In this document: in pieces, positions 1 to 64,000 of the stretch
How positions within the stretch are numbered: the first letter of the stretch is position 1
Layout of the letters: the number at the start of each line of letters is the position of its first letter
Made by a program: the position numbers and the translations under genes
Notes under the pieces: generated by a model
Seen by the model: the letters and a program-made list of their open reading frames with translations, nothing else
What the model was told of the DNA's origin: nothing
Databases searched by the model: none
Source of the DNA: Parvibaculaceae bacterium Mf 1.05b.01
GTDB lineage: Bacteria; Pseudomonadota; Alphaproteobacteria; Parvibaculales; Parvibaculaceae
Direction: 5' to 3'
Length of the DNA: 64,000 nt
NCBI GenBank assembly: GCA_000509225.1
Contig: BAOK01000001.1
Location: forward strand, 124,001 to 188,000

Positions 1-385
1 CGGCATTGTCGTGAACCGCTGAGACATTGAGATCAAGCGTTTCCGGGCCCAGTTTGATTTTGGCATTGTGGGGTAGGTTTCTTGGGTCTGCCAGCACGCC
101 GCGCTGATGAGACGGTTGTTTATGGAAGACGTCGATGCAGACGCCCATCATGTTTTCAGGGTCAACTTCGTGAGGAAGGAGCTCGCGCACCGTTTTGAGT
201 GTTTCGACGCTCGTCTTGTTGATGTAGTTGATCTTCAGATCGATCGGATCTGCCATCATGACATTGATGGGCATGTTATCCAGCATGGTCAGGAGGGTTT
301 CGCCGTCGACGCGCCCCGCATCCTGCGCTGAGGCAATGCTGATCACATCAGCGGTTTCAGCAGCTGCACTTCTTTTCTTGAACAT
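1..385 (-). CDS. PAS-domain methyl-accepting chemotaxis protein, N-terminal part (runs off the window)
   Basis: The frame opens at ATG 383-385 behind an AGAGGGG SD site and stays open to the window edge, giving 128 residues. After a basic start of about 30 residues comes a PAS fold (about 34-128), with NMPINVMMADP and INYINKTSVETL. This is the type found at the head of many soluble or membrane-attached alphaproteobacterial chemoreceptors. The receptor signalling domain would lie beyond position 1 and is not visible, so a PAS-only or PAS-kinase protein is possible. It is divergent from the yebC block. Confidence 0.7.
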   Translation of the reverse strand, partial: MFKKRSAAAETADVISIASAQDAGRVDGETLLTMLDNMPINVMMADPIDLKINYINKTSVETLKTVRELLPHEVDPENMMGVCIDVFHKQPSHQRGVLADPRNLPHNAKIKLGPETLDLNVSAVHDNA

Positions 386-566
386 TGGCTGTTCCCCTCT
401 TGATCTCTAAAGTCCCTAGTGACGTCGTTTTGACGGCTGGGCACCCCAGTGGTGGTCTCGATTTATCCAGATGCCTTGAAGGCGTTGGCCTCCAGGCTTT
501 GAAATGATCGATACACCAAGAAGTTGTATCGACTCATCAATACAACTATAGATAGGTTAAAGGATA
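386..566. promoter_or_regulatory. Divergent intergenic region with overlapping inverted repeats
   Basis: This region separates the chemoreceptor from the yebC block. It contains two overlapping dyads. TCGATACA (508-515) pairs with TGTATCGA (525-532) across 9 nt. GTTGTAT (523-529) pairs with ATACAAC (540-546) across 10 nt. Three alternating ATACA/TGTAT half-sites therefore lie within 39 bp, the form of a repressor operator or paired dimer sites. No regulator can be named, and I see no confident -35/-10 pair. Confidence 0.4.
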
Positions 567-749
567 ATGAACGTTTTACCTAAGAACGAATGTTTTCTTG
601 TGGGCGTTGTGGAGACCGTCCATCCTGAGACTAGGTTGGTTGGAAGGATGTTTTTTGACCGCCAAGGTCCGCCTATGGATTTTGAGGCTCACGCTGCCTA
701 TAAAGGGCGCAAAATGGCGTTGGAGTTGATGACGCCCACAACACCCTAA
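567..749 (+). CDS. Small hypothetical protein upstream of yebC
   Basis: An open frame of 60 residues ends 19 nt before yebC. The product is soluble-looking, with no membrane segment and no motif I recognise. AAGGA lies only 2-3 nt from the ATG, which is too close for a good SD, so the gene is weakly supported. It lies just downstream of the ATACA/TGTAT dyads, which would fit a short leader cistron of the yebC operon. It may equally be a chance frame. Confidence 0.3.
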
Positions 750-768
750 AGTTGAAAGAGCGAACGCC

Positions 769-1515
769 ATGGCGGGACATTCCAAATTCAAAAACATCAT
801 GCATCGCAAGGGCGCGCAGGATAAGAAGCGCGCCAAGCTCTTCTCCAAGCTCGCAAAAGAAGTCACCGTTGCGGCTAAGATGGGAATGCCTGATCCGGAG
901 CATAATCCGCGGCTCCGCGCTGCGATCAATGCAGCCCGCGCCCAGTCCATGCCCAAAGACAATATCGAGCGCGCAATCAAGAAGAGCACCGAACAGGGCG
1001 GCGAGAACTATGAAGAGGTCCGCTATGAGGGCTTTGGACCTGCAGGCGTTGGCGTGATCGTCGAGGCATTGACGGACAACCGCAATCGCACCGCCAGTGA
1101 AGTGCGCACGATTTTTGCTAAGAATGGCGGAAATCTGGGTGAGACAGGGTCAGTGTCGTTCAGCTTTGAACGGGTTGGCTCTATCGAATATGCGGCAGAT
1201 GCGGCAGATGCGGATGCCATGTTTGAGGCGGCCATTGAAGCTGGTGCTGACGATTGCACCTCAGACGAAGAAGGCCACACGCTCATCTGCAATGCAGAAA
1301 GCCTGCACGAGGTTGCAGGCGCGTTGGAGGCTTCCTTTGGGGCGGCAAACAGCGCCACGATCATCTGGAAGCCGACGAATACCATCCCGGTAGAAGCTGA
1401 TCAGGGCGAGACGTTGCTGCGCCTGTTGGATTTGCTGGACGATAGCGATGATGTGCAGCAGGTTTATGCCAACTTTGAAATGTCCGATTCGGTGATGGAA
1501 CAGCTCTCCGCCTAA
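769..1515 (+). CDS. yebC: YebC/PmpR family protein (TACO1-like)
   Basis: 248 residues, the usual length. The start [14 protein letters not shown] and the block [16 protein letters not shown] are diagnostic of the family. Members have been described as DNA-binding regulators and, more recently, as ribosome-associated factors that help translate proline-rich stretches. The Pro/Glu-rich TolA encoded 4.2 kb downstream would be a natural client, but that is inference. The gene stands 45 nt before ruvC, the common proteobacterial order yebC-ruvCAB. Confidence 0.96.
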
Positions 1516-1560
1516 TCGGGTATGTAGGCGCTGAAGTCAGCGCTGTATTCAGGCGAGACA

Positions 1561-2085
1561 ATGAGCGAAACCGTCAGACTGCTGGGATTGGATCCCGGAT
1601 TGCGCGCCATGGGATGGGGCGTGATTGATGTGACCGGCAATCGCCTGTCGCACGTGGCGAACGGGACGGTGACATCCAGCAGCAAACTCTCGCTTGCAGA
1701 GCGCCTGGTTCAGCTGGAAGAGGGCTTGGTGTCCGTCATTGCAGATCATGCGCCGGCTTCAGCCGCTGTTGAGACGGCTTTTGTGTCGAAGGATGCGGCA
1801 GCAGCATTGAAGCTCGGCCAGGCCCGTGCAGTCGCCCTTCTCGTCCCATCACGGTCCGGCCTGGATGTCGCGGAATACGCACCCAACAAAATCAAGAAAA
1901 CGGTGACCGGTTCGGGGCATGCAGACAAGCAGCAGATCAAAATGATGGTGGAAACCTTGTTGGCACGGTGCAAGACCGAGAGTGAGCATGCCGCAGATGC
2001 TCTGGCCGTCGCCATTTGTCATGCGCATTACCGGTCGGCGATTTCTTATGTCGAGACGACAGAAGCCCGGGTGACACGCGCATGA
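1561..2085 (+). CDS. ruvC: Crossover junction endodeoxyribonuclease RuvC
   Basis: 174 residues. RuvC resolves Holliday junctions left by RuvAB-driven branch migration. The RNase-H-like active site is visible: D11 in GLDPGL, E71 in VETAF, and H143/D146 in EHAADALAVA. Histidine replaces the first aspartate of the E. coli C-terminal pair, a natural variant also known from Thermus RuvC. The TGA stop overlaps the ATG of ruvA, so the two are translationally coupled. Confidence 0.97.
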   Translation: MSETVRLLGLDPGLRAMGWGVIDVTGNRLSHVANGTVTSSSKLSLAERLVQLEEGLVSVIADHAPASAAVETAFVSKDAAAALKLGQARAVALLVPSRSGLDVAEYAPNKIKKTVTGSGHADKQQIKMMVETLLARCKTESEHAADALAVAICHAHYRSAISYVETTEARVTRA

Positions 2086-2696
2086 TCGGCAAGCTCACGG
2101 GGATTGTGGATGAGGTTGGCGAGGATTGGTTGATCCTGGACGTGGGCGGCGTTGGTTATCTCGTTTCCTGCTCCGGCTTTACGCTTCGTCAGGTGCCCGC
2201 CAAGGGCGAACCGCTTTCCCTTCTGATTGATACTTATGTGCGCGAAGATCAGTTGAGGCTTTTTGGGTTTGCAACCGGCGATGAGCGGGACTGGTTCCGG
2301 CTGCTGCAATCCGTCCAAGGTGTGGGTGCACGGCACGCCATGGCGATGCTTGGCACCCTCGGTCCAAGCGGTCTGGCGGATGCTATTGCGCTTGAGGACA
2401 AGAAGGCTGTCACGCAGGCGCCTGGTGTTGGCCCCAAGCTTGCCGGGCGTATTGTCAGTGAGTTGAAAGACAAGGCACCCGTTCCAGATAAGCTCGCGCC
2501 GGTTCTGGCGAGTTCAGATGGTGAGGCTGTTTCGGGTGCCGGGAGCGCCGTTCGGGACGCGGTGTCAGCGCTTGTGAATCTCGGTTATGCGCATGCCCAG
2601 GCAGCAACGGCTGTCGCTGCTGCGACGAAACAATTGGATGAGGCGGCAAGTGCTGAAGCGCTGATCCGTGTCGGCTTGAAGGAGTTGGCGCAATGA
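2082..2696 (+). CDS. ruvA: Holliday junction DNA helicase subunit RuvA
   Basis: 204 residues. I chose the ATG overlapping the ruvC stop because MIGKLTGIV is the conserved RuvA N-terminus; an upstream in-frame start would add 22 unrelated residues. The OB-fold is at about 1-62. Two helix-hairpin-helix motifs follow ([13 protein letters not shown] at about 74-86, [13 protein letters not shown] at about 113-125). The C-terminal RuvB-contact domain is at about 155-204. RuvA binds the four-way junction as a tetramer and loads RuvB. Confidence 0.97.
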
Positions 2697-3748
2697 GTAA
2701 TGGGGCAGACGGGAGCGACCGGCTTGTGGGGGGCGCTCCTCATGAAGAGGATATGAGTGAAGCGCAGCTTCGGCCGCAGCGCCTGTCGGAGTTTACCGGT
2801 CAGCGCCAGGCGCGGGAAAATCTCTCGGTCTTTATTGAAGCCGCAGCGAAACGCAAAGAGGCGCTGGATCATGTGCTTTTTGCTGGGCCGCCAGGGCTTG
2901 GCAAAACAACGCTTGCCCAGATTGTTGCACGCGAGCTTGGGGTCAACTTCCGGTCCACCTCGGGCCCAGTCATTGCGAAAGCGGGCGACCTTGCGGCGTT
3001 GCTTACCAATCTGGATGAGCGCGATGTGCTCTTCATTGATGAAATCCACCGGCTTAACCCCGCCGTCGAAGAAATTCTCTATCCGGCGATGGAAGATTTC
3101 GAGCTGGACCTCATTATCGGAGAAGGGCCTGCCGCACGGTCCGTGAAGATTGAACTCGCCCCCTTTACTCTGGTGGGTGCCACAACGCGGACGGGGCTTC
3201 TCACCACACCACTCAGAGATCGTTTCGGCATCCCGGTGCGTCTCAATTTCTACGAAGTTGATGAGCTGGAGCTGATCGTGCGCCGCGGCGCGGGGGTCAT
3301 GGGCATGAAGATCAGCGATGATGGGGCGCTTGAAATTGCGCGGCGTGCGCGGGGGACTCCAAGGATTGCCGGGCGATTGCTCAGGCGCGTGCGAGACTTT
3401 GCGGCTGTGGCAGACGCAGCGCAGATTGATGCGGAGCTTGCGGACAAAGCGCTCACTCGTCTTGAAGTAGACCGTCTTGGTCTCGATGGTCTCGACCACC
3501 GCTATCTCACGACCATTGCGCACAAGTTTTCGGGTGGTCCGGTGGGCATTGAGACCATCGCGGCAGCCTTGTCTGAGCCCCGCGATGCGATTGAAGAGAT
3601 TGTTGAGCCTTATCTCATTCAGAACGGGCTCGTTCAACGCACGCCACGTGGGCGGGTGCTGACATCTGCCGCGTTCCAGCATCTTGGGCTGCCAACGCCC
3701 TCAGGCGTGCCGGGACAGGGCGCTTTGTTTGATGGAGATGGTAAGTGA
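2693..3748 (+). CDS. ruvB: Holliday junction branch-migration ATPase RuvB
   Basis: 351 residues. An AAA+ motor with Walker A GPPGLGKT (65-72), Walker B DEIH (116-119), sensor 1 in VGATTRTG, and the C-terminal winged helix (HLGLPTP near the end). It forms hexameric rings that pump DNA through the RuvA-bound junction. The start overlaps the ruvA stop by 4 nt, and its own stop overlaps the GTG of ybgC, so four genes from ruvC to ybgC are stitched together without gaps. Confidence 0.97.
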
Positions 3749-4212
3749 GTGACACGACTTGGCCCGATATTTCGGGAAAGATTGTTGATGGGGTCCATCG
3801 GCTTCCGATCCGGGTCTATTACGAAGACACAGATTTCAGCGGCATCGTCTATCACGCAAACTATCTGAAGTTTGCCGAGCGCAGCCGGAGTGATTTTCTG
3901 CGTCTTGTGGGCATTCACCACTCAGAGATTCTGAAGCTTGATCCTCCTTTGGCGTTCGCCATCCAGAAAATGGAGATTGAGTTTCTGGCACCAGCGCGCA
4001 TTGATGATCTGTTGGAGGTTGAAACTCGCTATACCGCTGCCCGGGGTGCGCGGTTGGAGTTTGAGCAGGTGATCACGCGCGACGGGGAGCCCATCTGGCG
4101 GGCGATCCTAAAGGCAGCCTGTATTGATACGAGTGGCCGACCGCGACGGTTGACACCAGAGATGCTTGCGGCTTTTGGACCTTATGTGGCGGCAGCATCA
4201 CAATCGGGTTAA
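3745..4212 (+). CDS. ybgC: Acyl-CoA thioesterase of the Tol-Pal system, YbgC
   Basis: 155 residues, a 4-hydroxybenzoyl-CoA thioesterase-type hotdog fold. The signature [17 protein letters not shown] puts the catalytic aspartate at D30. Family members hydrolyse acyl-CoA or acyl-ACP at the membrane and head tol-pal operons. It starts with GTG, overlapping the ruvB stop. A 234-nt gap with a hairpin element (4377-4419) separates it from tolQ, so tolQ may also have its own promoter. Confidence 0.93.
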
Positions 4213-4376
4213 GCCTTTGACGTTTCGGGCAAAAAGCCCTCTGTGCCCCAGTTTTGACACATTCTCTCGTCTAATTTTGCCCCATTCTGGGGGTATTCGC
4301 TTCTCTTCGTGGAGCACGCCCCCCCTCATGCTTTGCGAGCCTCGTTTTCGGTGAGGCCCAAATGCTTAGTTTTCTC

Positions 4377-4419
4377 GCATTTTCGGACGGATAAGTGCTT
4401 CAACTTATCCTGAAAATGC
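4377..4419. repeat. Dispersed two-storey hairpin element, copy A (ybgC-tolQ gap)
   Basis: The outer arm GCATTTTC (4377-4384) pairs with GAAAATGC (4412-4419). The inner arm GGATAAGT (4389-4396) pairs with ACTTATCC (4403-4410), with loop GCTTCA. The same plan, with a 4-5 nt bulge on the left and 1 nt on the right, recurs at 19155-19197 and 35890-35932. It lies 28 nt before tolQ, so it would sit in the tolQ leader or end transcripts from ybgC. Confidence 0.6.
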
Positions 4420-4446
4420 TCAGGCACCTGACGGAGAGCAGTTTCC

Positions 4447-5286
4447 ATGGATCCCATACAAGTCGTCGAATTCGCCGTGCAAACCCTTTCGGCGATAGAC
4501 TTCTTTTTGCCTGGAGGAGGTGTCGGGGATGTTGTGTCATCGCTTCGGGCTGAGAATGACATAACGCCTGCGCCGGTTGGCGAGATCATTCAGGACGCCA
4601 CGCTGGTGACGGATGCGACAGACTTCACATTATGGTCGCTGTTCGCGCGAGCGGACTGGGTCGTGAAATCGGTGATGATCGGTCTTATCGGCGCGTCGAT
4701 CTGGAGCTGGGCCATCATGTTCGACAAATGGTGGCGGCTGAGCAGCGTGCGTCGCAAGGCGGACAATTTTGAAACAACCTTCTGGTCAGGCCGGTCGCTG
4801 GATGACCTCTATCAGGATCTTGGTAGTCGCCCGAACCATCCCATGTCGGCGCTCTTTGCAGCGGCCATGCGGGAATGGAAGCGCTCATCAGAAGCCGGGC
4901 CCAATCATTTTGCGGGTGTGAAAGAGCGGGTCGACCGGGTTATGTCCGTCACCCTCAACAAGGAAATGGTGTCGCTTGAGACGAACCTTCTTTTTCTTGC
5001 CACGGTTGGTTCCATCGCGCCCTTCGTTGGCCTTTTCGGCACGGTCTGGGGGATCATGAATTCTTTCCAGTCCATCGCGATCAGCCGGGATACGAACCTG
5101 GCTGTTGTGGCGCCGGGCATTGCCGAGGCGCTTTTTGCTACGGCGCTTGGACTGCTCGCGGCTATTCCGGCTGTGATTGCCTACAACAAGTTCTCCAGTG
5201 AGATTGGTCGCTTCGGATCCCGGCTTGAAGGCTTTGCAGACGAGTTTTCGGCTATCGTCTCCCGCCAAGTAGACGATCGGAGATAG
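4447..5286 (+). CDS. tolQ: Tol-Pal proton channel subunit TolQ
   Basis: 279 residues, about 40 longer than enterobacterial TolQ because of an N-terminal extension. Membrane helices lie at about 71-91, 181-207 and 223-247. The MotA/TolQ/ExbB signature is in LFLATVGSIAPFVGLFGTVW. With TolR it forms the inner-membrane stator that converts proton flow into movement of TolA during outer-membrane constriction. The ATG has a GGAG SD. A shorter start inside the extension cannot be excluded. Confidence 0.95.
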   Translation: MDPIQVVEFAVQTLSAIDFFLPGGGVGDVVSSLRAENDITPAPVGEIIQDATLVTDATDFTLWSLFARADWVVKSVMIGLIGASIWSWAIMFDKWWRLSSVRRKADNFETTFWSGRSLDDLYQDLGSRPNHPMSALFAAAMREWKRSSEAGPNHFAGVKERVDRVMSVTLNKEMVSLETNLLFLATVGSIAPFVGLFGTVWGIMNSFQSIAISRDTNLAVVAPGIAEALFATALGLLAAIPAVIAYNKFSSEIGRFGSRLEGFADEFSAIVSRQVDDRR

Positions 5287-5288
5287 AA

Positions 5289-5750
5289 ATGGGCGCTTCT
5301 CTTGGAACAAGCGGAGGGTCAGGTCGTCGCGGACGACGTGGGTCCCGCATGCAGCCCATGAGCGAAATCAACGTGACGCCCCTCGTGGATGTCATGCTGG
5401 TTCTGCTCATTGTCTTTATGGTGGCGGCACCCTTGCTCACGGTTGGCGTGCCGGTTGACCTTCCACAAACCCGCTCCGAACCGCTTCAAGGTGATGATGA
5501 ACCGCTCACAATTACCGTGCAGGGGGACGGCACGGTCTATTTGCAAGAAACCGTCGTGGAGCCGGAAGAGCTTGTCGCCCGCCTGCTAGCGATCGGCGAG
5601 AACGGGTATGAAGAACGCATCTATGTGCGCGCGGACGCGGAAGTGGAATATGGCGAAGTGATGAAAGTCATGGGCCGGATTTCGGCTGCTGGTTTTTCCC
5701 GTGTCGGTCTCGTTACGGAAGCCCCTCCCCAATCTTCGTCTGAGCGGTAG
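5289..5750 (+). CDS. tolR: Tol-Pal stator subunit TolR
   Basis: 153 residues, ExbD/TolR family. An Arg/Gly-rich cytoplasmic start (about 1-25) precedes [16 protein letters not shown], whose D34 is the proton-carrying aspartate in the single membrane helix (about 33-52). The periplasmic domain follows. It begins 2 nt after the tolQ stop. Confidence 0.95.
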
Positions 5751-5755
5751 GCTTC

Positions 5756-6583
5756 ATGCGCGCAGGGATCCTTTTTTCGACAGCGCTTCATGGAGGGCTT
5801 CTGGCCGCCATGTTTATTGCGTTGCCGGATACAGAGCCCCTTCAGGTGGCGCCCAGTCGGGCGCTGCCGGTTGAGCTTGTCACGATCGATGAGTTCACAA
5901 ACCTGCGCGATATTCCCCGTCCGGAGCCAACGCCCGAACCGCCTGCAGAAGCAATTGCTGAGCCCGAGCCTGAACCAGAACCCATCGCTGAACTGCTTCC
6001 TGAGCCGGAACCTGCACCGGTTCCCGAGCCAGAACCAGCGCCTGCCCCTGAGCCCGAGCCCGCCCCAGAGCCGGCTCCGGAGCCAGAGCCCGAACCGGAA
6101 CCAGAGCCGAAACCGCAGGCGAAACCGACCCCTCCGCGGGAAGAACCCAAGCCGGCCTTTGACCCAACGCAGATTGCAGCGCTTCTGGACAAACTTCCGG
6201 AAGAGGAGCCTCAGCCCGTGCGCCGCAGTGAACCTCAGCGGGCGCGACAGGCAGGGCCTGCTGCTCAGCTCACCATGTCTGAGATTGATGCCTTCAAGGT
6301 TCAGATGCGCCGGTGCTGGAGTGTTCCAGCGGGCGCGGCCAATGCAGCGAGCCTTGTGGTTCGCATCAAAGTGTTCTTGCGCCCCGACGGATCGCTCTCC
6401 CAACCGCCGCAATTGATTAATAATTCCAGACTTTTGTCCGGTGACAGCTATTTCAGGGCGGCCGCCGACAGTGCCATGCGGGCCATCCGGCGGTGTGCGC
6501 CGTTCCGGATGCCTGCAGACAAATATGCGTCCTGGCGCGAAATTGATCTCAATTTCGACCCGCGAGAAATGTTGGGTGGTTAA
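5756..6583 (+). CDS. tolA: TolA, Pro/Glu-rich envelope-spanning protein
   Basis: 275 residues. A short N-terminal membrane anchor (about 4-23) is followed by a periplasmic rod. Instead of the Ala/Lys helix of E. coli TolA, the rod is a low-complexity Pro-Glu/Pro-Ala repeat (about 54-130, runs such as [13 protein letters not shown]). The C-terminal domain (about 175-275) has the TolA/TonB-like elements [12 protein letters not shown] and [14 protein letters not shown]. It links TolQR to TolB and Pal. The repeat makes the DNA highly repetitive and opens spurious frames on the other strand. Confidence 0.92.
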
Positions 6584-6636
6584 CGTTCTTGCCACATTGC
6601 GGTCACCTGAAGGGTGATAGTGAGGGAATACGAGAT

Positions 6637-8013
6637 ATGGTTCGGGCAATGACAGGGTTTCGAGGGAGTTTCCAGCTTATGGGTTTGCGCTTTGGGGGAA
6701 TACGCGGCGGTCTTGCAGCCATTGCGGTTGTGATGGGCCTGGTCCTTGGTGGCCCAAAGGCTTTTGCCGCGCTGCAGATTGACATTACTCAAGGTAATAT
6801 CGATCCGCTGCCTATCGCTGTTGTCGATTTTCTGGGGCCCGGTTCGCAGGAACGCCAGATCGGTGTGGATGTGGCAAAAGTCATTGGCGCGGACTTAGAG
6901 CGCTCCGGCCTTTTTCGCCCGCTGCCGTCAGCCTCCTATATTGAGCGCATTCAGGACGTGAATGTGCAGCCGCGCTTTGGCGACTGGCGGGTGATCAGCG
7001 CGCAGGCCCTGGTGACCGGGCAAACGGTTGTTGAACCTGACGGACGGCTGAAAGTTGAGTTCCGGCTTTGGGATATTTATGCCGAACAGCAGATCACCGG
7101 ACTTCAGTTTTATACGACGCCGGAAAACTGGCGCCGGGTCGCCCACATTATCGCGGATGCGATTTACGAACGGCTGACAGGTGAGAAGGGCTATTTTGAT
7201 ACGCGCATCGTCCATGTGTCGGAAAGCGGATCTAAAGGCCAACGGGTAAAACGTCTGGCGATTATGGACCAGGACGGACACAATCCGCGCATGCTGACCA
7301 ATGGGGCCGACCTCGTCCTCACGCCACGGTTCAGCCCATCGAACCAGGAAATCACCTATCTGTCCTATTACGGCAACCGGCCGCGGGTTTATCTGCTCGA
7401 CATTGAGACCGGACAGCAGGAAGTTGTCGGCGATTTTCCAGGCATGACCTTTGCGCCGCGCTTCTCACCAGATGGTCAGAAAATCATCATGAGCCTTCAG
7501 CGTGGCGGCAATGCGGACATTTACGAGATGGACCTGCGGTCGCGGCAGACCCGGCGGGTGACGAATACAGCGGCCATTGATACCGCTCCATCTTATTCGC
7601 CAGATGGGCGCTACATCACGTTTGAAAGTGATCGCGGCGGCTCACAGCAGATTTACGTCATGAATGCGGATGGATCTGGCGCTCAGCGGATCAGTTTCGG
7701 GACAGGACGTTATGCAACGCCAGTTTGGAGCCCCCGTGGTGATCTCATTGCGTTTACCAAGATGATCAAGGGCCGCTTCGTGATCGGGATTATGAAGCCC
7801 GATGGCACAGGCGAGCGTGTGCTGACAGAGGGCTATCATAATGAAGGCCCGACCTGGTCACCCAATGGGCGGGTTCTCATGTTCTTCCGGGAAACACGGG
7901 GAGAGAATGGGGGGCCGAGCCTCTGGTCGGTCGACCTGACCGGCTATAATGAGCGACCTGTTTATACACCTGCTTTTGCCTCTGACCCTGCCTGGTCGCC
8001 CCGGCTCAACTAA
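6637..8013 (+). CDS. tolB: Tol-Pal periplasmic beta-propeller TolB
   Basis: 458 residues from ATG 6637, which has a GGGA SD; a longer in-frame start at 6589 lacks one. The signal peptide ends near AFA-A44. The N-terminal TolB domain carries PIAVVDFLG. The six-bladed propeller is marked by repeated [25 protein letters not shown] and PTWSPNGR blades. It shuttles between Pal and TolA. Confidence 0.96.
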
Positions 8014-8395
8014 GGGGGCTCAACTGAGTTTGGTGGTTAATTCCAGTCGAGGCCGTTCGTCTGACCAAAAGATGCCTCTCTTGATCAAAAGGTGAATGCA
8101 ACTTGATTGGTTTACTGCAGGAAATCTGCCTAATGAGTGAGGGATGGCTTGCGGGAAGATCGACGGGCAGATAGGTTTCTTGCTTCGTAAGGCTTCTGGG
8201 GGGCTTTGTGCGATGGGACCGGGGATGTTGAAAACAAACAATTTCACCGGGCGCTGTCATGTAATGTTAAAGAACGCAGTGTTAAGTCGGCCCGGTAGAT
8301 TACTTTTAGGCTGTATCAGCTGAAAACGGGCGGCAAAGCTTCAAAAAGCGCTGGCTTCGGTCGTACTGCGATAAAGATGTAAGGAGACATCATCC
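8014..8395. other. Intergenic region between tolB and pal
   Basis: 382 nt without a convincing gene. A 9-nt direct repeat, GGCTCAACT, occurs at 8003-8011 (over the tolB stop) and 8017-8025. Apart from the SD of pal (AAGGAGA, 8380-8386) I see no terminator-like stem or clear sigma-70 pair. pal is usually close to tolB, so this gap suggests separate, perhaps stronger, expression of pal. Confidence 0.4.
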
Positions 8396-8914
8396 ATGAA
8401 GATCCTGAATGCCGGCCTGCGGGTCGTGACAATGGCTGGCCTGATGGTGGTTGTAGCAGCGTGTAGTTCGACACCGGACGAAAACGCGTCAGCGACCTCA
8501 ACACCGTCTGCCCCAGTAACGCAGACTCAGCCAAGCGGACCTACACCAGGGTCCCAACAGGATCTTGTGGTCAATGTTGGCGACCGCGTTTTCTTTGAAA
8601 CCGACCGTTCTGATCTCACATCAGCAGCGCGGGCAACTTTGCAGCGCCAGGCAGCGTGGCTGAAACTTTACCCAGCCCTGTCAGTCGCCATGGAAGGCCA
8701 TGCGGATGAGCGCGGCACTCGGGACTACAATCTGGCTCTTGGTGCGCGTCGCGCAAATGCGGCGAAAAGCTACCTTGTCAGCCTCGGTGTTGATCCCTCC
8801 CGTATCCGGACAATCTCCTATGGCAAAGAGCGCCCTGTGGCACTTTGCTCGAACGAAAGCTGCTGGAGCCAGAACCGTCGTGCGGTTTCTGTTGTAAGCG
8901 GCGCTGGTTCTTAA
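8396..8914 (+). CDS. pal: Peptidoglycan-associated lipoprotein Pal
   Basis: 172 residues. The lipobox VVAAC puts the lipidated cysteine at C23. A Ser/Thr/Pro linker follows, then the OmpA-like peptidoglycan-binding domain (about 60-172) with GHADERGTRDYNLALGARRA. It is an outer-membrane lipoprotein that anchors the membrane to murein and is moved by TolA/TolB. Strong SD AAGGAGA. A hairpin terminator follows. Confidence 0.96.
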   Translation: MKILNAGLRVVTMAGLMVVVAACSSTPDENASATSTPSAPVTQTQPSGPTPGSQQDLVVNVGDRVFFETDRSDLTSAARATLQRQAAWLKLYPALSVAMEGHADERGTRDYNLALGARRANAAKSYLVSLGVDPSRIRTISYGKERPVALCSNESCWSQNRRAVSVVSGAGS

Positions 8915-8940
8915 AAAGATCAGATCCTAATCAGATTTAA

Positions 8941-8975
8941 CGCCTCCGAGGGTGCGCCTTCGGGGGCGTTTTTAT
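8941..8975 (+). terminator. Rho-independent terminator after pal
   Basis: CGCCTCCGAG and TTCGGGGGCG form a stem with G-T pairs, followed by a T5 run. Confidence 0.75.
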
Positions 8976-9057
8976 GTGGGGTGGGGCCAGAACTATCTTG
9001 GCCTCAATTTGGCCGAACTCTCTGCTATTGTGGAACATCTGAATTTCGGGGTCTGGA

Positions 9058-10122
9058 ATGAGAAGGTTAGCGGCAATGAACGTGGCACATTTTGCGAACC
9101 ACGCTAGGACAACCGGCGGCATACGCGCCGGTCTATTGGGTGTTTGTGTTGCGGCATTGGTCGGCATCAGCGTATCTGGTGTTCAGGCTGAACCCGATAG
9201 TGTTGAGACTCGTGCCCTCTACAACCGACTTGAGAAGATTGAGCGGGACCTGATCGACGTTCAGCGCCAAACCTATCAAGCCGCAGGGCAGGTCTCGGGC
9301 CAGGCGGGTCAGCTTTCCGGTGCGACGGGATTTGGTCCCGATCCACAGAGTGCTGCAGACCTGTCGCTCAGACTTCAATCCGTAGAGACCTCGCTCCGTG
9401 ATCTGACGGGCCGGATCGAGAAGCTCACCTATGACCTGACGCAAACCCAATCCCAGTTCCGTCAATTTGCTGAAGATGTAGAATTCCGGTTTCAGGAGCT
9501 GGGTGCTTCTGGCGGCGCACCAAGCGGGATCGCCGCTTCATCCGGTGCGCCTGTTCTCACGCCCCCAGCGGGGGGGGCGATCAGTGACGCGGCGGCCTCA
9601 ACTGTGGGAACGCTTGGGCAGGTGCCGCTGGCTTCTCTGCCTCAAGGCCGTCCAGACGAAAATGCCCGCGTCTCTGTGAATGACGCGGCTCGGTTGTCGA
9701 CAGAGACCTATTCGGCCCCTTTGGCGACCCCCACGGCCAGTGCACCGGAAGATGCGTACGAAGCGGCGATCAACCAGCTGAAGCGCGGGCAGTTTGACGT
9801 GGCTGAAGCGGAGTTCGCGAATTTCCTGCAGCGTTATCCAAGTCACAATCTGGCAGGCAACGCCCAATATTGGCTCGGGGAAACCTTCTATGTTCGCGGT
9901 GCGTACCGGCAGGCTGCAGAAGCGTTTCTCACTGGCTATTCAACCTATTCAAGTTCCACGAAAGCACCGGACAGCCTCCTGAAACTTGGCATGACGCTCG
10001 CGGCGCTCGGTCAGCAAGAACAGGCCTGTGCGACGTTGGGTGAGCTGAACCGGCGGTTCCCGTCTGCGACGCAAGCGGTGAAGCAGCGAGCGCAACTTGA
10101 GCGCACGCGCGCTGGCTGCTGA
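9058..10122 (+). CDS. cpoB: Tol-Pal accessory protein CpoB/YbgF
   Basis: 354 residues, secreted (signal sequence ending near SGVQA, about residue 45). A trimerising coiled coil (LYNRLEKIERDLIDVQ) is followed by a variable linker and C-terminal TPR repeats (about 235-350). CpoB coordinates peptidoglycan synthesis with Tol-driven outer-membrane constriction. ATG 9058 has little SD; ATG 9076, with GAGAAGG 9 nt upstream, is an equally good start and leaves the signal peptide intact. Confidence 0.9.
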   Translation: MRRLAAMNVAHFANHARTTGGIRAGLLGVCVAALVGISVSGVQAEPDSVETRALYNRLEKIERDLIDVQRQTYQAAGQVSGQAGQLSGATGFGPDPQSAADLSLRLQSVETSLRDLTGRIEKLTYDLTQTQSQFRQFAEDVEFRFQELGASGGAPSGIAASSGAPVLTPPAGGAISDAAASTVGTLGQVPLASLPQGRPDENARVSVNDAARLSTETYSAPLATPTASAPEDAYEAAINQLKRGQFDVAEAEFANFLQRYPSHNLAGNAQYWLGETFYVRGAYRQAAEAFLTGYSTYSSSTKAPDSLLKLGMTLAALGQQEQACATLGELNRRFPSATQAVKQRAQLERTRAGC

Positions 10123-10131
10123 CGCCTGCCC

Positions 10132-11433
10132 ATGGCTCCGGCCCGGTCCCCCCGTGCACTCACCGCCCCTGAACTTGGCCGTTTGATGCGACCCCTCAAC
10201 CCGGCTGCCCGGCTGGGTGTTGCCGTTTCCGGCGGGCCGGATTCTGTTGCCTTGATGCTGCTGGTCGCCGGTTGGTGCGATTGGCTGGAGGCGCGGGGCA
10301 AAGAAGCTCCCAAGGTTTCGGTCCTGACGGTCGATCATGGGTTACGGCCAGAAGCAGCTGAGGAAGCCGCTCAAGTTGCGCTTTGGGCGAAAGCACTTCA
10401 GCTCCCGCATAAGACTCTTCTTTGGGAAGGGGACAAACCTTCGTCCAATCTGCAGGCGGAGGCACGGACCGCACGGTACCGTCTCATGACCGATTGGTGC
10501 CGATCTGGACGCGGGCGAGCGGACCTTCTAACGGCTCACCATCTGGATGATCAGGCGGAGACATTTCTCATTCGACTGCAGCGCGGGAGCGGTGTGGATG
10601 GCCTCTCCGCGATGGCGCCGGTGCGGGTGCATCAAGGTGTCAGGATTCTGCGTCCGCTTCTGGATGTGCCCCGGGAACGGCTGCGCACCACGCTTCTTAA
10701 AGCGGGACAGAGCTGGGTCGATGACCCAAGTAATGAGGATGAACGCTTTTTGCGGGTTCAGGTGCGCAACGCGCTGCCACTGCTGGAAAGTCTGGGCATC
10801 AATCGGGATCGCCTGGTTTCAACGGCGAAGGCGATGGGCCGGGCGCGGGCAGGGCTTGAGTTCTCCACGGATGTGCTGGAGCGCAAAGCCGTGCGCTGGC
10901 AGCCTTTCGGCTATGCGGACGTGGAAACAGCCTGCTTAGCTGACGTTCCAGACGAGATTGCGCTGCGGTTGCTTGCGCGGTTGATCCAACGTGTCGGCGG
11001 ATCTGACTATCCGCCGCGCCTCAGCTCCCTCGAAACGCTCTTGGAGGCGGTACGCGGAGAGGCTTTGGGGCGGGGGCGCACCCTTGGCGGGGTCAAGTTT
11101 ACAAGTCGGCTGGCGCATTTTCGGGTGCTTCGAGAAGCAGCCGCCGTGGGACAAGGGCTTGACCTTGTCTCCGGGGCGCCGCTTGTCTGGGATGGGCGCT
11201 TTGATGTGCGCCTGACGGGACGCAAGGCAAGTGGCACGGTGAGAGCGCTTGGCCGCGTGGGCTTGCGTCAGGTGAAAGAGGAGGGTCTGCCGCTCCCGAC
11301 TGATGTGCCAAAGCTTGCGCTGGAGACGCTTCCGGCGCTCTGGCGGGATGATGAGCTTCTGGTGCAGCCGCAGCTCGCTTATTTTGCGACGGGTGCGCCC
11401 ACATTTCGAAGCCGCTTTCTGGGCGAAATCTGA
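10132..11433 (+). CDS. tilS: tRNA(Ile)-lysidine synthase TilS
   Basis: 433 residues. The PP-loop SGGPDS (33-38) binds ATP, and the family block LTAHHLDDQAETFLIRL follows. TilS converts C34 of tRNA-Ile(CAU) to lysidine, changing both decoding and charging, and is essential in most bacteria. It lies 9 nt after cpoB; the order cpoB-tilS-ftsH is typical of alphaproteobacteria. Confidence 0.94.
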   Translation: MAPARSPRALTAPELGRLMRPLNPAARLGVAVSGGPDSVALMLLVAGWCDWLEARGKEAPKVSVLTVDHGLRPEAAEEAAQVALWAKALQLPHKTLLWEGDKPSSNLQAEARTARYRLMTDWCRSGRGRADLLTAHHLDDQAETFLIRLQRGSGVDGLSAMAPVRVHQGVRILRPLLDVPRERLRTTLLKAGQSWVDDPSNEDERFLRVQVRNALPLLESLGINRDRLVSTAKAMGRARAGLEFSTDVLERKAVRWQPFGYADVETACLADVPDEIALRLLARLIQRVGGSDYPPRLSSLETLLEAVRGEALGRGRTLGGVKFTSRLAHFRVLREAAAVGQGLDLVSGAPLVWDGRFDVRLTGRKASGTVRALGRVGLRQVKEEGLPLPTDVPKLALETLPALWRDDELLVQPQLAYFATGAPTFRSRFLGEI

Positions 11434-11729
11434 GCCACGTCTCTCTGCTGGTCCGAACCGAGATCCCGTGAAAAAGACTGAATGGGCTAACGGGGTTTTT
11501 ACCCAAGCGGGTTAGGGTCTTTTTTCAACAGAAGGGTAAGTGCGCCAAAGTGGGACGGATCATCACATTTCAGCGAAAAAGCGTGAAAAAGAGGGTTGGG
11601 GAGACTTATCCCCGTCTAGTAAAACTTTGTCGGGACCCCATCTTTCTAATAGACTTAGAACAAATCCAAATTAGCCGGTAGAAACTTGGTCCCGCTTGTG
11701 GGACCGGACTTCCAGACAGGAAAAGCACC
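11434..11729 (+). promoter_or_regulatory. ftsH upstream region with stem-loops and a heat-shock-like -10
   Basis: 296 nt without a gene. CCCCATCT (11636-11643) matches the -10 of sigma-32-type promoters, but I find no good CTTGAA -35 at the right distance. A perfect hairpin, GGTCCC/GGGACC (11688-11693 with 11700-11705), is followed by a small stem TTCC/GGAA (11710-11713 with 11719-11722) that would cover the SD of ftsH. Heat-shock control of ftsH is known in other bacteria; here it is only suggested. Confidence 0.35.
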
Positions 11730-13637
<1,908 letters not shown>

Positions 13638-13688
13638 GTCTGGGGCCTAGTTTGGGTACCTGATCTAGCTACCTCGAAGAGAACGACA

Positions 13689-13720
13689 AAAGCCCTGCTC
13701 GATTGAGCGGGGCTTTTTTG
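13689..13720 (+). terminator. Rho-independent terminator after ftsH
   Basis: AGCCCTGCTC, loop GATT, GAGCGGGGCT, then T6. Confidence 0.85.
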
Positions 13721-13748
13721 TAAGGTAGCCGCTGTGGTATGAGCGTGT

Positions 13749-14573
13749 ATGACATCCACACCCCACCTATTCGGCATTCTGAACATCACCTCGGACTCGT
13801 TTTCTGACGGGGGGAAGTATCTCGATCCCGCAGCAGCGCTTGCCCATGGGCGCAAGCTGATGGCGGACGGTGCGCATGTGCTTGATATCGGTCCTGCGTC
13901 CTCGCACCCGGACGGTGCGCCGGTGAGTGCGACAGAGGAGATCAGGCGGCTCACGGCAGTCGTGCCGGTTCTGCAGGGCGAGGGAGCAATCGTCTCCGTC
14001 GATACATTTCAGACAGAGACCCAGCGCTGGGCGCTCTCACAAAATGTGGCGTATCTCAATGATATTCAGGGCTTTGCCGATGAAAGCTTCTATTCGGAGC
14101 TGGCAGACGCGTCGGCCAAGCTCGTTGTGATGCATTCCATTCAGGGGCGGGGGCCTGCCACCCGGGCCGCGCCACCAGCGGGGTCGATGGTGGATCATGT
14201 CACCCGGTTTTTCGACGAGCGTTTTGGCGCGCTGGAGCGGGCGGGTGTCGCCAGGGACCGGCTGATCCTCGACCCCGGCATGGGCTTTTTTCTCGGCAAT
14301 CAGCCGGAACCCTCGCTTGAGGTGATCCGTGGTCTGGGCGTCCTGAAAGAGCGGTTTGACGTACCGCTTCTCCTGTCGGTGTCGCGGAAAAGCTTCCTCC
14401 GGAAGCTGGCTGGGACTGAGATAGGCGGTTCAGCGGCCGCAACGCTTGCTGCGGAGCTTTACGCGGCGTCTGCCGGGGTGGACATGATCCGGACACATGA
14501 ACCGCGGCAATTGGCGGATTCTCTCTCGATCTGGGGCCATTTGGGGTCACCTGTCGGCTTGTTAACCCCGTAA
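13749..14573 (+). CDS. folP: Dihydropteroate synthase (FolP-like, divergent loop 2)
   Basis: 274 residues, TIM-barrel pterin-binding family. Visible blocks are GILNITSDSFSDGG (9-22), SVDTF, DPGMGFFLG and SVSRKSFLRKL. FolP joins the pterin diphosphate to p-aminobenzoate in folate synthesis. The position just after ftsH and before glmM is the classic folP position. Loop 2, normally GGESTRPG, reads DIGPASSHPDG (46-56), so the usual arginine is replaced by histidine. A specialised paralogue is possible. No clear SD before the ATG. Confidence 0.85.
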   Translation: MTSTPHLFGILNITSDSFSDGGKYLDPAAALAHGRKLMADGAHVLDIGPASSHPDGAPVSATEEIRRLTAVVPVLQGEGAIVSVDTFQTETQRWALSQNVAYLNDIQGFADESFYSELADASAKLVVMHSIQGRGPATRAAPPAGSMVDHVTRFFDERFGALERAGVARDRLILDPGMGFFLGNQPEPSLEVIRGLGVLKERFDVPLLLSVSRKSFLRKLAGTEIGGSAAATLAAELYAASAGVDMIRTHEPRQLADSLSIWGHLGSPVGLLTP

Positions 14574-14666
14574 AAAAAAGAAATAAATCGTTAACCGACT
14601 ATCCAGCGGTTCGGCTATATAGTGCCGCCCCTGGGGACGATAAATTTACTGGGATAAAGACCTTCA

Positions 14667-16013
14667 ATGTCACGCAAGTATTTTGGCACCGATGGTATTC
14701 GCGGCACGGCCAATCAATCGAAAATGACTGCAGAAATGGCGCTGCGCGTGGGCATGGCTGCTGGCCGTGTGTTCACGCGGGGTGATCACCGTCACCGGGT
14801 GGTGATCGGGAAAGACACGCGCCTCTCTGGCTACATGATTGAGAACGCTTTGGTGGCTGGCTTTACCTCTGTAGGGATGGATGTCTTTCAGTTTGGCCCG
14901 TTGCCGACGCCTGCGGTGGCGATGCTGACGCGCTCCATGCGCGCAGACCTTGGGGTGATGATTTCTGCGTCCCACAATTCCTACGAAGACAATGGCATCA
15001 AGCTCTTCGGGCCTGATGGCTACAAGCTGTCTGATCTTGTGGAACATGAGATTGAGCGGCGTATGGACAATGGCATCATGGACCATTTGGCCCCGCCGGA
15101 AGCTATTGGCCGTGCAAAGCGTATTGAAGATGCCCAAGCGCGCTATATTGAATTTGCAAAGCGCACTTTTCCGAAGCACCTGAGTCTGGACGGTTTGCGC
15201 ATTGTTGTCGATTGCGCCCATGGCGCTTCCTACAAGGTCGCGCCGACGGCTCTGTGGGAGCTGGGCGCGGAAGTCGTCACCGTTGGTGTTGATCCTGATG
15301 GTACGAACATTAATTCAGGTTGTGGATCAACAGCGCCAGAGCGCATGTGTGAGCTGGTGCGGGAGCGCCGTGCAGATATTGGGATCGCTCTGGATGGGGA
15401 CGCGGACCGTTTGATTGTCTGTGATGAAAAGGGCGAGATTGTTGACGGTGACCAGATTATGGGTCTCGTGGCGCAATCCTGGAAAGAGTCTGAGATGCTT
15501 ACTGGGCCTGGCATTGTCTCCACGGTCATGTCGAATTTGGGTCTTGAACGGTATCTGCAGGGTATTGGCCTGGAGCTTGCGCGGACGCAGGTCGGAGACC
15601 GCTACGTCGTCGAGCATATGCGCGCAAATGGCTTCAATGTCGGTGGTGAGCAATCCGGCCATATTGTGCTGTCTGATTTCGCGACCACGGGTGACGGTTT
15701 GATTGCCGGGCTGCAGGTGCTGGCTGTATTGCAGTCAACAAACAAGCCTGTGAGCGAGGCCTGCAATCTATTTGATCCAGTGCCTCAGCTTCTGAAGAAT
15801 GTTCGCTTCAAGTCAGGTGCGCCGCTTGAGTGTGCGAATGTGCAGGACGCTATCAAAGAGGGCGAAGGACGCCTCGGTGAGAGCGGACGGATTGTTGTGC
15901 GGAAATCAGGCACCGAGCCATTGATCCGCGTGATGGCAGAAGGCGACGATGAGGGACTCGTTGCAAATGTTGTGGGCGATATCACAGCGGCCATCGCAGA
16001 CGCGGCTGCCTGA
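14667..16013 (+). CDS. glmM: Phosphoglucosamine mutase GlmM
   Basis: 448 residues. Start [13 protein letters not shown]; active-site phosphoserine S102 in [12 protein letters not shown]; metal loop DGDADR; C-terminal phosphate loop [12 protein letters not shown]. It converts glucosamine-6-P to glucosamine-1-P for UDP-GlcNAc, and so feeds peptidoglycan and LPS. Two small dyads (AACCG/CGGTT, CGGC/GCCG) lie in the short upstream gap. Confidence 0.97.
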
Positions 16014-16018
16014 CCTCC

Positions 16019-16846
16019 ATGAATGACAATGATAGTGCCCCTGGCCCGCTCATGGGACGGGTGTTGATTGTTGCTGGATCTGACAGCAGCGGCGGCGCAG
16101 GCATTCAAGCAGACATCAAAACAGTGACCATGTTTGGCGCTTATGCAGCAACGGCTGTGAGTGCCATCACGGTTCAGAACACGTTGGGCGTTTCTGATGT
16201 GCTCCCGCTTGAGCCCGATATCATTGTTCGGCAGATGCAGGCTGTTCTTGATGATATCGGCGCGGATGTTGTGAAAACCGGCATGCTGCATTCGACCGCC
16301 GTGATTGAAGCGGTCTCGCAAGAGCTGGATGTCCGTTCAGACCTGAAGCTTGTTGTCGATCCGGTGATGGTGGCGACCAGTGGTGATCCGCTGTTGCAAG
16401 AGGATGCCATGATCGCGCTTCGGAACCTCCTGGTGCCGGCGGCGACGATTTTGACACCCAATATGCCCGAAGCTGCGCGTCTAACGGGACAGAGTGTTGA
16501 GACGCTGGATGATCAAAAACGGGCGGCTGATGCGCTTATGGGGCTGGGCCCCCGTGCCGTCCTGGTGAAGGGGGGACACGGTGAAGGCACCGATGTGCAT
16601 GATGTGCTTGTGACCGAGGATAGCATTGAGGTGATGTCGAGCCCGCGCATTGACACCCTCCACACCCATGGCACGGGATGCACGCTGGCCTCAGCGATAG
16701 CGGCACTGCTCTCGCAAGGGGCACCGATGCGCGAGGCTGTCTCCATTGCTCGGGATTATGTGCATGAGGCGATTGCAACCGCGCCTGGTCTTGGCAAAGG
16801 CCACGGCCCCCTCAATCACCTGCATCCGTTTCAGCAATCAGAGTGA
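16019..16846 (+). CDS. thiD: Hydroxymethylpyrimidine/phosphomethylpyrimidine kinase ThiD
   Basis: 275 residues, ribokinase-like fold. GSDSSGGAGIQADIKT (about 20-35) binds the pyrimidine; HGTGCTLASAIAA near residue 220 carries the anion hole and catalytic base region. It phosphorylates HMP to HMP-PP for thiamine synthesis, downstream of ThiC (29181), though the two genes are 12 kb apart. It begins 5 nt after glmM and is probably cotranscribed with it. Confidence 0.94.
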   Translation: MNDNDSAPGPLMGRVLIVAGSDSSGGAGIQADIKTVTMFGAYAATAVSAITVQNTLGVSDVLPLEPDIIVRQMQAVLDDIGADVVKTGMLHSTAVIEAVSQELDVRSDLKLVVDPVMVATSGDPLLQEDAMIALRNLLVPAATILTPNMPEAARLTGQSVETLDDQKRAADALMGLGPRAVLVKGGHGEGTDVHDVLVTEDSIEVMSSPRIDTLHTHGTGCTLASAIAALLSQGAPMREAVSIARDYVHEAIATAPGLGKGHGPLNHLHPFQQSE

Positions 16847-16856
16847 CCGATCCGGG

Positions 16857-18227
16857 TTAGACGGAACGACTGGCACGGGCAGGTGCCTTCTCCAATAAGT
16901 GAGCCAGTTTGGCTAAGGCCTGTTCCAGTGTTTTGCGATCCGGGGCTGCACCGAGCGCAAGGCGTACATGGTTTGCCCCTGCTTCGTTTGATCTGGCCTC
17001 ATGAGCAGAATGGGCGGCAAAATGATTGGACGGAGACACCAAAACGCCGTCTGCTTCTGCTGCTGCAACAAACTGATCCGGCGTCCAGGTCTTGGGTAGC
17101 GGCAGCCAGAAATGGGGCGCATAGGACTTATCGCTGCCGCCAGATTTTCCAAGGATGGTGCGCGTCTGTTTTTGACGGGCCGCAACTTCTTTTGCCTGGG
17201 CTCTTGTCATGGTTTCTGCACTTCCGCTCTCAATCAGCGTGGTTGTGAGGTTGGCCATTGCTTGCGGTGGCCCCATGCCCAAGAGATGTTGCATGTCGTT
17301 CGCGGCATCGCGGAAGGTAGGTGGGCAGAGGAGGTAGCCGACGCGCAGCCCGGGTGCCACTGTCTTTGAGAGCGACGCGATATAGAGCGTCTGGTGTGGC
17401 AGGAGTTCGTGAAAGGTGCGTGGTGGTTCCGGCATCAGTGGGTCGTAGATGCCGTCCTCAATGATGGTGAGTCCATGTTTGAAGGCGGATTTGGCAATCG
17501 CTTTCCTGCGGCTCTCCGGCAGGTTGGTGCCGGTGGGGTTCTGCGCTGTGGGGGTGAGAAAAGCCGCGGCAGCCTGATGCATTTTGCAAAGTTCTTCAAA
17601 GGCTGCAGGGCGAATGCCTTCCTTGTCTGCCGGGATGGCGACAATCTGCCTGTCGGTGAGGCGCGCATAATCCAGGAATCCCGCGAAGGTGAAGGGCTCA
17701 CACAGTATGGTGTCGCCGGGTTTTGTGGCGACCATCAATGCGGTCGTGAGCGCATGCTGGCCACCTGCTGTTACGATCAGGTCGTCGGGGGAGGTTGAGA
17801 CACCACCGAGTTTCATGTAGGCCGCACCTGCCTGTCGATCAGCTTCTGAGCCCCCAAAGGGAATGTAGGAGAGGAACTCCGCAGCGCTGCGTTGGCCAAG
17901 CGCTGCGGCGAGGTCCACGCCTTGTCCTACATCTGCTGGAAGATTGATCCTCAGATTGACGGCGCCATCCCCCTTGCGCATTGCGGGTGAGGCGACAAAG
18001 GAGCCTTTGCCTGTGACAGCTGTCACATCGCCGCGGCGGGTCGCCAGATCGTAAGCGCGGGTGATCGTGCCAGTTGAGACGCCAAGCTCATAGGCCAGCT
18101 CGCGCTGTGGTGGCAGCCGGTCACCAATGTTCACTGTTCCATCTGTGATTGCCGCATGAAGACCGTCTGCGAGTCGTCGATAGGCGGGGCCACTTCCAGA
18201 CTTCAGCGCTGTTGTCCAAAATGTCAT
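16857..18227 (-). CDS. MocR/PdxR-type regulator (GntR HTH fused to aminotransferase fold)
   Basis: 456 residues from ATG 18227 (MTFW). The GntR winged helix (about 12-78) has GDRLPPQRELAYELGVSTGTITRAY. The class-I aminotransferase-like domain has PLP lysine K288 in IASLSKTVAPG. MocR proteins sense PLP or an amino compound and usually control a divergent gene, here the PhzF-like gene. The start is uncertain: frames from 18263 or 18320 are open, but 18320 would overlap the neighbour and none has a good SD. Confidence 0.88.
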   Translation of the reverse strand: MTFWTTALKSGSGPAYRRLADGLHAAITDGTVNIGDRLPPQRELAYELGVSTGTITRAYDLATRRGDVTAVTGKGSFVASPAMRKGDGAVNLRINLPADVGQGVDLAAALGQRSAAEFLSYIPFGGSEADRQAGAAYMKLGGVSTSPDDLIVTAGGQHALTTALMVATKPGDTILCEPFTFAGFLDYARLTDRQIVAIPADKEGIRPAAFEELCKMHQAAAAFLTPTAQNPTGTNLPESRRKAIAKSAFKHGLTIIEDGIYDPLMPEPPRTFHELLPHQTLYIASLSKTVAPGLRVGYLLCPPTFRDAANDMQHLLGMGPPQAMANLTTTLIESGSAETMTRAQAKEVAARQKQTRTILGKSGGSDKSYAPHFWLPLPKTWTPDQFVAAAEADGVLVSPSNHFAAHSAHEARSNEAGANHVRLALGAAPDRKTLEQALAKLAHLLEKAPARASRSV

Positions 18228-18306
18228 GGTGACAATATAATGATTGTATCTGTTTTCTTCCATGCCTAAATGAGGCGTCTTGAACTGACGCGTATGGAGA
18301 ATTGAT
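18228..18306. promoter_or_regulatory. Divergent control region between mocR-type gene and phzF-like gene
   Basis: 79 nt. It contains the dyad ACAAT (18232-18236), N6, ATTGT (18243-18247), directly upstream of the regulator start and a plausible operator for the MocR-type protein. Assignment is by position only. Confidence 0.4.
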
Positions 18307-19116
18307 ATGACCGACTTCACGATGTTTCAGGTTGATGCCTTTGCTGACGGTGTGTTTGAGGGCAATCCTGCTGCTGTGGTGCCGCTTGAGCACTGGCTGT
18401 CGGATGAGCTGATGCTCTCCATTGCTGCGGAAAACAATTTGGCTGAGACGGCGTTCTTTGTTGGGGTTGGCGAGGGATATGAACTTCGCTGGTTTACGCC
18501 TGCCGCTGAGGTGCCGCTCTGTGGTCACGCAACACTTGCGTCGGCTCATGTGCTGTTTGCGCATCTGGGTTTCGCGGGCGCCGAGATTGTTTTTCAGACA
18601 AAGAGCGGGCCGCTGACCGTCGGGCGCGACAATGACCTTTATGTGATGGATTTTCCGGCAAACCCGCCAAAGCCCACCATGGTCGATGAAAAGATTGTGG
18701 ACGCTCTTGGCGCGCGACCGTCCATGGTGTTGAGCGGCCATCACGTGCTGGCGGTATTTGATGACATGCGTCAGGTGGCGGCCTTGCAGCCTGACCTGGC
18801 GAAGCTGACGCGCTTTTGCAACGAGACCGGCAAAGGGCTGATTGCGACGGCGCCAGGCGATGAAACTTCCGGCTGGGATTGCGCATCGCGTTTCTTTGCG
18901 CCCCATGTGGGTATTGCCGAAGATCCTGTGACGGGATCGGCGCATACGACTATTGTTCCATTCTGGGCATCGCGTTTGAAGAAAGACGACATCGTTGCGC
19001 GCCAAATCTCCAAGCGCGGGGGCACGCTTTATTGCACCCTTAATGGTGACCGCGTCGTGATGCGCGGTCGTGCGGTAGACTATCTTAAAGGCGTGATTAG
19101 AGCGTCTCTCGTTTAA
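18307..19116 (+). CDS. PhzF-family isomerase/epimerase
   Basis: 269 residues, diaminopimelate-epimerase-like fold in two halves. Family motifs are DAFADGVFEGNPAAV, NNLAETAFF with E47 (the equivalent of the PhzF catalytic glutamate), PLCGHAT (70-76) and EDPVTGSAH (205-213). The real substrate is unknown; this broad family is not limited to phenazine producers, and no phenazine genes are nearby. The last five residues (RASLV) are encoded inside a 42-bp hairpin, suggesting that a repeat replaced the original C-terminus. Confidence 0.88.
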   Translation: MTDFTMFQVDAFADGVFEGNPAAVVPLEHWLSDELMLSIAAENNLAETAFFVGVGEGYELRWFTPAAEVPLCGHATLASAHVLFAHLGFAGAEIVFQTKSGPLTVGRDNDLYVMDFPANPPKPTMVDEKIVDALGARPSMVLSGHHVLAVFDDMRQVAALQPDLAKLTRFCNETGKGLIATAPGDETSGWDCASRFFAPHVGIAEDPVTGSAHTTIVPFWASRLKKDDIVARQISKRGGTLYCTLNGDRVVMRGRAVDYLKGVIRASLV

Positions 19117-19139
19117 ACTGAATCACGAGAAACGCTCTA
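19098..19139. repeat. Long hairpin overlapping the 3' end of the phzF-like gene
   Basis: TAGAGCGTCTCTCGT (19098-19112) pairs with ACGAGAAACGCTCTA (19125-19139) with a single mismatch; the loop is 12 nt. It includes the stop codon TAA at 19114-19116. It has no T-run, so it is not a standard terminator. It may be a dispersed palindrome of the AGAGCGTTTC...GAAACGCTCT type. Confidence 0.6.
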
Positions 19140-19154
19140 GTGCCTTGTTCTGTC

Positions 19155-19197
19155 GCGTTTTCGAACCATAAAAGTCTGCAACTTTTATTGAAAACGC
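19155..19197. repeat. Dispersed two-storey hairpin element, copy C
   Basis: The outer arm GCGTTTTC (19155-19162) pairs with GAAAACGC (19190-19197). The inner arm ATAAAAGT (19168-19175) pairs perfectly with ACTTTTAT (19181-19188), with loop CTGCA. Same plan as copies A and B but with different inner-arm bases, paired on both sides. It lies between two convergent genes. Confidence 0.6.
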
Positions 19198-19198
19198 T

Positions 19199-20089
19199 TC
19201 ACCGTCTAAGCTCTGCGAGGCCAATGCCTCCCAGGATGACGGTCAGCCCTATCATGGCGTGCAGCGTGATGGTTTCGCCGAGGAAGAGTGCGCCAATGCC
19301 GAGGGCGAGCACCGGCACCAGATAGTTGGTCATGGCCATGAAGGATGGGCCAGCGCTTTCAATCACCCGAAAATAAACAATGGTTGCATAGCCGACGGGC
19401 AGAGCGCCCAAGACCACAACGGCAATCCAGGACTGCAGGGTGATCGCGTCTATGTCGAGCGGGGCTTCTGCCCATGCAAGCGGCAGCATGATGACGCCGG
19501 CGAGACCTGTTGTCAGGCAGGCTTTTGAATAGAGCGGGGCAGGTGGCGCGCGGCGTGCGATGATTGCGTTCATGGCGAAGAAGAAGGCCGCTGCAAGCAC
19601 CAGCATCTCGCCGAGAAGCGGTGTGCCTTCTGTAGATGCACCATCAAGAGCGTCCGGCCCGACGACGATGATGAGCCCAACAAGGCCGACGAAAAACCCT
19701 GCTATCCGCGTCGCCGTAAGCGTTTCGCCGGGCACAAAAATACGCGCGAGCACGAGGGTGATGAGTGGCATGATGCCAATGAGAATGGCTGACAGGCCCG
19801 ATGCGATCAGGGTGATGCCCCAGGAAAGGAGGAAGAAGGGAATAAGATCCCCGCAGAGTGCAAGTGCGGTCAGCCAACCCCACATTTTTCGTGTGCGCGG
19901 GATAGGTTCGCGATTGATCATCATGAAAGGCGCAAGCACGGCAGCAGATACGAGCATTCGGATCGCAACGGACCAGGCCGGGCTCATCGTGGCCACAGCG
20001 AGATCGGTTAGCGCAAATGCGCCTCCCCAAAGAACAGCCAGCAGCGCCAGGTCGCGATAGTCGGCGCGCGTGTGCTGGCGGAGACTCAC
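19199..20089 (-). CDS. EamA/DMT-family transporter (RhaT/YdcZ-like exporter)
   Basis: 296 residues and about ten hydrophobic helices in two EamA repeats. DMT proteins of this kind usually export amino acids or other metabolites. It starts with GTG (20087-20089), overlapping the TGA of the aminotransferase gene by 3 nt, so the two are coupled. The pairing suggests that the exporter handles the substrate or product of that enzyme, which is not identified. Confidence 0.9.
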   Translation of the reverse strand: MSLRQHTRADYRDLALLAVLWGGAFALTDLAVATMSPAWSVAIRMLVSAAVLAPFMMINREPIPRTRKMWGWLTALALCGDLIPFFLLSWGITLIASGLSAILIGIMPLITLVLARIFVPGETLTATRIAGFFVGLVGLIIVVGPDALDGASTEGTPLLGEMLVLAAAFFFAMNAIIARRAPPAPLYSKACLTTGLAGVIMLPLAWAEAPLDIDAITLQSWIAVVVLGALPVGYATIVYFRVIESAGPSFMAMTNYLVPVLALGIGALFLGETITLHAMIGLTVILGGIGLAELRR

Positions 20090-21252
20090 AGAACCGCCTG
20101 CAAAGCCGCAAACAGGCGGTCCACGTCTTCGTCACTATTGTAGAGGTGCGGCGTGACCCGCATGGAAGTGCCGCGCAGGCTTACATAGACATGTTGCTTT
20201 GCGAGTTGTTCCAGCAGACCGTCTGGCACCCCACCTGGAAAACGCACACCAAGGAAATGCGGTGCTCTCAATTCAGGTGCTGACACCGTAAGGCCCAGTT
20301 TGCTTGCCCGTTCTGCAATGGTGTTGGTTTTTGTCTGCAGAGTGGCCGCGATGTTGTCGACACCCCAGTCTGCAATCTGTTGCAATGCTGCCTGGGTCAT
20401 CGACATGAGCTGAAAATTGGCGCGTTCGCCCATGTCATAGCGCCGTGCGCCTGGTTGGTAGTCGTCTTCATAATCGACCAGTCCGGCGAAATTCTCTGAG
20501 CCTTTTCGGTTCAGCCAGTTTTCTTCAAGAGGTCGTCCGTCCCGCCATTTGGGGGCGACATAGAGAAAGCCCATGGCGTAGGGACCGAGCAGCCATTTAT
20601 AGGTGGGGGCCACCATGAAGTCTGGTTTGATCAGGTTGAGGTCGAGAGGCATAGCGCCCAGGGATTGAGACACATCGAGAACAAGGGCAGCGCCGACCTT
20701 TCGCGCCTTTTTTGAAACCATTGCCAGGTCGATGAGTGCGCCATCTGTCCAGTGGCAGTGGGGCAGGGCAACAATGTCTGTTCGCTCGGTAATTGCGTCC
20801 AGGATTGCGGGCGTCCAATCGGGACCGTTCGGCGTTTCAGCAGGGGAGGCGACTGTTCTGATATGTGCGCCCTGTTCGTCCGCTGCTCTTTGCCAGGCGT
20901 AAATGTTTGACGGAAACTGCTCGGCGAGCACCAGGATTTCCTGGCCTTCACCAACGGGAATGTTGTTGGCGGCGATGGCTATGCCGTAGGAGGCGGCGGG
21001 CACAAAAGAAATGGCATCCGGATCAGCGCCAATCACATGGGCAAAGAGGCTGCGGGTTGCTTCGGACTCGGTGAAAAAATCCTCTGAACTTGTGCCCCAA
21101 GGCTGTGTTTTTGATGCGACGGCCTCACCGCCCGCAGCCGCTGCGCTTTTGAGCAGCGGCGACATGTAAGCGCAGTTCAGGTAGGCGATGTGATCTGGAA
21201 TGTCGAAGAGGGAACGCTGATTGGAGATCAACGCGGGAAGGTGGGTGTGCAT
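20086..21252 (-). CDS. Class-V aminotransferase-fold PLP enzyme
   Basis: 388 residues. PLP lysine K219 lies in APTYKWLLGPYAMGF; D193 and Q196 in LDVSQSLGAMPLD contact the cofactor. NCAYMSPLL near the N-terminus is typical of the cysteine-desulfurase/isopenicillin-N-epimerase/kynureninase-like superfamily. No cysteine sits in the desulfurase position, so IscS-like activity is unlikely. The substrate is unknown. First gene of a two-gene unit with the EamA exporter. Confidence 0.88.
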   Translation of the reverse strand: MHTHLPALISNQRSLFDIPDHIAYLNCAYMSPLLKSAAAAGGEAVASKTQPWGTSSEDFFTESEATRSLFAHVIGADPDAISFVPAASYGIAIAANNIPVGEGQEILVLAEQFPSNIYAWQRAADEQGAHIRTVASPAETPNGPDWTPAILDAITERTDIVALPHCHWTDGALIDLAMVSKKARKVGAALVLDVSQSLGAMPLDLNLIKPDFMVAPTYKWLLGPYAMGFLYVAPKWRDGRPLEENWLNRKGSENFAGLVDYEDDYQPGARRYDMGERANFQLMSMTQAALQQIADWGVDNIAATLQTKTNTIAERASKLGLTVSAPELRAPHFLGVRFPGGVPDGLLEQLAKQHVYVSLRGTSMRVTPHLYNSDEDVDRLFAALQAVL

Positions 21253-21351
21253 GTTTGGGTCCGACTCAATTCCCGCTGATATGTGCGGGATGGTCGCAGC
21301 GTCGCCCGAACCGTATTTTGGTTCAATGTTTTTCGAGCAATGGTTCCGGGT

Positions 21352-21720
21352 TTAGGCAAGCGCCGCGAGATCGATATTGGCGCGTTCCAGCTCGGCCCCT
21401 AAAAGCGCAATCGATAGAGCGATGCCTTTGTCGCAACTGCGCCAGCTTTTGTCTCCCGCACGGGGGACCGGGATATTGTTCTCCATGCAGAAGCGCACGA
21501 GAATGTCGATGACGTCATGAGACTCAATGGTGAAGGTCATTTTATTGATGGTTGACCCCCCTTTGATGTTCACGGTGACATCCAGCGTTCCATTGTCGCC
21601 AGCTCCCCATTTGACAATCTCACCTGTGGGAAGGAAATCGACATGGGTGCGTCTGAAGGAATTCAAGCTCGACGTGAACTCCTCATCAGACAAAACGATC
21701 TGTCGCAACTCGCTGGCCAT
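21352..21720 (-). CDS. Unrecognised small protein
   Basis: 122 residues from ATG 21720 behind AGGGAG; an in-frame start 27 nt upstream would run through the palindrome at 21733-21746 and is less likely. The protein is soluble-looking and mixed alpha/beta, with no signal or membrane segment. Distinct stretches are HVDFLPTGEIVKWGAGDNGTL, MENNIPVPRAGDKSW and KGIALSIALLGAELE. I do not recognise the family. The perfect palindrome just upstream of its SD suggests regulation. Confidence 0.75.
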   Translation of the reverse strand: MASELRQIVLSDEEFTSSLNSFRRTHVDFLPTGEIVKWGAGDNGTLDVTVNIKGGSTINKMTFTIESHDVIDILVRFCMENNIPVPRAGDKSWRSCDKGIALSIALLGAELERANIDLAALA

Positions 21721-21732
21721 TGCACACTCCCT

Positions 21733-21746
21733 TGACCTAAAGGTCA
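21733..21746. promoter_or_regulatory. 14-bp perfect palindrome, likely operator
   Basis: TGACCTAAAGGTCA, immediately upstream of the SD of the 122-residue protein. A dimeric-repressor operator is the simplest reading. Confidence 0.45.
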
Positions 21747-21889
21747 TAGAACTTTCTATCTCGCAATATTGAGTTCAATATCTTTTCAACTTGTTAAGCC
21801 CTTGATTTTCTTAAAACTTTAACGGTGTTGGCGTGAATTTCTCTGCTGCGGCGCAAAGGCATTTGACAGGGAGAACGCACACGCCTATA

Positions 21890-21949
21890 TCGGCGGTGGG
21901 CCACCTCTCCCCACCGAGAGGCGACTATCTGTGAGGATAGATACAGATA
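21890..21949 (+). ncRNA. serC leader RNA (putative regulatory 5' UTR)
   Basis: CGGTGGG (21894-21900) pairs with CCCACCG (21910-21916). CTATC (21925-21929) pairs with GATAG (21936-21940), which hides part of the SD (GAGGAT, 21934-21939). An alternative stem, TATCTGT (21926-21932) with ACAGATA (21943-21949), would instead put the SD in its loop. A structured serC motif upstream of serC is known in alphaproteobacteria; I assign this by position and form, without a model search. Confidence 0.6.
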
Positions 21950-23122
21950 ATGACAAAGACTGCTGCGCCGGCAATGCGTCCGGCTAATCCTAATTTTTCA
22001 TCCGGGCCATGCGCTAAGCGGCCGGGGTGGACCCTCCAAAATCTTGAAAATGCCTGTCTTGGCCGGAGCCACCGCTCTAAGCCAGGGAAGGCGAAATTGG
22101 CGCAAGCGATTGACCTGACACGGTCCGTTCTCGGCGTGCCTGACGATTACAAGATCGGCATTGTGGCCGCATCTGACACGGGCGCTATGGAAATGGCCAT
22201 GTGGTCGCTTCTTGGCGAACGCGGCGTCGACATGATGGCCTGGGAGAGCTTTGGCTCTGGCTGGGTAACCGATGTTGCCAAGCAGCTGAAACTCGACGAC
22301 GTGCGCAAGCTTGAAGCGGGCTACGGCGACTTGCCAGATCTTGGCGCTGTCGATTTTGCTCGTGATGTGGTGTTCACCTGGAACGGCACAACGTCGGGCG
22401 TTCGGGTTCCAAACGGCGACTGGATCGATGCCGACCGCACAGGTCTCACAATTTGTGATGCAACCTCTGCAGCGTTCGCGATGGACCTGCCTTGGACCAA
22501 GCTCGATGTCACCACCTTCTCCTGGCAGAAGGTGATGGGCGGCGAAGCTGCTCATGGCATCATCATTCTCAGCCCGCGGGCTGTTGCGCGCCTTGAGAGC
22601 TACACGCCAGCCTGGCCGCTGCCAAAGATCTTCCGTCTCACTAAAGGCGGGAAGCTGATTGAAGGCATCTTCAAAGGCGAAACCATCAACACGCCATCCA
22701 TGCTCTGCGTTGAGGATTATCTCGACACGCTCAAATGGGCTGAGTCGATTGGTGGTTTGAACAGTCTCATTGGCCGCGCGGAAGCAAACCTTGCTGTCCT
22801 CGCCGACTGGGCCTCCCAGACGGAATGGGTCGACTTTTTGAACACAGACGTTGCGACGCGCTCTTGCACGTCGGTCTGTCTCAAAGTGGTAGATCCTAAA
22901 GTCACTGCGTTGCCGGACGACGTGCAGGCAGCCATTGCCAAGAAGATTGGCTCCCTTCTGGATAGCGAAGGTGTCGCGTATGACATTGGCGCCTATCGGG
23001 ATGCACCAGCTGGTCTTCGTATCTGGGCAGGGGCGACGATCGACGTCTCCGACATGCAGGCGCTGACGCCGTGGCTCGATTGGGCCTTTGCGGAAGCCTG
23101 CGCGGAACTGGTTCCGGCCTGA
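21950..23122 (+). CDS. serC: Phosphoserine aminotransferase SerC
   Basis: 390 residues, the alphaproteobacterial type of class-V aminotransferase. [14 protein letters not shown] near the N-terminus and PLP lysine K194 in [15 protein letters not shown]. It turns 3-phosphohydroxypyruvate plus glutamate into phosphoserine; the family also acts in pyridoxal phosphate synthesis. The leader RNA ends at its ATG. It is followed by serA after 84 nt. Confidence 0.96.
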
Positions 23123-23206
23123 GCTTGATTTTCGGGGAGCGGCTGTGCTGCTCCCCCATTCACCTTTCCCCCTTTATTTTCTATTTCGCATTCAGGAGAC
23201 AATCTG

Positions 23207-24787
23207 ATGCCGAAGGTCCTTATTTCCGACAAGATGAGTCCCGCTGCTGCGCAGATCTTTAAAGATCGTGGCGTGGAGGTGGATGTGATTACCGGTCTCG
23301 ACCGGGATGAACTGATCAAGATTATTGGCGACTATGATGGCGTTGCCATTCGTTCTGCGACCAAATTGACGCCGCCCGTCATTGAAGCCGCAAAAAACCT
23401 GAAAGTGGTTGGTCGCGCGGGTATCGGCGTCGACAATGTTGATCTGCCTGCTGCAACAGCTGCCGGTGTGATCGTTATGAACACGCCGTTTGGTAATTCC
23501 ATCACTACGGCAGAACATGCGATCTCCATGATGGCGGCTCTGGCCCGCCAGATCCCGGAAGCCAATGCCTCAACCCATGAAGGCAAGTGGGAAAAGTCCA
23601 AGTTCATGGGTGTTGAGCTCACCGCCAAAACCCTCGGCGTGATTGGCTGTGGGAATATCGGTTCGATTGCTGCAGACCGGGCGCTGGGCCTGCGTATGAA
23701 AGTGATCGCGTTTGACCCGTTCCTTACGCCGGAGCGGGCCGCAGATATCGGTGTTGAGAAAGTTGAGCTTGATGATCTCCTCAAGCGGGCAGATTTCATC
23801 ACGCTGCACACGCCCCTCACTGACAAAACACGCAACATCCTCGACGCTGGTGCCTTTGCGAAAATGAAAGACGGCGTGCGCATCATCAATTGCGCGCGTG
23901 GTGGTCTCATCGTTGAAGCTGACCTCAAAGCGGCTCTGGAAAGCGGCAAGGTGGCAGGGGCGGCGCTGGACGTGTTTGAAGAAGAGCCAGCGAAAGAGAA
24001 CGCGCTCTTTGGCATGGCGAATGTGATCTGCACCCCGCATCTGGGTGCCTCAACGTCTGAAGCCCAGGAAAATGTGGCCCTTCAGGTGGCGGACCAGATG
24101 GCGGATTATCTGCTGACCGGTGCGGTGACCAACTCCATTAACGTGCCGTCCATCACAGCAGAAGAAGCGCCGAAGCTTGCGCCTTATGTGACGCTTGCTG
24201 ATCAGCTCGGCTCCTTTGCCGGACAGCTCACCGAGACAGGCATTGAAGAAGTCATCATCGAGTATGAAGGCGAAGTTACTGAGCTCAACACAAAGGCACT
24301 CACGAACGCCGCCCTTTGCGGACTTCTAAAGCCGCTACTGTCTGACGTGAACATGGTCTCCGCACCTGTCATCGCAAAGCAGCGGGACATTGAAATCACG
24401 GAAGTGAAGCGGGAAGAGCCCCGCGGGGCTTTTGAGACCTATATCCGCCTTACCGTGAAGACGGAACGTCAGGAACGCTCTGTTGCTGGGACGATCTTCT
24501 CTGATGGCAAGCCGCGCCTTATCCAGGTGAAGGGCATCAATATGGAAGCTGAGCTTTCGCCGCACATGCTCTATGTCACCAATGAAGACAAGCCAGGCTT
24601 TATCGGCGCACTCGGCACGGTGCTTGGGAATTCGGGCGCGAATATCGCCAATTTCCGTCTCGGTCGCGATGAGCAGGGGGGTGACGCCATTGCCCTTATC
24701 GATCTCGATCAGGACCTGTCAGAAGACTGTCTGAAAGCTGTGGAAGCGATTCCCCATGTGAAGCAAGCAAAAGCGCTGGCTTTCTAA
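23207..24787 (+). CDS. serA: D-3-phosphoglycerate dehydrogenase SerA
   Basis: 526 residues, the long form of the enzyme. NAD-binding GVIGCGNIGS is at about 146-155. The catalytic Arg is in INCARGGL, Glu in DVFEEEP and His in CTPHLGAST. An allosteric substrate-binding domain lies at about 315-445 and an ACT domain at about 455-526 (serine feedback). It catalyses the first step of serine synthesis. SD AGGAGA. Presumably one operon with serC. Confidence 0.97.
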   Translation: MPKVLISDKMSPAAAQIFKDRGVEVDVITGLDRDELIKIIGDYDGVAIRSATKLTPPVIEAAKNLKVVGRAGIGVDNVDLPAATAAGVIVMNTPFGNSITTAEHAISMMAALARQIPEANASTHEGKWEKSKFMGVELTAKTLGVIGCGNIGSIAADRALGLRMKVIAFDPFLTPERAADIGVEKVELDDLLKRADFITLHTPLTDKTRNILDAGAFAKMKDGVRIINCARGGLIVEADLKAALESGKVAGAALDVFEEEPAKENALFGMANVICTPHLGASTSEAQENVALQVADQMADYLLTGAVTNSINVPSITAEEAPKLAPYVTLADQLGSFAGQLTETGIEEVIIEYEGEVTELNTKALTNAALCGLLKPLLSDVNMVSAPVIAKQRDIEITEVKREEPRGAFETYIRLTVKTERQERSVAGTIFSDGKPRLIQVKGINMEAELSPHMLYVTNEDKPGFIGALGTVLGNSGANIANFRLGRDEQGGDAIALIDLDQDLSEDCLKAVEAIPHVKQAKALAF

Positions 24788-24799
24788 TCGCTCACGGTA

Positions 24800-24816
24800 G
24801 ATGCGCTTTGCGCATC
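24800..24816. repeat. Short perfect hairpin after serA
   Basis: GATGCGC, loop TTT, GCGCATC. A GC-rich palindromic tract (CCCGGCCGGG and neighbours) follows before the terminator. Confidence 0.5.
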
Positions 24817-24879
24817 ACCTGCGCGGGCGCGGCCTGCCCGGCCGGGCCACGGTCGCGGCCTTGAAGAACCCATCAAATG

Positions 24880-24908
24880 AAAAGGCCCCCTCGTGGGGCC
24901 TTTTTTTG
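24880..24908 (+). terminator. Rho-independent terminator of serC-serA
   Basis: GGCCCC, loop CTCGT, GGGGCC, then T7. Confidence 0.9.
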
Positions 24909-24973
24909 TTGGCGGCGCGGTGTTCGGAGTGTTTGTTTACTCCTAGGTGCTTTCATTTGAGGAGTGGCAACTG

Positions 24974-25186
24974 ATGGGATGCATTTCTGAATGGCTCTTT
25001 TCGTTGTTTGTCGTTGGCGCCCTGTGCTGGACGGCAATGATGTACGTTTACTCTGATGGGAAAATGTTTTTGATTTCCCGCAGTGATGATTCACCCGAAA
25101 AGAAGGCGCACATACGCAAGCTGGGCTTTTCCTTCGTCGCTTTGATTTTCGTTGGGGTGCTCGCGTTGATATCGAATAACGCTTAG
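24974..25186 (+). CDS. Small two-helix membrane protein, hypothetical
   Basis: 70 residues. I chose ATG 24974 because GAGGAG lies 10 nt upstream; the frame extends to a GTG at 24947. Helix 1 is at about 6-28 (LFSLFVVGALCWTAMMYVY). A polar loop (ISRSDDSPEKKAHIRK) follows, then helix 2 at about 49-66. It lies between two terminators as a single-gene unit. No family recognised. Confidence 0.55.
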   Translation: MGCISEWLFSLFVVGALCWTAMMYVYSDGKMFLISRSDDSPEKKAHIRKLGFSFVALIFVGVLALISNNA

Positions 25187-25275
25187 TGCTGAAGAGGGAG
25201 GGGTGTCGGACCGTAACGGGATGGCATTGGGCGCGTTTCTGCTTCCCATCTGCCCTCCAAACGGGTAAAAGCTAT

Positions 25276-25314
25276 GAAAGTCCCCAGCCGGAAATGGCGC
25301 GGGGGCTTTCTTTG
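25276..25314 (+). terminator. Terminator between the small membrane protein gene and purA
   Basis: GAAAGTCCCCAGCC pairs with GGCGCGGGGGCTTTC around GGAAAT, then a short T-run. Upstream, GGAGGG/CCCTCC and GATGG/CCATC could form further stems, so the 3' UTR (25187-25313) is strongly structured. I do not recognise a named RNA. Confidence 0.7.
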
Positions 25315-25365
25315 TGTTTAAGGCGCTGAAACTTCCCTGTTTTGGGCCAAAAATCGGTGATTCTC

Positions 25366-26658
25366 ATGGCGAATGTAGCGGTCGTCGGCTCCCAATGGGG
25401 CGACGAAGGCAAGGGCAAGATTGTGGATTGGCTCTCAGAGCGTGCAGACGTGGTCGTGCGCTTTCAGGGAGGCCACAATGCCGGCCATACGCTCGTCATT
25501 GATGGGGTGACCTATAAGCTCTCGCTGCTGCCGTCGGGTATTGTGCGGGGCGGCAAAATGTCCGTGCTGGGCAATGGGGTGGTGATTGATCCCTGGGCGC
25601 TGGTAGCGGAAATCGCGAAGCTTGCTGAGCAAGGCGTTATCGTGACACCTGAGAATTTGAAGATCGCCGAAAACGCGGTTCTTATTCTGCCGGTTCACGC
25701 TGAATTGGATGTCATTCGCGAAACGTCCAACAAAGGCACGAAGATCGGCACGACCAAGCGGGGCATTGGCCCGGCTTATGAAGACAAGGTGGGGCGCCGC
25801 GCGATCCGCGTGATGGATCTGGCTGACCCCTCTACTTTGCCGGACAAGGTGGAGAAGCTTCTGCACCACCACAATGCGCTGCGCCGGGGTCTTGGTAAGG
25901 ACGAGCTGGAGGCGCAACCTATTCTGGATGCCCTTACCGACGTTGCGCCCAAAATTCTGCCGCACATGGACACAGTCTGGCGTTATCTCGCGCAGGCACG
26001 GAAAGACGGCAAGCGCATCCTTTTTGAAGGGGCGCAAGGCACGCTTCTGGACATTGACCACGGGACCTATCCGTTTGTGACCTCGTCCAATGTGGTTTCA
26101 GGTCAGGCGGCAACGGGCTCCGGCATGGGGCCATCTGCCGTGGAATATGTGCTGGGCATCACCAAGGCCTACACCACCCGTGTGGGTGAAGGGCCTTTCC
26201 CGACTGAGTTGGAAGATGAAGACGGTCAACGCCTTGGCGAGCGCGGCCATGAGTTTGGTGTCGTCACCGGGCGCAAACGCCGCTGCGGTTGGTTTGATGC
26301 GGTGCTGGTCAATCAGTCGCTCAAGACCAATGGCATGCAGGGCATTGCACTTACCAAGCTTGATGTGCTCGACGGGTTTGAAAAGATCAAAATCTGTGTG
26401 GCCTATGAGCTTGATGGCGAGCGGATTGATTATCTGCCAGCCACACCTGCGTTGCAGGCGCGGATCAAGCCTATCTATGAAGAAATGGACGGCTGGACCG
26501 AAACCACCTTTGGTGCGCGCAGCTGGGCAGACCTGCCTGCAGCAGCGGTCAAATATGTGCGTTATGTGGAAGAGCTTATTGAGTGCCCTGTGGCACTTCT
26601 CTCAACCTCGCCAGAGCGGGACGACACGATCCTGATGCACGACCCGTTCGCGGATTAA
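25366..26658 (+). CDS. purA: Adenylosuccinate synthetase PurA
   Basis: 430 residues. P-loop-like GDEGKGK (12-18); [10 protein letters not shown]; the C-terminal signature [11 protein letters not shown] is in place. ATG 25366 gives the canonical [18 protein letters not shown]; a TTG eight codons upstream is rejected. It makes adenylosuccinate from IMP, aspartate and GTP. Its stop overlaps the stop of the convergent YHS gene by 4 nt. Confidence 0.97.
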
Positions 26659-27119
26659 AGCCCGAAGCGCGTAGCGGCGTTTTTGAGGCTCGGCCAACGT
26701 CTGTCCCCGGCACGGATGTTGGCGCGTTTACGTGTTTCCCACTGGCCTTTGACACCCTGCGAATAGTTCAGGAAGAGCCGTCCGTCTTCAACTGTCCACG
26801 CGGTCGGGATGGCGGATTGCAGGTAGCCTTTGCTTACGGCCCATGCGCAGAGCCCTTCATAGGCTGGCGCGTAGCTTTCAGGACTGGCGGCAAAGAGGTC
26901 TCTGTGGCGCTCATTGGTGAACAGCCAGCGTTTTCCATTCCAAACATGGCTGATGTCATCAACACCTTCTTCCGCGCGGCCGACCTCGAAGTAAGAGACG
27001 GTGTCATATCCCTGAAGGGCGAGGGGCTGCGTGGTTTGCGCGTGGCTCAGCTGGTTGATGGCCAGGAGGACGAACCCAGCCAGGATGGAAAGTGTCCCAA
27101 TGCCAATTGTCTTTATCAT
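26655..27119 (-). CDS. YHS-domain protein with signal peptide
   Basis: 154 residues. The signal sequence (about 1-27, ending SHA) points to the periplasm. The YHS domain is at about 30-100: [18 protein letters not shown], then [38 protein letters not shown]. Periplasmic YHS proteins of this type are common in alphaproteobacteria, are thought to bind metal or heme-related ligands, and have no settled function. Confidence 0.82.
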
Positions 27120-27226
27120 GGTCCAAATCTGGGAAGAAAGAGCGTCGCAAGCAAATCACAGGCTTTAACGAGCCCGTGAGCGGTCCTTCATGAACTGTGT
27201 ATGATGGTTTTCACGTGACGGGGGAC

Positions 27227-27982
27227 ATGGTGGAAACGATTTACGACTGGCTGCTTTTGGCCATGTTTGCGAGTGCTGCAGGTGTTGCACTTCAAGGCTT
27301 GGTGTTTCCGAACCCGCTGGGGCGGCATTACACGCCCGGCTGGTGGGCGATCAAGGCCCGGACCGGTTGGCTTGCGATGGAGATCCCAGCGGCACTTGCC
27401 TGTTGCGGGTTTTACCTCTGGTTGGCGCTTGCTTATTCCTGGCCTGCGATTTTCTGCGTCCTGATGTGGCAGGTGCATTACATCCATCGTGGTTTCATTT
27501 TTCCGTTTCGGCTGAACAGTGGCGATAAGCCGTTCCCGCTCATCGCGGTGCCGTTGGCGATCTTCTTCAACACAATGAACGGGTTCGTAAATGGATGGGC
27601 CTTGGGACATGCCGACCATCTGCAACAAATAGCCTGGTTTGGCGATCCGCGTTTCTGGATCGGGCTTGGTGTGATGGTCGCCGGGCTCTATGTGAACCTG
27701 CGGGCGGATACGATGCTTATTCACCTCAGAGATGATGGCAGTGAGGGGTACAAAATTCCCCGTGGATTTCTGTTTGAGAAAGTCACGGCGCCCAACTATC
27801 TGGGCGAGATGATGATCTGGGCAGGCTTTGCCTGCATGAGCTGGACCCTTGCAGGGCTTGCCTTCGCGCTCTTTACCGTCGGGTACATGATCCCGCGGGC
27901 GCTTACCCATCATCGCTGGTACAAAGAAGAATTCCCCGATTATCCGGTAGATCGGAAGGCGATATTGCCCTGGCTTATCTAG
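27227..27982 (+). CDS. Steroid 5-alpha-reductase-like membrane enzyme (SRD5A family)
   Basis: 251 residues with about six to seven membrane helices, the length of animal SRD5A1/2. Blocks shared with the eukaryotic enzymes are WLAMEIPA (E52, like the active-site Glu57 of SRD5A2), HYIHRGFIFPF (Y85, like Tyr91), NTMNGF, GYKIPRGFLFEKVTAPNYLGE and HHRWYKEEFPDYP with a PWLI end. The family reduces a double bond conjugated to a keto group with NADPH. The bacterial substrate is unknown; a steroid, sterol-like or enone lipid is inferred. A GTG 30 nt upstream is an alternative start. Confidence 0.87.
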   Translation: MVETIYDWLLLAMFASAAGVALQGLVFPNPLGRHYTPGWWAIKARTGWLAMEIPAALACCGFYLWLALAYSWPAIFCVLMWQVHYIHRGFIFPFRLNSGDKPFPLIAVPLAIFFNTMNGFVNGWALGHADHLQQIAWFGDPRFWIGLGVMVAGLYVNLRADTMLIHLRDDGSEGYKIPRGFLFEKVTAPNYLGEMMIWAGFACMSWTLAGLAFALFTVGYMIPRALTHHRWYKEEFPDYPVDRKAILPWLI

Positions 27983-28372
27983 TTAGAGGAACAGATCCGC
28001 GCCGACACCCAAAAGCCCGACCATCGAAATCTGCCAGATCAGCGTGCGGACCCAGGGCAGGCCGATGGCATAGGCGGGTAGGTAACCGACCCGCGCCCAG
28101 AAATAGACTTGGGCTCCCCAGGCGCTCCACCAGCCGTTTTCGTTCAACACATGCACCATGAGGATGAGGGCTGCGAATATCGCGAAGGTTTCGTTGAAGT
28201 TCTGCTGCGCGCGGACAAAGCGTCCGGCGAGGCCCGTGGCCGGGCGGTGCTCATCCCTTGGCCCGACAGTGTATTTGTTTCCCTCCTGGCCCTTATAGGC
28301 AAAGCTCGACGCGCTTAGGTGCGCAATGCCGAGCACGCAGGACCAGAAGAGCATCCAGAGTTCAAGGGTCAT
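27983..28372 (-). CDS. MAPEG-family membrane protein (1)
   Basis: 129 residues, four hydrophobic helices. LAGRFVRAQQNFNETFAIFAALILMVHVL and VYFWARVGYLPAYAIGLPWVRT are typical of membrane-associated eicosanoid/glutathione proteins. Bacterial members may conjugate glutathione to hydrophobic compounds; the activity here is unproven. It ends directly against the stop of the SRD5A-like gene and is followed on the same strand by a paralogue. Confidence 0.88.
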   Translation of the reverse strand: MTLELWMLFWSCVLGIAHLSASSFAYKGQEGNKYTVGPRDEHRPATGLAGRFVRAQQNFNETFAIFAALILMVHVLNENGWWSAWGAQVYFWARVGYLPAYAIGLPWVRTLIWQISMVGLLGVGADLFL

Positions 28373-28436
28373 CAGTGTTGCCTTGAGATGCAGTAAGGCG
28401 GTGCCAGGGCTCGGCTTGGTCGCCGCCTTACCGGGG

Positions 28437-28829
28437 TTAGAATGCCTGGATCAGGATCATGACAGTGCCGATGACGCCTGCAAAATAGGCCAGTGTCCGC
28501 AGTCCCAGGAGCGTTATGCCAGCCACATAGATGATCGCGTGAGCCACTCGGCCCGCGAGGAATATCTGAGCGCCGAGCACCGTCATGTCATTGCTGATGC
28601 CGGACAGGCTCACCGGCAAGAGAATGGCAGCGAAAATGACCGTATTTTCCAGGTGGTTCATGTAGCAGCGTTTCGCCCGCGCGCCCCAGCCCTCCAGATT
28701 GGCGGCTTCGTCACGATTGCCAAAGCCCCACGGCATGCCCATGGCCATGATTCCCGCATTCGCAGCCATCACGACAAGCACGAGTAAAAGCACGCCACTC
28801 CACATCAGCATGGATAGTTCTACAGACAT
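28437..28829 (-). CDS. MAPEG-family membrane protein (2)
   Basis: 130 residues, four helices, a diverged paralogue of the neighbouring MAPEG gene. The family block is RAKRCYMNHLENTVIFAAI, followed by QIFLAGRVAHAIIYVAGI. GAGGGA SD before the ATG. The two MAPEG genes form a tandem transcribed away from the thiC leader. Confidence 0.88.
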   Translation of the reverse strand: MSVELSMLMWSGVLLLVLVVMAANAGIMAMGMPWGFGNRDEAANLEGWGARAKRCYMNHLENTVIFAAILLPVSLSGISNDMTVLGAQIFLAGRVAHAIIYVAGITLLGLRTLAYFAGVIGTVMILIQAF

Positions 28830-29012
28830 TGGGTTCCCTCTCTCTTGGTTTGGCCGTTTTTACGCCCGGTTGCGGAGGAATCATGCCTGCCTTCGACCTG
28901 TTTGGCGAGAGGGCGGGGCAAACGGTCCGGACATCAAAGAAAAATTGGCCCGCAATTTCGAATCGACCTGCTCTGGCTTTGACGGTTTCGCGTGAAAAGT
29001 GCACACTCTCCT

Positions 29013-29115
29013 CATCCGAGGGGTGTCTGCTTTTATGTGTTTGGAGCGGGCTGAGATGGCCAGGTGGCTAGACCCTTAGAACCTGATCCGGGTCATGCCG
29101 GCGAAGGGACGGAGT
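29013..29115 (+). ncRNA. TPP riboswitch (THI element)
   Basis: Conserved aptamer blocks are in order: GAGGGGTG, GGCTGAGATGG, ACCCTTAGAACCTGATC, GGGTCATGCCGGCGAAGGGA. It precedes thiC by 66 nt. In the expression platform CCTCT (29155-29159) can pair with AGAGG (29168-29172), which is the SD of thiC, so control is probably by hiding the ribosome site when thiamine diphosphate is bound. Confidence 0.95.
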
Positions 29116-29117
29116 AG

Positions 29118-31037
<1,920 letters not shown>

Positions 31038-31064
31038 GCGCTGTCGTCCATCAGGAGAATCAAG

Positions 31065-31092
31065 AAGGCGGGGCAGAACCCCGCCTTTTTTG
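31065..31092 (+). terminator. Rho-independent terminator after thiC
   Basis: GGCGGGG, loop CAGAA, CCCCGCC, then T6. Confidence 0.9.
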
Positions 31093-31188
31093 CGCCTAAA
31101 CAAAAGGATTGGTTTACAGAAAAAGATTGATTTTCTCAGCGTTTCCGGGCTTTCTGTGAGTATCGGGGAAGTGTGTGAGGGTGTGCCA

Positions 31189-32646
31189 GTGTTCAGTCGT
31201 GTCTTTTTGAGTGCTGCTCTTGTGATGAGCGGTCCGGTTTCTGCAGTTGCTGCGGAGGGGGAGAAATGGACCCCTTATGTGGATGTTGAGGGGAAGCTCG
31301 GCACAGACCGGAATCTTGGCGAAGTGGGGCTCTTTGTGCCGCTTGGCCAATCGCAGGACAGTCTTCTGTTTGGCAACCTGATTACGCGCTTTGACGATCA
31401 GGACAGTTTTGAAGGCAATGTGGGCCTTGGCTATCGCGAGATTGTCGATGGCTCTTACATCCTGGGCGGCTATGCCTATTTCGACCGCCGGAAAAGTGCG
31501 AGCAACAATTACTTCAATCAAGTTATGGCGGGCGCAGAGTTCATGACGGATGTCTGGACAGTGCGTGGCAATGGCTATTTTGCGGATAATGATCTGGCGC
31601 CCACGGGCGGGGGTGTTGTCAGCCAGACCGGCACACAGATTTTTGTGCAGTCCAATCTGGAAGGGGCGCTCTCGGGGTTTGATGCGGAAGTTGGGCGTGT
31701 CATTCCGCTTGGGCTGGATGATGTGACGCTTACCGGATTTGCCGGTGGCTTCCATTTCGGTCGGTCCGGGTTTGAGGATGTGTCGGGGCCAAGGGGGCGC
31801 GCGGAACTCTCCTTCAACAATCTCTGGGATACAGTGCTGCCGTCCGGCACGCAGCTGCGCTTTGGCGCGGAAGTTCAGCATGATGATGTGCGCGACACGC
31901 AGGGGTTCCTCTCTGCGCGTCTGCGTGTGCCGCTTTTTGGTAGTGCGTCCAGTTCCAACTTAAGCGTGCTTGATCAGCGCATGGTGGACCCGGTGGTCCG
32001 CGACATTGACGTCGTCGCTGGCGGGACCATGAGCGCGCCCGTTGCTCCTATATTCCAGGGAGCACCTGTGCAGGGGGCTGCGATTGTCGATGGAAACGAT
32101 GATCTTGGTACAGCGCTGAATGCCGTTGGGCCGGGCTCTATTGTCGTTGTGGACGGCTCGAACGGACCGGTAACAAGTGCGACTGGTGCGATCGTGCAGT
32201 CAGGTCAAGTCGTTGTTGGAGCGCAGAACGCGCAGTTCCAGCTTGTTGATCCAACTACAGGTCAACCAATCACTTGGCAGCCTACTCCAAACGGTGTGCG
32301 TCCGACGATCCAAGGTGTGTTCCTAACCCTTCCTGAAGATGCGGGTGTTTCAGGAGTGGACTTTTCTTCGAGTTTTGTGATCCCGGCGGGCGGCGTATTC
32401 GGATCAATCGGAAATATTGTGGATTCGAGTTTCTCAGGGAATCTTTTTGCAGTTCAACCGGTTGTGCCAGCAGCTTGTACAAACTTGGCAAACAACCTTG
32501 TGCCTCTCTTGAATTCGAGCTTTGCCCCTGGAGGTTCGTTGGCGCCCGGTACACCGATAACGTTTGGTGCAGGGGGAAATGGGCAACTCCTCACGCAACT
32601 CAATCTTCAGTTGACGCAAGCTCAGACGCAGAGCTGCATTCCGTAA
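31189..32646 (+). CDS. Secreted inverse-autotransporter-type beta-barrel protein
   Basis: 485 residues from GTG 31189, chosen because GAGG sits 8 nt upstream and a signal peptide (SRVFLSAALVMSGPVSAVAA) follows at once. Residues about 25-250 resemble the intimin/invasin (inverse autotransporter) barrel: alternating beta strands with NVGLGYREIVDGSYILGGYAYFD and GAEFMTDVWTVRGNGYF. The C-terminal part (about 290-485) is Gly/Val/Pro-rich, beta-helix-like, and ends QSCIP. No bacterial Ig-like repeats or lectin domain are visible, so an adhesin role is only inferred. Confidence 0.75.
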   Translation: MFSRVFLSAALVMSGPVSAVAAEGEKWTPYVDVEGKLGTDRNLGEVGLFVPLGQSQDSLLFGNLITRFDDQDSFEGNVGLGYREIVDGSYILGGYAYFDRRKSASNNYFNQVMAGAEFMTDVWTVRGNGYFADNDLAPTGGGVVSQTGTQIFVQSNLEGALSGFDAEVGRVIPLGLDDVTLTGFAGGFHFGRSGFEDVSGPRGRAELSFNNLWDTVLPSGTQLRFGAEVQHDDVRDTQGFLSARLRVPLFGSASSSNLSVLDQRMVDPVVRDIDVVAGGTMSAPVAPIFQGAPVQGAAIVDGNDDLGTALNAVGPGSIVVVDGSNGPVTSATGAIVQSGQVVVGAQNAQFQLVDPTTGQPITWQPTPNGVRPTIQGVFLTLPEDAGVSGVDFSSSFVIPAGGVFGSIGNIVDSSFSGNLFAVQPVVPAACTNLANNLVPLLNSSFAPGGSLAPGTPITFGAGGNGQLLTQLNLQLTQAQTQSCIP

Positions 32647-32648
32647 GC

Positions 32649-33419
32649 CTACCCCGTCACCGCTTGCACCAGCATCACGAGCGCGATGAGGGTGAGAAGC
32701 GTCAGTGCGATGGGCTTGTAGTGATGGTCGCCCATTCGGTGAAAGGCCCAGCTGCCCATAATGTTTGACAGGAAGAGCGCCGGGCTCAGCATGAAGGCGA
32801 GCAGGAGCGTCTCATAGGGCACGATGCCGGCGATGAGCCCGATGCTGAGCGTCGTCACACTCGTCAAAGAGAAATACATGAACATGGAGGCGCGTGCGGC
32901 CTCCGGCGTGCTGGCGCGGCCGAGGAAGTAGACCAGCACTGGTGGGCCTGCCATGGCCGTGCTGCCGGCAAGCAGGCCTGACGTCCCTCCAATGCTGAGC
33001 GTGACAGGCAGCGGCAGTTTGGCAGGCAGCACAAACCCGCTTGCCATGAGTGCCACAGCGCCCAGGAGTGCCACGGAAATCAGGATGCGCAGGCTGTCGG
33101 CATCCAATATATCCAGCAGATAGACTCCGAACGGAGCCGCGAGGATCGCCATGGGTAGGATCAGACGGATGGAGTGCCAGTCGGCTTTCTTGCGCACCTT
33201 TGGCAGCATTTGAAGGCCGCTCAGCATTTCGAGCAGCAGCGCCATTGGGACCGCCGCTACAGGCCCCACAATAAGCGCCAGGAGCGGCACCAGCGCCATG
33301 GCGAAGCCAAAGCCCACGAAAGCGCGGAGCAGGCCTGAAAAGAATACGGCCGCTGCTGCCAGCGCCATATCCGGCGCTGTCAGGGTGGCGTCAGCAAAAA
33401 GGAAGAGAAACTCAGACAT
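32649..33419 (-). CDS. TauE/SafE-family permease
   Basis: 256 residues from ATG 33417-33419; an in-frame ATG at 33479 would add 20 polar residues, and neither has a clear SD. About eight hydrophobic helices in two halves; FFSGLLRAFVGFGFAMALVPLLAL and SIGGTSGLLAGSTAMAGPPVLVYFLG are family marks. Members export sulfite, sulfoacetate or related anions; the substrate is not predictable. It abuts the barrel-protein gene tail to tail (2 nt). Confidence 0.88.
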   Translation of the reverse strand: MSEFLFLFADATLTAPDMALAAAAVFFSGLLRAFVGFGFAMALVPLLALIVGPVAAVPMALLLEMLSGLQMLPKVRKKADWHSIRLILPMAILAAPFGVYLLDILDADSLRILISVALLGAVALMASGFVLPAKLPLPVTLSIGGTSGLLAGSTAMAGPPVLVYFLGRASTPEAARASMFMYFSLTSVTTLSIGLIAGIVPYETLLLAFMLSPALFLSNIMGSWAFHRMGDHHYKPIALTLLTLIALVMLVQAVTG

Positions 33420-33536
33420 ACGTGAAGACTGGTGGCCGTTTGCTTGGGATACATCAACAGGGTGTGAGAGGGGTAGCATAAGAGCTATGCTGGCTTACAT
33501 AATAAAGCATGCCCGTTCTTTATCAGGAGAGCCCTT

Positions 33537-34208
33537 ATGTTTGGTCTGTCGAAAAAGTCCCAGATGCCTGATCCCGCGGATGCGCTGCCCGGCCGCGCGT
33601 TCGCGATCCCGACGGCGGAAACCCATTTCGTGAACGGCAAGCCGCTGAAAGACCCCGTTGCTGAGGGTCATGAGCAGGCCATGTTTGGTCTTGGCTGTTT
33701 CTGGGGTGCGGAGCGGAAGTTCTGGGAACTGCCCGGTGTGGAAGTCACTGCGGTTGGGTATGCGGCGGGCTATACGCCGAATCCGACCTATGAAGAAGTC
33801 TGTTCCGGCAGCACCGGGCATAATGAAGTTGTGCTGGTGACGTTCGACCCCAGCCAAGTCACCTATGACACGCTGCTTAAAACCTTCTGGGAAGCGCATA
33901 ACCCGACGCAAGGGATGCAGCAGGGCAATGACAAGGGCACGCAATATCGCTCCGGCATCTATACCTATTCAGCTGAGCAAAAGGCTGCGGCGGAGGCCTC
34001 CAAGGTGGCTTATGGCAAGAAGCTCCTCGCGGAAGGCTATGGTGCCATTACAACCGAAATTCTGGAAGCGCCTGAATTCTTTTATGCCGAGGACTATCAC
34101 CAGCAATATCTGGCCAAAGTGCCGAACGGCTATTGCGGTCTTGGCGGTACCGGTGTGAGTTGCCCGATTGGTGTGGGGGTCGATGCTGGTGTTGACGCGG
34201 CGGAGTAA
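33537..34208 (+). CDS. msrA: Peptide methionine sulfoxide reductase MsrA
   Basis: 223 residues. Catalytic C54 in GLGCFWGAE; further blocks [26 protein letters not shown] and [16 protein letters not shown]. Resolving cysteines lie near the C-terminus ([16 protein letters not shown]). It repairs methionine-S-sulfoxide using thioredoxin. No signal peptide, so cytosolic. SD AGGAGA. Confidence 0.96.
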
Positions 34209-34222
34209 CCGCCGCGCCGCGC

Positions 34223-34954
34223 TCAAGCCGAAGCCTGTTGTTCGCCTGCCTGTTCGATCAACCGCGTCAGTGCACCGGGTTTTGAGAAATAGGCGCTGTG
34301 GCTTGCTTCCAACTCCAGCACTTCACACTGAGTTTCATCCAGCATCATCCTTTGAAGTTTCGGTGACACGGCGCGATCCTCCGTCAGCATGATGTAGGAC
34401 CGGGGCACGCGGCCATAACGTTCTTCGCTCAACTCAAGCGGGGTGAAGGTAGGGGCGACCGGCTCTGGCGTCAGCAGGAGATGACAAAGTGCCACGTCAT
34501 CATCGTCACAGTCGGCATAGAGTGCCTCCCTGAAGATATGCGATTGCAGCATGTCCCATCCTTCATCCGGATTTTGGTCGAGATTGGGCAAGATGAGTGA
34601 TTGCTCATCCTGTAGACCATAGTCAACGACGCTCTTTCCATTGGGCACCAGGAAAGCAGCAACGTAGATCGTACGCTCAACTTTTTCGGGCCGGGCTTCG
34701 GCGACACTTGATCCTACAAGACCACCTCGACTGTGTGCGACAAGCGTGACAGGACCGTCTGCGGCGTCAATGAGATCGGTCACGGTGCCAACATAGTCTT
34801 CTGTCGTGACGTCTTTATGGTTGCCCCAGTTTTTTCCGTGGCAGGGAAGATCGGGCACATCAACTGTGTGGCCGTTGGCTTTCAGGCGGTCTGCTACTTT
34901 GTGCCAGCACCAGGCGCCATGCCAGGAACCGTGAATAAGGATGTAGTGGGTCAT
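34223..34954 (-). CDS. Alpha/beta-hydrolase (salicylate-esterase/MES-like)
   Basis: 243 residues. Oxyanion motif HGSWHGAWCW (8-17), nucleophile S75 in VAHSRGGLVG, and a catalytic histidine in LEASHSAYFSKP near the C-terminus. The domain order matches plant methyl-esterases and similar bacterial esterases. The substrate is unknown. Its SD is in the 3' arm of a perfect hairpin, which suggests translational control. Confidence 0.88.
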   Translation of the reverse strand: MTHYILIHGSWHGAWCWHKVADRLKANGHTVDVPDLPCHGKNWGNHKDVTTEDYVGTVTDLIDAADGPVTLVAHSRGGLVGSSVAEARPEKVERTIYVAAFLVPNGKSVVDYGLQDEQSLILPNLDQNPDEGWDMLQSHIFREALYADCDDDDVALCHLLLTPEPVAPTFTPLELSEERYGRVPRSYIMLTEDRAVSPKLQRMMLDETQCEVLELEASHSAYFSKPGALTRLIEQAGEQQASA

Positions 34955-34981
34955 TGGTCTCTCCGTTTGTGAACGGAGGAG
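34955..34981 (-). promoter_or_regulatory. SD-masking hairpin before the alpha/beta-hydrolase
   Basis: On the mRNA, CTCCGTT (34978-34972), loop CACA, AACGGAG (34967-34961). The GGAG of the 3' arm is the SD, with ATG 6 nt further on. A 7-bp stem that covers the only ribosome site is the form of a simple RNA thermometer or protein-controlled switch. Confidence 0.5.
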
Positions 34982-35040
34982 AAGATGTCAATGACGCGAC
35001 AATCTTGCTCGCCGAATTCGGACTTTGCTTCAAGGAGCCA

Positions 35041-35787
35041 TTACCCCACGACGCCGACACCGCCGGTCGCAGCGATGACCTGGCCTTGAATGAACTCGGC
35101 TTCCGGGCTCATGAGATATTCCACAAGTGAAGCATAGTCGCTGTCTTGCGACATGCGGCCGGAGGGATTGGCCTTGGCCGCTTTTTCAAACAGACGGTCG
35201 GCAGCATCCTGGCTGCCCACCATATCGGCAACGGAGGTTGTTGCGACAAGGCCTGGCGCCACGCCATTGATGCGGATGCCTTTGGGGGCCAGTTCCATCA
35301 CCAGGTAGCGCAGGATGCTTTCAGCCAAGGCCTTGCCGACGCCAAGCGCCCCATAGCGGGGCTGGGGAATGCGGGCGCCGCCGCTTGTAATGAAGACAAT
35401 GCTGGTGCCACGATCCATTACCGGCAGCAGTTTCTGCACGAGATAGAGCAAGGAAAGCCCGTTCGTTTCCACCGCGCGGGTGAACTTCTCCAGATCTGCA
35501 TCGAGCAGGGTGGTGGGGTAGATGAGTGCGGCACTGTGTACGACGCCTGTGAGGGTTGCGCCCGTCTTTGCAACAGCCTGATGAATGGTTGCTGCACCGT
35601 CGATGGACCCAATATCCGCTTTGATGAGATGAACTTTTGCACCGACGGCCTCCAATGCCATCTGGGCGTCTTCGGCAGCGATATCGTCACTGTGATAGGC
35701 GAGGAAGGTTTCTTCTCCGCTTTTGGACAGGCGTTTGGCAATGGCCAAGCCTATGCCCTTTGTTCCCCCGGTCACCAGTATCGCCAT
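35041..35787 (-). CDS. SDR oxidoreductase with FabL-like Y-x6-K active site
   Basis: 248 residues from ATG 35787 (GGGAG SD); an upstream in-frame start is rejected. NAD(P) motif TGGTKGIG (6-13). The catalytic pair is Y145/K152 in YGALGVGKA, a Y-x6-K spacing rather than the usual SDR YxxxK. Enoyl-ACP reductases FabI and FabL have this spacing, and the run to RYLVMELAPKGIRINGV and the end FIQGQVIAATGG follow Bacillus FabL in pattern. An enoyl-ACP or enoyl-thioester reductase is likely, but the substrate is not proven. Confidence 0.8.
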   Translation of the reverse strand: MAILVTGGTKGIGLAIAKRLSKSGEETFLAYHSDDIAAEDAQMALEAVGAKVHLIKADIGSIDGAATIHQAVAKTGATLTGVVHSAALIYPTTLLDADLEKFTRAVETNGLSLLYLVQKLLPVMDRGTSIVFITSGGARIPQPRYGALGVGKALAESILRYLVMELAPKGIRINGVAPGLVATTSVADMVGSQDAADRLFEKAAKANPSGRMSQDSDYASLVEYLMSPEAEFIQGQVIAATGGVGVVG

Positions 35788-35813
35788 GCTGCAGTCTCCC
35801 TGATCGCCGGGCA

Positions 35814-35850
35814 CAAAAAAGCCCACGACCTAGTGTAAGGCCGCAGGCTT
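35814..35850 (-). terminator. Terminator between rpoH and the SDR gene
   Basis: On the minus strand AGCC..CGGCC pairs with GGTCG..GGGCT (two small internal loops), followed by T6. Confidence 0.65.
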
Positions 35851-35889
35851 GATTTTGTTAGGGCAAGAAGCGCTCTTGCTCCCTCTGTC

Positions 35890-35932
35890 GCATTTCCGGA
35901 CGCTGGAGTGCTTCAACTTCAGCTGGAAATGC
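35890..35932. repeat. Dispersed two-storey hairpin element, copy B
   Basis: The outer arm GCATTTCC (35890-35897) pairs with GGAAATGC (35925-35932). The inner arm GCTGGAGT (35902-35909) pairs with ACTTCAGC (35916-35923) with one G-T. The loop GCTTCA is identical to copy A. It begins 2 nt after the rpoH stop and so forms the 3' end of the rpoH message. Confidence 0.6.
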
Positions 35933-35934
35933 TC

Positions 35935-36867
35935 TTAGTTCAGCAAATCGTCCCGTGCAGCGCGCCGCTCAGCGGCCTGTTCGCTTACCGCATCGCGCAT
36001 GGCTTTTTGCAGCTTTTCAAAAGCACGCACTTCAATCTGGCGGACACGTTCGCGGCTGATGCCATATTCCTGGCTCAGGTCCTCAAGGGTTGAGGGATTA
36101 TCCTTCAAGCGCCGTTCGGTGAGGATGTGCATTTCCCGTTCGTTGAGCGATTGCATCGCCGCATGCAGCATGTCGCGGCGCACATTGAGTTCTTCTTTTT
36201 CACCAAGCTCGGCTTCCTGGTCGGTGCTTTCATCGACCAGCCAATCCTGCCATTCGCCGCCGTCGGCTTCTGCGTTGCGGATTGGCGCGTTGAGGGAATT
36301 GTCCGGGCCGGACATGCGACGGTTCATATCCGTCACTTCTTTCTCCGTCACGCCCAAGCGTGTTGCGATCGTGGTGAGGTTTTCCGGCTTCAGGTCGCCT
36401 TCTTCAAAAGCCTGCAGCTGGCCTTTCACCTTGCGGAGATTGAAGAAGAGTTTTTTCTGCGCCGCAGTCGTGCCCATTTTTACGAGCGACCAGGAGCGCA
36501 GGATGTATTCCTGAATGGCTGCCCGGATCCACCACATGGCATAAGTCGCGAGGCGGAAGCCTTTCTCAGGCTCAAAGCGCTTCACGGCCTGCATAAGGCC
36601 CACATTGCCTTCGGAGATCACTTCGCCTGTTGGCAGGCCATAGCCGCGATAGCCCATGGCGATTTTTGCCACGAGACGCAGATGGCTGGTCACCATCTTC
36701 TCTGCCGCATCAGGGTCTTCATGTTCTTTGAAGCGTTTTGCCAACATGTATTCTTCCTGCGGCTCCAGCATCGGAAATTTGCGGATTTCCTGCAGATAGC
36801 GCGACAGAGACTGCTCCGGCGTAACCGCCGGCATGCGTGACGTGGTGCTTGTTGGTGTAGTCGCCAT
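35935..36867 (-). CDS. rpoH: RNA polymerase heat-shock sigma factor RpoH
   Basis: 310 residues from ATG 36867 (GAAGGGG SD). Sigma-70 regions 2 and 4 are clear. The RpoH box QKKLFFNLRK (137-146) separates it from other sigma factors. Region 4.2 ends SQEYGISRERVRQIEVRAFEKLQ. It directs heat-shock and, in many alphaproteobacteria, oxidative-stress genes. It is downstream of rluD on the same strand, with its own upstream gap of about 90 nt. Confidence 0.96.
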   Translation of the reverse strand: MATTPTSTTSRMPAVTPEQSLSRYLQEIRKFPMLEPQEEYMLAKRFKEHEDPDAAEKMVTSHLRLVAKIAMGYRGYGLPTGEVISEGNVGLMQAVKRFEPEKGFRLATYAMWWIRAAIQEYILRSWSLVKMGTTAAQKKLFFNLRKVKGQLQAFEEGDLKPENLTTIATRLGVTEKEVTDMNRRMSGPDNSLNAPIRNAEADGGEWQDWLVDESTDQEAELGEKEELNVRRDMLHAAMQSLNEREMHILTERRLKDNPSTLEDLSQEYGISRERVRQIEVRAFEKLQKAMRDAVSEQAAERRAARDDLLN

Positions 36868-36958
36868 GATGACCCCCTTCAATGATGCGTACTCAGCATC
36901 TTAAGTCGTCTTCATATAGGGGGGGATTGGGGCTAAAAAAAGGGCATTCACTTATTGT

Positions 36959-38008
36959 TTATAGGGATTCTAAGGCTGACAGCAGGTCCGCCAGTTCCCG
37001 GGGTAAAGGGCTCTCAAAGCGCAGTTTTTCCCCAGTTTCTGGGTGTTCAAAGCCCAATAGATGGGCGTGGAGCGCCTGGCGGCCCAGCCTATCTAGAGCG
37101 CTCTTCCCGGCTTCAGAGAGCTTCACAGAGCGGTTCTTGTGTGCAGCGCCATAAACACTGTCCCCTAAGATCGGGTGGCCCAAATGGGTCATATGGACCC
37201 TGATCTGGTGGGTGCGGCCGGTTTCCAGGTGGCAGGTAACCTGGCTTACCAGCGGTTCCGGCTCTCCAAAACTTTGCGCAACTTTGTAATGGGTGATGGC
37301 TTCCCGGGCGCCCTGGGCGTCCACAGAGCGTGTGACGGTGATTTTCAGCCGATTGTGGCGACTGCGGGCAAGGGGCGCGTTCACCGTGCCTTTGCTCGGG
37401 TGTGGTTTCCCCCAAACGAAGGCGGTGTAGGCGCGCTCCAATCGTCCGTCGCGGCCGTGAATGGCAAATTGCTCCTGCAGGTTTTTCAGCGCGGCTTCTG
37501 TTTTGGCGACGACCATCAGACCGCTCGTTTCCTTGTCCAGCCGGTGAACAATGCCCGGGCGGAGCTCGGTGCCTATGCCGGTGAAGTCCGGACCGCAATG
37601 GGCAAGGAGCGCATTCACCAAAGTGCCATCAGGTGACCCTGGCGCTGGATGGACGACCAGTCCCGCCGGCTTGTCGATGACAATCAGCTGAGCATCCTCG
37701 TGCACGATGGTAAGGGGGATGTCCTCGGGCTGTGGTGTGGCGGGACCCGGTGTTGGCAGGGTGATGCTATAGGTCTCGTCCTGTTTGACCCGGTACGCGA
37801 CCTCACCTATCGTCCGCTCCTCACTGGATGCGCCTTGCGTCACATGCCCTTCCTCGATCAGCGTGCGAATGCGTGACCTGCTTGGGGCAGGGTTAAGGGT
37901 TTCCAGTGCGGTTGCGAGATAGCGGTCAAGCCGGGCTCCCGCTTCCTCTTCACTGACACACACGGTGTGGCGCGTGCCGCCCGTGACATTCAAGGTTGAT
38001 AAACTCAT
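36959..38008 (-). CDS. rluD: 23S rRNA pseudouridine synthase RluD
   Basis: 349 residues. An S4 domain at about 15-75 (RLDRYLATAL) is followed by the RluA-type catalytic domain. Catalytic D158 is in HRLDKETSGLMVVAK, and GRTHQIRVHMTHLGHPILGD is the second signature. It modifies helix 69 of 23S rRNA. I chose the ATG at 38008; longer frames to 38188 would run through the divergent gene. That start overlaps the ATG of the divergent gene within CATG. Confidence 0.94.
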   Translation of the reverse strand: MSLSTLNVTGGTRHTVCVSEEEAGARLDRYLATALETLNPAPSRSRIRTLIEEGHVTQGASSEERTIGEVAYRVKQDETYSITLPTPGPATPQPEDIPLTIVHEDAQLIVIDKPAGLVVHPAPGSPDGTLVNALLAHCGPDFTGIGTELRPGIVHRLDKETSGLMVVAKTEAALKNLQEQFAIHGRDGRLERAYTAFVWGKPHPSKGTVNAPLARSRHNRLKITVTRSVDAQGAREAITHYKVAQSFGEPEPLVSQVTCHLETGRTHQIRVHMTHLGHPILGDSVYGAAHKNRSVKLSEAGKSALDRLGRQALHAHLLGFEHPETGEKLRFESPLPRELADLLSALESL

Positions 38009-38453
38009 GCCGGACAATAGCGAACCTAACGGTGCCATGGAAACACCCTCCGCCACCGAAAAGGGGGCCGACACTGAAATTGGGCCCGTCACGCAAATGG
38101 AGGCTGTGAAAGAACGGCCTGTATTGTTCGCCTCTGTCATTGTGATGGGTGTGTTGATCGTTATCGGGCTGATTGTTGTGTTTGGCACGATTATCTATCG
38201 GTTGAGTTCGAGCCCAGATCCCTCCACGGTCCCAGTCCGGGGTCAGTTCGGGTCTGTGGATGTGCCTGTTGCGGAAGGCACTGCGGTTGTGCGCACAACC
38301 TTTATTGAGGACCGGCTTTCGATCGTGACCACCAACGAAGGTGTGCTTGAGGTGATCATTGTTGATACCAAGCGCGGCGTAGAGCTTGGCCGTGTTCGTC
38401 TGGTCGCTGATGGTGCGCTGTCTGGGCCAGTGGAGCCGCCCGCTGCGGAATAG
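38007..38453 (+). CDS. Single-pass membrane protein, DUF6476-like
   Basis: 148 residues. A polar, acidic cytoplasmic tail (about 1-38), one membrane helix (about 40-63), then a small beta-rich domain with TAVVRTTFIEDRLSIVTTNEG and VIIVDTKRGVELGRVRL. Proteins of this form occur next to rluD in other alphaproteobacteria and are filed as DUF6476; I assign it by form and position. The function is unknown. ATG 38037 is an alternative start that avoids overlap with rluD. Confidence 0.72.
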   Translation: MPDNSEPNGAMETPSATEKGADTEIGPVTQMEAVKERPVLFASVIVMGVLIVIGLIVVFGTIIYRLSSSPDPSTVPVRGQFGSVDVPVAEGTAVVRTTFIEDRLSIVTTNEGVLEVIIVDTKRGVELGRVRLVADGALSGPVEPPAAE

Positions 38454-38517
38454 GCTGCCGCCGCCCCCTAAACCAGCTTTGGCTTGCGTCTGAGCGTTCT
38501 TGATTTGCGTCTGGAAT

Positions 38518-38606
38518 GAAAAAGGCCGCTCGCACGGGGGGAGGAGGAGTGTGCAAGCGGCCTATCAAGCCTGTGGCCTTGGGAGGAGGTAAGGCCGGGC
38601 TCTTGA
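38518..38606 (-). ncRNA. Anti-Shine-Dalgarno small RNA (CcsR/cuckoo or alpha-r14 type)
   Basis: Predicted RNA of about 88 nt. Hairpin 1: GGCCUU (38596-38591), loop ACCUCCUCCC, AAGGCC (38580-38575), extended by AGCC/GGCU. Hairpin 2, also the terminator: AGGCCGCU-u-GCAC (38563-38551) with GUGC-g-AGCGGCCU (38535-38523), loop containing CCUCCUCCC, then U5. Both loops are complementary to GGAGG SD sites. This two-loop CCUCCUCCC design is known from alphaproteobacterial CcsR/cuckoo sRNAs, and an ultraconserved anti-SD loop from alpha-r14 sRNAs. A DUF1127 gene, the usual host of cuckoo RNAs, is not seen upstream. Confidence 0.8.
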
Positions 38607-38611
38607 GAACC

Positions 38612-38640
38612 TTTATCTGCTGAATATGACAAGTTGTCAA
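38612..38640 (-). promoter_or_regulatory. Promoter and operator of the anti-SD small RNA
   Basis: On the minus strand TTGACA (38640-38635), 17 nt, GATAAA (38617-38612): a perfect -35, ideal spacing and a 4/6 -10. The perfect palindrome TGACAA-G-TTGTCA (38627-38639) overlaps the -35, so a repressor bound there would block transcription. Confidence 0.65.
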
Positions 38641-38926
38641 CATAGAAATGGTGCGATGCAAAATAAACTGCGTACAACTTAGTAAGTATTATTCTCTTCT
38701 AAGCTATTGAAATAATTATATATTTTTTGAAACTCGTAAGAAAGACTCACAACTTTTTCTTGCAAATGCGTTGGTTTGACGCAGCGCGCTCAGGCCAAAA
38801 GGGGCGGTTTTCGCGCTCGATTTTCGTCCCCTTTGGTGGATTTGGCGGAATCAGATGTGTGTCGCCTGTTGCTCAGGTAAGCGACGGGTCTTACGGTCCC
38901 CTTGGTGGTCGATTTGGAGGAGAGAT
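38641..38926. other. AT-rich intergenic stretch upstream of the DUF2189 gene
   Basis: About 286 nt with no gene I can support. 38660-38760 is clearly richer in A and T than its surroundings. No FNR box of TTGAT-N4-ATCAA form was found. The end carries the SD of the DUF2189 gene. Confidence 0.35.
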
Positions 38927-39718
38927 ATGGCGGTAACTACCGGGAATCCGGCCACAGAAAACGGACCACAAGCGTCAGGGAATCTGACATTGGATGACCC
39001 CTGGCGGTGGATGTCCGCTGGTTGGCGCGACATGTGGGCCATGCCCGGCATTAGCCTTTTCTACGGCGTGTTGTTTGCCACCATTTCCTTGTTGTTGGCA
39101 CTCTCGCTCTTTCTGGTGGAACTCAGTTCCATTGTGCTGCCTCTGGCGGCTGGCTTCATGCTGGTTGGACCTCTTTTCGCTGTTGGGCTCTATGAAGCAA
39201 GCCGACGTCTTGAAAGCGGTGAAGCGTTGAACCTGAAGGATGTCCTGCTTGTCAAAACAGCCTCCCCCGCTCAGCTCGCCTTTCTAGGAGCGCTGTTGAT
39301 GCTGGCGCTTATGGCATGGATGCGGATTGCCAGTCTGTTGTTTGCCTTGTTTTTTGGCCTGGAAGGGTTTCCGCCGCTGCCTGACTTTCTGCCGACACTT
39401 GTCTTCAGCCCCTATGGTCTCGGGCTTTTGGTTGTGGGAACGGGCGTCGGTGCCCTGATCGCTTTTGCTGTCTTTGCGGTTTCTGCGCTGTCAGTGCCGA
39501 TGTTGATGCATCGGGATGTGGACGCCATTAGTGCGGTTCTCGCCAGTGTCCGCGTGGTGCGTGAGAACCCGGGGCCGATGCTGTTATGGGCCTGGATCAT
39601 CGCGGTGGTGATGGCGGTGGGTATGGCGACATTCTTTGTCGGCATGGTGCTGGCTTTCCCGCTCGTGGGGCATGCGACATGGCATGCCTATAGGGCGACC
39701 ATTTCAGACGCAGATTAA
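38927..39718 (+). CDS. DUF2189 integral membrane protein
   Basis: 263 residues from ATG 38927, behind GGAGGAGAG, itself a strong SD and so a good match to the anti-SD RNA nearby. The order is a short cytoplasmic start with DDPWRWMSAGWRDM, then about six membrane helices with AAGFMLVGPLFAVGLYEASRRLE typical of the family. DUF2189 genes often sit beside cytochrome cbb3 or denitrification genes, as here (convergent with ccoS). Function unknown. Confidence 0.86.
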   Translation: MAVTTGNPATENGPQASGNLTLDDPWRWMSAGWRDMWAMPGISLFYGVLFATISLLLALSLFLVELSSIVLPLAAGFMLVGPLFAVGLYEASRRLESGEALNLKDVLLVKTASPAQLAFLGALLMLALMAWMRIASLLFALFFGLEGFPPLPDFLPTLVFSPYGLGLLVVGTGVGALIAFAVFAVSALSVPMLMHRDVDAISAVLASVRVVRENPGPMLLWAWIIAVVMAVGMATFFVGMVLAFPLVGHATWHAYRATISDAD

Positions 39719-39724
39719 GCGCAG

Positions 39725-39880
39725 CTATTGGTTTGGCGGAGTGTCGTCGTCGAAGAGGATGCGCTCTGCAGCGCCGTCCATATCGTCATACTGCCCGGAT
39801 TTCAGCGACCAGAGAAAGGCGCCGAGGCCCAGCAGGCCAAGGCCCAGCGCGATCGGGATCAGAAAGATCAACGCGTCCAT
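39725..39880 (-). CDS. ccoS: cbb3-type oxidase assembly protein CcoS
   Basis: 51 residues: one membrane helix (MDALIFLIPIALGLGLLGLG) followed by FLWSLKSGQYDDMDGAAERIL, the CcoS/FixS signature. It is needed for cofactor insertion into cbb3 oxidase. The start lies inside the 3' end of ccoI (13-nt overlap, different frame). Last gene of the ccoGHIS set. Confidence 0.93.
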   Translation of the reverse strand: MDALIFLIPIALGLGLLGLGAFLWSLKSGQYDDMDGAAERILFDDDTPPNQ

Positions 39881-42054
39881 GGTGTGCTTCCCGACTTCAG
39901 TCCCAACCGCAGCGCGTTGAGGGTCACTATCAATGATGATGATGACATGGCAATAGCTGCGACGAGCGGCGTGACAAATCCCATTACCGCAAGGGGGACG
40001 GCGATGAAATTGTATCCGATTGCCAGTCCGAAATTCTGAAAGACAAGTCTGCGAGAGCGGGTGGCTGTGTTGAGCGTATCTGCAACAGCGCCGAGATGTG
40101 TGCCCTGGAAGACAAAGTCAGCGGCTGTCTGGGATATGTCGGCAGCACTTGCCGGCGACATGGAGACGTGAGCTGCTTTCAACGCAGGCGCATCATTTAG
40201 GCCGTCGCCAACCATGAGGATTGTTTTACCAGCCTTGGTCATGGTGTCGATCTTGGTGATTTTGTCTGCTGGGGTTTGTTCTGCTGCCCAGTTGGTAATG
40301 CCAAGGTCATCAGCGACAGATTTCGCAACAGGCTTTTGATCGCCGGACAAGAGAACCACGTTGTAGGTCTTGCTCAGATGATTGACGACTGCTTTTGCAT
40401 CTTCGCGGAGCAGGTCCGCGAAAGTGAATTGGATAGGTGCGTCTGTTCCGCTGCGGAGCCAAAGCTCCGGGCCGGATGCAGATGGGCCATTTGCGTCGGT
40501 CCACACCCTGCTGCCGAGCCGTACTGTTTTACCATCTTCCTCGCCTTCAATCCCAAAACCGGGTGTTTCGGTGATGTTGGTGAGGGTGGGCAGGGAGATA
40601 TCGTCTGCTGCGCTTGAGACGGCGCGGGCGAGGGGGTGATTGCTTCGTGCGGCCAGTGCTCCAGCGAGCGCGAGTTCGCTCGGCGTTAAAGTGTCGCTAT
40701 TAGTGAGTTTCGGCTCGCCCAGCGTGAGTGTTCCTGTCTTGTCGAAGACAATGGTGTCTATTTGCGCAAGGCGCTCCAGCGCGTCTGGCGCTTTAACAAG
40801 AACACCGAGCTTCAGCAGGCGGCCACTGGCGACAACCTGAACGACTGGTACCGCAAGGCCCAGCGCGCAGGGGCAGGTGATGATTAGCACCGCAATGGCG
40901 TTCATGAGACCGACTTGCCAGCCAGCACCGAGTGCAATCCAGAGAATAAGGGTTGCGGCTGCCAAGGCATGGACGATTGGCGCGTATTTACTGGCGATCC
41001 GGTCGGCGAGGCGAACATATCCCGCGCGCCCCTGTTCAGCTGACTCCATCAGTCGCACTATCTCAGAGAGGAGCGATGCATCGTCTTTAGCTGTCACTTT
41101 AACGAGGAGAGGGGCGGATAGGTTCAGCGTGCCCGCATAGACCGGCGTGCCTGCATCGACTGTTGTGGGCAGGCTTTCGCCTGTCACGAGGCTTGTGTCG
41201 ATGTCGCTCAGGCCTTCTGTGATGATCCCATCCGCAGGCAAACGCTGACCCGCAGCGACAGAAACGATCATGCCTGGCTCTAGCGTGTCCACCGGCACTG
41301 CGCGCGTTGACCCGTTTGCGTCCACCAGCGTTGCGGCGACGGCGCGCAGCGCCAGCAGGTTCTGCGCGACGGAGCAGGCTTTGGCGCGGGTCTGCACATC
41401 CAGATAGCGGCCGATCAGCAGGAAAAAGAGCAAGGTAATGCTCGCGTCAAAATAGACATGTTCCGCATTTTGCAGGGTCTGGACGAGGCTCATGGAGCAG
41501 GCAAGTAAGACCGCCAAAGAGATGGGCACATCCATGTTGGTTGTGCGTGCTTTGAGCACTGCCCAGGCAGAACCAAAAAAGGGACGTCCCGCATAGGCGA
41601 CCGCAGGCAGCGCAATGAGCGCTGAGAGCCAGTGAAACAGCGCCCGTGTTTCAAGCTCCATGTCGGTCACAAGGCCAGACCAGACGGAGACCGACAGCAA
41701 CATCACGTTAGCGGCTGCAAAGCCAGCAATGCCCATGGCGCGGAGAAGCTGGCGTGCTTCTGTTTCGTCTATCGCGCCGACGAGTTTTGGATCAAAGGGA
41801 ACGGCACTGAAGCCAAGGGAGTCCAGCTCGGCAATAACTTCGTCGCCGGTGGTTTGGCCGCGCTCCCAAGAGACGGCGACCCGCTTTGTCGAAAGGTTGC
41901 ACCGGGCATTGGTCACGCCTTGCACACGGCCTAAACCTTTTTCGATTTTCTGCATGCACCCCGCGCAATGCATGCCTTCCACCACAAGATCGATTTGAGC
42001 GGTCTCGTCATCGCCGCGAACGAAGAGGTTTGCATCAAGGGTGGTGTCGGTCAT
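39868..42054 (-). CDS. ccoI: Copper-transporting P1B-type ATPase CcoI (FixI)
   Basis: 728 residues from ATG 42054, 4 nt after the ccoH stop. One HMA domain with GMHCAGC (about 27-33), membrane helices, CPC in ITCPCALGLAVPV, phosphorylation site DKTGTLT, and GDGLNDAPALKAA. CcoI exports Cu(I) for assembly of the cbb3 heme-copper site rather than for resistance. An upstream in-frame start would overlap ccoH and is rejected. Confidence 0.95.
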   Translation of the reverse strand: MTDTTLDANLFVRGDDETAQIDLVVEGMHCAGCMQKIEKGLGRVQGVTNARCNLSTKRVAVSWERGQTTGDEVIAELDSLGFSAVPFDPKLVGAIDETEARQLLRAMGIAGFAAANVMLLSVSVWSGLVTDMELETRALFHWLSALIALPAVAYAGRPFFGSAWAVLKARTTNMDVPISLAVLLACSMSLVQTLQNAEHVYFDASITLLFFLLIGRYLDVQTRAKACSVAQNLLALRAVAATLVDANGSTRAVPVDTLEPGMIVSVAAGQRLPADGIITEGLSDIDTSLVTGESLPTTVDAGTPVYAGTLNLSAPLLVKVTAKDDASLLSEIVRLMESAEQGRAGYVRLADRIASKYAPIVHALAAATLILWIALGAGWQVGLMNAIAVLIITCPCALGLAVPVVQVVASGRLLKLGVLVKAPDALERLAQIDTIVFDKTGTLTLGEPKLTNSDTLTPSELALAGALAARSNHPLARAVSSAADDISLPTLTNITETPGFGIEGEEDGKTVRLGSRVWTDANGPSASGPELWLRSGTDAPIQFTFADLLREDAKAVVNHLSKTYNVVLLSGDQKPVAKSVADDLGITNWAAEQTPADKITKIDTMTKAGKTILMVGDGLNDAPALKAAHVSMSPASAADISQTAADFVFQGTHLGAVADTLNTATRSRRLVFQNFGLAIGYNFIAVPLAVMGFVTPLVAAIAMSSSSLIVTLNALRLGLKSGSTPWTR

Positions 42055-42058
42055 GAAC

Positions 42059-42580
42059 TCATCCGGCGCCGGGTTGTATGAACTGGCGCTCCTCATAGAC
42101 ATAAGGCCGACCGTCGGCGGTCTCCGCATTCAAGCGCACGATCCAGTTTCCCGGACGCTGGAGCTGGGCGACGCCCTGATAGGTGCCGTCCCCGGCTGCG
42201 GTGATTTCTGCTTCTGCGTCCATCCCTTGAACAGTTGGGCGCCAGAAGGTGAGCGTTGGATTGACCAAGGGGGCTGGTTGTCCATCTACGGTGGTGACTG
42301 TCACCGTTGTGTAGACCGAGACACCTTCTGGAGACCGGGAGGACATGATCTTTATCGCCGTGGTCCAGCCCAGTGCATTCTGAGCGGCATCTGCTTCCAG
42401 CACATGATTGTAGGCCCGACCTTTTCGGTAGGCGTCATCGGTTTCGACGCCGTCAAAGGTTGTCAGAGCGTAGAAGACCATGATGCCGTTGGCGGCAAAC
42501 ACCGACAGAAAGAAAGCGCTCAACCCAATTAGTATTCGACGGCCCGTCCAGATTTTGTCACTGCTAGTGTCGATGCTCAT
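42059..42580 (-). CDS. ccoH: cbb3 oxidase assembly protein CcoH (FixH)
   Basis: 173 residues. One N-terminal membrane helix (about 16-38) and a periplasmic FixH domain; GRAYNHVLEADAAQNALGW is the family block. It interacts with CcoN during assembly. The start overlaps the ccoG stop by 4 nt. Confidence 0.93.
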   Translation of the reverse strand: MSIDTSSDKIWTGRRILIGLSAFFLSVFAANGIMVFYALTTFDGVETDDAYRKGRAYNHVLEADAAQNALGWTTAIKIMSSRSPEGVSVYTTVTVTTVDGQPAPLVNPTLTFWRPTVQGMDAEAEITAAGDGTYQGVAQLQRPGNWIVRLNAETADGRPYVYEERQFIQPGAG

Positions 42581-44121
42581 CTTGGACCTCTGAAACTTGT
42601 CTCGTTATAGACCGTTTCGCCTGTGCTTATGTTCTCAACGATAAAACGAAGGCTGGCTTCGCCCCCGTCCAGTGAGCCTAGTGCCTCGCGCGGCAGAATG
42701 ACAAATGTCTTGATGTCTTTCAGGCTGTCGGGGGGAATAGCTGTTTTGACGCTGTCGCCAGCACTCACGCCCTGCTGGATCAATTGCGCAGAAGGCAGGC
42801 CGTCAATTCGGATGGAGAATGCCTGCTCCTCGTGGACCTTGTTGATGATCTTAACCGTGTATCCGTTTCGGATGCTGCCATCAGAGAGCTGGACAAAGAG
42901 CGGATTGCGGTCGCGCAGGACATTGAGGTCAATGGCACCGCGTGTCGCCAGTGAGAAGAACATGATCGCGCTCACCAGAACAAGGACGCCCATATAGATG
43001 ACGGTTCTCGGCCGGAAGATATGGAAGCGCTCTTTTTCGCCTGCAAGGCGACGGTCCATATTGGCAGGGGTGTCGTATTCGATCAAACCGCGTGGGCGAC
43101 CGACCTTCGCCATGATGTCGTCGCAAGCATCAATGCAGAGCGCACATTGGATACATTCCAGCTGCATGCCATCGCGAATGTCGATGCCCATGGGGCAGGC
43201 GGCCACGCATTGTCCGCAGTCGATACAATCGCCGCGCCCGTCCCAGCTGGTGTTTTTCTTGTGAGGACCGCGTGGGTCGCCGCGATCATATTTGTAGGTG
43301 ACGAGGAAGGACTCATCGTCAAACATCGCGCCCTGAATACGGGGCCAGGGGCACATGTAAGTGCAGACCTGTTCGCGGGCGAGGCCCCCGAACACATAAG
43401 TTGTGGCGGTAAAAATCGCAATGAAGAGATAGGCGACCGGATCAGCACTGAAAGTCAGCAGATTGGCTGCCAGTGTTGGTGCATCGTCAAAGTAGAAGAC
43501 CCACGCCCCACCAGTGGCGATGGCGACGATCAGCCAAACCGCATGTTTGGAGGTTTTGCGAACGAGCTTGTTGATAGAAAATGATGATTTATCCAACCGG
43601 ATACGGGCGGAGCGATCTCCTTCGATCAAGCGTTCGATATAGATGAAGAGATCCGTCCACACAGTCTGCGGGCAGGTATAGCCGCACCAGACACGACCGG
43701 CGAGGGACGTCACCAGAAAGAGAAGGACAGAGGCAAGAATTAGAAGGCCTGTCAGGTAATAGACTTCCTGCGGCCAAATCTCGATCCAGAAGAAGTAAAA
43801 ACGCCGATGGGGAAAGTCGAGAAGGACCGCCTGGTCCGGCGCAAAAGGTCCTCGGTCCCACCGGATCCATGGGGTGACGTAGTAAACGCCTAAGGTGATT
43901 GCCATGACGACCCATTTGACCAGTCGATAACGGCCATGGACGAGTTTGGGGTAAATCTTGATGCGACTTGCATAGAGGGAGCGGTTTTTCTCGGAGTTCA
44001 CCGCCGTCGCGGTCTCTCCTTCGTGCCCGTGTGGGTTTGCGAGCTTCTCGGCCTCACCAATGAGGGAGGTGAGCCCTGCTCCTGCAGTTTCGGGTCCGGC
44101 TGTTGACGCGTCGCTGGTCAT
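42577..44121 (-). CDS. ccoG: Cytochrome c oxidase accessory protein CcoG (RdxA/FixG)
   Basis: 514 residues. Four to five membrane helices, CGYTCPQTVW, two [4Fe-4S] motifs (CIDCGQCVAACPMGI and CIQCALCIDAC), then a C-terminal immunoglobulin-like periplasmic domain. It is thought to reduce copper for cbb3 assembly. First gene of ccoGHIS. Confidence 0.95.
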   Translation of the reverse strand: MTSDASTAGPETAGAGLTSLIGEAEKLANPHGHEGETATAVNSEKNRSLYASRIKIYPKLVHGRYRLVKWVVMAITLGVYYVTPWIRWDRGPFAPDQAVLLDFPHRRFYFFWIEIWPQEVYYLTGLLILASVLLFLVTSLAGRVWCGYTCPQTVWTDLFIYIERLIEGDRSARIRLDKSSFSINKLVRKTSKHAVWLIVAIATGGAWVFYFDDAPTLAANLLTFSADPVAYLFIAIFTATTYVFGGLAREQVCTYMCPWPRIQGAMFDDESFLVTYKYDRGDPRGPHKKNTSWDGRGDCIDCGQCVAACPMGIDIRDGMQLECIQCALCIDACDDIMAKVGRPRGLIEYDTPANMDRRLAGEKERFHIFRPRTVIYMGVLVLVSAIMFFSLATRGAIDLNVLRDRNPLFVQLSDGSIRNGYTVKIINKVHEEQAFSIRIDGLPSAQLIQQGVSAGDSVKTAIPPDSLKDIKTFVILPREALGSLDGGEASLRFIVENISTGETVYNETSFRGPR

Positions 44122-44346
44122 GTCCGCCTCTTCTGTACCGCTGGATCGCAGCGGAGTGTGTGGTCTATGCGTTGCCTTCCCCGCAGGGACCTCCCGTCCA
44201 GGCAGCGACTTTTATGTACTGGGTGATCGACGAAAATGCGCCGTGGCGAAGGGCCGCTGCGGCAATCTGCCTGCGTCCCTGTCTCTGTCGACCACCTATC
44301 AGAATGGTTCGTCACAACGCTTGATCAACGAACCGCTCTGAAAGGT
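44122..44346 (-). promoter_or_regulatory. Gap between ccoP and ccoG
   Basis: No gene. It contains the dyad GGTTCGT (44306-44312) / ACGAACC (44328-44334), with TTGATCAA inside (44321-44328). The last looks like two fused FNR half-sites but lacks the 4-nt spacer, so an FNR box is doubtful. The gap may carry a separate promoter for ccoGHIS. Confidence 0.35.
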
Positions 44347-44375
44347 GGTCTAAGGCTTTCTGTGAGCCTTAGACC
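44347..44375. repeat. Perfect 11-bp hairpin after ccoP
   Basis: GGTCTAAGGCT (44347-44357), 7-nt loop, AGCCTTAGACC (44365-44375). It lies 5 nt after the ccoP stop and has no T-run on the transcribed strand. It probably protects the 3' end of the ccoNOQP message or gives partial termination before ccoG. Confidence 0.65.
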
Positions 44376-44380
44376 GTCGT

Positions 44381-45265
44381 TTATTCGCCGCCGCCCAGTG
44401 CGTGCACGTAGAGGGCGAGCTGTTTCACAGTAACTGGGTCTAGCCGGTCGCCCCATGCAGGCATCTGACCAGCGCGCGCATTGGCAATGCTTTCATAGAC
44501 CGATGCCCGATCACCGCCATAGAGCCAGATGGCGTCGGCGAGGTTTGGCGCGCCGAGTTCCCGGTTACCGATGCCACCATCCATGTGACAGGCAGTGCAC
44601 TCTCTTGCGAAGATCTCTGATCCCCGGGCCGAGGCTTCTGTGGTTTCCGCTGTACCCGACAGGGTGAGAACGTAATCTGTGACGTCGCTCACCTGATCAG
44701 CGGTCAGGATTTCATCGGTCAGATAGCGCGGCATTTCATTGAAGCGCGTATCGTCATCTGCTTCCCAGCGGATGCCGTGTTTCAGGGTCACATGGATGTC
44801 TTCCAGCGACCCGCCCCAAATCCAGTCATCGTCATTGAGATTGGGGTACCCGGTTGACCCTTGCGCGCCTGAGCCATGGCAGGGCGCACAATTGTCACCA
44901 AACGCTGCCCGTCCACCGGCCAGCGCCACTTCCATGAGCTCCACGTTTTGCTGGATGGTAGGCAGGTCCTGGGCACTTATCTGGTCCATATAGACCTGCC
45001 GGCCAGCGGCCACCTCGGCAATGTCATTTTCGACAACCACTCGTTGGTCGTAGCCGATGACGCCCCCTGTATAGGTCCATGCGCCATTCATGAAGATTGG
45101 CCAGGCTGGCATGACGATCCAATAAGCGACCGACCAGACTATGCAGGCGTAGAAGCTGTAGACCCACCATTTTGGCAGTGGGTTGTTCAACTCGCGAATG
45201 TCATCCCATTGATGACCGGTGGTGTCGACGCCGGTCACGTCATCTGTGTGTTTAGTATCGGTCAT
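44381..45265 (-). CDS. ccoP: cbb3-type cytochrome oxidase diheme subunit CcoP
   Basis: 294 residues. An N-terminal membrane helix (about 34-57) and two c-type heme sites: CAPCH (126-130) and CTACH (223-227). It passes electrons from soluble cytochrome c to CcoO and CcoN. The start overlaps the ccoQ stop by 4 nt. Confidence 0.96.
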   Translation of the reverse strand: MTDTKHTDDVTGVDTTGHQWDDIRELNNPLPKWWVYSFYACIVWSVAYWIVMPAWPIFMNGAWTYTGGVIGYDQRVVVENDIAEVAAGRQVYMDQISAQDLPTIQQNVELMEVALAGGRAAFGDNCAPCHGSGAQGSTGYPNLNDDDWIWGGSLEDIHVTLKHGIRWEADDDTRFNEMPRYLTDEILTADQVSDVTDYVLTLSGTAETTEASARGSEIFARECTACHMDGGIGNRELGAPNLADAIWLYGGDRASVYESIANARAGQMPAWGDRLDPVTVKQLALYVHALGGGE

Positions 45266-45441
45266 GACCGGGGCTCTCCCTTATCAGAAGGATTGTCTGT
45301 ATCAAGCGGCAATTGAGCGGCGTGCTCAAACATCTCTTTGTTGGAGGGCCAAAACGCGTAGGCCATTGCGCTTACGAACATGATCACCAGAAGGACGAGC
45401 CCCCAGGTGCCGGCGAAGATCGAAAATGTTTCGTAGTCCAT
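45262..45441 (-). CDS. ccoQ: cbb3-type oxidase small subunit CcoQ
   Basis: 59 residues from ATG 45441 behind AGGAG. MDYETFSIFAGTWGLVLLV begins a single membrane helix; AFWPSNKEMFEHAAQLPL is the family tail. It stabilises the complex. Confidence 0.93.
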   Translation of the reverse strand: MDYETFSIFAGTWGLVLLVIMFVSAMAYAFWPSNKEMFEHAAQLPLDTDNPSDKGEPRS

Positions 45442-45451
45442 CAATCTTCTC

Positions 45452-46180
45452 CTATTGCACCAGTGTTGAGCGTTCGACGGTGGAGAAATCCACCAGCGTG
45501 CCCAGCATCTGCATGTACGCGATGATGGCATCAAGCTCCGTCACCACTTCCGGATTGCCGTCGAAGTTGGAGACCACCGCACCAGGGTAGCGCTCAACCA
45601 TCGGATCATAATCTTCGTCCGGATTCTGCTGGACGTAGAGGTCGGCAAGGGTTTCGGTCACCATCTCTTCAGAGTAGGGCGTGCCCAACAGAGCCAGCAC
45701 TTTCAGACTGTTCTGCATGTCGTGGGTGGCCAATGGTGTCTCTGCCAGGAAAGGATATCCCGGCATGACTGATTCCGGCACAACGGCGCGCGGATCTGCC
45801 ATGTGAACCCGGTGCCATTCGTCGGAATATTTTCCGCCGACACGGGCGAGGTCCGGTCCGGTTCTTTTCGATCCCCATTGGAACGGATGGTCGTACTTGC
45901 TTTCTGCGGCAAGTGAGTAGTGTCCATAGCGTTCCACTTCAGAGCGAAGCGACCGGATCATCTGGCTGTGACAGGCGTAACAGCCTTCACGGACATAGAT
46001 GTCCCGTCCCGCCAGTTCCAGCGGGGTATAGGGGCGCACCCCTTCCACATCTTCAACCGTGGTCTTGATGAGGAAGGTAGGTACGATCTCGACCAGACCA
46101 CCGATCGCAACAGCGATCAGGGTCAAGACAAGAAGGAGGATCGAGTTTTTCTCGATAGTGGCATGTGAAAATTTAGACAT
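45452..46180 (-). CDS. ccoO: cbb3-type oxidase monoheme subunit CcoO
   Basis: 242 residues. An N-terminal membrane helix (about 13-37) and heme-c site CYACH (67-71); the axial methionine is probably in [10 protein letters not shown]. Near-perfect SD AAGGAGG. Confidence 0.96.
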
Positions 46181-46194
46181 GATCCCTGTCCTCC

Positions 46195-47877
46195 TTATTT
46201 CGCGCCGACGGCGGCGAGTTGTCCGTCACCGGCTGGTGCAGGTTCCATGGCTTCGCCTTCACGCACGCGACCCTGGATGGTCATGTAGATGTTGTAGGCC
46301 ATGATGAGCGCCCCGATCAGAAAGAGGCCGCCGCCCATTGCACGGATAACGTAGAAGGGGTGCATGGCTTCAACTGTTTCCACGAAGGAATATTCGAGGA
46401 AACCAAGGCTGTCATAAGCCCGCCACATCAGACCCTGGAGGATGCCAGACACCCACATGGCTGTGATGTAGAGCACGATACCAAGTGTGGCGATCCAGAA
46501 GTGCCAGTTGACGAGCGCAAGCGAATAGAGCTGCTTGCGGTTCCACAACCATGGCACGAGGCAATAGATTGCGCCGAAGGTCACGAAGCCAACCCAACCC
46601 AAGGCACCGGAGTGCACGTGGCCGATGGTCCAGTCTGTGTAGTGGCTGAGCGAGTTCACCGCTTTGATGGACATGACGGGTCCTTCGAAGGTGGACATGC
46701 CGTAGAAGGCGATCGAAACCACCAGCATGCGGATGACCGGGTCGGTTCTGAGTTTGTCCCAGGCCCCTGACAGGGTCATCAGACCGTTGATCATGCCACC
46801 CCAGGACGGCATCCACAGCATGATTGAGAAAGTCATGCCCAATGTCTGCGCCCAATCGGGCAGGGCCGTGTAGTGCAGGTGGTGAGGTCCTGCCCAGATG
46901 TAGAGAAAAATGAGCGCCCAGAAGTGAACGATGGACAGTCTGTAGGAATAGACCGGCCGCTCTGCCCGTTTCGGCACGAAGTAATACATCATGCCGAGGA
47001 AGCCAGCGGTGAGGAAGAAGCCAACCGCGTTGTGCCCATACCACCACTGGATCAGCGCGTCTTGGACGCCGGACCAGATGATGTAAGATTTAGGCGATGT
47101 CAGCGAGACAGGCACTGCCGCATTGTTCACCAGGTGCAGCATGGCAATGGTGACGATGAAGGCGAGATAGAACCAGTTTGCCACATAGATGTGGGGTTCT
47201 TTCCTCTTGGCCAGGGTGAAGAGGAATACCAGCAAGTATGTTACCCAGACGATTGTGAGCCAGAGGTCTACATACCATTCAGGTTCTGCATATTCCTTGC
47301 CTTGCGTCACGCCCAGCAGATAACCGGTTGCCGCCAATACGATGAAGAGCTGATAGCCCCAAACGATGAACCAGGGTGCCAGATCCCCGGCGATCCTCGT
47401 CTTACATGTGCGTTGGACCACATAGAGCGATGTCGCGATAAGGGCGTTGCCGCCAAAGGCAAAAATCACCGCAGAGGTGTGGAGGGGACGAAGGCGCCCA
47501 AAGTTCAGCCAGGCCAGATCAAAATTGAGAACCGGGAAAGCCAGCTGCAGTGCGATCACCAGCCCTGCCAGGAACCCTGCAATGCCCCAAAAGAGGGAGG
47601 CGACGGTCGCCACACGGATTGGACCGTCATGGTAGGCGATGCCGTCGCGGGCGGGTGGCTCGGGCGGGTTTTCCTGTGCATCAAAGTGGCGTTTGCCAAT
47701 GGCAAATATGCCGAGCACGAAAAAGAGAATGAAAAGGGTCGCGTGAAACGCCATGACGCTGTCATGTGTCCCCGCCGCAATGAACATTGAAATGAGCGCA
47801 CCGACCACAAAGAGACCGCCAACGCCAAACGACGCAGCTGTCAATGTGCCTGGGGCCGCTTCTTTGGAAGCCGCCAT
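46195..47877 (-). CDS. ccoN: cbb3-type oxidase catalytic subunit CcoN
   Basis: 560 residues from ATG 47877 (AGGAG SD); a longer frame to 47994 would cover the promoter and is rejected. Heme-copper oxidase fold with about 14-15 helices. Helix-borne histidine ligands lie in [34 protein letters not shown] and [19 protein letters not shown]. It reduces oxygen with high affinity and pumps protons under microaerobic conditions. Confidence 0.96.
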
Positions 47878-47937
47878 AATAGATCTCCTAAAGCTTGTTG
47901 CCTTGCCCTTCTTTAGATTGACTCGGGCGCCCCGTAC

Positions 47938-47951
47938 TTGCCGTAGATCAA
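47938..47951 (-). promoter_or_regulatory. Putative FNR/FixK box upstream of ccoN
   Basis: TTGCCGTAGATCAA on the plus strand: one perfect half (ATCAA) and one 3/5 half (TTGCC), correct N4 spacing. It is centred about 68 nt before the ccoN ATG, giving a 5' UTR near 25 nt if bound at -41.5. A four-cysteine FNR regulator is encoded at 52711. Confidence 0.5.
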
Positions 47952-48120
47952 TTGAACGACCGATTTTCCAAAGAAAACCGCCAAATATCCCCAATGGGAC
48001 TATGGCTTAATAAGCATGCGACGGCTGTCGAGTCGCCGCAAGCAACTTTCACTTGGGTTTATTGTGGAATAATGACGCGCGACAGATTGTCAGTCCGGTC
48101 CATGGGCAGACGGGGTTTGC

Positions 48121-48912
48121 CTAAGCGGACGCGTTTTCGCCCTGTTTCAGAGCTTCAATCCGCTCTTCTAAAGACCGGCTGATTGCCAATGAAGGTTCTG
48201 CTGTGTCTTTGTCGTCTGTATCACCGACTGTTGGTGCGGTCAGCTTTGTTTCTTCAGGCATGGGCGCCTCAGCCGAAGACGTGCTTTCGGCGATAGCGGC
48301 GTTCGCGCCATTGTCTTTGCCGCCATCGGCATCTGACGTGGTGGAGAGAGGGGTCACCGGCTTGGCGTCGGGGGCATTTGCCTCCAGGGATGCTTCTTCA
48401 GATGCCTGGCCAGGTGAGTTGGTCTCGAAAAGAGAGGTTTGTCTGACTAGCGCGCGAATGGCATCCTCTAATTCGGATACGCGCTTCTGGGCGGCTTCTA
48501 CGCGCCCTTCGGCCGCGTCGATCTCATCATCTTTCGCTGTGAGAGCGGCTTTGGCGGCATCCCTTTCGCTGTGTGCTGCCTCAAGGGCGGTTGCTGCGTT
48601 TTGGAGTTCCTGCTTGAGGTTTTCTGCCGTTCCTTCGCCGGATGCTCTCGCTTCGGCAATGGCTGCCTCTAATTCAGCTGCTTTCGTTTCTGCCGCAGCA
48701 ATTTCCCGGTCTTTTGCAGCAATATTGTTCTGCGCAGCGCGCAGGTCTGCTTTGAGATCTGCTACTTCATCCAGACCCGCATAATTCTCATCTTCCATAA
48801 TTTTCCGCGTTGTCACGGTGACGGCTCGGCGCCAGAGAAAGCTCGCAAACACGGTTCCCAGGAGACAGGCTACGAGGAAGCCCAATATGGCGAAAAGTAA
48901 ACTCTCGGACAT
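48121..48912 (-). CDS. Membrane-anchored coiled-coil protein, hypothetical
   Basis: 263 residues. One N-terminal membrane helix (about 4-26), then LWRRAVTVTTRKI, a long Ala/Glu/Lys coiled coil (about 45-165) and an acidic, Thr/Ser/Pro-rich tail. Proteins starting with the same helix and an LWRRAV motif are widespread in alphaproteobacteria, but no function is known to me. It could act as an envelope spacer or scaffold. Confidence 0.75.
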   Translation of the reverse strand: MSESLLFAILGFLVACLLGTVFASFLWRRAVTVTTRKIMEDENYAGLDEVADLKADLRAAQNNIAAKDREIAAAETKAAELEAAIAEARASGEGTAENLKQELQNAATALEAAHSERDAAKAALTAKDDEIDAAEGRVEAAQKRVSELEDAIRALVRQTSLFETNSPGQASEEASLEANAPDAKPVTPLSTTSDADGGKDNGANAAIAESTSSAEAPMPEETKLTAPTVGDTDDKDTAEPSLAISRSLEERIEALKQGENASA

Positions 48913-48950
48913 CAGATTGCTCGCTACCTATTATCGTCTCACACACAGGT

Positions 48951-48983
48951 CAGGATGTGCTGTAACGGGACAGCACACTCCTG
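48951..48983. repeat. Hairpin between the coiled-coil and DUF1134 genes
   Basis: CAGGATGTGCTGT (48951-48963), loop AACGGG, ACAGCACACTCCTG (48970-48983), with one bulged base. No T-run. It probably lies in the 3' UTR of the DUF1134 gene. Confidence 0.5.
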
Positions 48984-49068
48984 ATGATCACATGATACGC
49001 AAAAGTGCTGCCACTTTTAAATATTCTACCCAACGTGTGTAAGGGGAGTATGACGGGCGTTTTTTGCC

Positions 49069-49692
49069 TTAGAAAGGCAGCCAGTCTCGCTCACGTGTGT
49101 AGTTCAGATAGCCAATATTTGCGCCGAGGCGCAGGCCAACGCCTGCCCTCATGGGAACTAAGATAATGTCGCCACGCTGCTGATAATTTGCGCCTACACC
49201 GCCTATAAAAAAGGCGCTTCCTGAAACACCGGGAAATCGCTGATAGATGGCATCGGTGTTGGGAAGGTTATAGACGAGCGTGAATGTTTTGGCGGCGTCC
49301 CCACCAAAATCCCACCCGGCGGATGGTCCTTGCCAAAAGACTCGGGCAGTGGGTCCTGCCTTGGTGACAAGTGTGCCGTCACCATATCTTGCGCCAACCA
49401 CAATCGCGCCGCTTCCCTCTTCGCCCTGGATATAGGCGTTGGGCTCTCCGTTTTCAGAGAAGACTCGATGAACGACCTCTGCCAGCCCTTCAGCTGTGCC
49501 GCCGAAAAATTCCGAGGCGGCTGCGTAGATTTCTTCTTCTGAATATCTGGGGTCTGTCTCTTGAGTGGGCGCTTGCTCGCTTTCGGCACGAGCGGCCGAC
49601 AATCCCAGCGAGAGGGCCCCTGCGAGAGCAATAGCTGCCGCTTTGGTCTTGTTTTGGCGTTGAAGAAGAGCTGCCAACATTGTTGTCCCCAT
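49069..49692 (-). CDS. DUF1134 exported protein
   Basis: 207 residues from ATG 49692; ATG 49680 is equally good, and a TTG at 49749 gives a longer frame. The signal peptide ends near SAARA. The DUF1134 domain fills the rest and is highly conserved: GAIVVGARYGDGTL, WQGPSAGWDFGGDAAKTFTLVYN, GSAFFIGGVGANYQQ and the end NYTRERDWLPF. A glycine-rich, probably periplasmic protein related to YSC84/BPSL1445 lipid-binding domains; function unproven. Confidence 0.88.
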   Translation of the reverse strand: MGTTMLAALLQRQNKTKAAAIALAGALSLGLSAARAESEQAPTQETDPRYSEEEIYAAASEFFGGTAEGLAEVVHRVFSENGEPNAYIQGEEGSGAIVVGARYGDGTLVTKAGPTARVFWQGPSAGWDFGGDAAKTFTLVYNLPNTDAIYQRFPGVSGSAFFIGGVGANYQQRGDIILVPMRAGVGLRLGANIGYLNYTRERDWLPF

Positions 49693-49892
49693 ATCTGCCT
49701 TGGGTGCGCCGGACATTCCGGTATCCTGCATCCCCACTATGCGGTTCAATCAGGAGCGCTTAACCTGCCAATTCGCGAAATCTCTGGCAGTCCCATAAAA
49801 ATGCATACCACCACGCTAGTGTGGCAAAAAATCGGCAAATCAGAGGCACATTTCTATTGGTTGACAAGGGCTGGTCCAAGGAAGTCCCCGAC

Positions 49893-51881
49893 GTGAGCAA
49901 GAAACCTGACGAAAGTGGCAAAAAGGGACGTCTGCGCTGGCTGAGGCGGTCGATTGTTCTGCTGCTGCTTGTCGGTGGGTTTGCGGCAGGCGCCTATTGG
50001 TGGTCAGAGCGCATCGCTTTGGTCGACGCGCAAATTCGCATGGCTTTGACAGAGATGGGGCTTGTTGACTTTGACTTTGCCTTGGTTGATGTGGGGCTTC
50101 GTGGTGCCCGCGTTGAATCATTCATTGTGGGCGATCTAGCGCGTCCCACGCTTCAGGTCGAGGATATTCGCGTCGACTATTCTCTCTCTGGTCTTCTGGA
50201 ACAGCGCCTTCGGTCAATTGAGATCGGGGCTGTTGCCCTCTCGTTGTCAGTGGATGAGAGCGGGCTTGATCTGGGACCGCTCCTGCCGCTCATGGGCGGT
50301 GGCGGTGGCGGTGGTGGGTTTCAAACCGGACCTATTTCTGTGGCGTCCTTCACCGCTGCTCTCCATTTGCCACAGGGTGCCGTCAATGTTGATGGGGCTG
50401 GAGTCATCGAGCAAGCGGGAACGGGCTACAGGATCACACCGACGGACGGTTGCGTGGACGTTGGTCTGAGTAAGTTTCGTCTTGGCGGCATTGTGTTGGA
50501 TCCATTTTCGACCAAGGTCTGCACGACAAGTGTGGATGGCGATGTGTATTGGCCGCCGACGTCGGGCATCGCCTTTCGAACTGAAGCAGTGCCACTTGTT
50601 GTGCGAAGTGACCTTGGCGGTACACTGCTTGACGCCCAATTCAAGGCGCTTCAAGCCAATGCGGTGTTTGATCAACGAATTGGACTTCAGCTGGGAACAA
50701 AAGGGGCTGAGTTTTCACTCGCAGCGCAAAGCCTCTCCATTGGCAATGTGGACTTTGAGATCGCTTTCGATGACCTTCTCTCGTTGACAGGCCAGTGGCG
50801 TCTGACTGCTGGAAGACTAAGCGACTTGTCTGAAGCCAGTCGATTTGCGCCGGTGGATATTGTCGGTGATGGCGGGGTGACGGCGGACTCTACAAGCTTT
50901 GATTTGCTGGTTTCTGATGCGGCTACGTTCTCGCTCCTGGCCTCGGTTGATGGAACTCATAGCACTGTCAATGGCCGGGGCTCGGCTCAAGTCGTCGCTG
51001 GTCCACTTATCTATTCACCGGCCGGCCTGCAACCTCAGGCATTGCTTCCGATGCTGAAAGGGCTTCTGACAAATGTAGAGGGCAGCATGAGTGGGACGGC
51101 CAATATCAATTGGCGCCCAGGTGTGGTCCGAGGTACTGCTGACGTGCGGCTTGACGATCTTGGATTTAGCACCGAAGCCGCCCGCATTGACGGCGTGCGT
51201 GGTGACCTTACATTTAGTGACCTGTTTCCCCCTCGAACCACTGAAGGCCAACGCTTGGATGTCGGCTCTGTTGAAGCGGGTATGGTTCTCACTGATGGTG
51301 CGGTGACGTTCAGTCTCAATGGGTCAGGTGGCGTCATTGTTGAAAATGCCGCGTGGCCTTTCGCGGGAGGCACGATCACCCTTTCTTCCGGGGTGATAGA
51401 ACCAGGTGCGTCTGAACAGACGTTTGAACTTGCGGTGGATGAAGTTGATCTTTCCGCTTTCATCAACCTGCTGGCACTTGATGGGGCAAGTGGCACGGGT
51501 GTTATCAGCGGGCGCGTTCCGATTATCATTCGCGATGGAGATCCCATTATTGCCGGTGGTGTTCTAACCGCCAGCGAGCCGGGACAGCTGTCTTATAAAG
51601 GCGGTGGCACTGATGCTGCTGGTGGTGGTCAAGGCGCTCTGGTCTTCCAGGCGCTGGAGGATTTTCAATATACTGGTCTGACCCTTTCCCTGGAGGGGAA
51701 TGCACAAGACCGCCTCACCTTGAAACTTAATCTCGAAGGTGCAAACCCGGGCCTTTATGACGGGTATCCATTTGCGATCAATATCAACACGGAAGCATCA
51801 TTTGCGGAGTTGTTGCGGTCTGCTACGCTAGGGGCGAACGCGATTGATCTCATTCGGGGCAAAGGAGTCACCGGTCAATGA
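49893..51881 (+). CDS. ydbH: YdbH-family AsmA-like envelope lipid transporter
   Basis: 662 residues from GTG 49893, chosen for AAGGAAG 8 nt upstream and the short basic start before the helix; an in-frame GTG at 49821 lacks an SD. One N-terminal membrane helix (about 18-39), then a long repetitive beta-strand periplasmic rod with a Gly run (about 136-143). The C-terminal YdbH domain contains RVPIIIRDGDPIIAGGVL. In E. coli YdbH, with TamB and YhdP, bridges the periplasm and moves phospholipids to the outer membrane, using YnbE as its outer-membrane partner. Confidence 0.85.
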   Translation: MSKKPDESGKKGRLRWLRRSIVLLLLVGGFAAGAYWWSERIALVDAQIRMALTEMGLVDFDFALVDVGLRGARVESFIVGDLARPTLQVEDIRVDYSLSGLLEQRLRSIEIGAVALSLSVDESGLDLGPLLPLMGGGGGGGGFQTGPISVASFTAALHLPQGAVNVDGAGVIEQAGTGYRITPTDGCVDVGLSKFRLGGIVLDPFSTKVCTTSVDGDVYWPPTSGIAFRTEAVPLVVRSDLGGTLLDAQFKALQANAVFDQRIGLQLGTKGAEFSLAAQSLSIGNVDFEIAFDDLLSLTGQWRLTAGRLSDLSEASRFAPVDIVGDGGVTADSTSFDLLVSDAATFSLLASVDGTHSTVNGRGSAQVVAGPLIYSPAGLQPQALLPMLKGLLTNVEGSMSGTANINWRPGVVRGTADVRLDDLGFSTEAARIDGVRGDLTFSDLFPPRTTEGQRLDVGSVEAGMVLTDGAVTFSLNGSGGVIVENAAWPFAGGTITLSSGVIEPGASEQTFELAVDEVDLSAFINLLALDGASGTGVISGRVPIIIRDGDPIIAGGVLTASEPGQLSYKGGGTDAAGGGQGALVFQALEDFQYTGLTLSLEGNAQDRLTLKLNLEGANPGLYDGYPFAININTEASFAELLRSATLGANAIDLIRGKGVTGQ

Positions 51882-51958
51882 CAACAAATTTTGGGACTCC
51901 GGACGGTGAGGGTGGCTATTCAGCCTGGGTTCATCCGCTGCATGACAGGATTGGCTCT

Positions 51959-52159
51959 ATGATGAAAAAACGCATTGTGTTGCCGTCGCTGGCAATTGTC
52001 TTGGGGGGCGCTTTGGCTGGCTGTCAGCCAACGGTGAAAATTGAAGCGCCGGATAAACCCATTGAGATTAATCTGAACGTAAAAATTGAGCAGGAAATTC
52101 GGGTCAAGGTGGACCGGGAATTGGATGACCTGCTTGCTGAAAATCCAGACCTTTTCTAG
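51959..52159 (+). CDS. ynbE: YnbE-family lipoprotein
   Basis: 66 residues from ATG 51959 (AGGA SD); a frame overlapping the ydbH stop would add 27 unrelated residues. Lipobox LAGC (about residues 27-30), then PTVKIEAPDKPIEINLNVKI and EIRVKVDRELDDLL, the YnbE family pattern. In E. coli YnbE stacks by beta-strand addition on YdbH at the outer membrane. Confidence 0.88.
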   Translation: MMKKRIVLPSLAIVLGGALAGCQPTVKIEAPDKPIEINLNVKIEQEIRVKVDRELDDLLAENPDLF

Positions 52160-52169
52160 GGAGGGCGCT

Positions 52170-52529
52170 ATGAGAAAACCTGTTTCTAAATTTCGCATGC
52201 TGGTGGCCCTCATTGGAATGGCCTTTGCTGTGACACTGTTCTCGCCAACGGCATTCGCGGATGCGCTGGACGATGCTAAGGCGGCCGGAATCGTCGGCGA
52301 AAAGCGTGATGGTTATCTGGGCATTGTTTCCTCAGGGGCGGATGCTGCTACTCAGCGGCTTGTGCAGGACATCAATCTGAAGCGCCGCGACAGGTACCGT
52401 GAAATTGCACAGGCGACACCAGGATCAACACTTTCAGATGTTGAGGCACTCGCAGGTGCGAAAATCATCGGCCAGACTCCAGCGGGACAATATGTGCAAA
52501 GTGCCTCGGGTGCCTGGGTGCGGAAATAG
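52170..52529 (+). CDS. ydbL: YdbL-family (DUF1318) periplasmic protein
   Basis: 119 residues from ATG 52170 (GGAGG SD). The signal peptide ends FADA. The mature part has AKAAGIVGEKRDGYLGIV, then a conserved NLKRRDRYREIAQ and the end AGQYVQSASGAWVRK. In E. coli YdbL is reported to modulate YdbH-YnbE assembly. Third gene of the operon. Confidence 0.88.
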   Translation: MRKPVSKFRMLVALIGMAFAVTLFSPTAFADALDDAKAAGIVGEKRDGYLGIVSSGADAATQRLVQDINLKRRDRYREIAQATPGSTLSDVEALAGAKIIGQTPAGQYVQSASGAWVRK

Positions 52530-52710
52530 CGTAACCCCCCAATTTTGTTCGCTTATTGTGGTTTGACCTGGCTGGCAGCGGCTTTGCCTGCGTCATTTGG
52601 GCCTGCCTATCTTCCTTGCAGTAAGGTACTAAACTGCCTAATTTTACAGATGCTGAATGTATGAAATGGGCCCGGTTGCGGGCTTGTGAAAATCGGCGGG
52701 GTGGTCTGGC

Positions 52711-53454
52711 ATGAAGATGATCTCTGATGCAGGGATGGAAGTGCGCTCAGGTGGTAGTGCTGTGGGTGATGCGAACCCTTGCGCTGATTGCGACGTGCGG
52801 TCACGGGCGATATGTGCTGCGCTGGACAATTCTGAGCTGGCTGAGCTTGCGAGCGTTAATAGGGAAAAATCTCTTGATTCTGGCGAATGCCTGTTTTTTG
52901 AAGGTGACCCGAATGAGGCTTATTACGTCGTCATAGATGGCTCGTTGAAGCTCTACAAACTGCTTGCCGACGGACGTCGTCAGGTCACGGGCTTCCTATT
53001 CAAGGGCGATTTTCTTGGGCTCACATTTGCCGATGAGCATTCAGTGACTGCGGAGGCTCTGGAGGGTGTCAAACTCTGCCAGATGCCGCGAAGCACTTTC
53101 GAGATGCTGGTGGGCGACTCGCAACCGCTGGGGCGCAAGCTTCTTCAGGTTGCCAATCGTGGTATCGCCTCAGCGCAGGAGCAAATGCTTCTGCTGGGCA
53201 GAAAGACGGCGCAAGAACGGCTTGCCTCATTTCTGCTCTGGCTGAGTGCGCGCGCTGAAGACCGTGGTGATAGTGCCACCAAGCTTTATGTGCCGATGAG
53301 CCGCACGGATATGGGTGATTATCTGGGGCTCACCGTTGAGACTGTCAGTCGGACGGTTACCAAGCTGAAGACTGCTGGTGTTATTCACCTTGCTGACAAG
53401 GGCATCATAGAGATTAGAGATATCGACCGACTTGAAGATATTGCCGCTGGATAG
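52711..53454 (+). CDS. FNR-type oxygen-sensing regulator (FnrN/FnrL-like)
   Basis: 247 residues. N-terminal cysteines C24, C27 and C35 (PCADCDVRSRAIC), with C123 (VKLCQMPR) as the probable fourth [4Fe-4S] ligand, in the same position as in E. coli FNR. The cAMP-fold domain is at about 45-160. The HTH MGDYLGLTVETVSRTVTKLK has the E-SR residues that read TTGAT half-sites. It probably activates ccoNOQP under low oxygen. FixK proteins lack the cysteines, so FnrN/FnrL is the better match. Confidence 0.93.
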   Translation: MKMISDAGMEVRSGGSAVGDANPCADCDVRSRAICAALDNSELAELASVNREKSLDSGECLFFEGDPNEAYYVVIDGSLKLYKLLADGRRQVTGFLFKGDFLGLTFADEHSVTAEALEGVKLCQMPRSTFEMLVGDSQPLGRKLLQVANRGIASAQEQMLLLGRKTAQERLASFLLWLSARAEDRGDSATKLYVPMSRTDMGDYLGLTVETVSRTVTKLKTAGVIHLADKGIIEIRDIDRLEDIAAG

Positions 53455-53488
53455 GCGGGATCGTGATTGTCTCTAGGCTAAAACTCTT

Positions 53489-54304
53489 TTAGCCTATGCC
53501 ACCTTTGGCGACGAAATAGGGATTGTCCAATCCCCGTTCTAGCTTCCCATATTTGAGCGGCGTCCCATCCATTTCATCTACACGCCCGCCTGCACCAGAC
53601 AGAACGGCATGGCCTGCGGCGGTGTCCCATTCCATCGTGCGGCCGTGGCGTGGGTAAATGTCGGCTTCACCGGCTGCAATCAGACAGAATTTCAGAGATG
53701 AGCCAGCGGTCAGAAAATCCTTGATGTTGTACATCTCGAGATATTCGTCTGTTTTATGATCACGGTGTGACCTGCTGGCCACCGCAATCATGCCTTTTGG
53801 ATCTGCTTTCCTGACCGCCAGGAGGGCAGGCTTTGTGGCTGTATCGAGAGACCCTGTTGCGTTGGGTTCTATGTCTTGCTCATAGGCTTTCCCGGACCCT
53901 GCTGAATAGAACATGCGGTTTTTCGCGGGTGCGTAGACAACACCCATTGTTGGGATTCCGTCTTCAATGAGTGCGATGTTGACTGTGAATTCGCCGTTCT
54001 TGTTGATGAATTCCCGGGTGCCATCAAGCGGGTCGACGAGAAAGAAGGCGGGTCCGACTTCCGGTTTGCTGCCTGCCGCAGTTGCTTCCTCAGAAACGAT
54101 GGGGATGCCCGGAGCGGCAAGTGCGAGCGCTGGCAGGATGATGTCTTCGGCATCCTGATCGGCGGCCGTTACCGGCGTTTTGTCGTCCTTTTCGTTGACG
54201 ACAATATCGGTCGCGTAGTGATCCATAATTGCGGCGCCGGCTTGCACAGCGATTCGGCAGAGAGCTCCCATGAGCTCATTTCGGTCGCCTTGAAACTTTG
54301 TCAC
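53489..54304 (-). CDS. cysQ: 3'(2'),5'-bisphosphate nucleotidase CysQ
   Basis: 271 residues, inositol-monophosphatase superfamily. Metal motifs DPLDGTREF and WDTAAGHAVL; IVSEEATAAG holds the third-site glutamates. It removes PAP made during sulfate activation. It starts with GTG (54302-54304) after AAGGAAAG; no other good start. Confidence 0.93.
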   Translation of the reverse strand: MTKFQGDRNELMGALCRIAVQAGAAIMDHYATDIVVNEKDDKTPVTAADQDAEDIILPALALAAPGIPIVSEEATAAGSKPEVGPAFFLVDPLDGTREFINKNGEFTVNIALIEDGIPTMGVVYAPAKNRMFYSAGSGKAYEQDIEPNATGSLDTATKPALLAVRKADPKGMIAVASRSHRDHKTDEYLEMYNIKDFLTAGSSLKFCLIAAGEADIYPRHGRTMEWDTAAGHAVLSGAGGRVDEMDGTPLKYGKLERGLDNPYFVAKGGIG

Positions 54305-54471
54305 GCGCGCTTTCCTTACAAAATGGCCGTCCTGAAAGGCCGGAGAACAGCATTTTCCGGGTCAGCAGGTCAATTGATCTTTTCTGGGTGCCTCAATATC
54401 GGAACAGGGTTGGCCCGGAGCCTCCAGAAATGGTATCAGCGGCCATTGCGGATGGTTAACCGGGGGGATCG

Positions 54472-55119
54472 ATGGAACAGGCGAACGAGATTGAGGCTTT
54501 GGATTTGGCGGCGCTTTTGTGCAGCCGGGTTTGCCACGATGTGATCAGCCCCGTCGGTGCGATTACAAATGGTCTTGAGGTTCTGGAAGACGAAGACGAT
54601 GCAGAGATGCAGCGGTATGCCATGGAGCTCATCCAGAAAAGCGCGACCCAAGCGTCTTCGAAACTGCAGTTTGCCCGTCTGGCCTTTGGCGCGGCTGGTT
54701 CAGCCGGCGCATCGCTAGATCTGAACGATGCCAAGGATGTGGCAATGGGTTTTGTCTCTCACGAGAAGGCCGAGATGACCTGGGAAGGGCCGTCGGCGGT
54801 CATGCCAAAGGATCTTGTCAAACTCCTTCTCAATATGATCCTGATCGCACTTGCGGCCATCCCGCGTGGAGGGAACATCTCACTTAATGTCTCAGGTGAT
54901 CCAGAGCGGCCAACTTTTTCTTTGGTGTCAAAAGGCATCAATGCCCGCGTGCCGACGGAGACCGAACGCTTCTTGAATGGACGTACGGCGGACGATGTGC
55001 TCGATGCGCGGGCGATTCAGCCCTATTTCACCGGACTCGTCGCCCGGGAATGTCAGATGGACATTGCCGCCGAGATGGATGGCGATGATTTCCTGCTGCT
55101 TGCCAAGCCCAGAGGCTAA
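54472..55119 (+). CDS. chpT: Histidine phosphotransferase ChpT
   Basis: 215 residues. A DHp-like helix pair with phospho-accepting H22 in SRVCHDVISPVGAITNGLEVL, then a degenerate ATPase-like domain (about 85-213). In Caulobacter ChpT passes phosphate from CckA to CtrA and CpdR. Here it lies 0.24 kb upstream of the chemotaxis operon and 6 kb from ctrA. SD GGGGGGA. Confidence 0.93.
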   Translation: MEQANEIEALDLAALLCSRVCHDVISPVGAITNGLEVLEDEDDAEMQRYAMELIQKSATQASSKLQFARLAFGAAGSAGASLDLNDAKDVAMGFVSHEKAEMTWEGPSAVMPKDLVKLLLNMILIALAAIPRGGNISLNVSGDPERPTFSLVSKGINARVPTETERFLNGRTADDVLDARAIQPYFTGLVARECQMDIAAEMDGDDFLLLAKPRG

Positions 55120-55361
55120 AGTCTCTTCTTTACCCGTTTGCTTTCGAGGGCTGCTCTGACCAAGAACCGGGTTTGAGCGCGTCTTGACGGCTGAAAAGTG
55201 GGATAAATTTCTCCTTATGGTTGTGGTGTAAACCAAAAGCACGGGTTTTTCAGAGGTTTTTAACAGTTCACAGGCACGATCTCCCCAATGTCGTCGGTCC
55301 GTTTAACAAGGACCATGACAAAGTCGCTGCTCACAAGAGCAGGCTGATATGAGGGGCTGAG
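55120..55361 (+). other. Intergenic region upstream of cheA
   Basis: 242 nt without a gene. I see no terminator after chpT, no clear sigma-70 pair and no full TTAA-N7-TTAA CtrA site. Confidence 0.35.
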
Positions 55362-58151
55362 ATGGACGATCTGCTAAGTGAATTTCTGACTGAGACCAAT
55401 GAAAGTCTCGATGTCGTTGATGTTGAACTCGTCAAATTTGAACAAGAACCAAATAATGATGAGATACTCGGCAACATTTTCCGGCTGGTTCATACGGTCA
55501 AAGGGACTTGCGGGTTCCTAGGCCTGCCACGTCTGGAGGCTCTCGCGCATGCTGCCGAGACCCTGATGGGCAAGTACAGAGATGGTATGGCGGTAACGGA
55601 TGACGGTGTGACCATCATCCTTCACTCGATCGACCGAATTAAGGAAATTCTGGCAGAGCTGGAAGCCACTGAAGCGGAACCTGAAGGCGTCGATGGTGAT
55701 CTGATCGACAAACTGGTTGTGTTGTCAGAGGGCGGAACAACTGCTGAGGCATCAGGAGCCGCCGCTGCCCCTGATGCGCCGGCTGCACCAGCAGAACCAG
55801 AGCGTGAGCTGCGCCCCGGTGAAGTATCTGAAGAAGAGCTTGAGCGTGCTTTCCAGGAGGCGGAGGGGCCAGAGGATATGGTGCCATCTCCTGCACAAGC
55901 AGAGATTGCAGCGCCAGAACCAGCGCCGGTTGCTGAAGCGCCTAAGGTTGAGGCTCCCAAAGCTGACGCTAAGTCCAATGATGGGGCGCCAAAGAAAGAG
56001 GGCTCCGTTGCTGCTCAGTCAATTCGCGTAAATGTCGATACACTCGAAAACCTCATGACGATGGTGTCGGAGCTCGTTCTTACGCGTAACCAGCTTATGG
56101 AGATGGTCCGTCGTCTTGATGACAGCGAGTTCAAAGTTCCTTTGCAGCGCCTGTCCAATGTGACTGGCGAGCTTCAGGGTGCTGTCATGGAAACACGGAT
56201 GCAACCGATTGGTAATGCCTGGCAGAAACTGCCGCGTATCATTCGCGATCTGTCCAAAGAGCTTAATAAGAAAATCGACCTCGAAATGGTTGGGGCGGAT
56301 ACTGAACTTGACCGTCAGGTTCTTGATCTGATCAAAGACCCCCTTACGCATATGGTTCGTAATTCAGCTGACCACGGGTTGGAAGGTCCAGAAGAGCGTA
56401 TCGCTGCAGGCAAGTCCGACAAAGGGCGTGTCACGCTTCGTGCATATCATGAAGGTGGGCACATCATTATCGAGATCGAAGATGATGGACGCGGCCTGAA
56501 CGTTGAGCGGATCAAGCAGAAGGTCGTCTCCAATGGGTTGGCGACTGAAGCTGAACTTGAGAAGCTGACCGAACAGCAAATCTGTCGCTTCATCTTCCAT
56601 CCTGGTCTCTCTACTGCAGCTGAAGTCACGAGTGTATCCGGTCGCGGTGTCGGCATGGACGTGGTGCGTACCAATATTGAGCTCATTGGTGGTTCGATTG
56701 ACCTGCGTACTGCTGCGGGCAAAGGTTCGACCTTTACAATCAAGATCCCGCTCACACTAGCCATTGTGTCAGCACTCATTGTTGAGTCGGCCAATGAGCG
56801 CTTTGCTATTCCACAGCTGGCGGTTGTCGAGCTTGTGCGGGCTAAAGCAGACAGCGAACACCGGATTGAACATATCAACAAGACACCTGTCTTGCGGTTG
56901 CGCAATCACCTGTTGCCGCTTGTCTTCATGGATGACCTGCTACAGCTGGAGCGGGTTGCTCCGGAGGTTGTCGAACATGACAATGTCGATGTTGCTGAAG
57001 AAGGTGATGTGGAAGTCGTTGAGGCGGCAAACTCAAACCCTGAACCCGTGCGTCGGACTGCGGAGAATGAAGAAGCCTTCATCGTTGTCACCCATGTCGG
57101 GGATCAGCAGTTTGGCATTGTTGTTGATAGTGTTTTTGACACCGAGGAAATTGTTGTCAAACCAGCTGCTTCGATCCTTCGCGACATTACGATGTTCTCC
57201 GGGAACACGATCCTTGGTGACGGCAGCGTCATCATGATTGTTGACCCGAATGGTATTGCACAATCGATTACCAGCGAACTCTCTGAGGCAAGCGACAAGT
57301 CAAGTGCTGCTGAAGAAGGCTCCGGTCGTGCTGATGGCGAAATGTCATTGCTCGTCTTCCGCGCAGGTTCCGATGAACCTAAGGCTGTGCCGCTGTCCCT
57401 CGTGACGCGGCTTGAAGAGTTCGACATTGCTGATCTGGAGCATTCGAACGATCAAAGCCTCATTCAGTATCGCGGTAAGCTGATGCCGATTATCAATGTT
57501 GTTGATAACGCGCCGCTCAAAACAGAGGGCCGTCAGCCTGTTCTGGTGTTCACTGAAGACGAACGGTCAATCGGTCTTGCCGTTGACGAAATCGTGGACA
57601 TTGTGACCGACCAGCTGAATGTCGAACTGACATCGGAAAGGCCTGGCATGATGGGCTCGGCAATTGTCCGTGGCAAAGCGACGGAAGTGCTGGACGTTGG
57701 TCACTATCTAACGCAAGTCTTTGAAGACTGGTTCCGGAAAGAAGGACCGGCTGGCGTTCCTGAGGCCTATGGCAAGAAAGTCCTGCTCGTGGATGATAGC
57801 CAGTTTTTCCGGGCGATCGTCCGCCCGATGCTGAGCATGGCCGGATATGAAGTGACGGAAGTCACCTGTGGGTCAGACGCCCTCGCTCTTCGTGAAAAAG
57901 GCGCTGAATTTGATGTCATCATTTCAGACATTGAAATGCCAGGCATGAGCGGCTTCGAGTTCGCATCAGCTGTTAAGTCAGACGGCACCTGGGTGGAAAC
58001 GCCGCTCGTCGCTCTGTCTGCCCACGGCACCGCTGAAGACCTCAGTCGTGGCCGTGATGCCGGGTTTGATGACTATGTAGCCAAATTTGACCGCGATGGC
58101 CTTGTGCAGGTCGTGAACGAAATTGTTACGTGTAAGGGAGAAGCGGCATGA
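55362..58151 (+). CDS. cheA: Chemotaxis hybrid kinase CheA with duplicated CheW domain and C-terminal receiver
   Basis: 929 residues. The order is HPt (about 1-105, phospho-accepting H44 in RLVHTVKGTCGF), an Ala/Pro/Glu-rich linker in place of a clear P2 domain, dimerisation (about 220-290), HATPase (about 290-460, with HMVRNSADHGLE and GRGVGMDVV), a CheW-like domain (about 465-645), a second CheW-like domain (about 660-795) and a receiver (about 803-925, LLVDDS and SDIEMPGMSGF). E. coli CheA is about 650 residues and lacks the last two domains. The receiver may act as a phosphate sink. Confidence 0.95.
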   Translation: MDDLLSEFLTETNESLDVVDVELVKFEQEPNNDEILGNIFRLVHTVKGTCGFLGLPRLEALAHAAETLMGKYRDGMAVTDDGVTIILHSIDRIKEILAELEATEAEPEGVDGDLIDKLVVLSEGGTTAEASGAAAAPDAPAAPAEPERELRPGEVSEEELERAFQEAEGPEDMVPSPAQAEIAAPEPAPVAEAPKVEAPKADAKSNDGAPKKEGSVAAQSIRVNVDTLENLMTMVSELVLTRNQLMEMVRRLDDSEFKVPLQRLSNVTGELQGAVMETRMQPIGNAWQKLPRIIRDLSKELNKKIDLEMVGADTELDRQVLDLIKDPLTHMVRNSADHGLEGPEERIAAGKSDKGRVTLRAYHEGGHIIIEIEDDGRGLNVERIKQKVVSNGLATEAELEKLTEQQICRFIFHPGLSTAAEVTSVSGRGVGMDVVRTNIELIGGSIDLRTAAGKGSTFTIKIPLTLAIVSALIVESANERFAIPQLAVVELVRAKADSEHRIEHINKTPVLRLRNHLLPLVFMDDLLQLERVAPEVVEHDNVDVAEEGDVEVVEAANSNPEPVRRTAENEEAFIVVTHVGDQQFGIVVDSVFDTEEIVVKPAASILRDITMFSGNTILGDGSVIMIVDPNGIAQSITSELSEASDKSSAAEEGSGRADGEMSLLVFRAGSDEPKAVPLSLVTRLEEFDIADLEHSNDQSLIQYRGKLMPIINVVDNAPLKTEGRQPVLVFTEDERSIGLAVDEIVDIVTDQLNVELTSERPGMMGSAIVRGKATEVLDVGHYLTQVFEDWFRKEGPAGVPEAYGKKVLLVDDSQFFRAIVRPMLSMAGYEVTEVTCGSDALALREKGAEFDVIISDIEMPGMSGFEFASAVKSDGTWVETPLVALSAHGTAEDLSRGRDAGFDDYVAKFDRDGLVQVVNEIVTCKGEAA

Positions 58152-58663
58152 GTGCGCCTAGCGAAACGACAGGTTTGGATGAAACTGTGAAAAAGAAGGA
58201 CGATAACTTCGTTCTCGACGGCGCGACCTCGGAGTACATCACCGTGATGATTGGTGATCAGCTCTTCGGGATATCGGTCCCGATGGTGCAGGATGTCTTC
58301 ATGCCGGAATCGGTTACGCCGGTGCCCATGGCGATGCCCGAAGTTGCCGGTGTGCTCAATATGCGTGGCCGCATCGTGACAGCGATTGATATGCGCCGTC
58401 GCTTGGATCTGCCCCCACGAACTGATGGGAAAAACGGTCTGGCAGTGGGTGTTGAATATCGCGGTGAATCTTACGGTCTTGTGATTGACAGCGTCGGTGA
58501 AGTGTTGCGGGTGAGCGACTCTTCGTTGGAACGCAACCCTTCTAACCTTGATCCACGATGGCGCTCCATTTCAATGGGTGTTCAGCAGCTTAAAGACAGG
58601 TTGATGGTTCTTATCGACGTGGAAAAAGTTCTCGACTTTCAAGGACGTTCAATCGCGGCCTAA
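58148..58663 (+). CDS. cheW: Chemotaxis coupling protein CheW
   Basis: 171 residues. SH3-like CheW fold with VPMAMPEVAGVLNMRGRIV and SYGLVIDSVGEV. It links receptors to CheA at the membrane array. The ATG overlaps the cheA stop by 4 nt. Confidence 0.94.
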   Translation: MSAPSETTGLDETVKKKDDNFVLDGATSEYITVMIGDQLFGISVPMVQDVFMPESVTPVPMAMPEVAGVLNMRGRIVTAIDMRRRLDLPPRTDGKNGLAVGVEYRGESYGLVIDSVGEVLRVSDSSLERNPSNLDPRWRSISMGVQQLKDRLMVLIDVEKVLDFQGRSIAA

Positions 58664-58689
58664 AGCTGGGTGGTGAAGCTAGGGACAAA

Positions 58690-59058
58690 ATGATGAAAAC
58701 ATGTTTGGTCGTAGATGATAGCTCGGTGATCCGGAAGGTCGCCAGACGGATTCTTGAGGAGATGGATTTTTCCATCGCTGAAGCTGCTGACGGGAAACAG
58801 GCATTGGACCAGTGCGTTGGATCAATGCCAGATGCCATCTTGTTAGACTGGAATATGCCGGTGATGGACGGGATGGAATTTCTTACAGCGCTTCGTAAGT
58901 CAGATGGAGGGGCAGATCCTGTTGTCGTTTTTTGTACAACCGAAAACGACATGTCTCATATTACCGAAGCCATTTCGGCTGGGGCAAATGAGTACATCAT
59001 GAAGCCCTTCGACAAAGAGATCATCGAGTCCAAGTTCGCCCAAGCCGGGCTTATTTGA
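58690..59058 (+). CDS. cheY: Chemotaxis response regulator CheY
   Basis: 122 residues, receiver only. Acidic pocket DD (9-10), phosphorylation site D53 in LLDWNMPVMDGMEF, threonine in FCTTEND, lysine in YIMKPFD. Phospho-CheY binds the flagellar switch. Confidence 0.95.
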   Translation: MMKTCLVVDDSSVIRKVARRILEEMDFSIAEAADGKQALDQCVGSMPDAILLDWNMPVMDGMEFLTALRKSDGGADPVVVFCTTENDMSHITEAISAGANEYIMKPFDKEIIESKFAQAGLI

Positions 59059-59088
59059 TACCGAACTCCATTAAGTAGGTTGCATAAA

Positions 59089-60237
59089 GTGTCAGCGTTA
59101 GAGAAGCGATCTTCACCCGCGAGTAGTAGCGGTGCAAAAATCAAGGTCATGATTGTCGATGACTCTGTCGTCATTCGTGGGTTGATCGGTCGGTGGCTCG
59201 ATGCGCTACCAGATATGGATGTTGTGGCACGATGCCGCAATGGACAGGATGCCGTAGAGCAGGTTGCCCGGATCAAACCAGATGTCGTTGTTCTCGACAT
59301 CGAAATGCCGGTGATGGATGGGCTGACGGCACTCCCGAAAATCCTGGATGCATCGCCATCCTCTCGTGTTTTGATGGCATCGACGCTGACGCACAGAAAT
59401 GCCGCGATTTCGATCAAAGCTTTGACGCTGGGGGCGACAGACTATGTGCCCAAGCCCGAATCCACTCGTGATGGCCACGCTTCTGAGGACTTCCAAACAG
59501 AGCTTGTGGACAAGATCAGGGCTGTTGGGCAGGCCAGGAAACCGAAGGCGCCGCGCCGGGTCTTCGCCGCGGAAAAGACAGCGATCGCAAAGGGTGCGAT
59601 GGCTCCTGTCGAGGCGGTTCCAAGTCTCCAGTTTAAGCCAGCGTCCAAGACGCGGCCGAGAATTCTGGCGGTTGGAAGCTCGACCGGTGGGCCAAAGGCA
59701 CTCTTCGATTTCTTTGAAGCGTTATCTCCTTCGCTTTCGAAAATTCCTGTCGTCATCACACAACATATGCCGCCGACTTTCACTGCGATTTTGGCGGAAC
59801 ACCTTAGCGGCAGCGCAAATCGCGTCTGCGTGGAGGGTGAAGAGGGTATGTTGGTGGAGCCGGGAAGGATCTACATCGCGCCAGGCGGTAAACACATGCT
59901 TATGAAACAAGAAGGCACTGGTGTTCGCATCCACCTGGATGACGGTCCGCCGGTGAATTTTTGTAAGCCGGCTGTTGATCCGATGTTAGAGAGCCTTATT
60001 CCAATTTACGGTGCATCCTTGCTGGTCTGTATTCTGACAGGCATGGGACACGATGGACGGGACGCGTCGAAACGCGTTCAGTCTGAAGGGGGCACGATCA
60101 TCGCGCAGGACGAAGCATCGAGTGTTGTCTGGGGAATGCCAGGTGCTGTCGCTCAAGCAGGCATATGCCATAAGGTCGTACCGCTAAAAGAATTGTCCGA
60201 AGTGGCATCGAAGCTTATTGAAGGGAGACGGCTATGA
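59089..60237 (+). CDS. cheB: Chemotaxis methylesterase/glutamine deamidase CheB
   Basis: 382 residues from GTG 59089; TTG 59080 is an alternative. Receiver domain with D70 (VVLDIEMPVMDG). The methylesterase domain (about 190-380) has the serine in VGSSTGGPKAL, histidine in ITQHMPP and aspartate in TGMGHDG. It removes methyl groups from receptors for adaptation. Its stop overlaps the cheR start. Confidence 0.95.
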   Translation: MSALEKRSSPASSSGAKIKVMIVDDSVVIRGLIGRWLDALPDMDVVARCRNGQDAVEQVARIKPDVVVLDIEMPVMDGLTALPKILDASPSSRVLMASTLTHRNAAISIKALTLGATDYVPKPESTRDGHASEDFQTELVDKIRAVGQARKPKAPRRVFAAEKTAIAKGAMAPVEAVPSLQFKPASKTRPRILAVGSSTGGPKALFDFFEALSPSLSKIPVVITQHMPPTFTAILAEHLSGSANRVCVEGEEGMLVEPGRIYIAPGGKHMLMKQEGTGVRIHLDDGPPVNFCKPAVDPMLESLIPIYGASLLVCILTGMGHDGRDASKRVQSEGGTIIAQDEASSVVWGMPGAVAQAGICHKVVPLKELSEVASKLIEGRRL

Positions 60238-61070
60238 CGCCAGAGGAATTTTCGTACCTGGCTGACTTCCTGAAGAAGGAATCTGGGCTAATCGTTAGCG
60301 AAAACAAAGGCTATCTGATTGAGAGTCGTCTGCTGCCTATCGCTCGTGAGCAGGGTCTGGATGATGTTTCTGGTCTTGTGAAAAAGATGCGGTCTGGTGC
60401 GCCAAAAGCGCTGCTTGATGAGGTTACGGAAGCGATGACGACAAATGAGTCATTCTTCTTTCGCGACAAAACACCTTTCACAATCTTTGAAGAGACAGTT
60501 CTTCCCAAGTTTCAGGAGACCCGTGGGGCCTCTCGCAAACTTCGTATCTGGTGTGCTGCTGCATCAACAGGGCAGGAGCCCTATTCGATCGCCATGATTT
60601 TGAAGGAATGGGCCGAGAAAAATTCCGCTTGGAACAGTGAAATTGTCGGGACAGATCTTTCGACGGACGTGCTGAGACGGGCAAAGCTCGGGCAGTATAC
60701 GCAGTTTGAAGTTCAACGTGGTCTGCCGGTTCAGATGCTCATGAAGTATTTCAAGCAAGAAGGCAATGATTGGGAAGTAGCGTCCGAAATTCGTTCAATG
60801 GTCCAGTATCGGAAGCTGAATCTTCTGGATAATTTCAGCAGCCTGGGGAAATTCGATGTCATTTTCTGCCGGAACGTTCTGATCTATTTCGATCAGCCGA
60901 CAAAAGCAGAAATTCTTGAGCGTATGTCTCAGATGCTTGCTCCAGACGGGTATCTGTTCCTTGGGGCTGCGGAAACAGTCATCGGGATTACCGATTCATT
61001 CAAGCCACAAGCTGGCCAACGCGGGCTCTACGTTCCCGCTGCTCAGCTGAAGGGTGCTGCGGTCGCCTAA
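60234..61070 (+). CDS. cheR: Chemotaxis receptor methyltransferase CheR
   Basis: 278 residues. N-terminal helical domain, then the SAM-binding domain with RIWCAAASTGQEPYSIAM, VGTDLSTDVL and FDVIFCRNVLIYFD. It methylates receptor glutamates. Last gene of cheAWYBR; a terminator follows. Confidence 0.95.
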   Translation: MTPEEFSYLADFLKKESGLIVSENKGYLIESRLLPIAREQGLDDVSGLVKKMRSGAPKALLDEVTEAMTTNESFFFRDKTPFTIFEETVLPKFQETRGASRKLRIWCAAASTGQEPYSIAMILKEWAEKNSAWNSEIVGTDLSTDVLRRAKLGQYTQFEVQRGLPVQMLMKYFKQEGNDWEVASEIRSMVQYRKLNLLDNFSSLGKFDVIFCRNVLIYFDQPTKAEILERMSQMLAPDGYLFLGAAETVIGITDSFKPQAGQRGLYVPAAQLKGAAVA

Positions 61071-61091
61071 GCGTATCGACACTTATTCCTG

Positions 61092-61124
61092 AAAAAGCCG
61101 CCTGCATTGCAGGCGGCTTTTTTC
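61092..61124 (+). terminator. Rho-independent terminator after cheR
   Basis: GCCGCCTGC, loop ATT, GCAGGCGGC, then T6. Confidence 0.92.
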
Positions 61125-61158
61125 AATGTTTGTCTGGAAACCGAGAGGGTAGGCAATA

Positions 61159-61192
61159 AGAAAGGACGCGCTCCCCCCGAAGCAGCGTCCTT
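61159..61192 (-). terminator. Terminator after ctrA
   Basis: On the minus strand AGGACGC (61191-61185) pairs with GCGTCCT (61069+94 to 61063+100, i.e. 61169-61163), followed by TTCTT. It backs onto the cheR terminator. Confidence 0.65.
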
Positions 61193-61237
61193 TCATCTCC
61201 CCCAGATAGCGCAGAGAGAGAAGCTCTTTCTAGTCGT

Positions 61238-61939
61238 TTAGGCTGTCGCCTTTTCGACCTCTGCAACTGGGTCTCGCAGCACGTAGCCGCGACCCCAGAC
61301 AGTTTCGATATAGTGTTCACCATTCGTGGCAGCCGCAAGTTTCTTACGGAGCTTGCAGATGAACACGTCAATGATCTTGAGTTCAGGCTCGTCCATTCCG
61401 CCGTAGAGATGGTTTAGGAACATCTCTTTGGTGAGTGTCGTGCCTTTTCGGAGCGAGAGCAGCTCCAGCATCTGGTATTCCTTGCCGGTGAGGTGAACGC
61501 GTTGTGCGTCGACTTCTACCGTTTTCGTGTCCAGATTGACGGTCAGCTTGCCTGTCGTGATGACAGACTGAGAATGACCTTTGGACCGGCGAACCACAGC
61601 GTGGATACGCGCGACCAGCTCATCCTTGTGGAACGGTTTGGTCATATAGTCATCGGCGCCAAAGCCCAGACCGCGAACCTTGTTCTCAATGCCGGCTAGG
61701 CCGGACAGAATGAGAATTGGGGTTCCGACCTTGCCTGTGCGCAATGTCTTAAGGACCTCATATCCGCTCATATCCGGCAGGTTAAGATCCAGCAGGATAA
61801 TGTCGTAATCATACAGTTTGCCGAGGTCGACGCCTTCTTCACCTAAATCGGTGGTGTAAACGTTGAAACCCTCAGATTTGAGCATCAAATCAATGCTCTG
61901 CGCTGTCGCGCTATCGTCTTCAATCAGCAGAACTCGCAT
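61238..61939 (-). CDS. ctrA: Cell-cycle master response regulator CtrA
   Basis: 233 residues, OmpR family. Receiver with phospho-accepting D51 in [14 protein letters not shown] and K in MTKPFHKDE. The winged helix (about 125-225) has [33 protein letters not shown]. CtrA controls cell division, DNA methylation and flagellar genes in alphaproteobacteria and receives phosphate through ChpT. Convergent with cheR. Confidence 0.96.
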
Positions 61940-62230
61940 CGCAAGTCTGACCGGGCTCTACGTCACCGCAACCCGGCTCCCCTTGGTTAATCCATATTCA
62001 GAAACATAAGCTGATTTGGTTAACAAAGGTTAATCAGATCGAAAAAAATACACAAAATTTTCGAATACCGGTTCATATTCCGGTTAGCCTAATAAATAAC
62101 GCCCTAAGATGGAGATCGTCTTATCCCCAATAGTTGTGCCCAAGGTTTACTGCGTCTTAAAGCCTTCCGGCACATTATGCCTACCTGAGTTGTTTCAGCC
62201 GGGTTTTCGGCTTGATTGGGGATAGGTTCT
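61940..62230. promoter_or_regulatory. Divergent ctrA-fliI control region with CtrA-like sites
   Basis: 291 nt. TTAACAAAGGTTAA (62020-62033) is a pair of TTAA half-sites with a 6-nt spacer, one short of the usual TTAA-N7-TTAA CtrA site. It is framed by CTGATT (62011-62016) and AATCAG (62032-62037). A further GTTAA occurs at 61986-61990. The layout suggests CtrA control of ctrA, fliI or both. No CcrM GANTC site seen. Confidence 0.45.
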
Positions 62231-63577
62231 TTGCGCGCTCTGCTGGCAGAAATCCAGGAAATTCAAGAGGTTACCTATTATGGTCGCGTCGTGAGCGTAC
62301 AAGGGCTCATGGTGGAGATCGCAGGTCCCTTGCATGCCATGAGTGTCGGAAGTCGGGTGGAAATCACAGCGCGTGGGGGCCGTCAGATCCTCGCAGAGGT
62401 TGTTGGGTTTCGCTCTGACCGCGCTTTATGCCTTCCATTTGGCTCTCTTGAGGGTATAGGCGTCGGCGCACATGCGGCCATTCATGAAAATGTTCCAGCT
62501 GTTCATCCTTCACCAGCCTGGCTTGGACGCGTCATTAACGCGATGGGTGAGCCGATAGATGGCAAAGGGCCACTCCCGCAGGGGCCTCATCCCTATCACC
62601 TGAGGAATTCGCCACCACCTGCTCATTTGCGAAGCCGCGTGGGTGGGCCGATTGATCTGGGTGTTCGCGCTCTTAACACGTTCGCGACCTGTTGTGCCGG
62701 GCAGCGCATGGGTATCTTTGCTGGTTCAGGCGTTGGTAAGTCGGTCCTTATGTCCATGATGGCCCGCAATACGGCCTGCGATGTCGCCGTTGTCGGGTTG
62801 ATCGGTGAACGTGGCCGTGAGGTTCAGGAATTTATTGAAGATGATCTGGGACCCGAAGGGCTTGCCCGATCTGTCGTGGTGGTTGCCACCTCTGACGAAA
62901 CAGCGCTTATGCGCCGCCAGGCTGCTCTTCTGACGATGGCGCTCGCCGAGTATTTTCGAGATCAGGACTCTCAGGTCCTATGCATGATGGACAGTGTGAC
63001 GCGTTTTGCAATGGCGCAGCGGGAAATTGGTCTTTCCTGTGGAGAGCCGCCGGCGAGTAAGGGATACACCCCGACTGTCTTCTCTGAGCTTCCGAAACTT
63101 CTGGAGCGTGCAGGACCTGGTACAGGGTCTGGATCAATTACCGGCCTGTTCACAGTTCTGGTGGATGGGGATGACCATGATGAGCCCGTTGCCGACAGCG
63201 TGCGCGGCATTCTTGACGGGCACATTGTCATGGAACGCTCCATCGCAGAGCGTGGCCGGTATCCGGCAATAAACATTTTGAAATCTGTTTCACGGACAAT
63301 GCCGTCGTGTAACGAACCTGAGCAGCAGGAGCTGATCAGGGAAGCGCGGCAATTGCTCGCGACATATGACGACATGGAAGAATTAATCCGTCTGGGTGCG
63401 TACCGGCCTGGCTCTGACGGAAAAGTAGATGAGGCCATTTTTTATCAGCCTGCGTTGGAAGGATTCCTGTCGCAGGCGAAATCTGAGCAGACCGACAGAG
63501 CTGCTGGATTTGGTTTACTGGAAGAGATTTTGCGCGCTCGACCGGTGGACACTAGTGAGGCCCAGGAGGGTGAGTGA
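62231..63577 (+). CDS. fliI: Flagellar export ATPase FliI
   Basis: 448 residues. The start is taken as TTG 62231 (GGGGATAGG SD, giving MRALLAEIQ), with TTG 62216 as alternative; no ATG is available. Walker A GSGVGKS (165-171), [13 protein letters not shown] and [27 protein letters not shown] are type-III-export ATPase marks. It energises export of flagellar subunits with FliH and FliJ. Confidence 0.94.
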
Positions 63578-64000
63578 TGAGAAACAAAGAGTCGCTAATT
63601 CGGTTGCATCGATTTCAGGTCGATGAACGCCGGCGCCAGGTGGCAGACCTGGAATCCATGTTGGATGAGTTCCATCGCCGTGAAGGGGATCTGAACAAAC
63701 AGGTTCAAGCTGAGCAAGATAAGGCGGGTATTTCGGATGTTGGGCATTTTGCCTATCCGATGTTTGCCAAATCGATGCTGGTTCGCCGTGAGAACCTTCT
63801 TCAGTCCATTGATGAGATCAGCAAACAGCTGGACGATGCCAAAGAACAATTGGCTGACAGCTATCGTGATCTCAAGAAATATGAACTGATGGAAGAAAAT
63901 CGCAAGCGACGTGCGAAGAAAGAGGCTGTCCGACTCGATCAAAAAGAGATGGACGAGATTTCTCTCAATATTCATCGTCAGAGCAATATCGAGGCGAGCA
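63577..64000 (+). CDS. fliJ: Flagellar export chaperone FliJ, truncated by the window edge
   Basis: 141 residues are visible; the frame is open at the end. The ATG overlaps the fliI stop by 1 nt (TGATG). The product is all-helical: LIRLHRFQVDERRRQVADLE, then long coiled-coil segments with KQLDDAKEQLADSYRDLKKYE and NRKRRAKKEAVRLDQ. Coupling to fliI and the coiled-coil form support FliJ. Confidence 0.85.
   Translation, partial: MRNKESLIRLHRFQVDERRRQVADLESMLDEFHRREGDLNKQVQAEQDKAGISDVGHFAYPMFAKSMLVRRENLLQSIDEISKQLDDAKEQLADSYRDLKKYELMEENRKRRAKKEAVRLDQKEMDEISLNIHRQSNIEAS

Follow-up and report, generated by a model that had tools for sequence, protein, structure and literature searches.

A conserved, Parvibaculaceae-wide candidate for an anti-Shine–Dalgarno (anti-SD) small RNA (sRNA) is located on the minus strand at positions 38519–38606 of the window, as we call the whole 64,000-nucleotide stretch of DNA analysed here. 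The gene-like unit is conserved together with its secondary structure and both of its promoter boxes, and its operator is common to the sRNA and to the gene of a TetR-family regulator. The best reading, to which we assign a probability of about two in three, is that of a trans-acting anti-SD sRNA under autoregulated TetR repression and a PhaR-like input, which would silence SD-rich mRNAs. An RNA of about 88 nt is thus predicted to act in trans from a stand-alone gene with a housekeeping-type promoter; the TetR protein would block the -35 element until a ligand, probably of an acyl type, appears, and would also control its own gene via TGACA-N3-TGTCA; a PhaR-like protein would tie the sRNA to the carbon-storage state from a second box that precedes the -35 element by 20 bp; and stable hairpins would expose CCUCCUCCC loops for pairing with GGAGG-type SD sites, so that initiation on SD-rich mRNAs is blocked. 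RNAs with CCUCCUCCC hairpins are found in several alphaproteobacterial groups, and those compared are linked to stress sigma factors or to regulators of the LysR type; in the present case, comparison across genomes points to one TetR as the likely switch, and a lineage-by-lineage rewiring of such RNAs to new regulators is suggested.

The putative promoter consists of the -35 hexamer TTGACA (38635–38640) and, after a 17-nt spacer, the -10-like hexamer GATAAA (38612–38617), all features of the unit being on the minus strand. The predicted transcript, whose 5′ end is approximate, contains hairpin 1 (38567–38602), with the loop ACCUCCUCCC at 38590–38581 as anti-SD loop 1, and hairpin 2 (38524–38562), the terminator stem, whose loop with CUCCUCCUCCCCCC at 38550–38536 is anti-SD loop 2; a U-run (38519–38523) on its 3′ side makes up a predicted intrinsic terminator. 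Both loops contain CCUCCUCCC, and CCTCCTCCC occurs at 38589–38581 and again at 38547–38539. ACCUCCU is presumably common to the first loop and the 3′ end of 16S rRNA. Folding of 38606–38516 yields the two hairpins at -39.8 kcal/mol (z = -6.2), and none of 200 shuffled sequences is equally stable. The preliminary description of this DNA, made from the letters, had given TTGACA-N17-GATAAA, two CCUCCUCCC-loop hairpins and a U-run on the minus strand, and a perfect palindrome over the -35 element; sequence and fold bear it out for 38640–38519, the palindrome being the 13-bp TGACAA-C-TTGTCA at 38639–38627 (minus-strand reading). The genome search for the loop motif that it had proposed returns CCTCCTCCC 23 times in 3.82 Mb, against 32 for the reversed control pattern, so that the motif is not rare alone, but two copies less than 60 nt apart on one strand are unexpected, a rough estimate from the observed density being about 0.002 per genome. 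TTGACA is present in all 28 distinct promoters compared, 24 of which were chosen by a pattern containing it, and the first four positions of the -10-like hexamer are G in 26, A in 28, T in 25 and A in 27 of them.

The sRNA region was found by BLAST in all six genus relatives among 61 genomes searched. A covariance model, R1, matches 36 of 40 Parvibaculaceae genomes, some of which also contributed sequences to it, and 27 of the 27 good ones (at least 90% complete, at most 5% contaminated); the four genomes without a match are 68–83% complete. The absence of the paired loops from close relatives had been named beforehand as evidence against the RNA; they are kept. In the window's own genome (G000), the match at G000:C2:162521–162606 corresponds to window positions 38521–38606, this copy itself being part of the model. 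Three additional weak matches (antisense in G021, and in G001 and G007) all lack the operator.

Covariation was assessed on 19 of 29 collected copies (alignment A1), ten having been dropped as near-duplicates, among them one (L068) for an inverted second loop. RNAalifold independently recovers both stems from these copies. Compensatory changes are present at 14 of 18 base pairs, with none of 500 shuffles matching the covariation score, and 95.3% of cells are paired versus 76.2% after shuffling and 28–48% with slid structures. All six pairs of the inner stem of hairpin 1 show a compensatory change, as do 8 of the 12 pairs of hairpin 2, where 99.1% of cells are paired, while the first-loop CCUCCUCCC and the first CCTCCTCCC are identical in 19/19 copies. 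In the dropped copy L068 (metagenome-assembled genome, MAG, CAJXOU010000060.1, about 6466–6600), the second anti-SD loop is inverted and reads GGGGGAGGAGGGAGG with its stem arms intact; this is either a real inversion or an assembly artefact, seen in one of 25 named copies. In most Parvibaculum copies (e.g., L051, L056, and L064), the U-run found in the window's genus is absent after the last hairpin, so 3′ end formation may differ there.

When one genome per species was scanned across 84,980 species, the pattern TTGACANNNTGTCA-N25-50-CCTCCTCCC occurred in 32 stretches, and the sRNA is seen in 25 of them (24 genomes), one stretch (L047) ending at a contig edge. The 25 copies are labelled Parvibaculum, Tepidicaulis, Rhodobiaceae/Parvibaculaceae, or just Hyphomicrobiales or Alphaproteobacteria; NCBI taxonomy places Parvibaculaceae within Hyphomicrobiales, and the 40-genome family set is taken to be Parvibaculaceae from contigs and labels in common. 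The other seven stretches come from unrelated bacteria and by eye have no second hairpin, and were treated as chance. One MAG, NORP32 (G005), carries the sRNA region twice, apparently identically, on contigs C5 and C9 (L044 and L061). Across the class, under stricter filters, R1 matches 11 of 387 genomes, six of them of its own family; the five out-of-family matches score 38–48 bits, and three of these, all from a single other family, are tandem arrays of CCUCCUCCC. Such tandem hairpin arrays in another alphaproteobacterial family were noted at L072, L080, L178 (G057), L180 (G322), and L181–L182 (G383).

At Rfam gathering thresholds, only a TPP riboswitch (29009–29126, plus strand, 76.6 bits) and a serC leader RNA (21894–21945, plus strand, 67.7 bits) are called in the window, the sRNA stretch not being among the calls. 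A lax threshold gives full-length alignments of the sRNA stretch to ar14 (36.2 bits), CcsR1 (33.5 bits), and 6C RNA (27.3 bits), whose gathering scores are 58.8 (RF02344), 65.3 (RF02791), and 47 (RF01066), respectively. AbcR is, by name, presumably not one of the five families that the lax search returned. The search with CcsR and ar14 models, proposed in the preliminary description, thus leaves both below threshold: for CcsR1, 0/40 family genomes exceed the cut-off and 16/40 match at E ≤ 0.01, and for ar14, 0/192 class genomes exceed it and 8/192 match at E ≤ 0.001. As defined by Rfam, neither CcsR1 nor ar14 includes the sRNA; if the analogy holds, it would nevertheless work like them. No open-licence PMC paper treating Parvibaculum together with sRNAs and Rfam was found.

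With the CcsR1–4 or cuckoo RNAs of CIN1 loci (RF02791), the candidate shares its layout of two hairpins with CCUCCUCCC in both loops. According to PMC10253847, an RpoHI/RpoHII promoter drives a common transcript of a DUF1127 gene and the CcsR RNAs, from which the latter are excised by RNase E, whereas the sRNA discussed here is a single copy with its own, conserved sigma70-like promoter and has no DUF1127 gene. A motif scan, run with what we take to be the DUF1127 core motif, was negative in the window and in 59 of 59 Parvibaculaceae stretches, as the preliminary description had noted for the upstream region, and the family copies apparently lie outside CIN1-type loci; among six out-of-family stretches, the motif is present in two, L177 and L178 (the tandem-array locus of G057). 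An ordinary CcsR/cuckoo member that lost its DUF1127 gene and kept stress-sigma control as in Rhodobacter would account for the full-length sub-threshold CcsR1 alignment, the identical layout, and the adjoining rpoH gene. We consider it unlikely in view of the distance to the cut-off (33.5 vs. 65.3 bits, with no family genome above it), the conserved TTGACA/GATA promoter, the 59 motif-free stretches, and the presence of the same operator at a TetR gene.

A close parallel in gene organization is ar14, or NfeR1, of Sinorhizobium and relatives (RF02344), an sRNA that according to PMC10746234 also stands alone, has a sigma70 promoter and carries an activator box upstream of it. The candidate resembles it in standing alone, in its sigma70-type promoter and CCUCCUCCC loops, and in having a regulator box upstream of the -35 element, but NfeR1 has three anti-SD motifs and LsrB/NtrC control according to the same source, as opposed to two loops, a TetR-type operator, and a PhaR-like box here. 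A divergent ortholog of ar14/NfeR1, whose promoter was rewired from LsrB/NtrC to TetR/PhaR, could explain the top bit score and the same anti-SD loop along with this organization. Such descent appears unlikely, as the ar14 consensus comprises three CUCCUCCC-loop hairpins, of which the sRNA has two, the first hairpin of the model falling on promoter DNA, and the score stays below the cut-off; moreover, the LsrB box TGCA-N6-GCAT is absent within 120 nt from all 35 family promoters, the window's included. AbcR1 and AbcR2 of Rhizobiales likewise direct a CUCCUCCC loop against translation start regions (PMC8844928), but have one loop motif and a second motif between the stem-loops. The same paper reports activation of AbcR1 by the LysR-type LsrB, an effect not seen in S. 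meliloti according to PMC7486931. Our preferred reading of a stand-alone, differently regulated branch, already raised in the preliminary description, is supported by the sub-threshold Rfam scores, the absence of a DUF1127-like motif, and the conservation of the -35, -10, and operator elements.

On the strand of the sRNA, an RluA/RluD-type pseudouridine synthase gene (36959–38188, its ORF start probably further in) and rpoH (35935–36882; NCBIfam rpoH_proteo, 382 bits) are syntenic neighbors, while a 162-aa ORF matching no Pfam family (37965–38453) lies on the opposite, plus strand between rluD and the sRNA, and a DUF2189 membrane protein gene (38855–39718, plus strand; Pfam PF09955, 128 bits) lies on its other side. 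When window proteins were compared by tblastn with eight stretches carrying the sRNA, several of which end early, rluD on the same strand was found nearby in 8/8, rpoH and the 162-aa ORF in 6/8 each, and DUF2189 in 2/8. The recurrence of rluD, rpoH, and the 162-aa ORF marks one orthologous locus. The proximity of rpoH to the sRNA, noted beforehand and amounting to 1.6 kb, is conserved synteny and gives no evidence of RpoH control, which was dropped as a candidate since the promoter is of the TTGACA/GATA type and the neighborhood is plain synteny. The constant position of rluD and often rpoH downstream on the sRNA strand might also suit a regulated attenuator or leader of these genes without any action in trans; this is very unlikely, because a terminator-like hairpin closes the sRNA in the window and the opposite-strand gene at 37965–38453, with homologs in six of the eight stretches, separates it from rluD.

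The regulator in the favored reading was reached through the operator TTGACA-ACT-TGTCA (38627–38640, minus strand), which overlaps the -35 hexamer. Its general form TTGACANNNTGTCA (TTGACA-N3-TGTCA) occurs three times in G000, preceding the sRNA, a TetR-family gene, and an acyl-CoA dehydrogenase gene, respectively, and the reversed control does not occur. The TetR gene, encoding 217 aa, lies outside the window at G000:C2:762569–763219, with the operator-type palindrome at G000:C2:762534–762547. The pattern is present in 40/40 family genomes. It stands 22–154 nt before the protein-match start in every one of the 39 family TetR matches (the only genome with no match is 57% complete), and its first base stands 33–36 nt before the R1 match in 34 of 36 genomes; since the pattern was derived from the sRNA, its presence at sRNAs found with it is partly circular, which does not apply to the TetR gene. 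Two genomes, G009 and G013, have a variant operator, TTGACAATTCGTCA, at the sRNA, although TetR is present. Because the sRNA and the TetR gene have the operator in common, we strongly infer that this TetR controls the sRNA, and the overlap with the -35 hexamer points to repression. The acyl-CoA dehydrogenase gene follows the operator in five of seven genus genomes; by eye, flavin-monooxygenase-like genes do so in the single genomes G006 and G009, and the remaining sites viewed look accidental. Among open-licence PMC papers, the one found to treat Parvibaculum together with a TetR and an operator concerns, by its abstract, another regulator.

TetR matches at E ≤ 1e-30 are found in 31 of 387 genomes of the class, six of them in the family. 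Of the 24 out-of-family TetR loci fetched, from nine families, 15 (seven families) have TGACA-N3-TGTCA close to where the match begins; the exact site is absent from the other nine, some of which have a near match. This site would appear to be the ancestral autoregulatory site of TetR, whose regulon the sRNA probably joined in Parvibaculaceae. Among 14 aligned TetRs, 28 columns are invariant, 23 of them within residues 36–81, the TetR_N stretch. An acyl-type ligand is plausible, given that the nearest solved relatives and folds include fatty-acid regulators (3whb and 5gp9) and that AMP-binding enzymes adjoin the TetR gene in three out-of-family loci examined. FadR-type TetR repressors (PDB 3whb and 5gp9) and EthR2 are among the nearest sequences or folds, with about 20% identity where shown. 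An AlphaFold model (mean pLDDT 82) resembles TetR folds of many ligands, and a ligand call from structure was rejected because the matches span many ligand classes.

The second promoter box, TGCATCGCACCA (38649–38660, minus strand), exactly matches the PhaR consensus TGCRNYGCASMA, which was derived from B. diazoefficiens (PMC6201568). Of the 35 family promoters compared, one more having been excluded at a contig edge, 34 have TGC-N3-GCA 19–21 bp upstream of TTGACA, and TGCRNYGCASMA is exact in 23 of the 35 and present with at most one mismatch in 33, these promoters being related by descent and the counts thus not independent; the corresponding frequencies in shuffled promoters are 0.4% for TGC-N3-GCA and 0.1% for the one-mismatch consensus. 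The PhaR DNA-binding domain PF07879 is found in 37/40 family genomes. In G000, the consensus, a degenerate pattern, has 64 sites versus 23 for the reversed control, and of 30 sites viewed, 20 fall within ORFs, as called mechanically, and the other 10 lie between ORFs. One intergenic site lies 115 nt before a PF07879 ORF, and another lies between zinc-dependent dehydrogenase and methylmalonyl-CoA mutase genes. A further site, by eye, directly precedes the point where a citrate synthase gene probably begins. VtlR/LsrB was rejected as a reader of the upstream box: the published boxes are GCAT-N3-TG-N3-T (PMC7486931), present in 1/35 promoters, and TGCA-N6-GCAT (PMC10746234), in 0/35; TGCA-N8-GCAT is seen in 7/35. 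The box is also compatible with the generic LysR pattern T-N11-A. Binding of PhaR here is plausible, with about even odds.

By analogy with NfeR1, which silences ntrB through redundant anti-SD motifs (PMC10746234), and with AbcR, the loops are expected to block SD-rich start sites. The SD of the acyl-CoA dehydrogenase gene can pair with eight bases of loop 1 (-12.9 kcal/mol). The preliminary description had pointed to the DUF2189 gene as a possible target; its SD GGAGGAGA is indeed present at 38916, but its duplex with the loops (-14.5 kcal/mol) ranks only about 10th among the 59 ORFs of the window, energies being rough since start codons were chosen mechanically, and the gene is near the sRNA in just two of the eight stretches, so it was rejected as a distinctive target. 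No ORF stands out, and SD complementarity alone selects no target. The invariant first loop and the lack of a distinctive target, along with a 6C-like double hairpin, would suit titration, either of a protein or by the RNA as an anti-SD mimic, instead of pairing with individual mRNAs. It seems quite unlikely, given that the 6C score of 27.3 bits is below the cut-off and that the NfeR1 and AbcR precedents (PMC10746234 and PMC8844928) pair at start sites.

At three TetR loci, 6 nt separate the -10-like hexamer from an ATG, which suggests that the TetR mRNA is leaderless and without an SD. Taken with the trans-acting anti-SD reading, this allows a broader, tentative proposal of a family-wide metabolic switch, in which PhaR, as the sensor of PHB, and TetR, as a sensor of the acyl-CoA type, would jointly gate an anti-SD RNA that lowers SD-led initiation, the TetR regulon being older and the sRNA gene having joined it in Parvibaculaceae; the TetR mRNA, being leaderless and SD-free, would escape its own sRNA. 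The sRNA may be linked to acyl-CoA and storage-polymer metabolism, and a cultivable genus (Parvibaculum, Tepidicaulis) allows separate tests of the input, the sRNA, and the common operator. In several families, the TetR gene is followed by a conserved protein of about 345–355 aa with no Pfam match (L184:5245–6312; L238:2108–3142).
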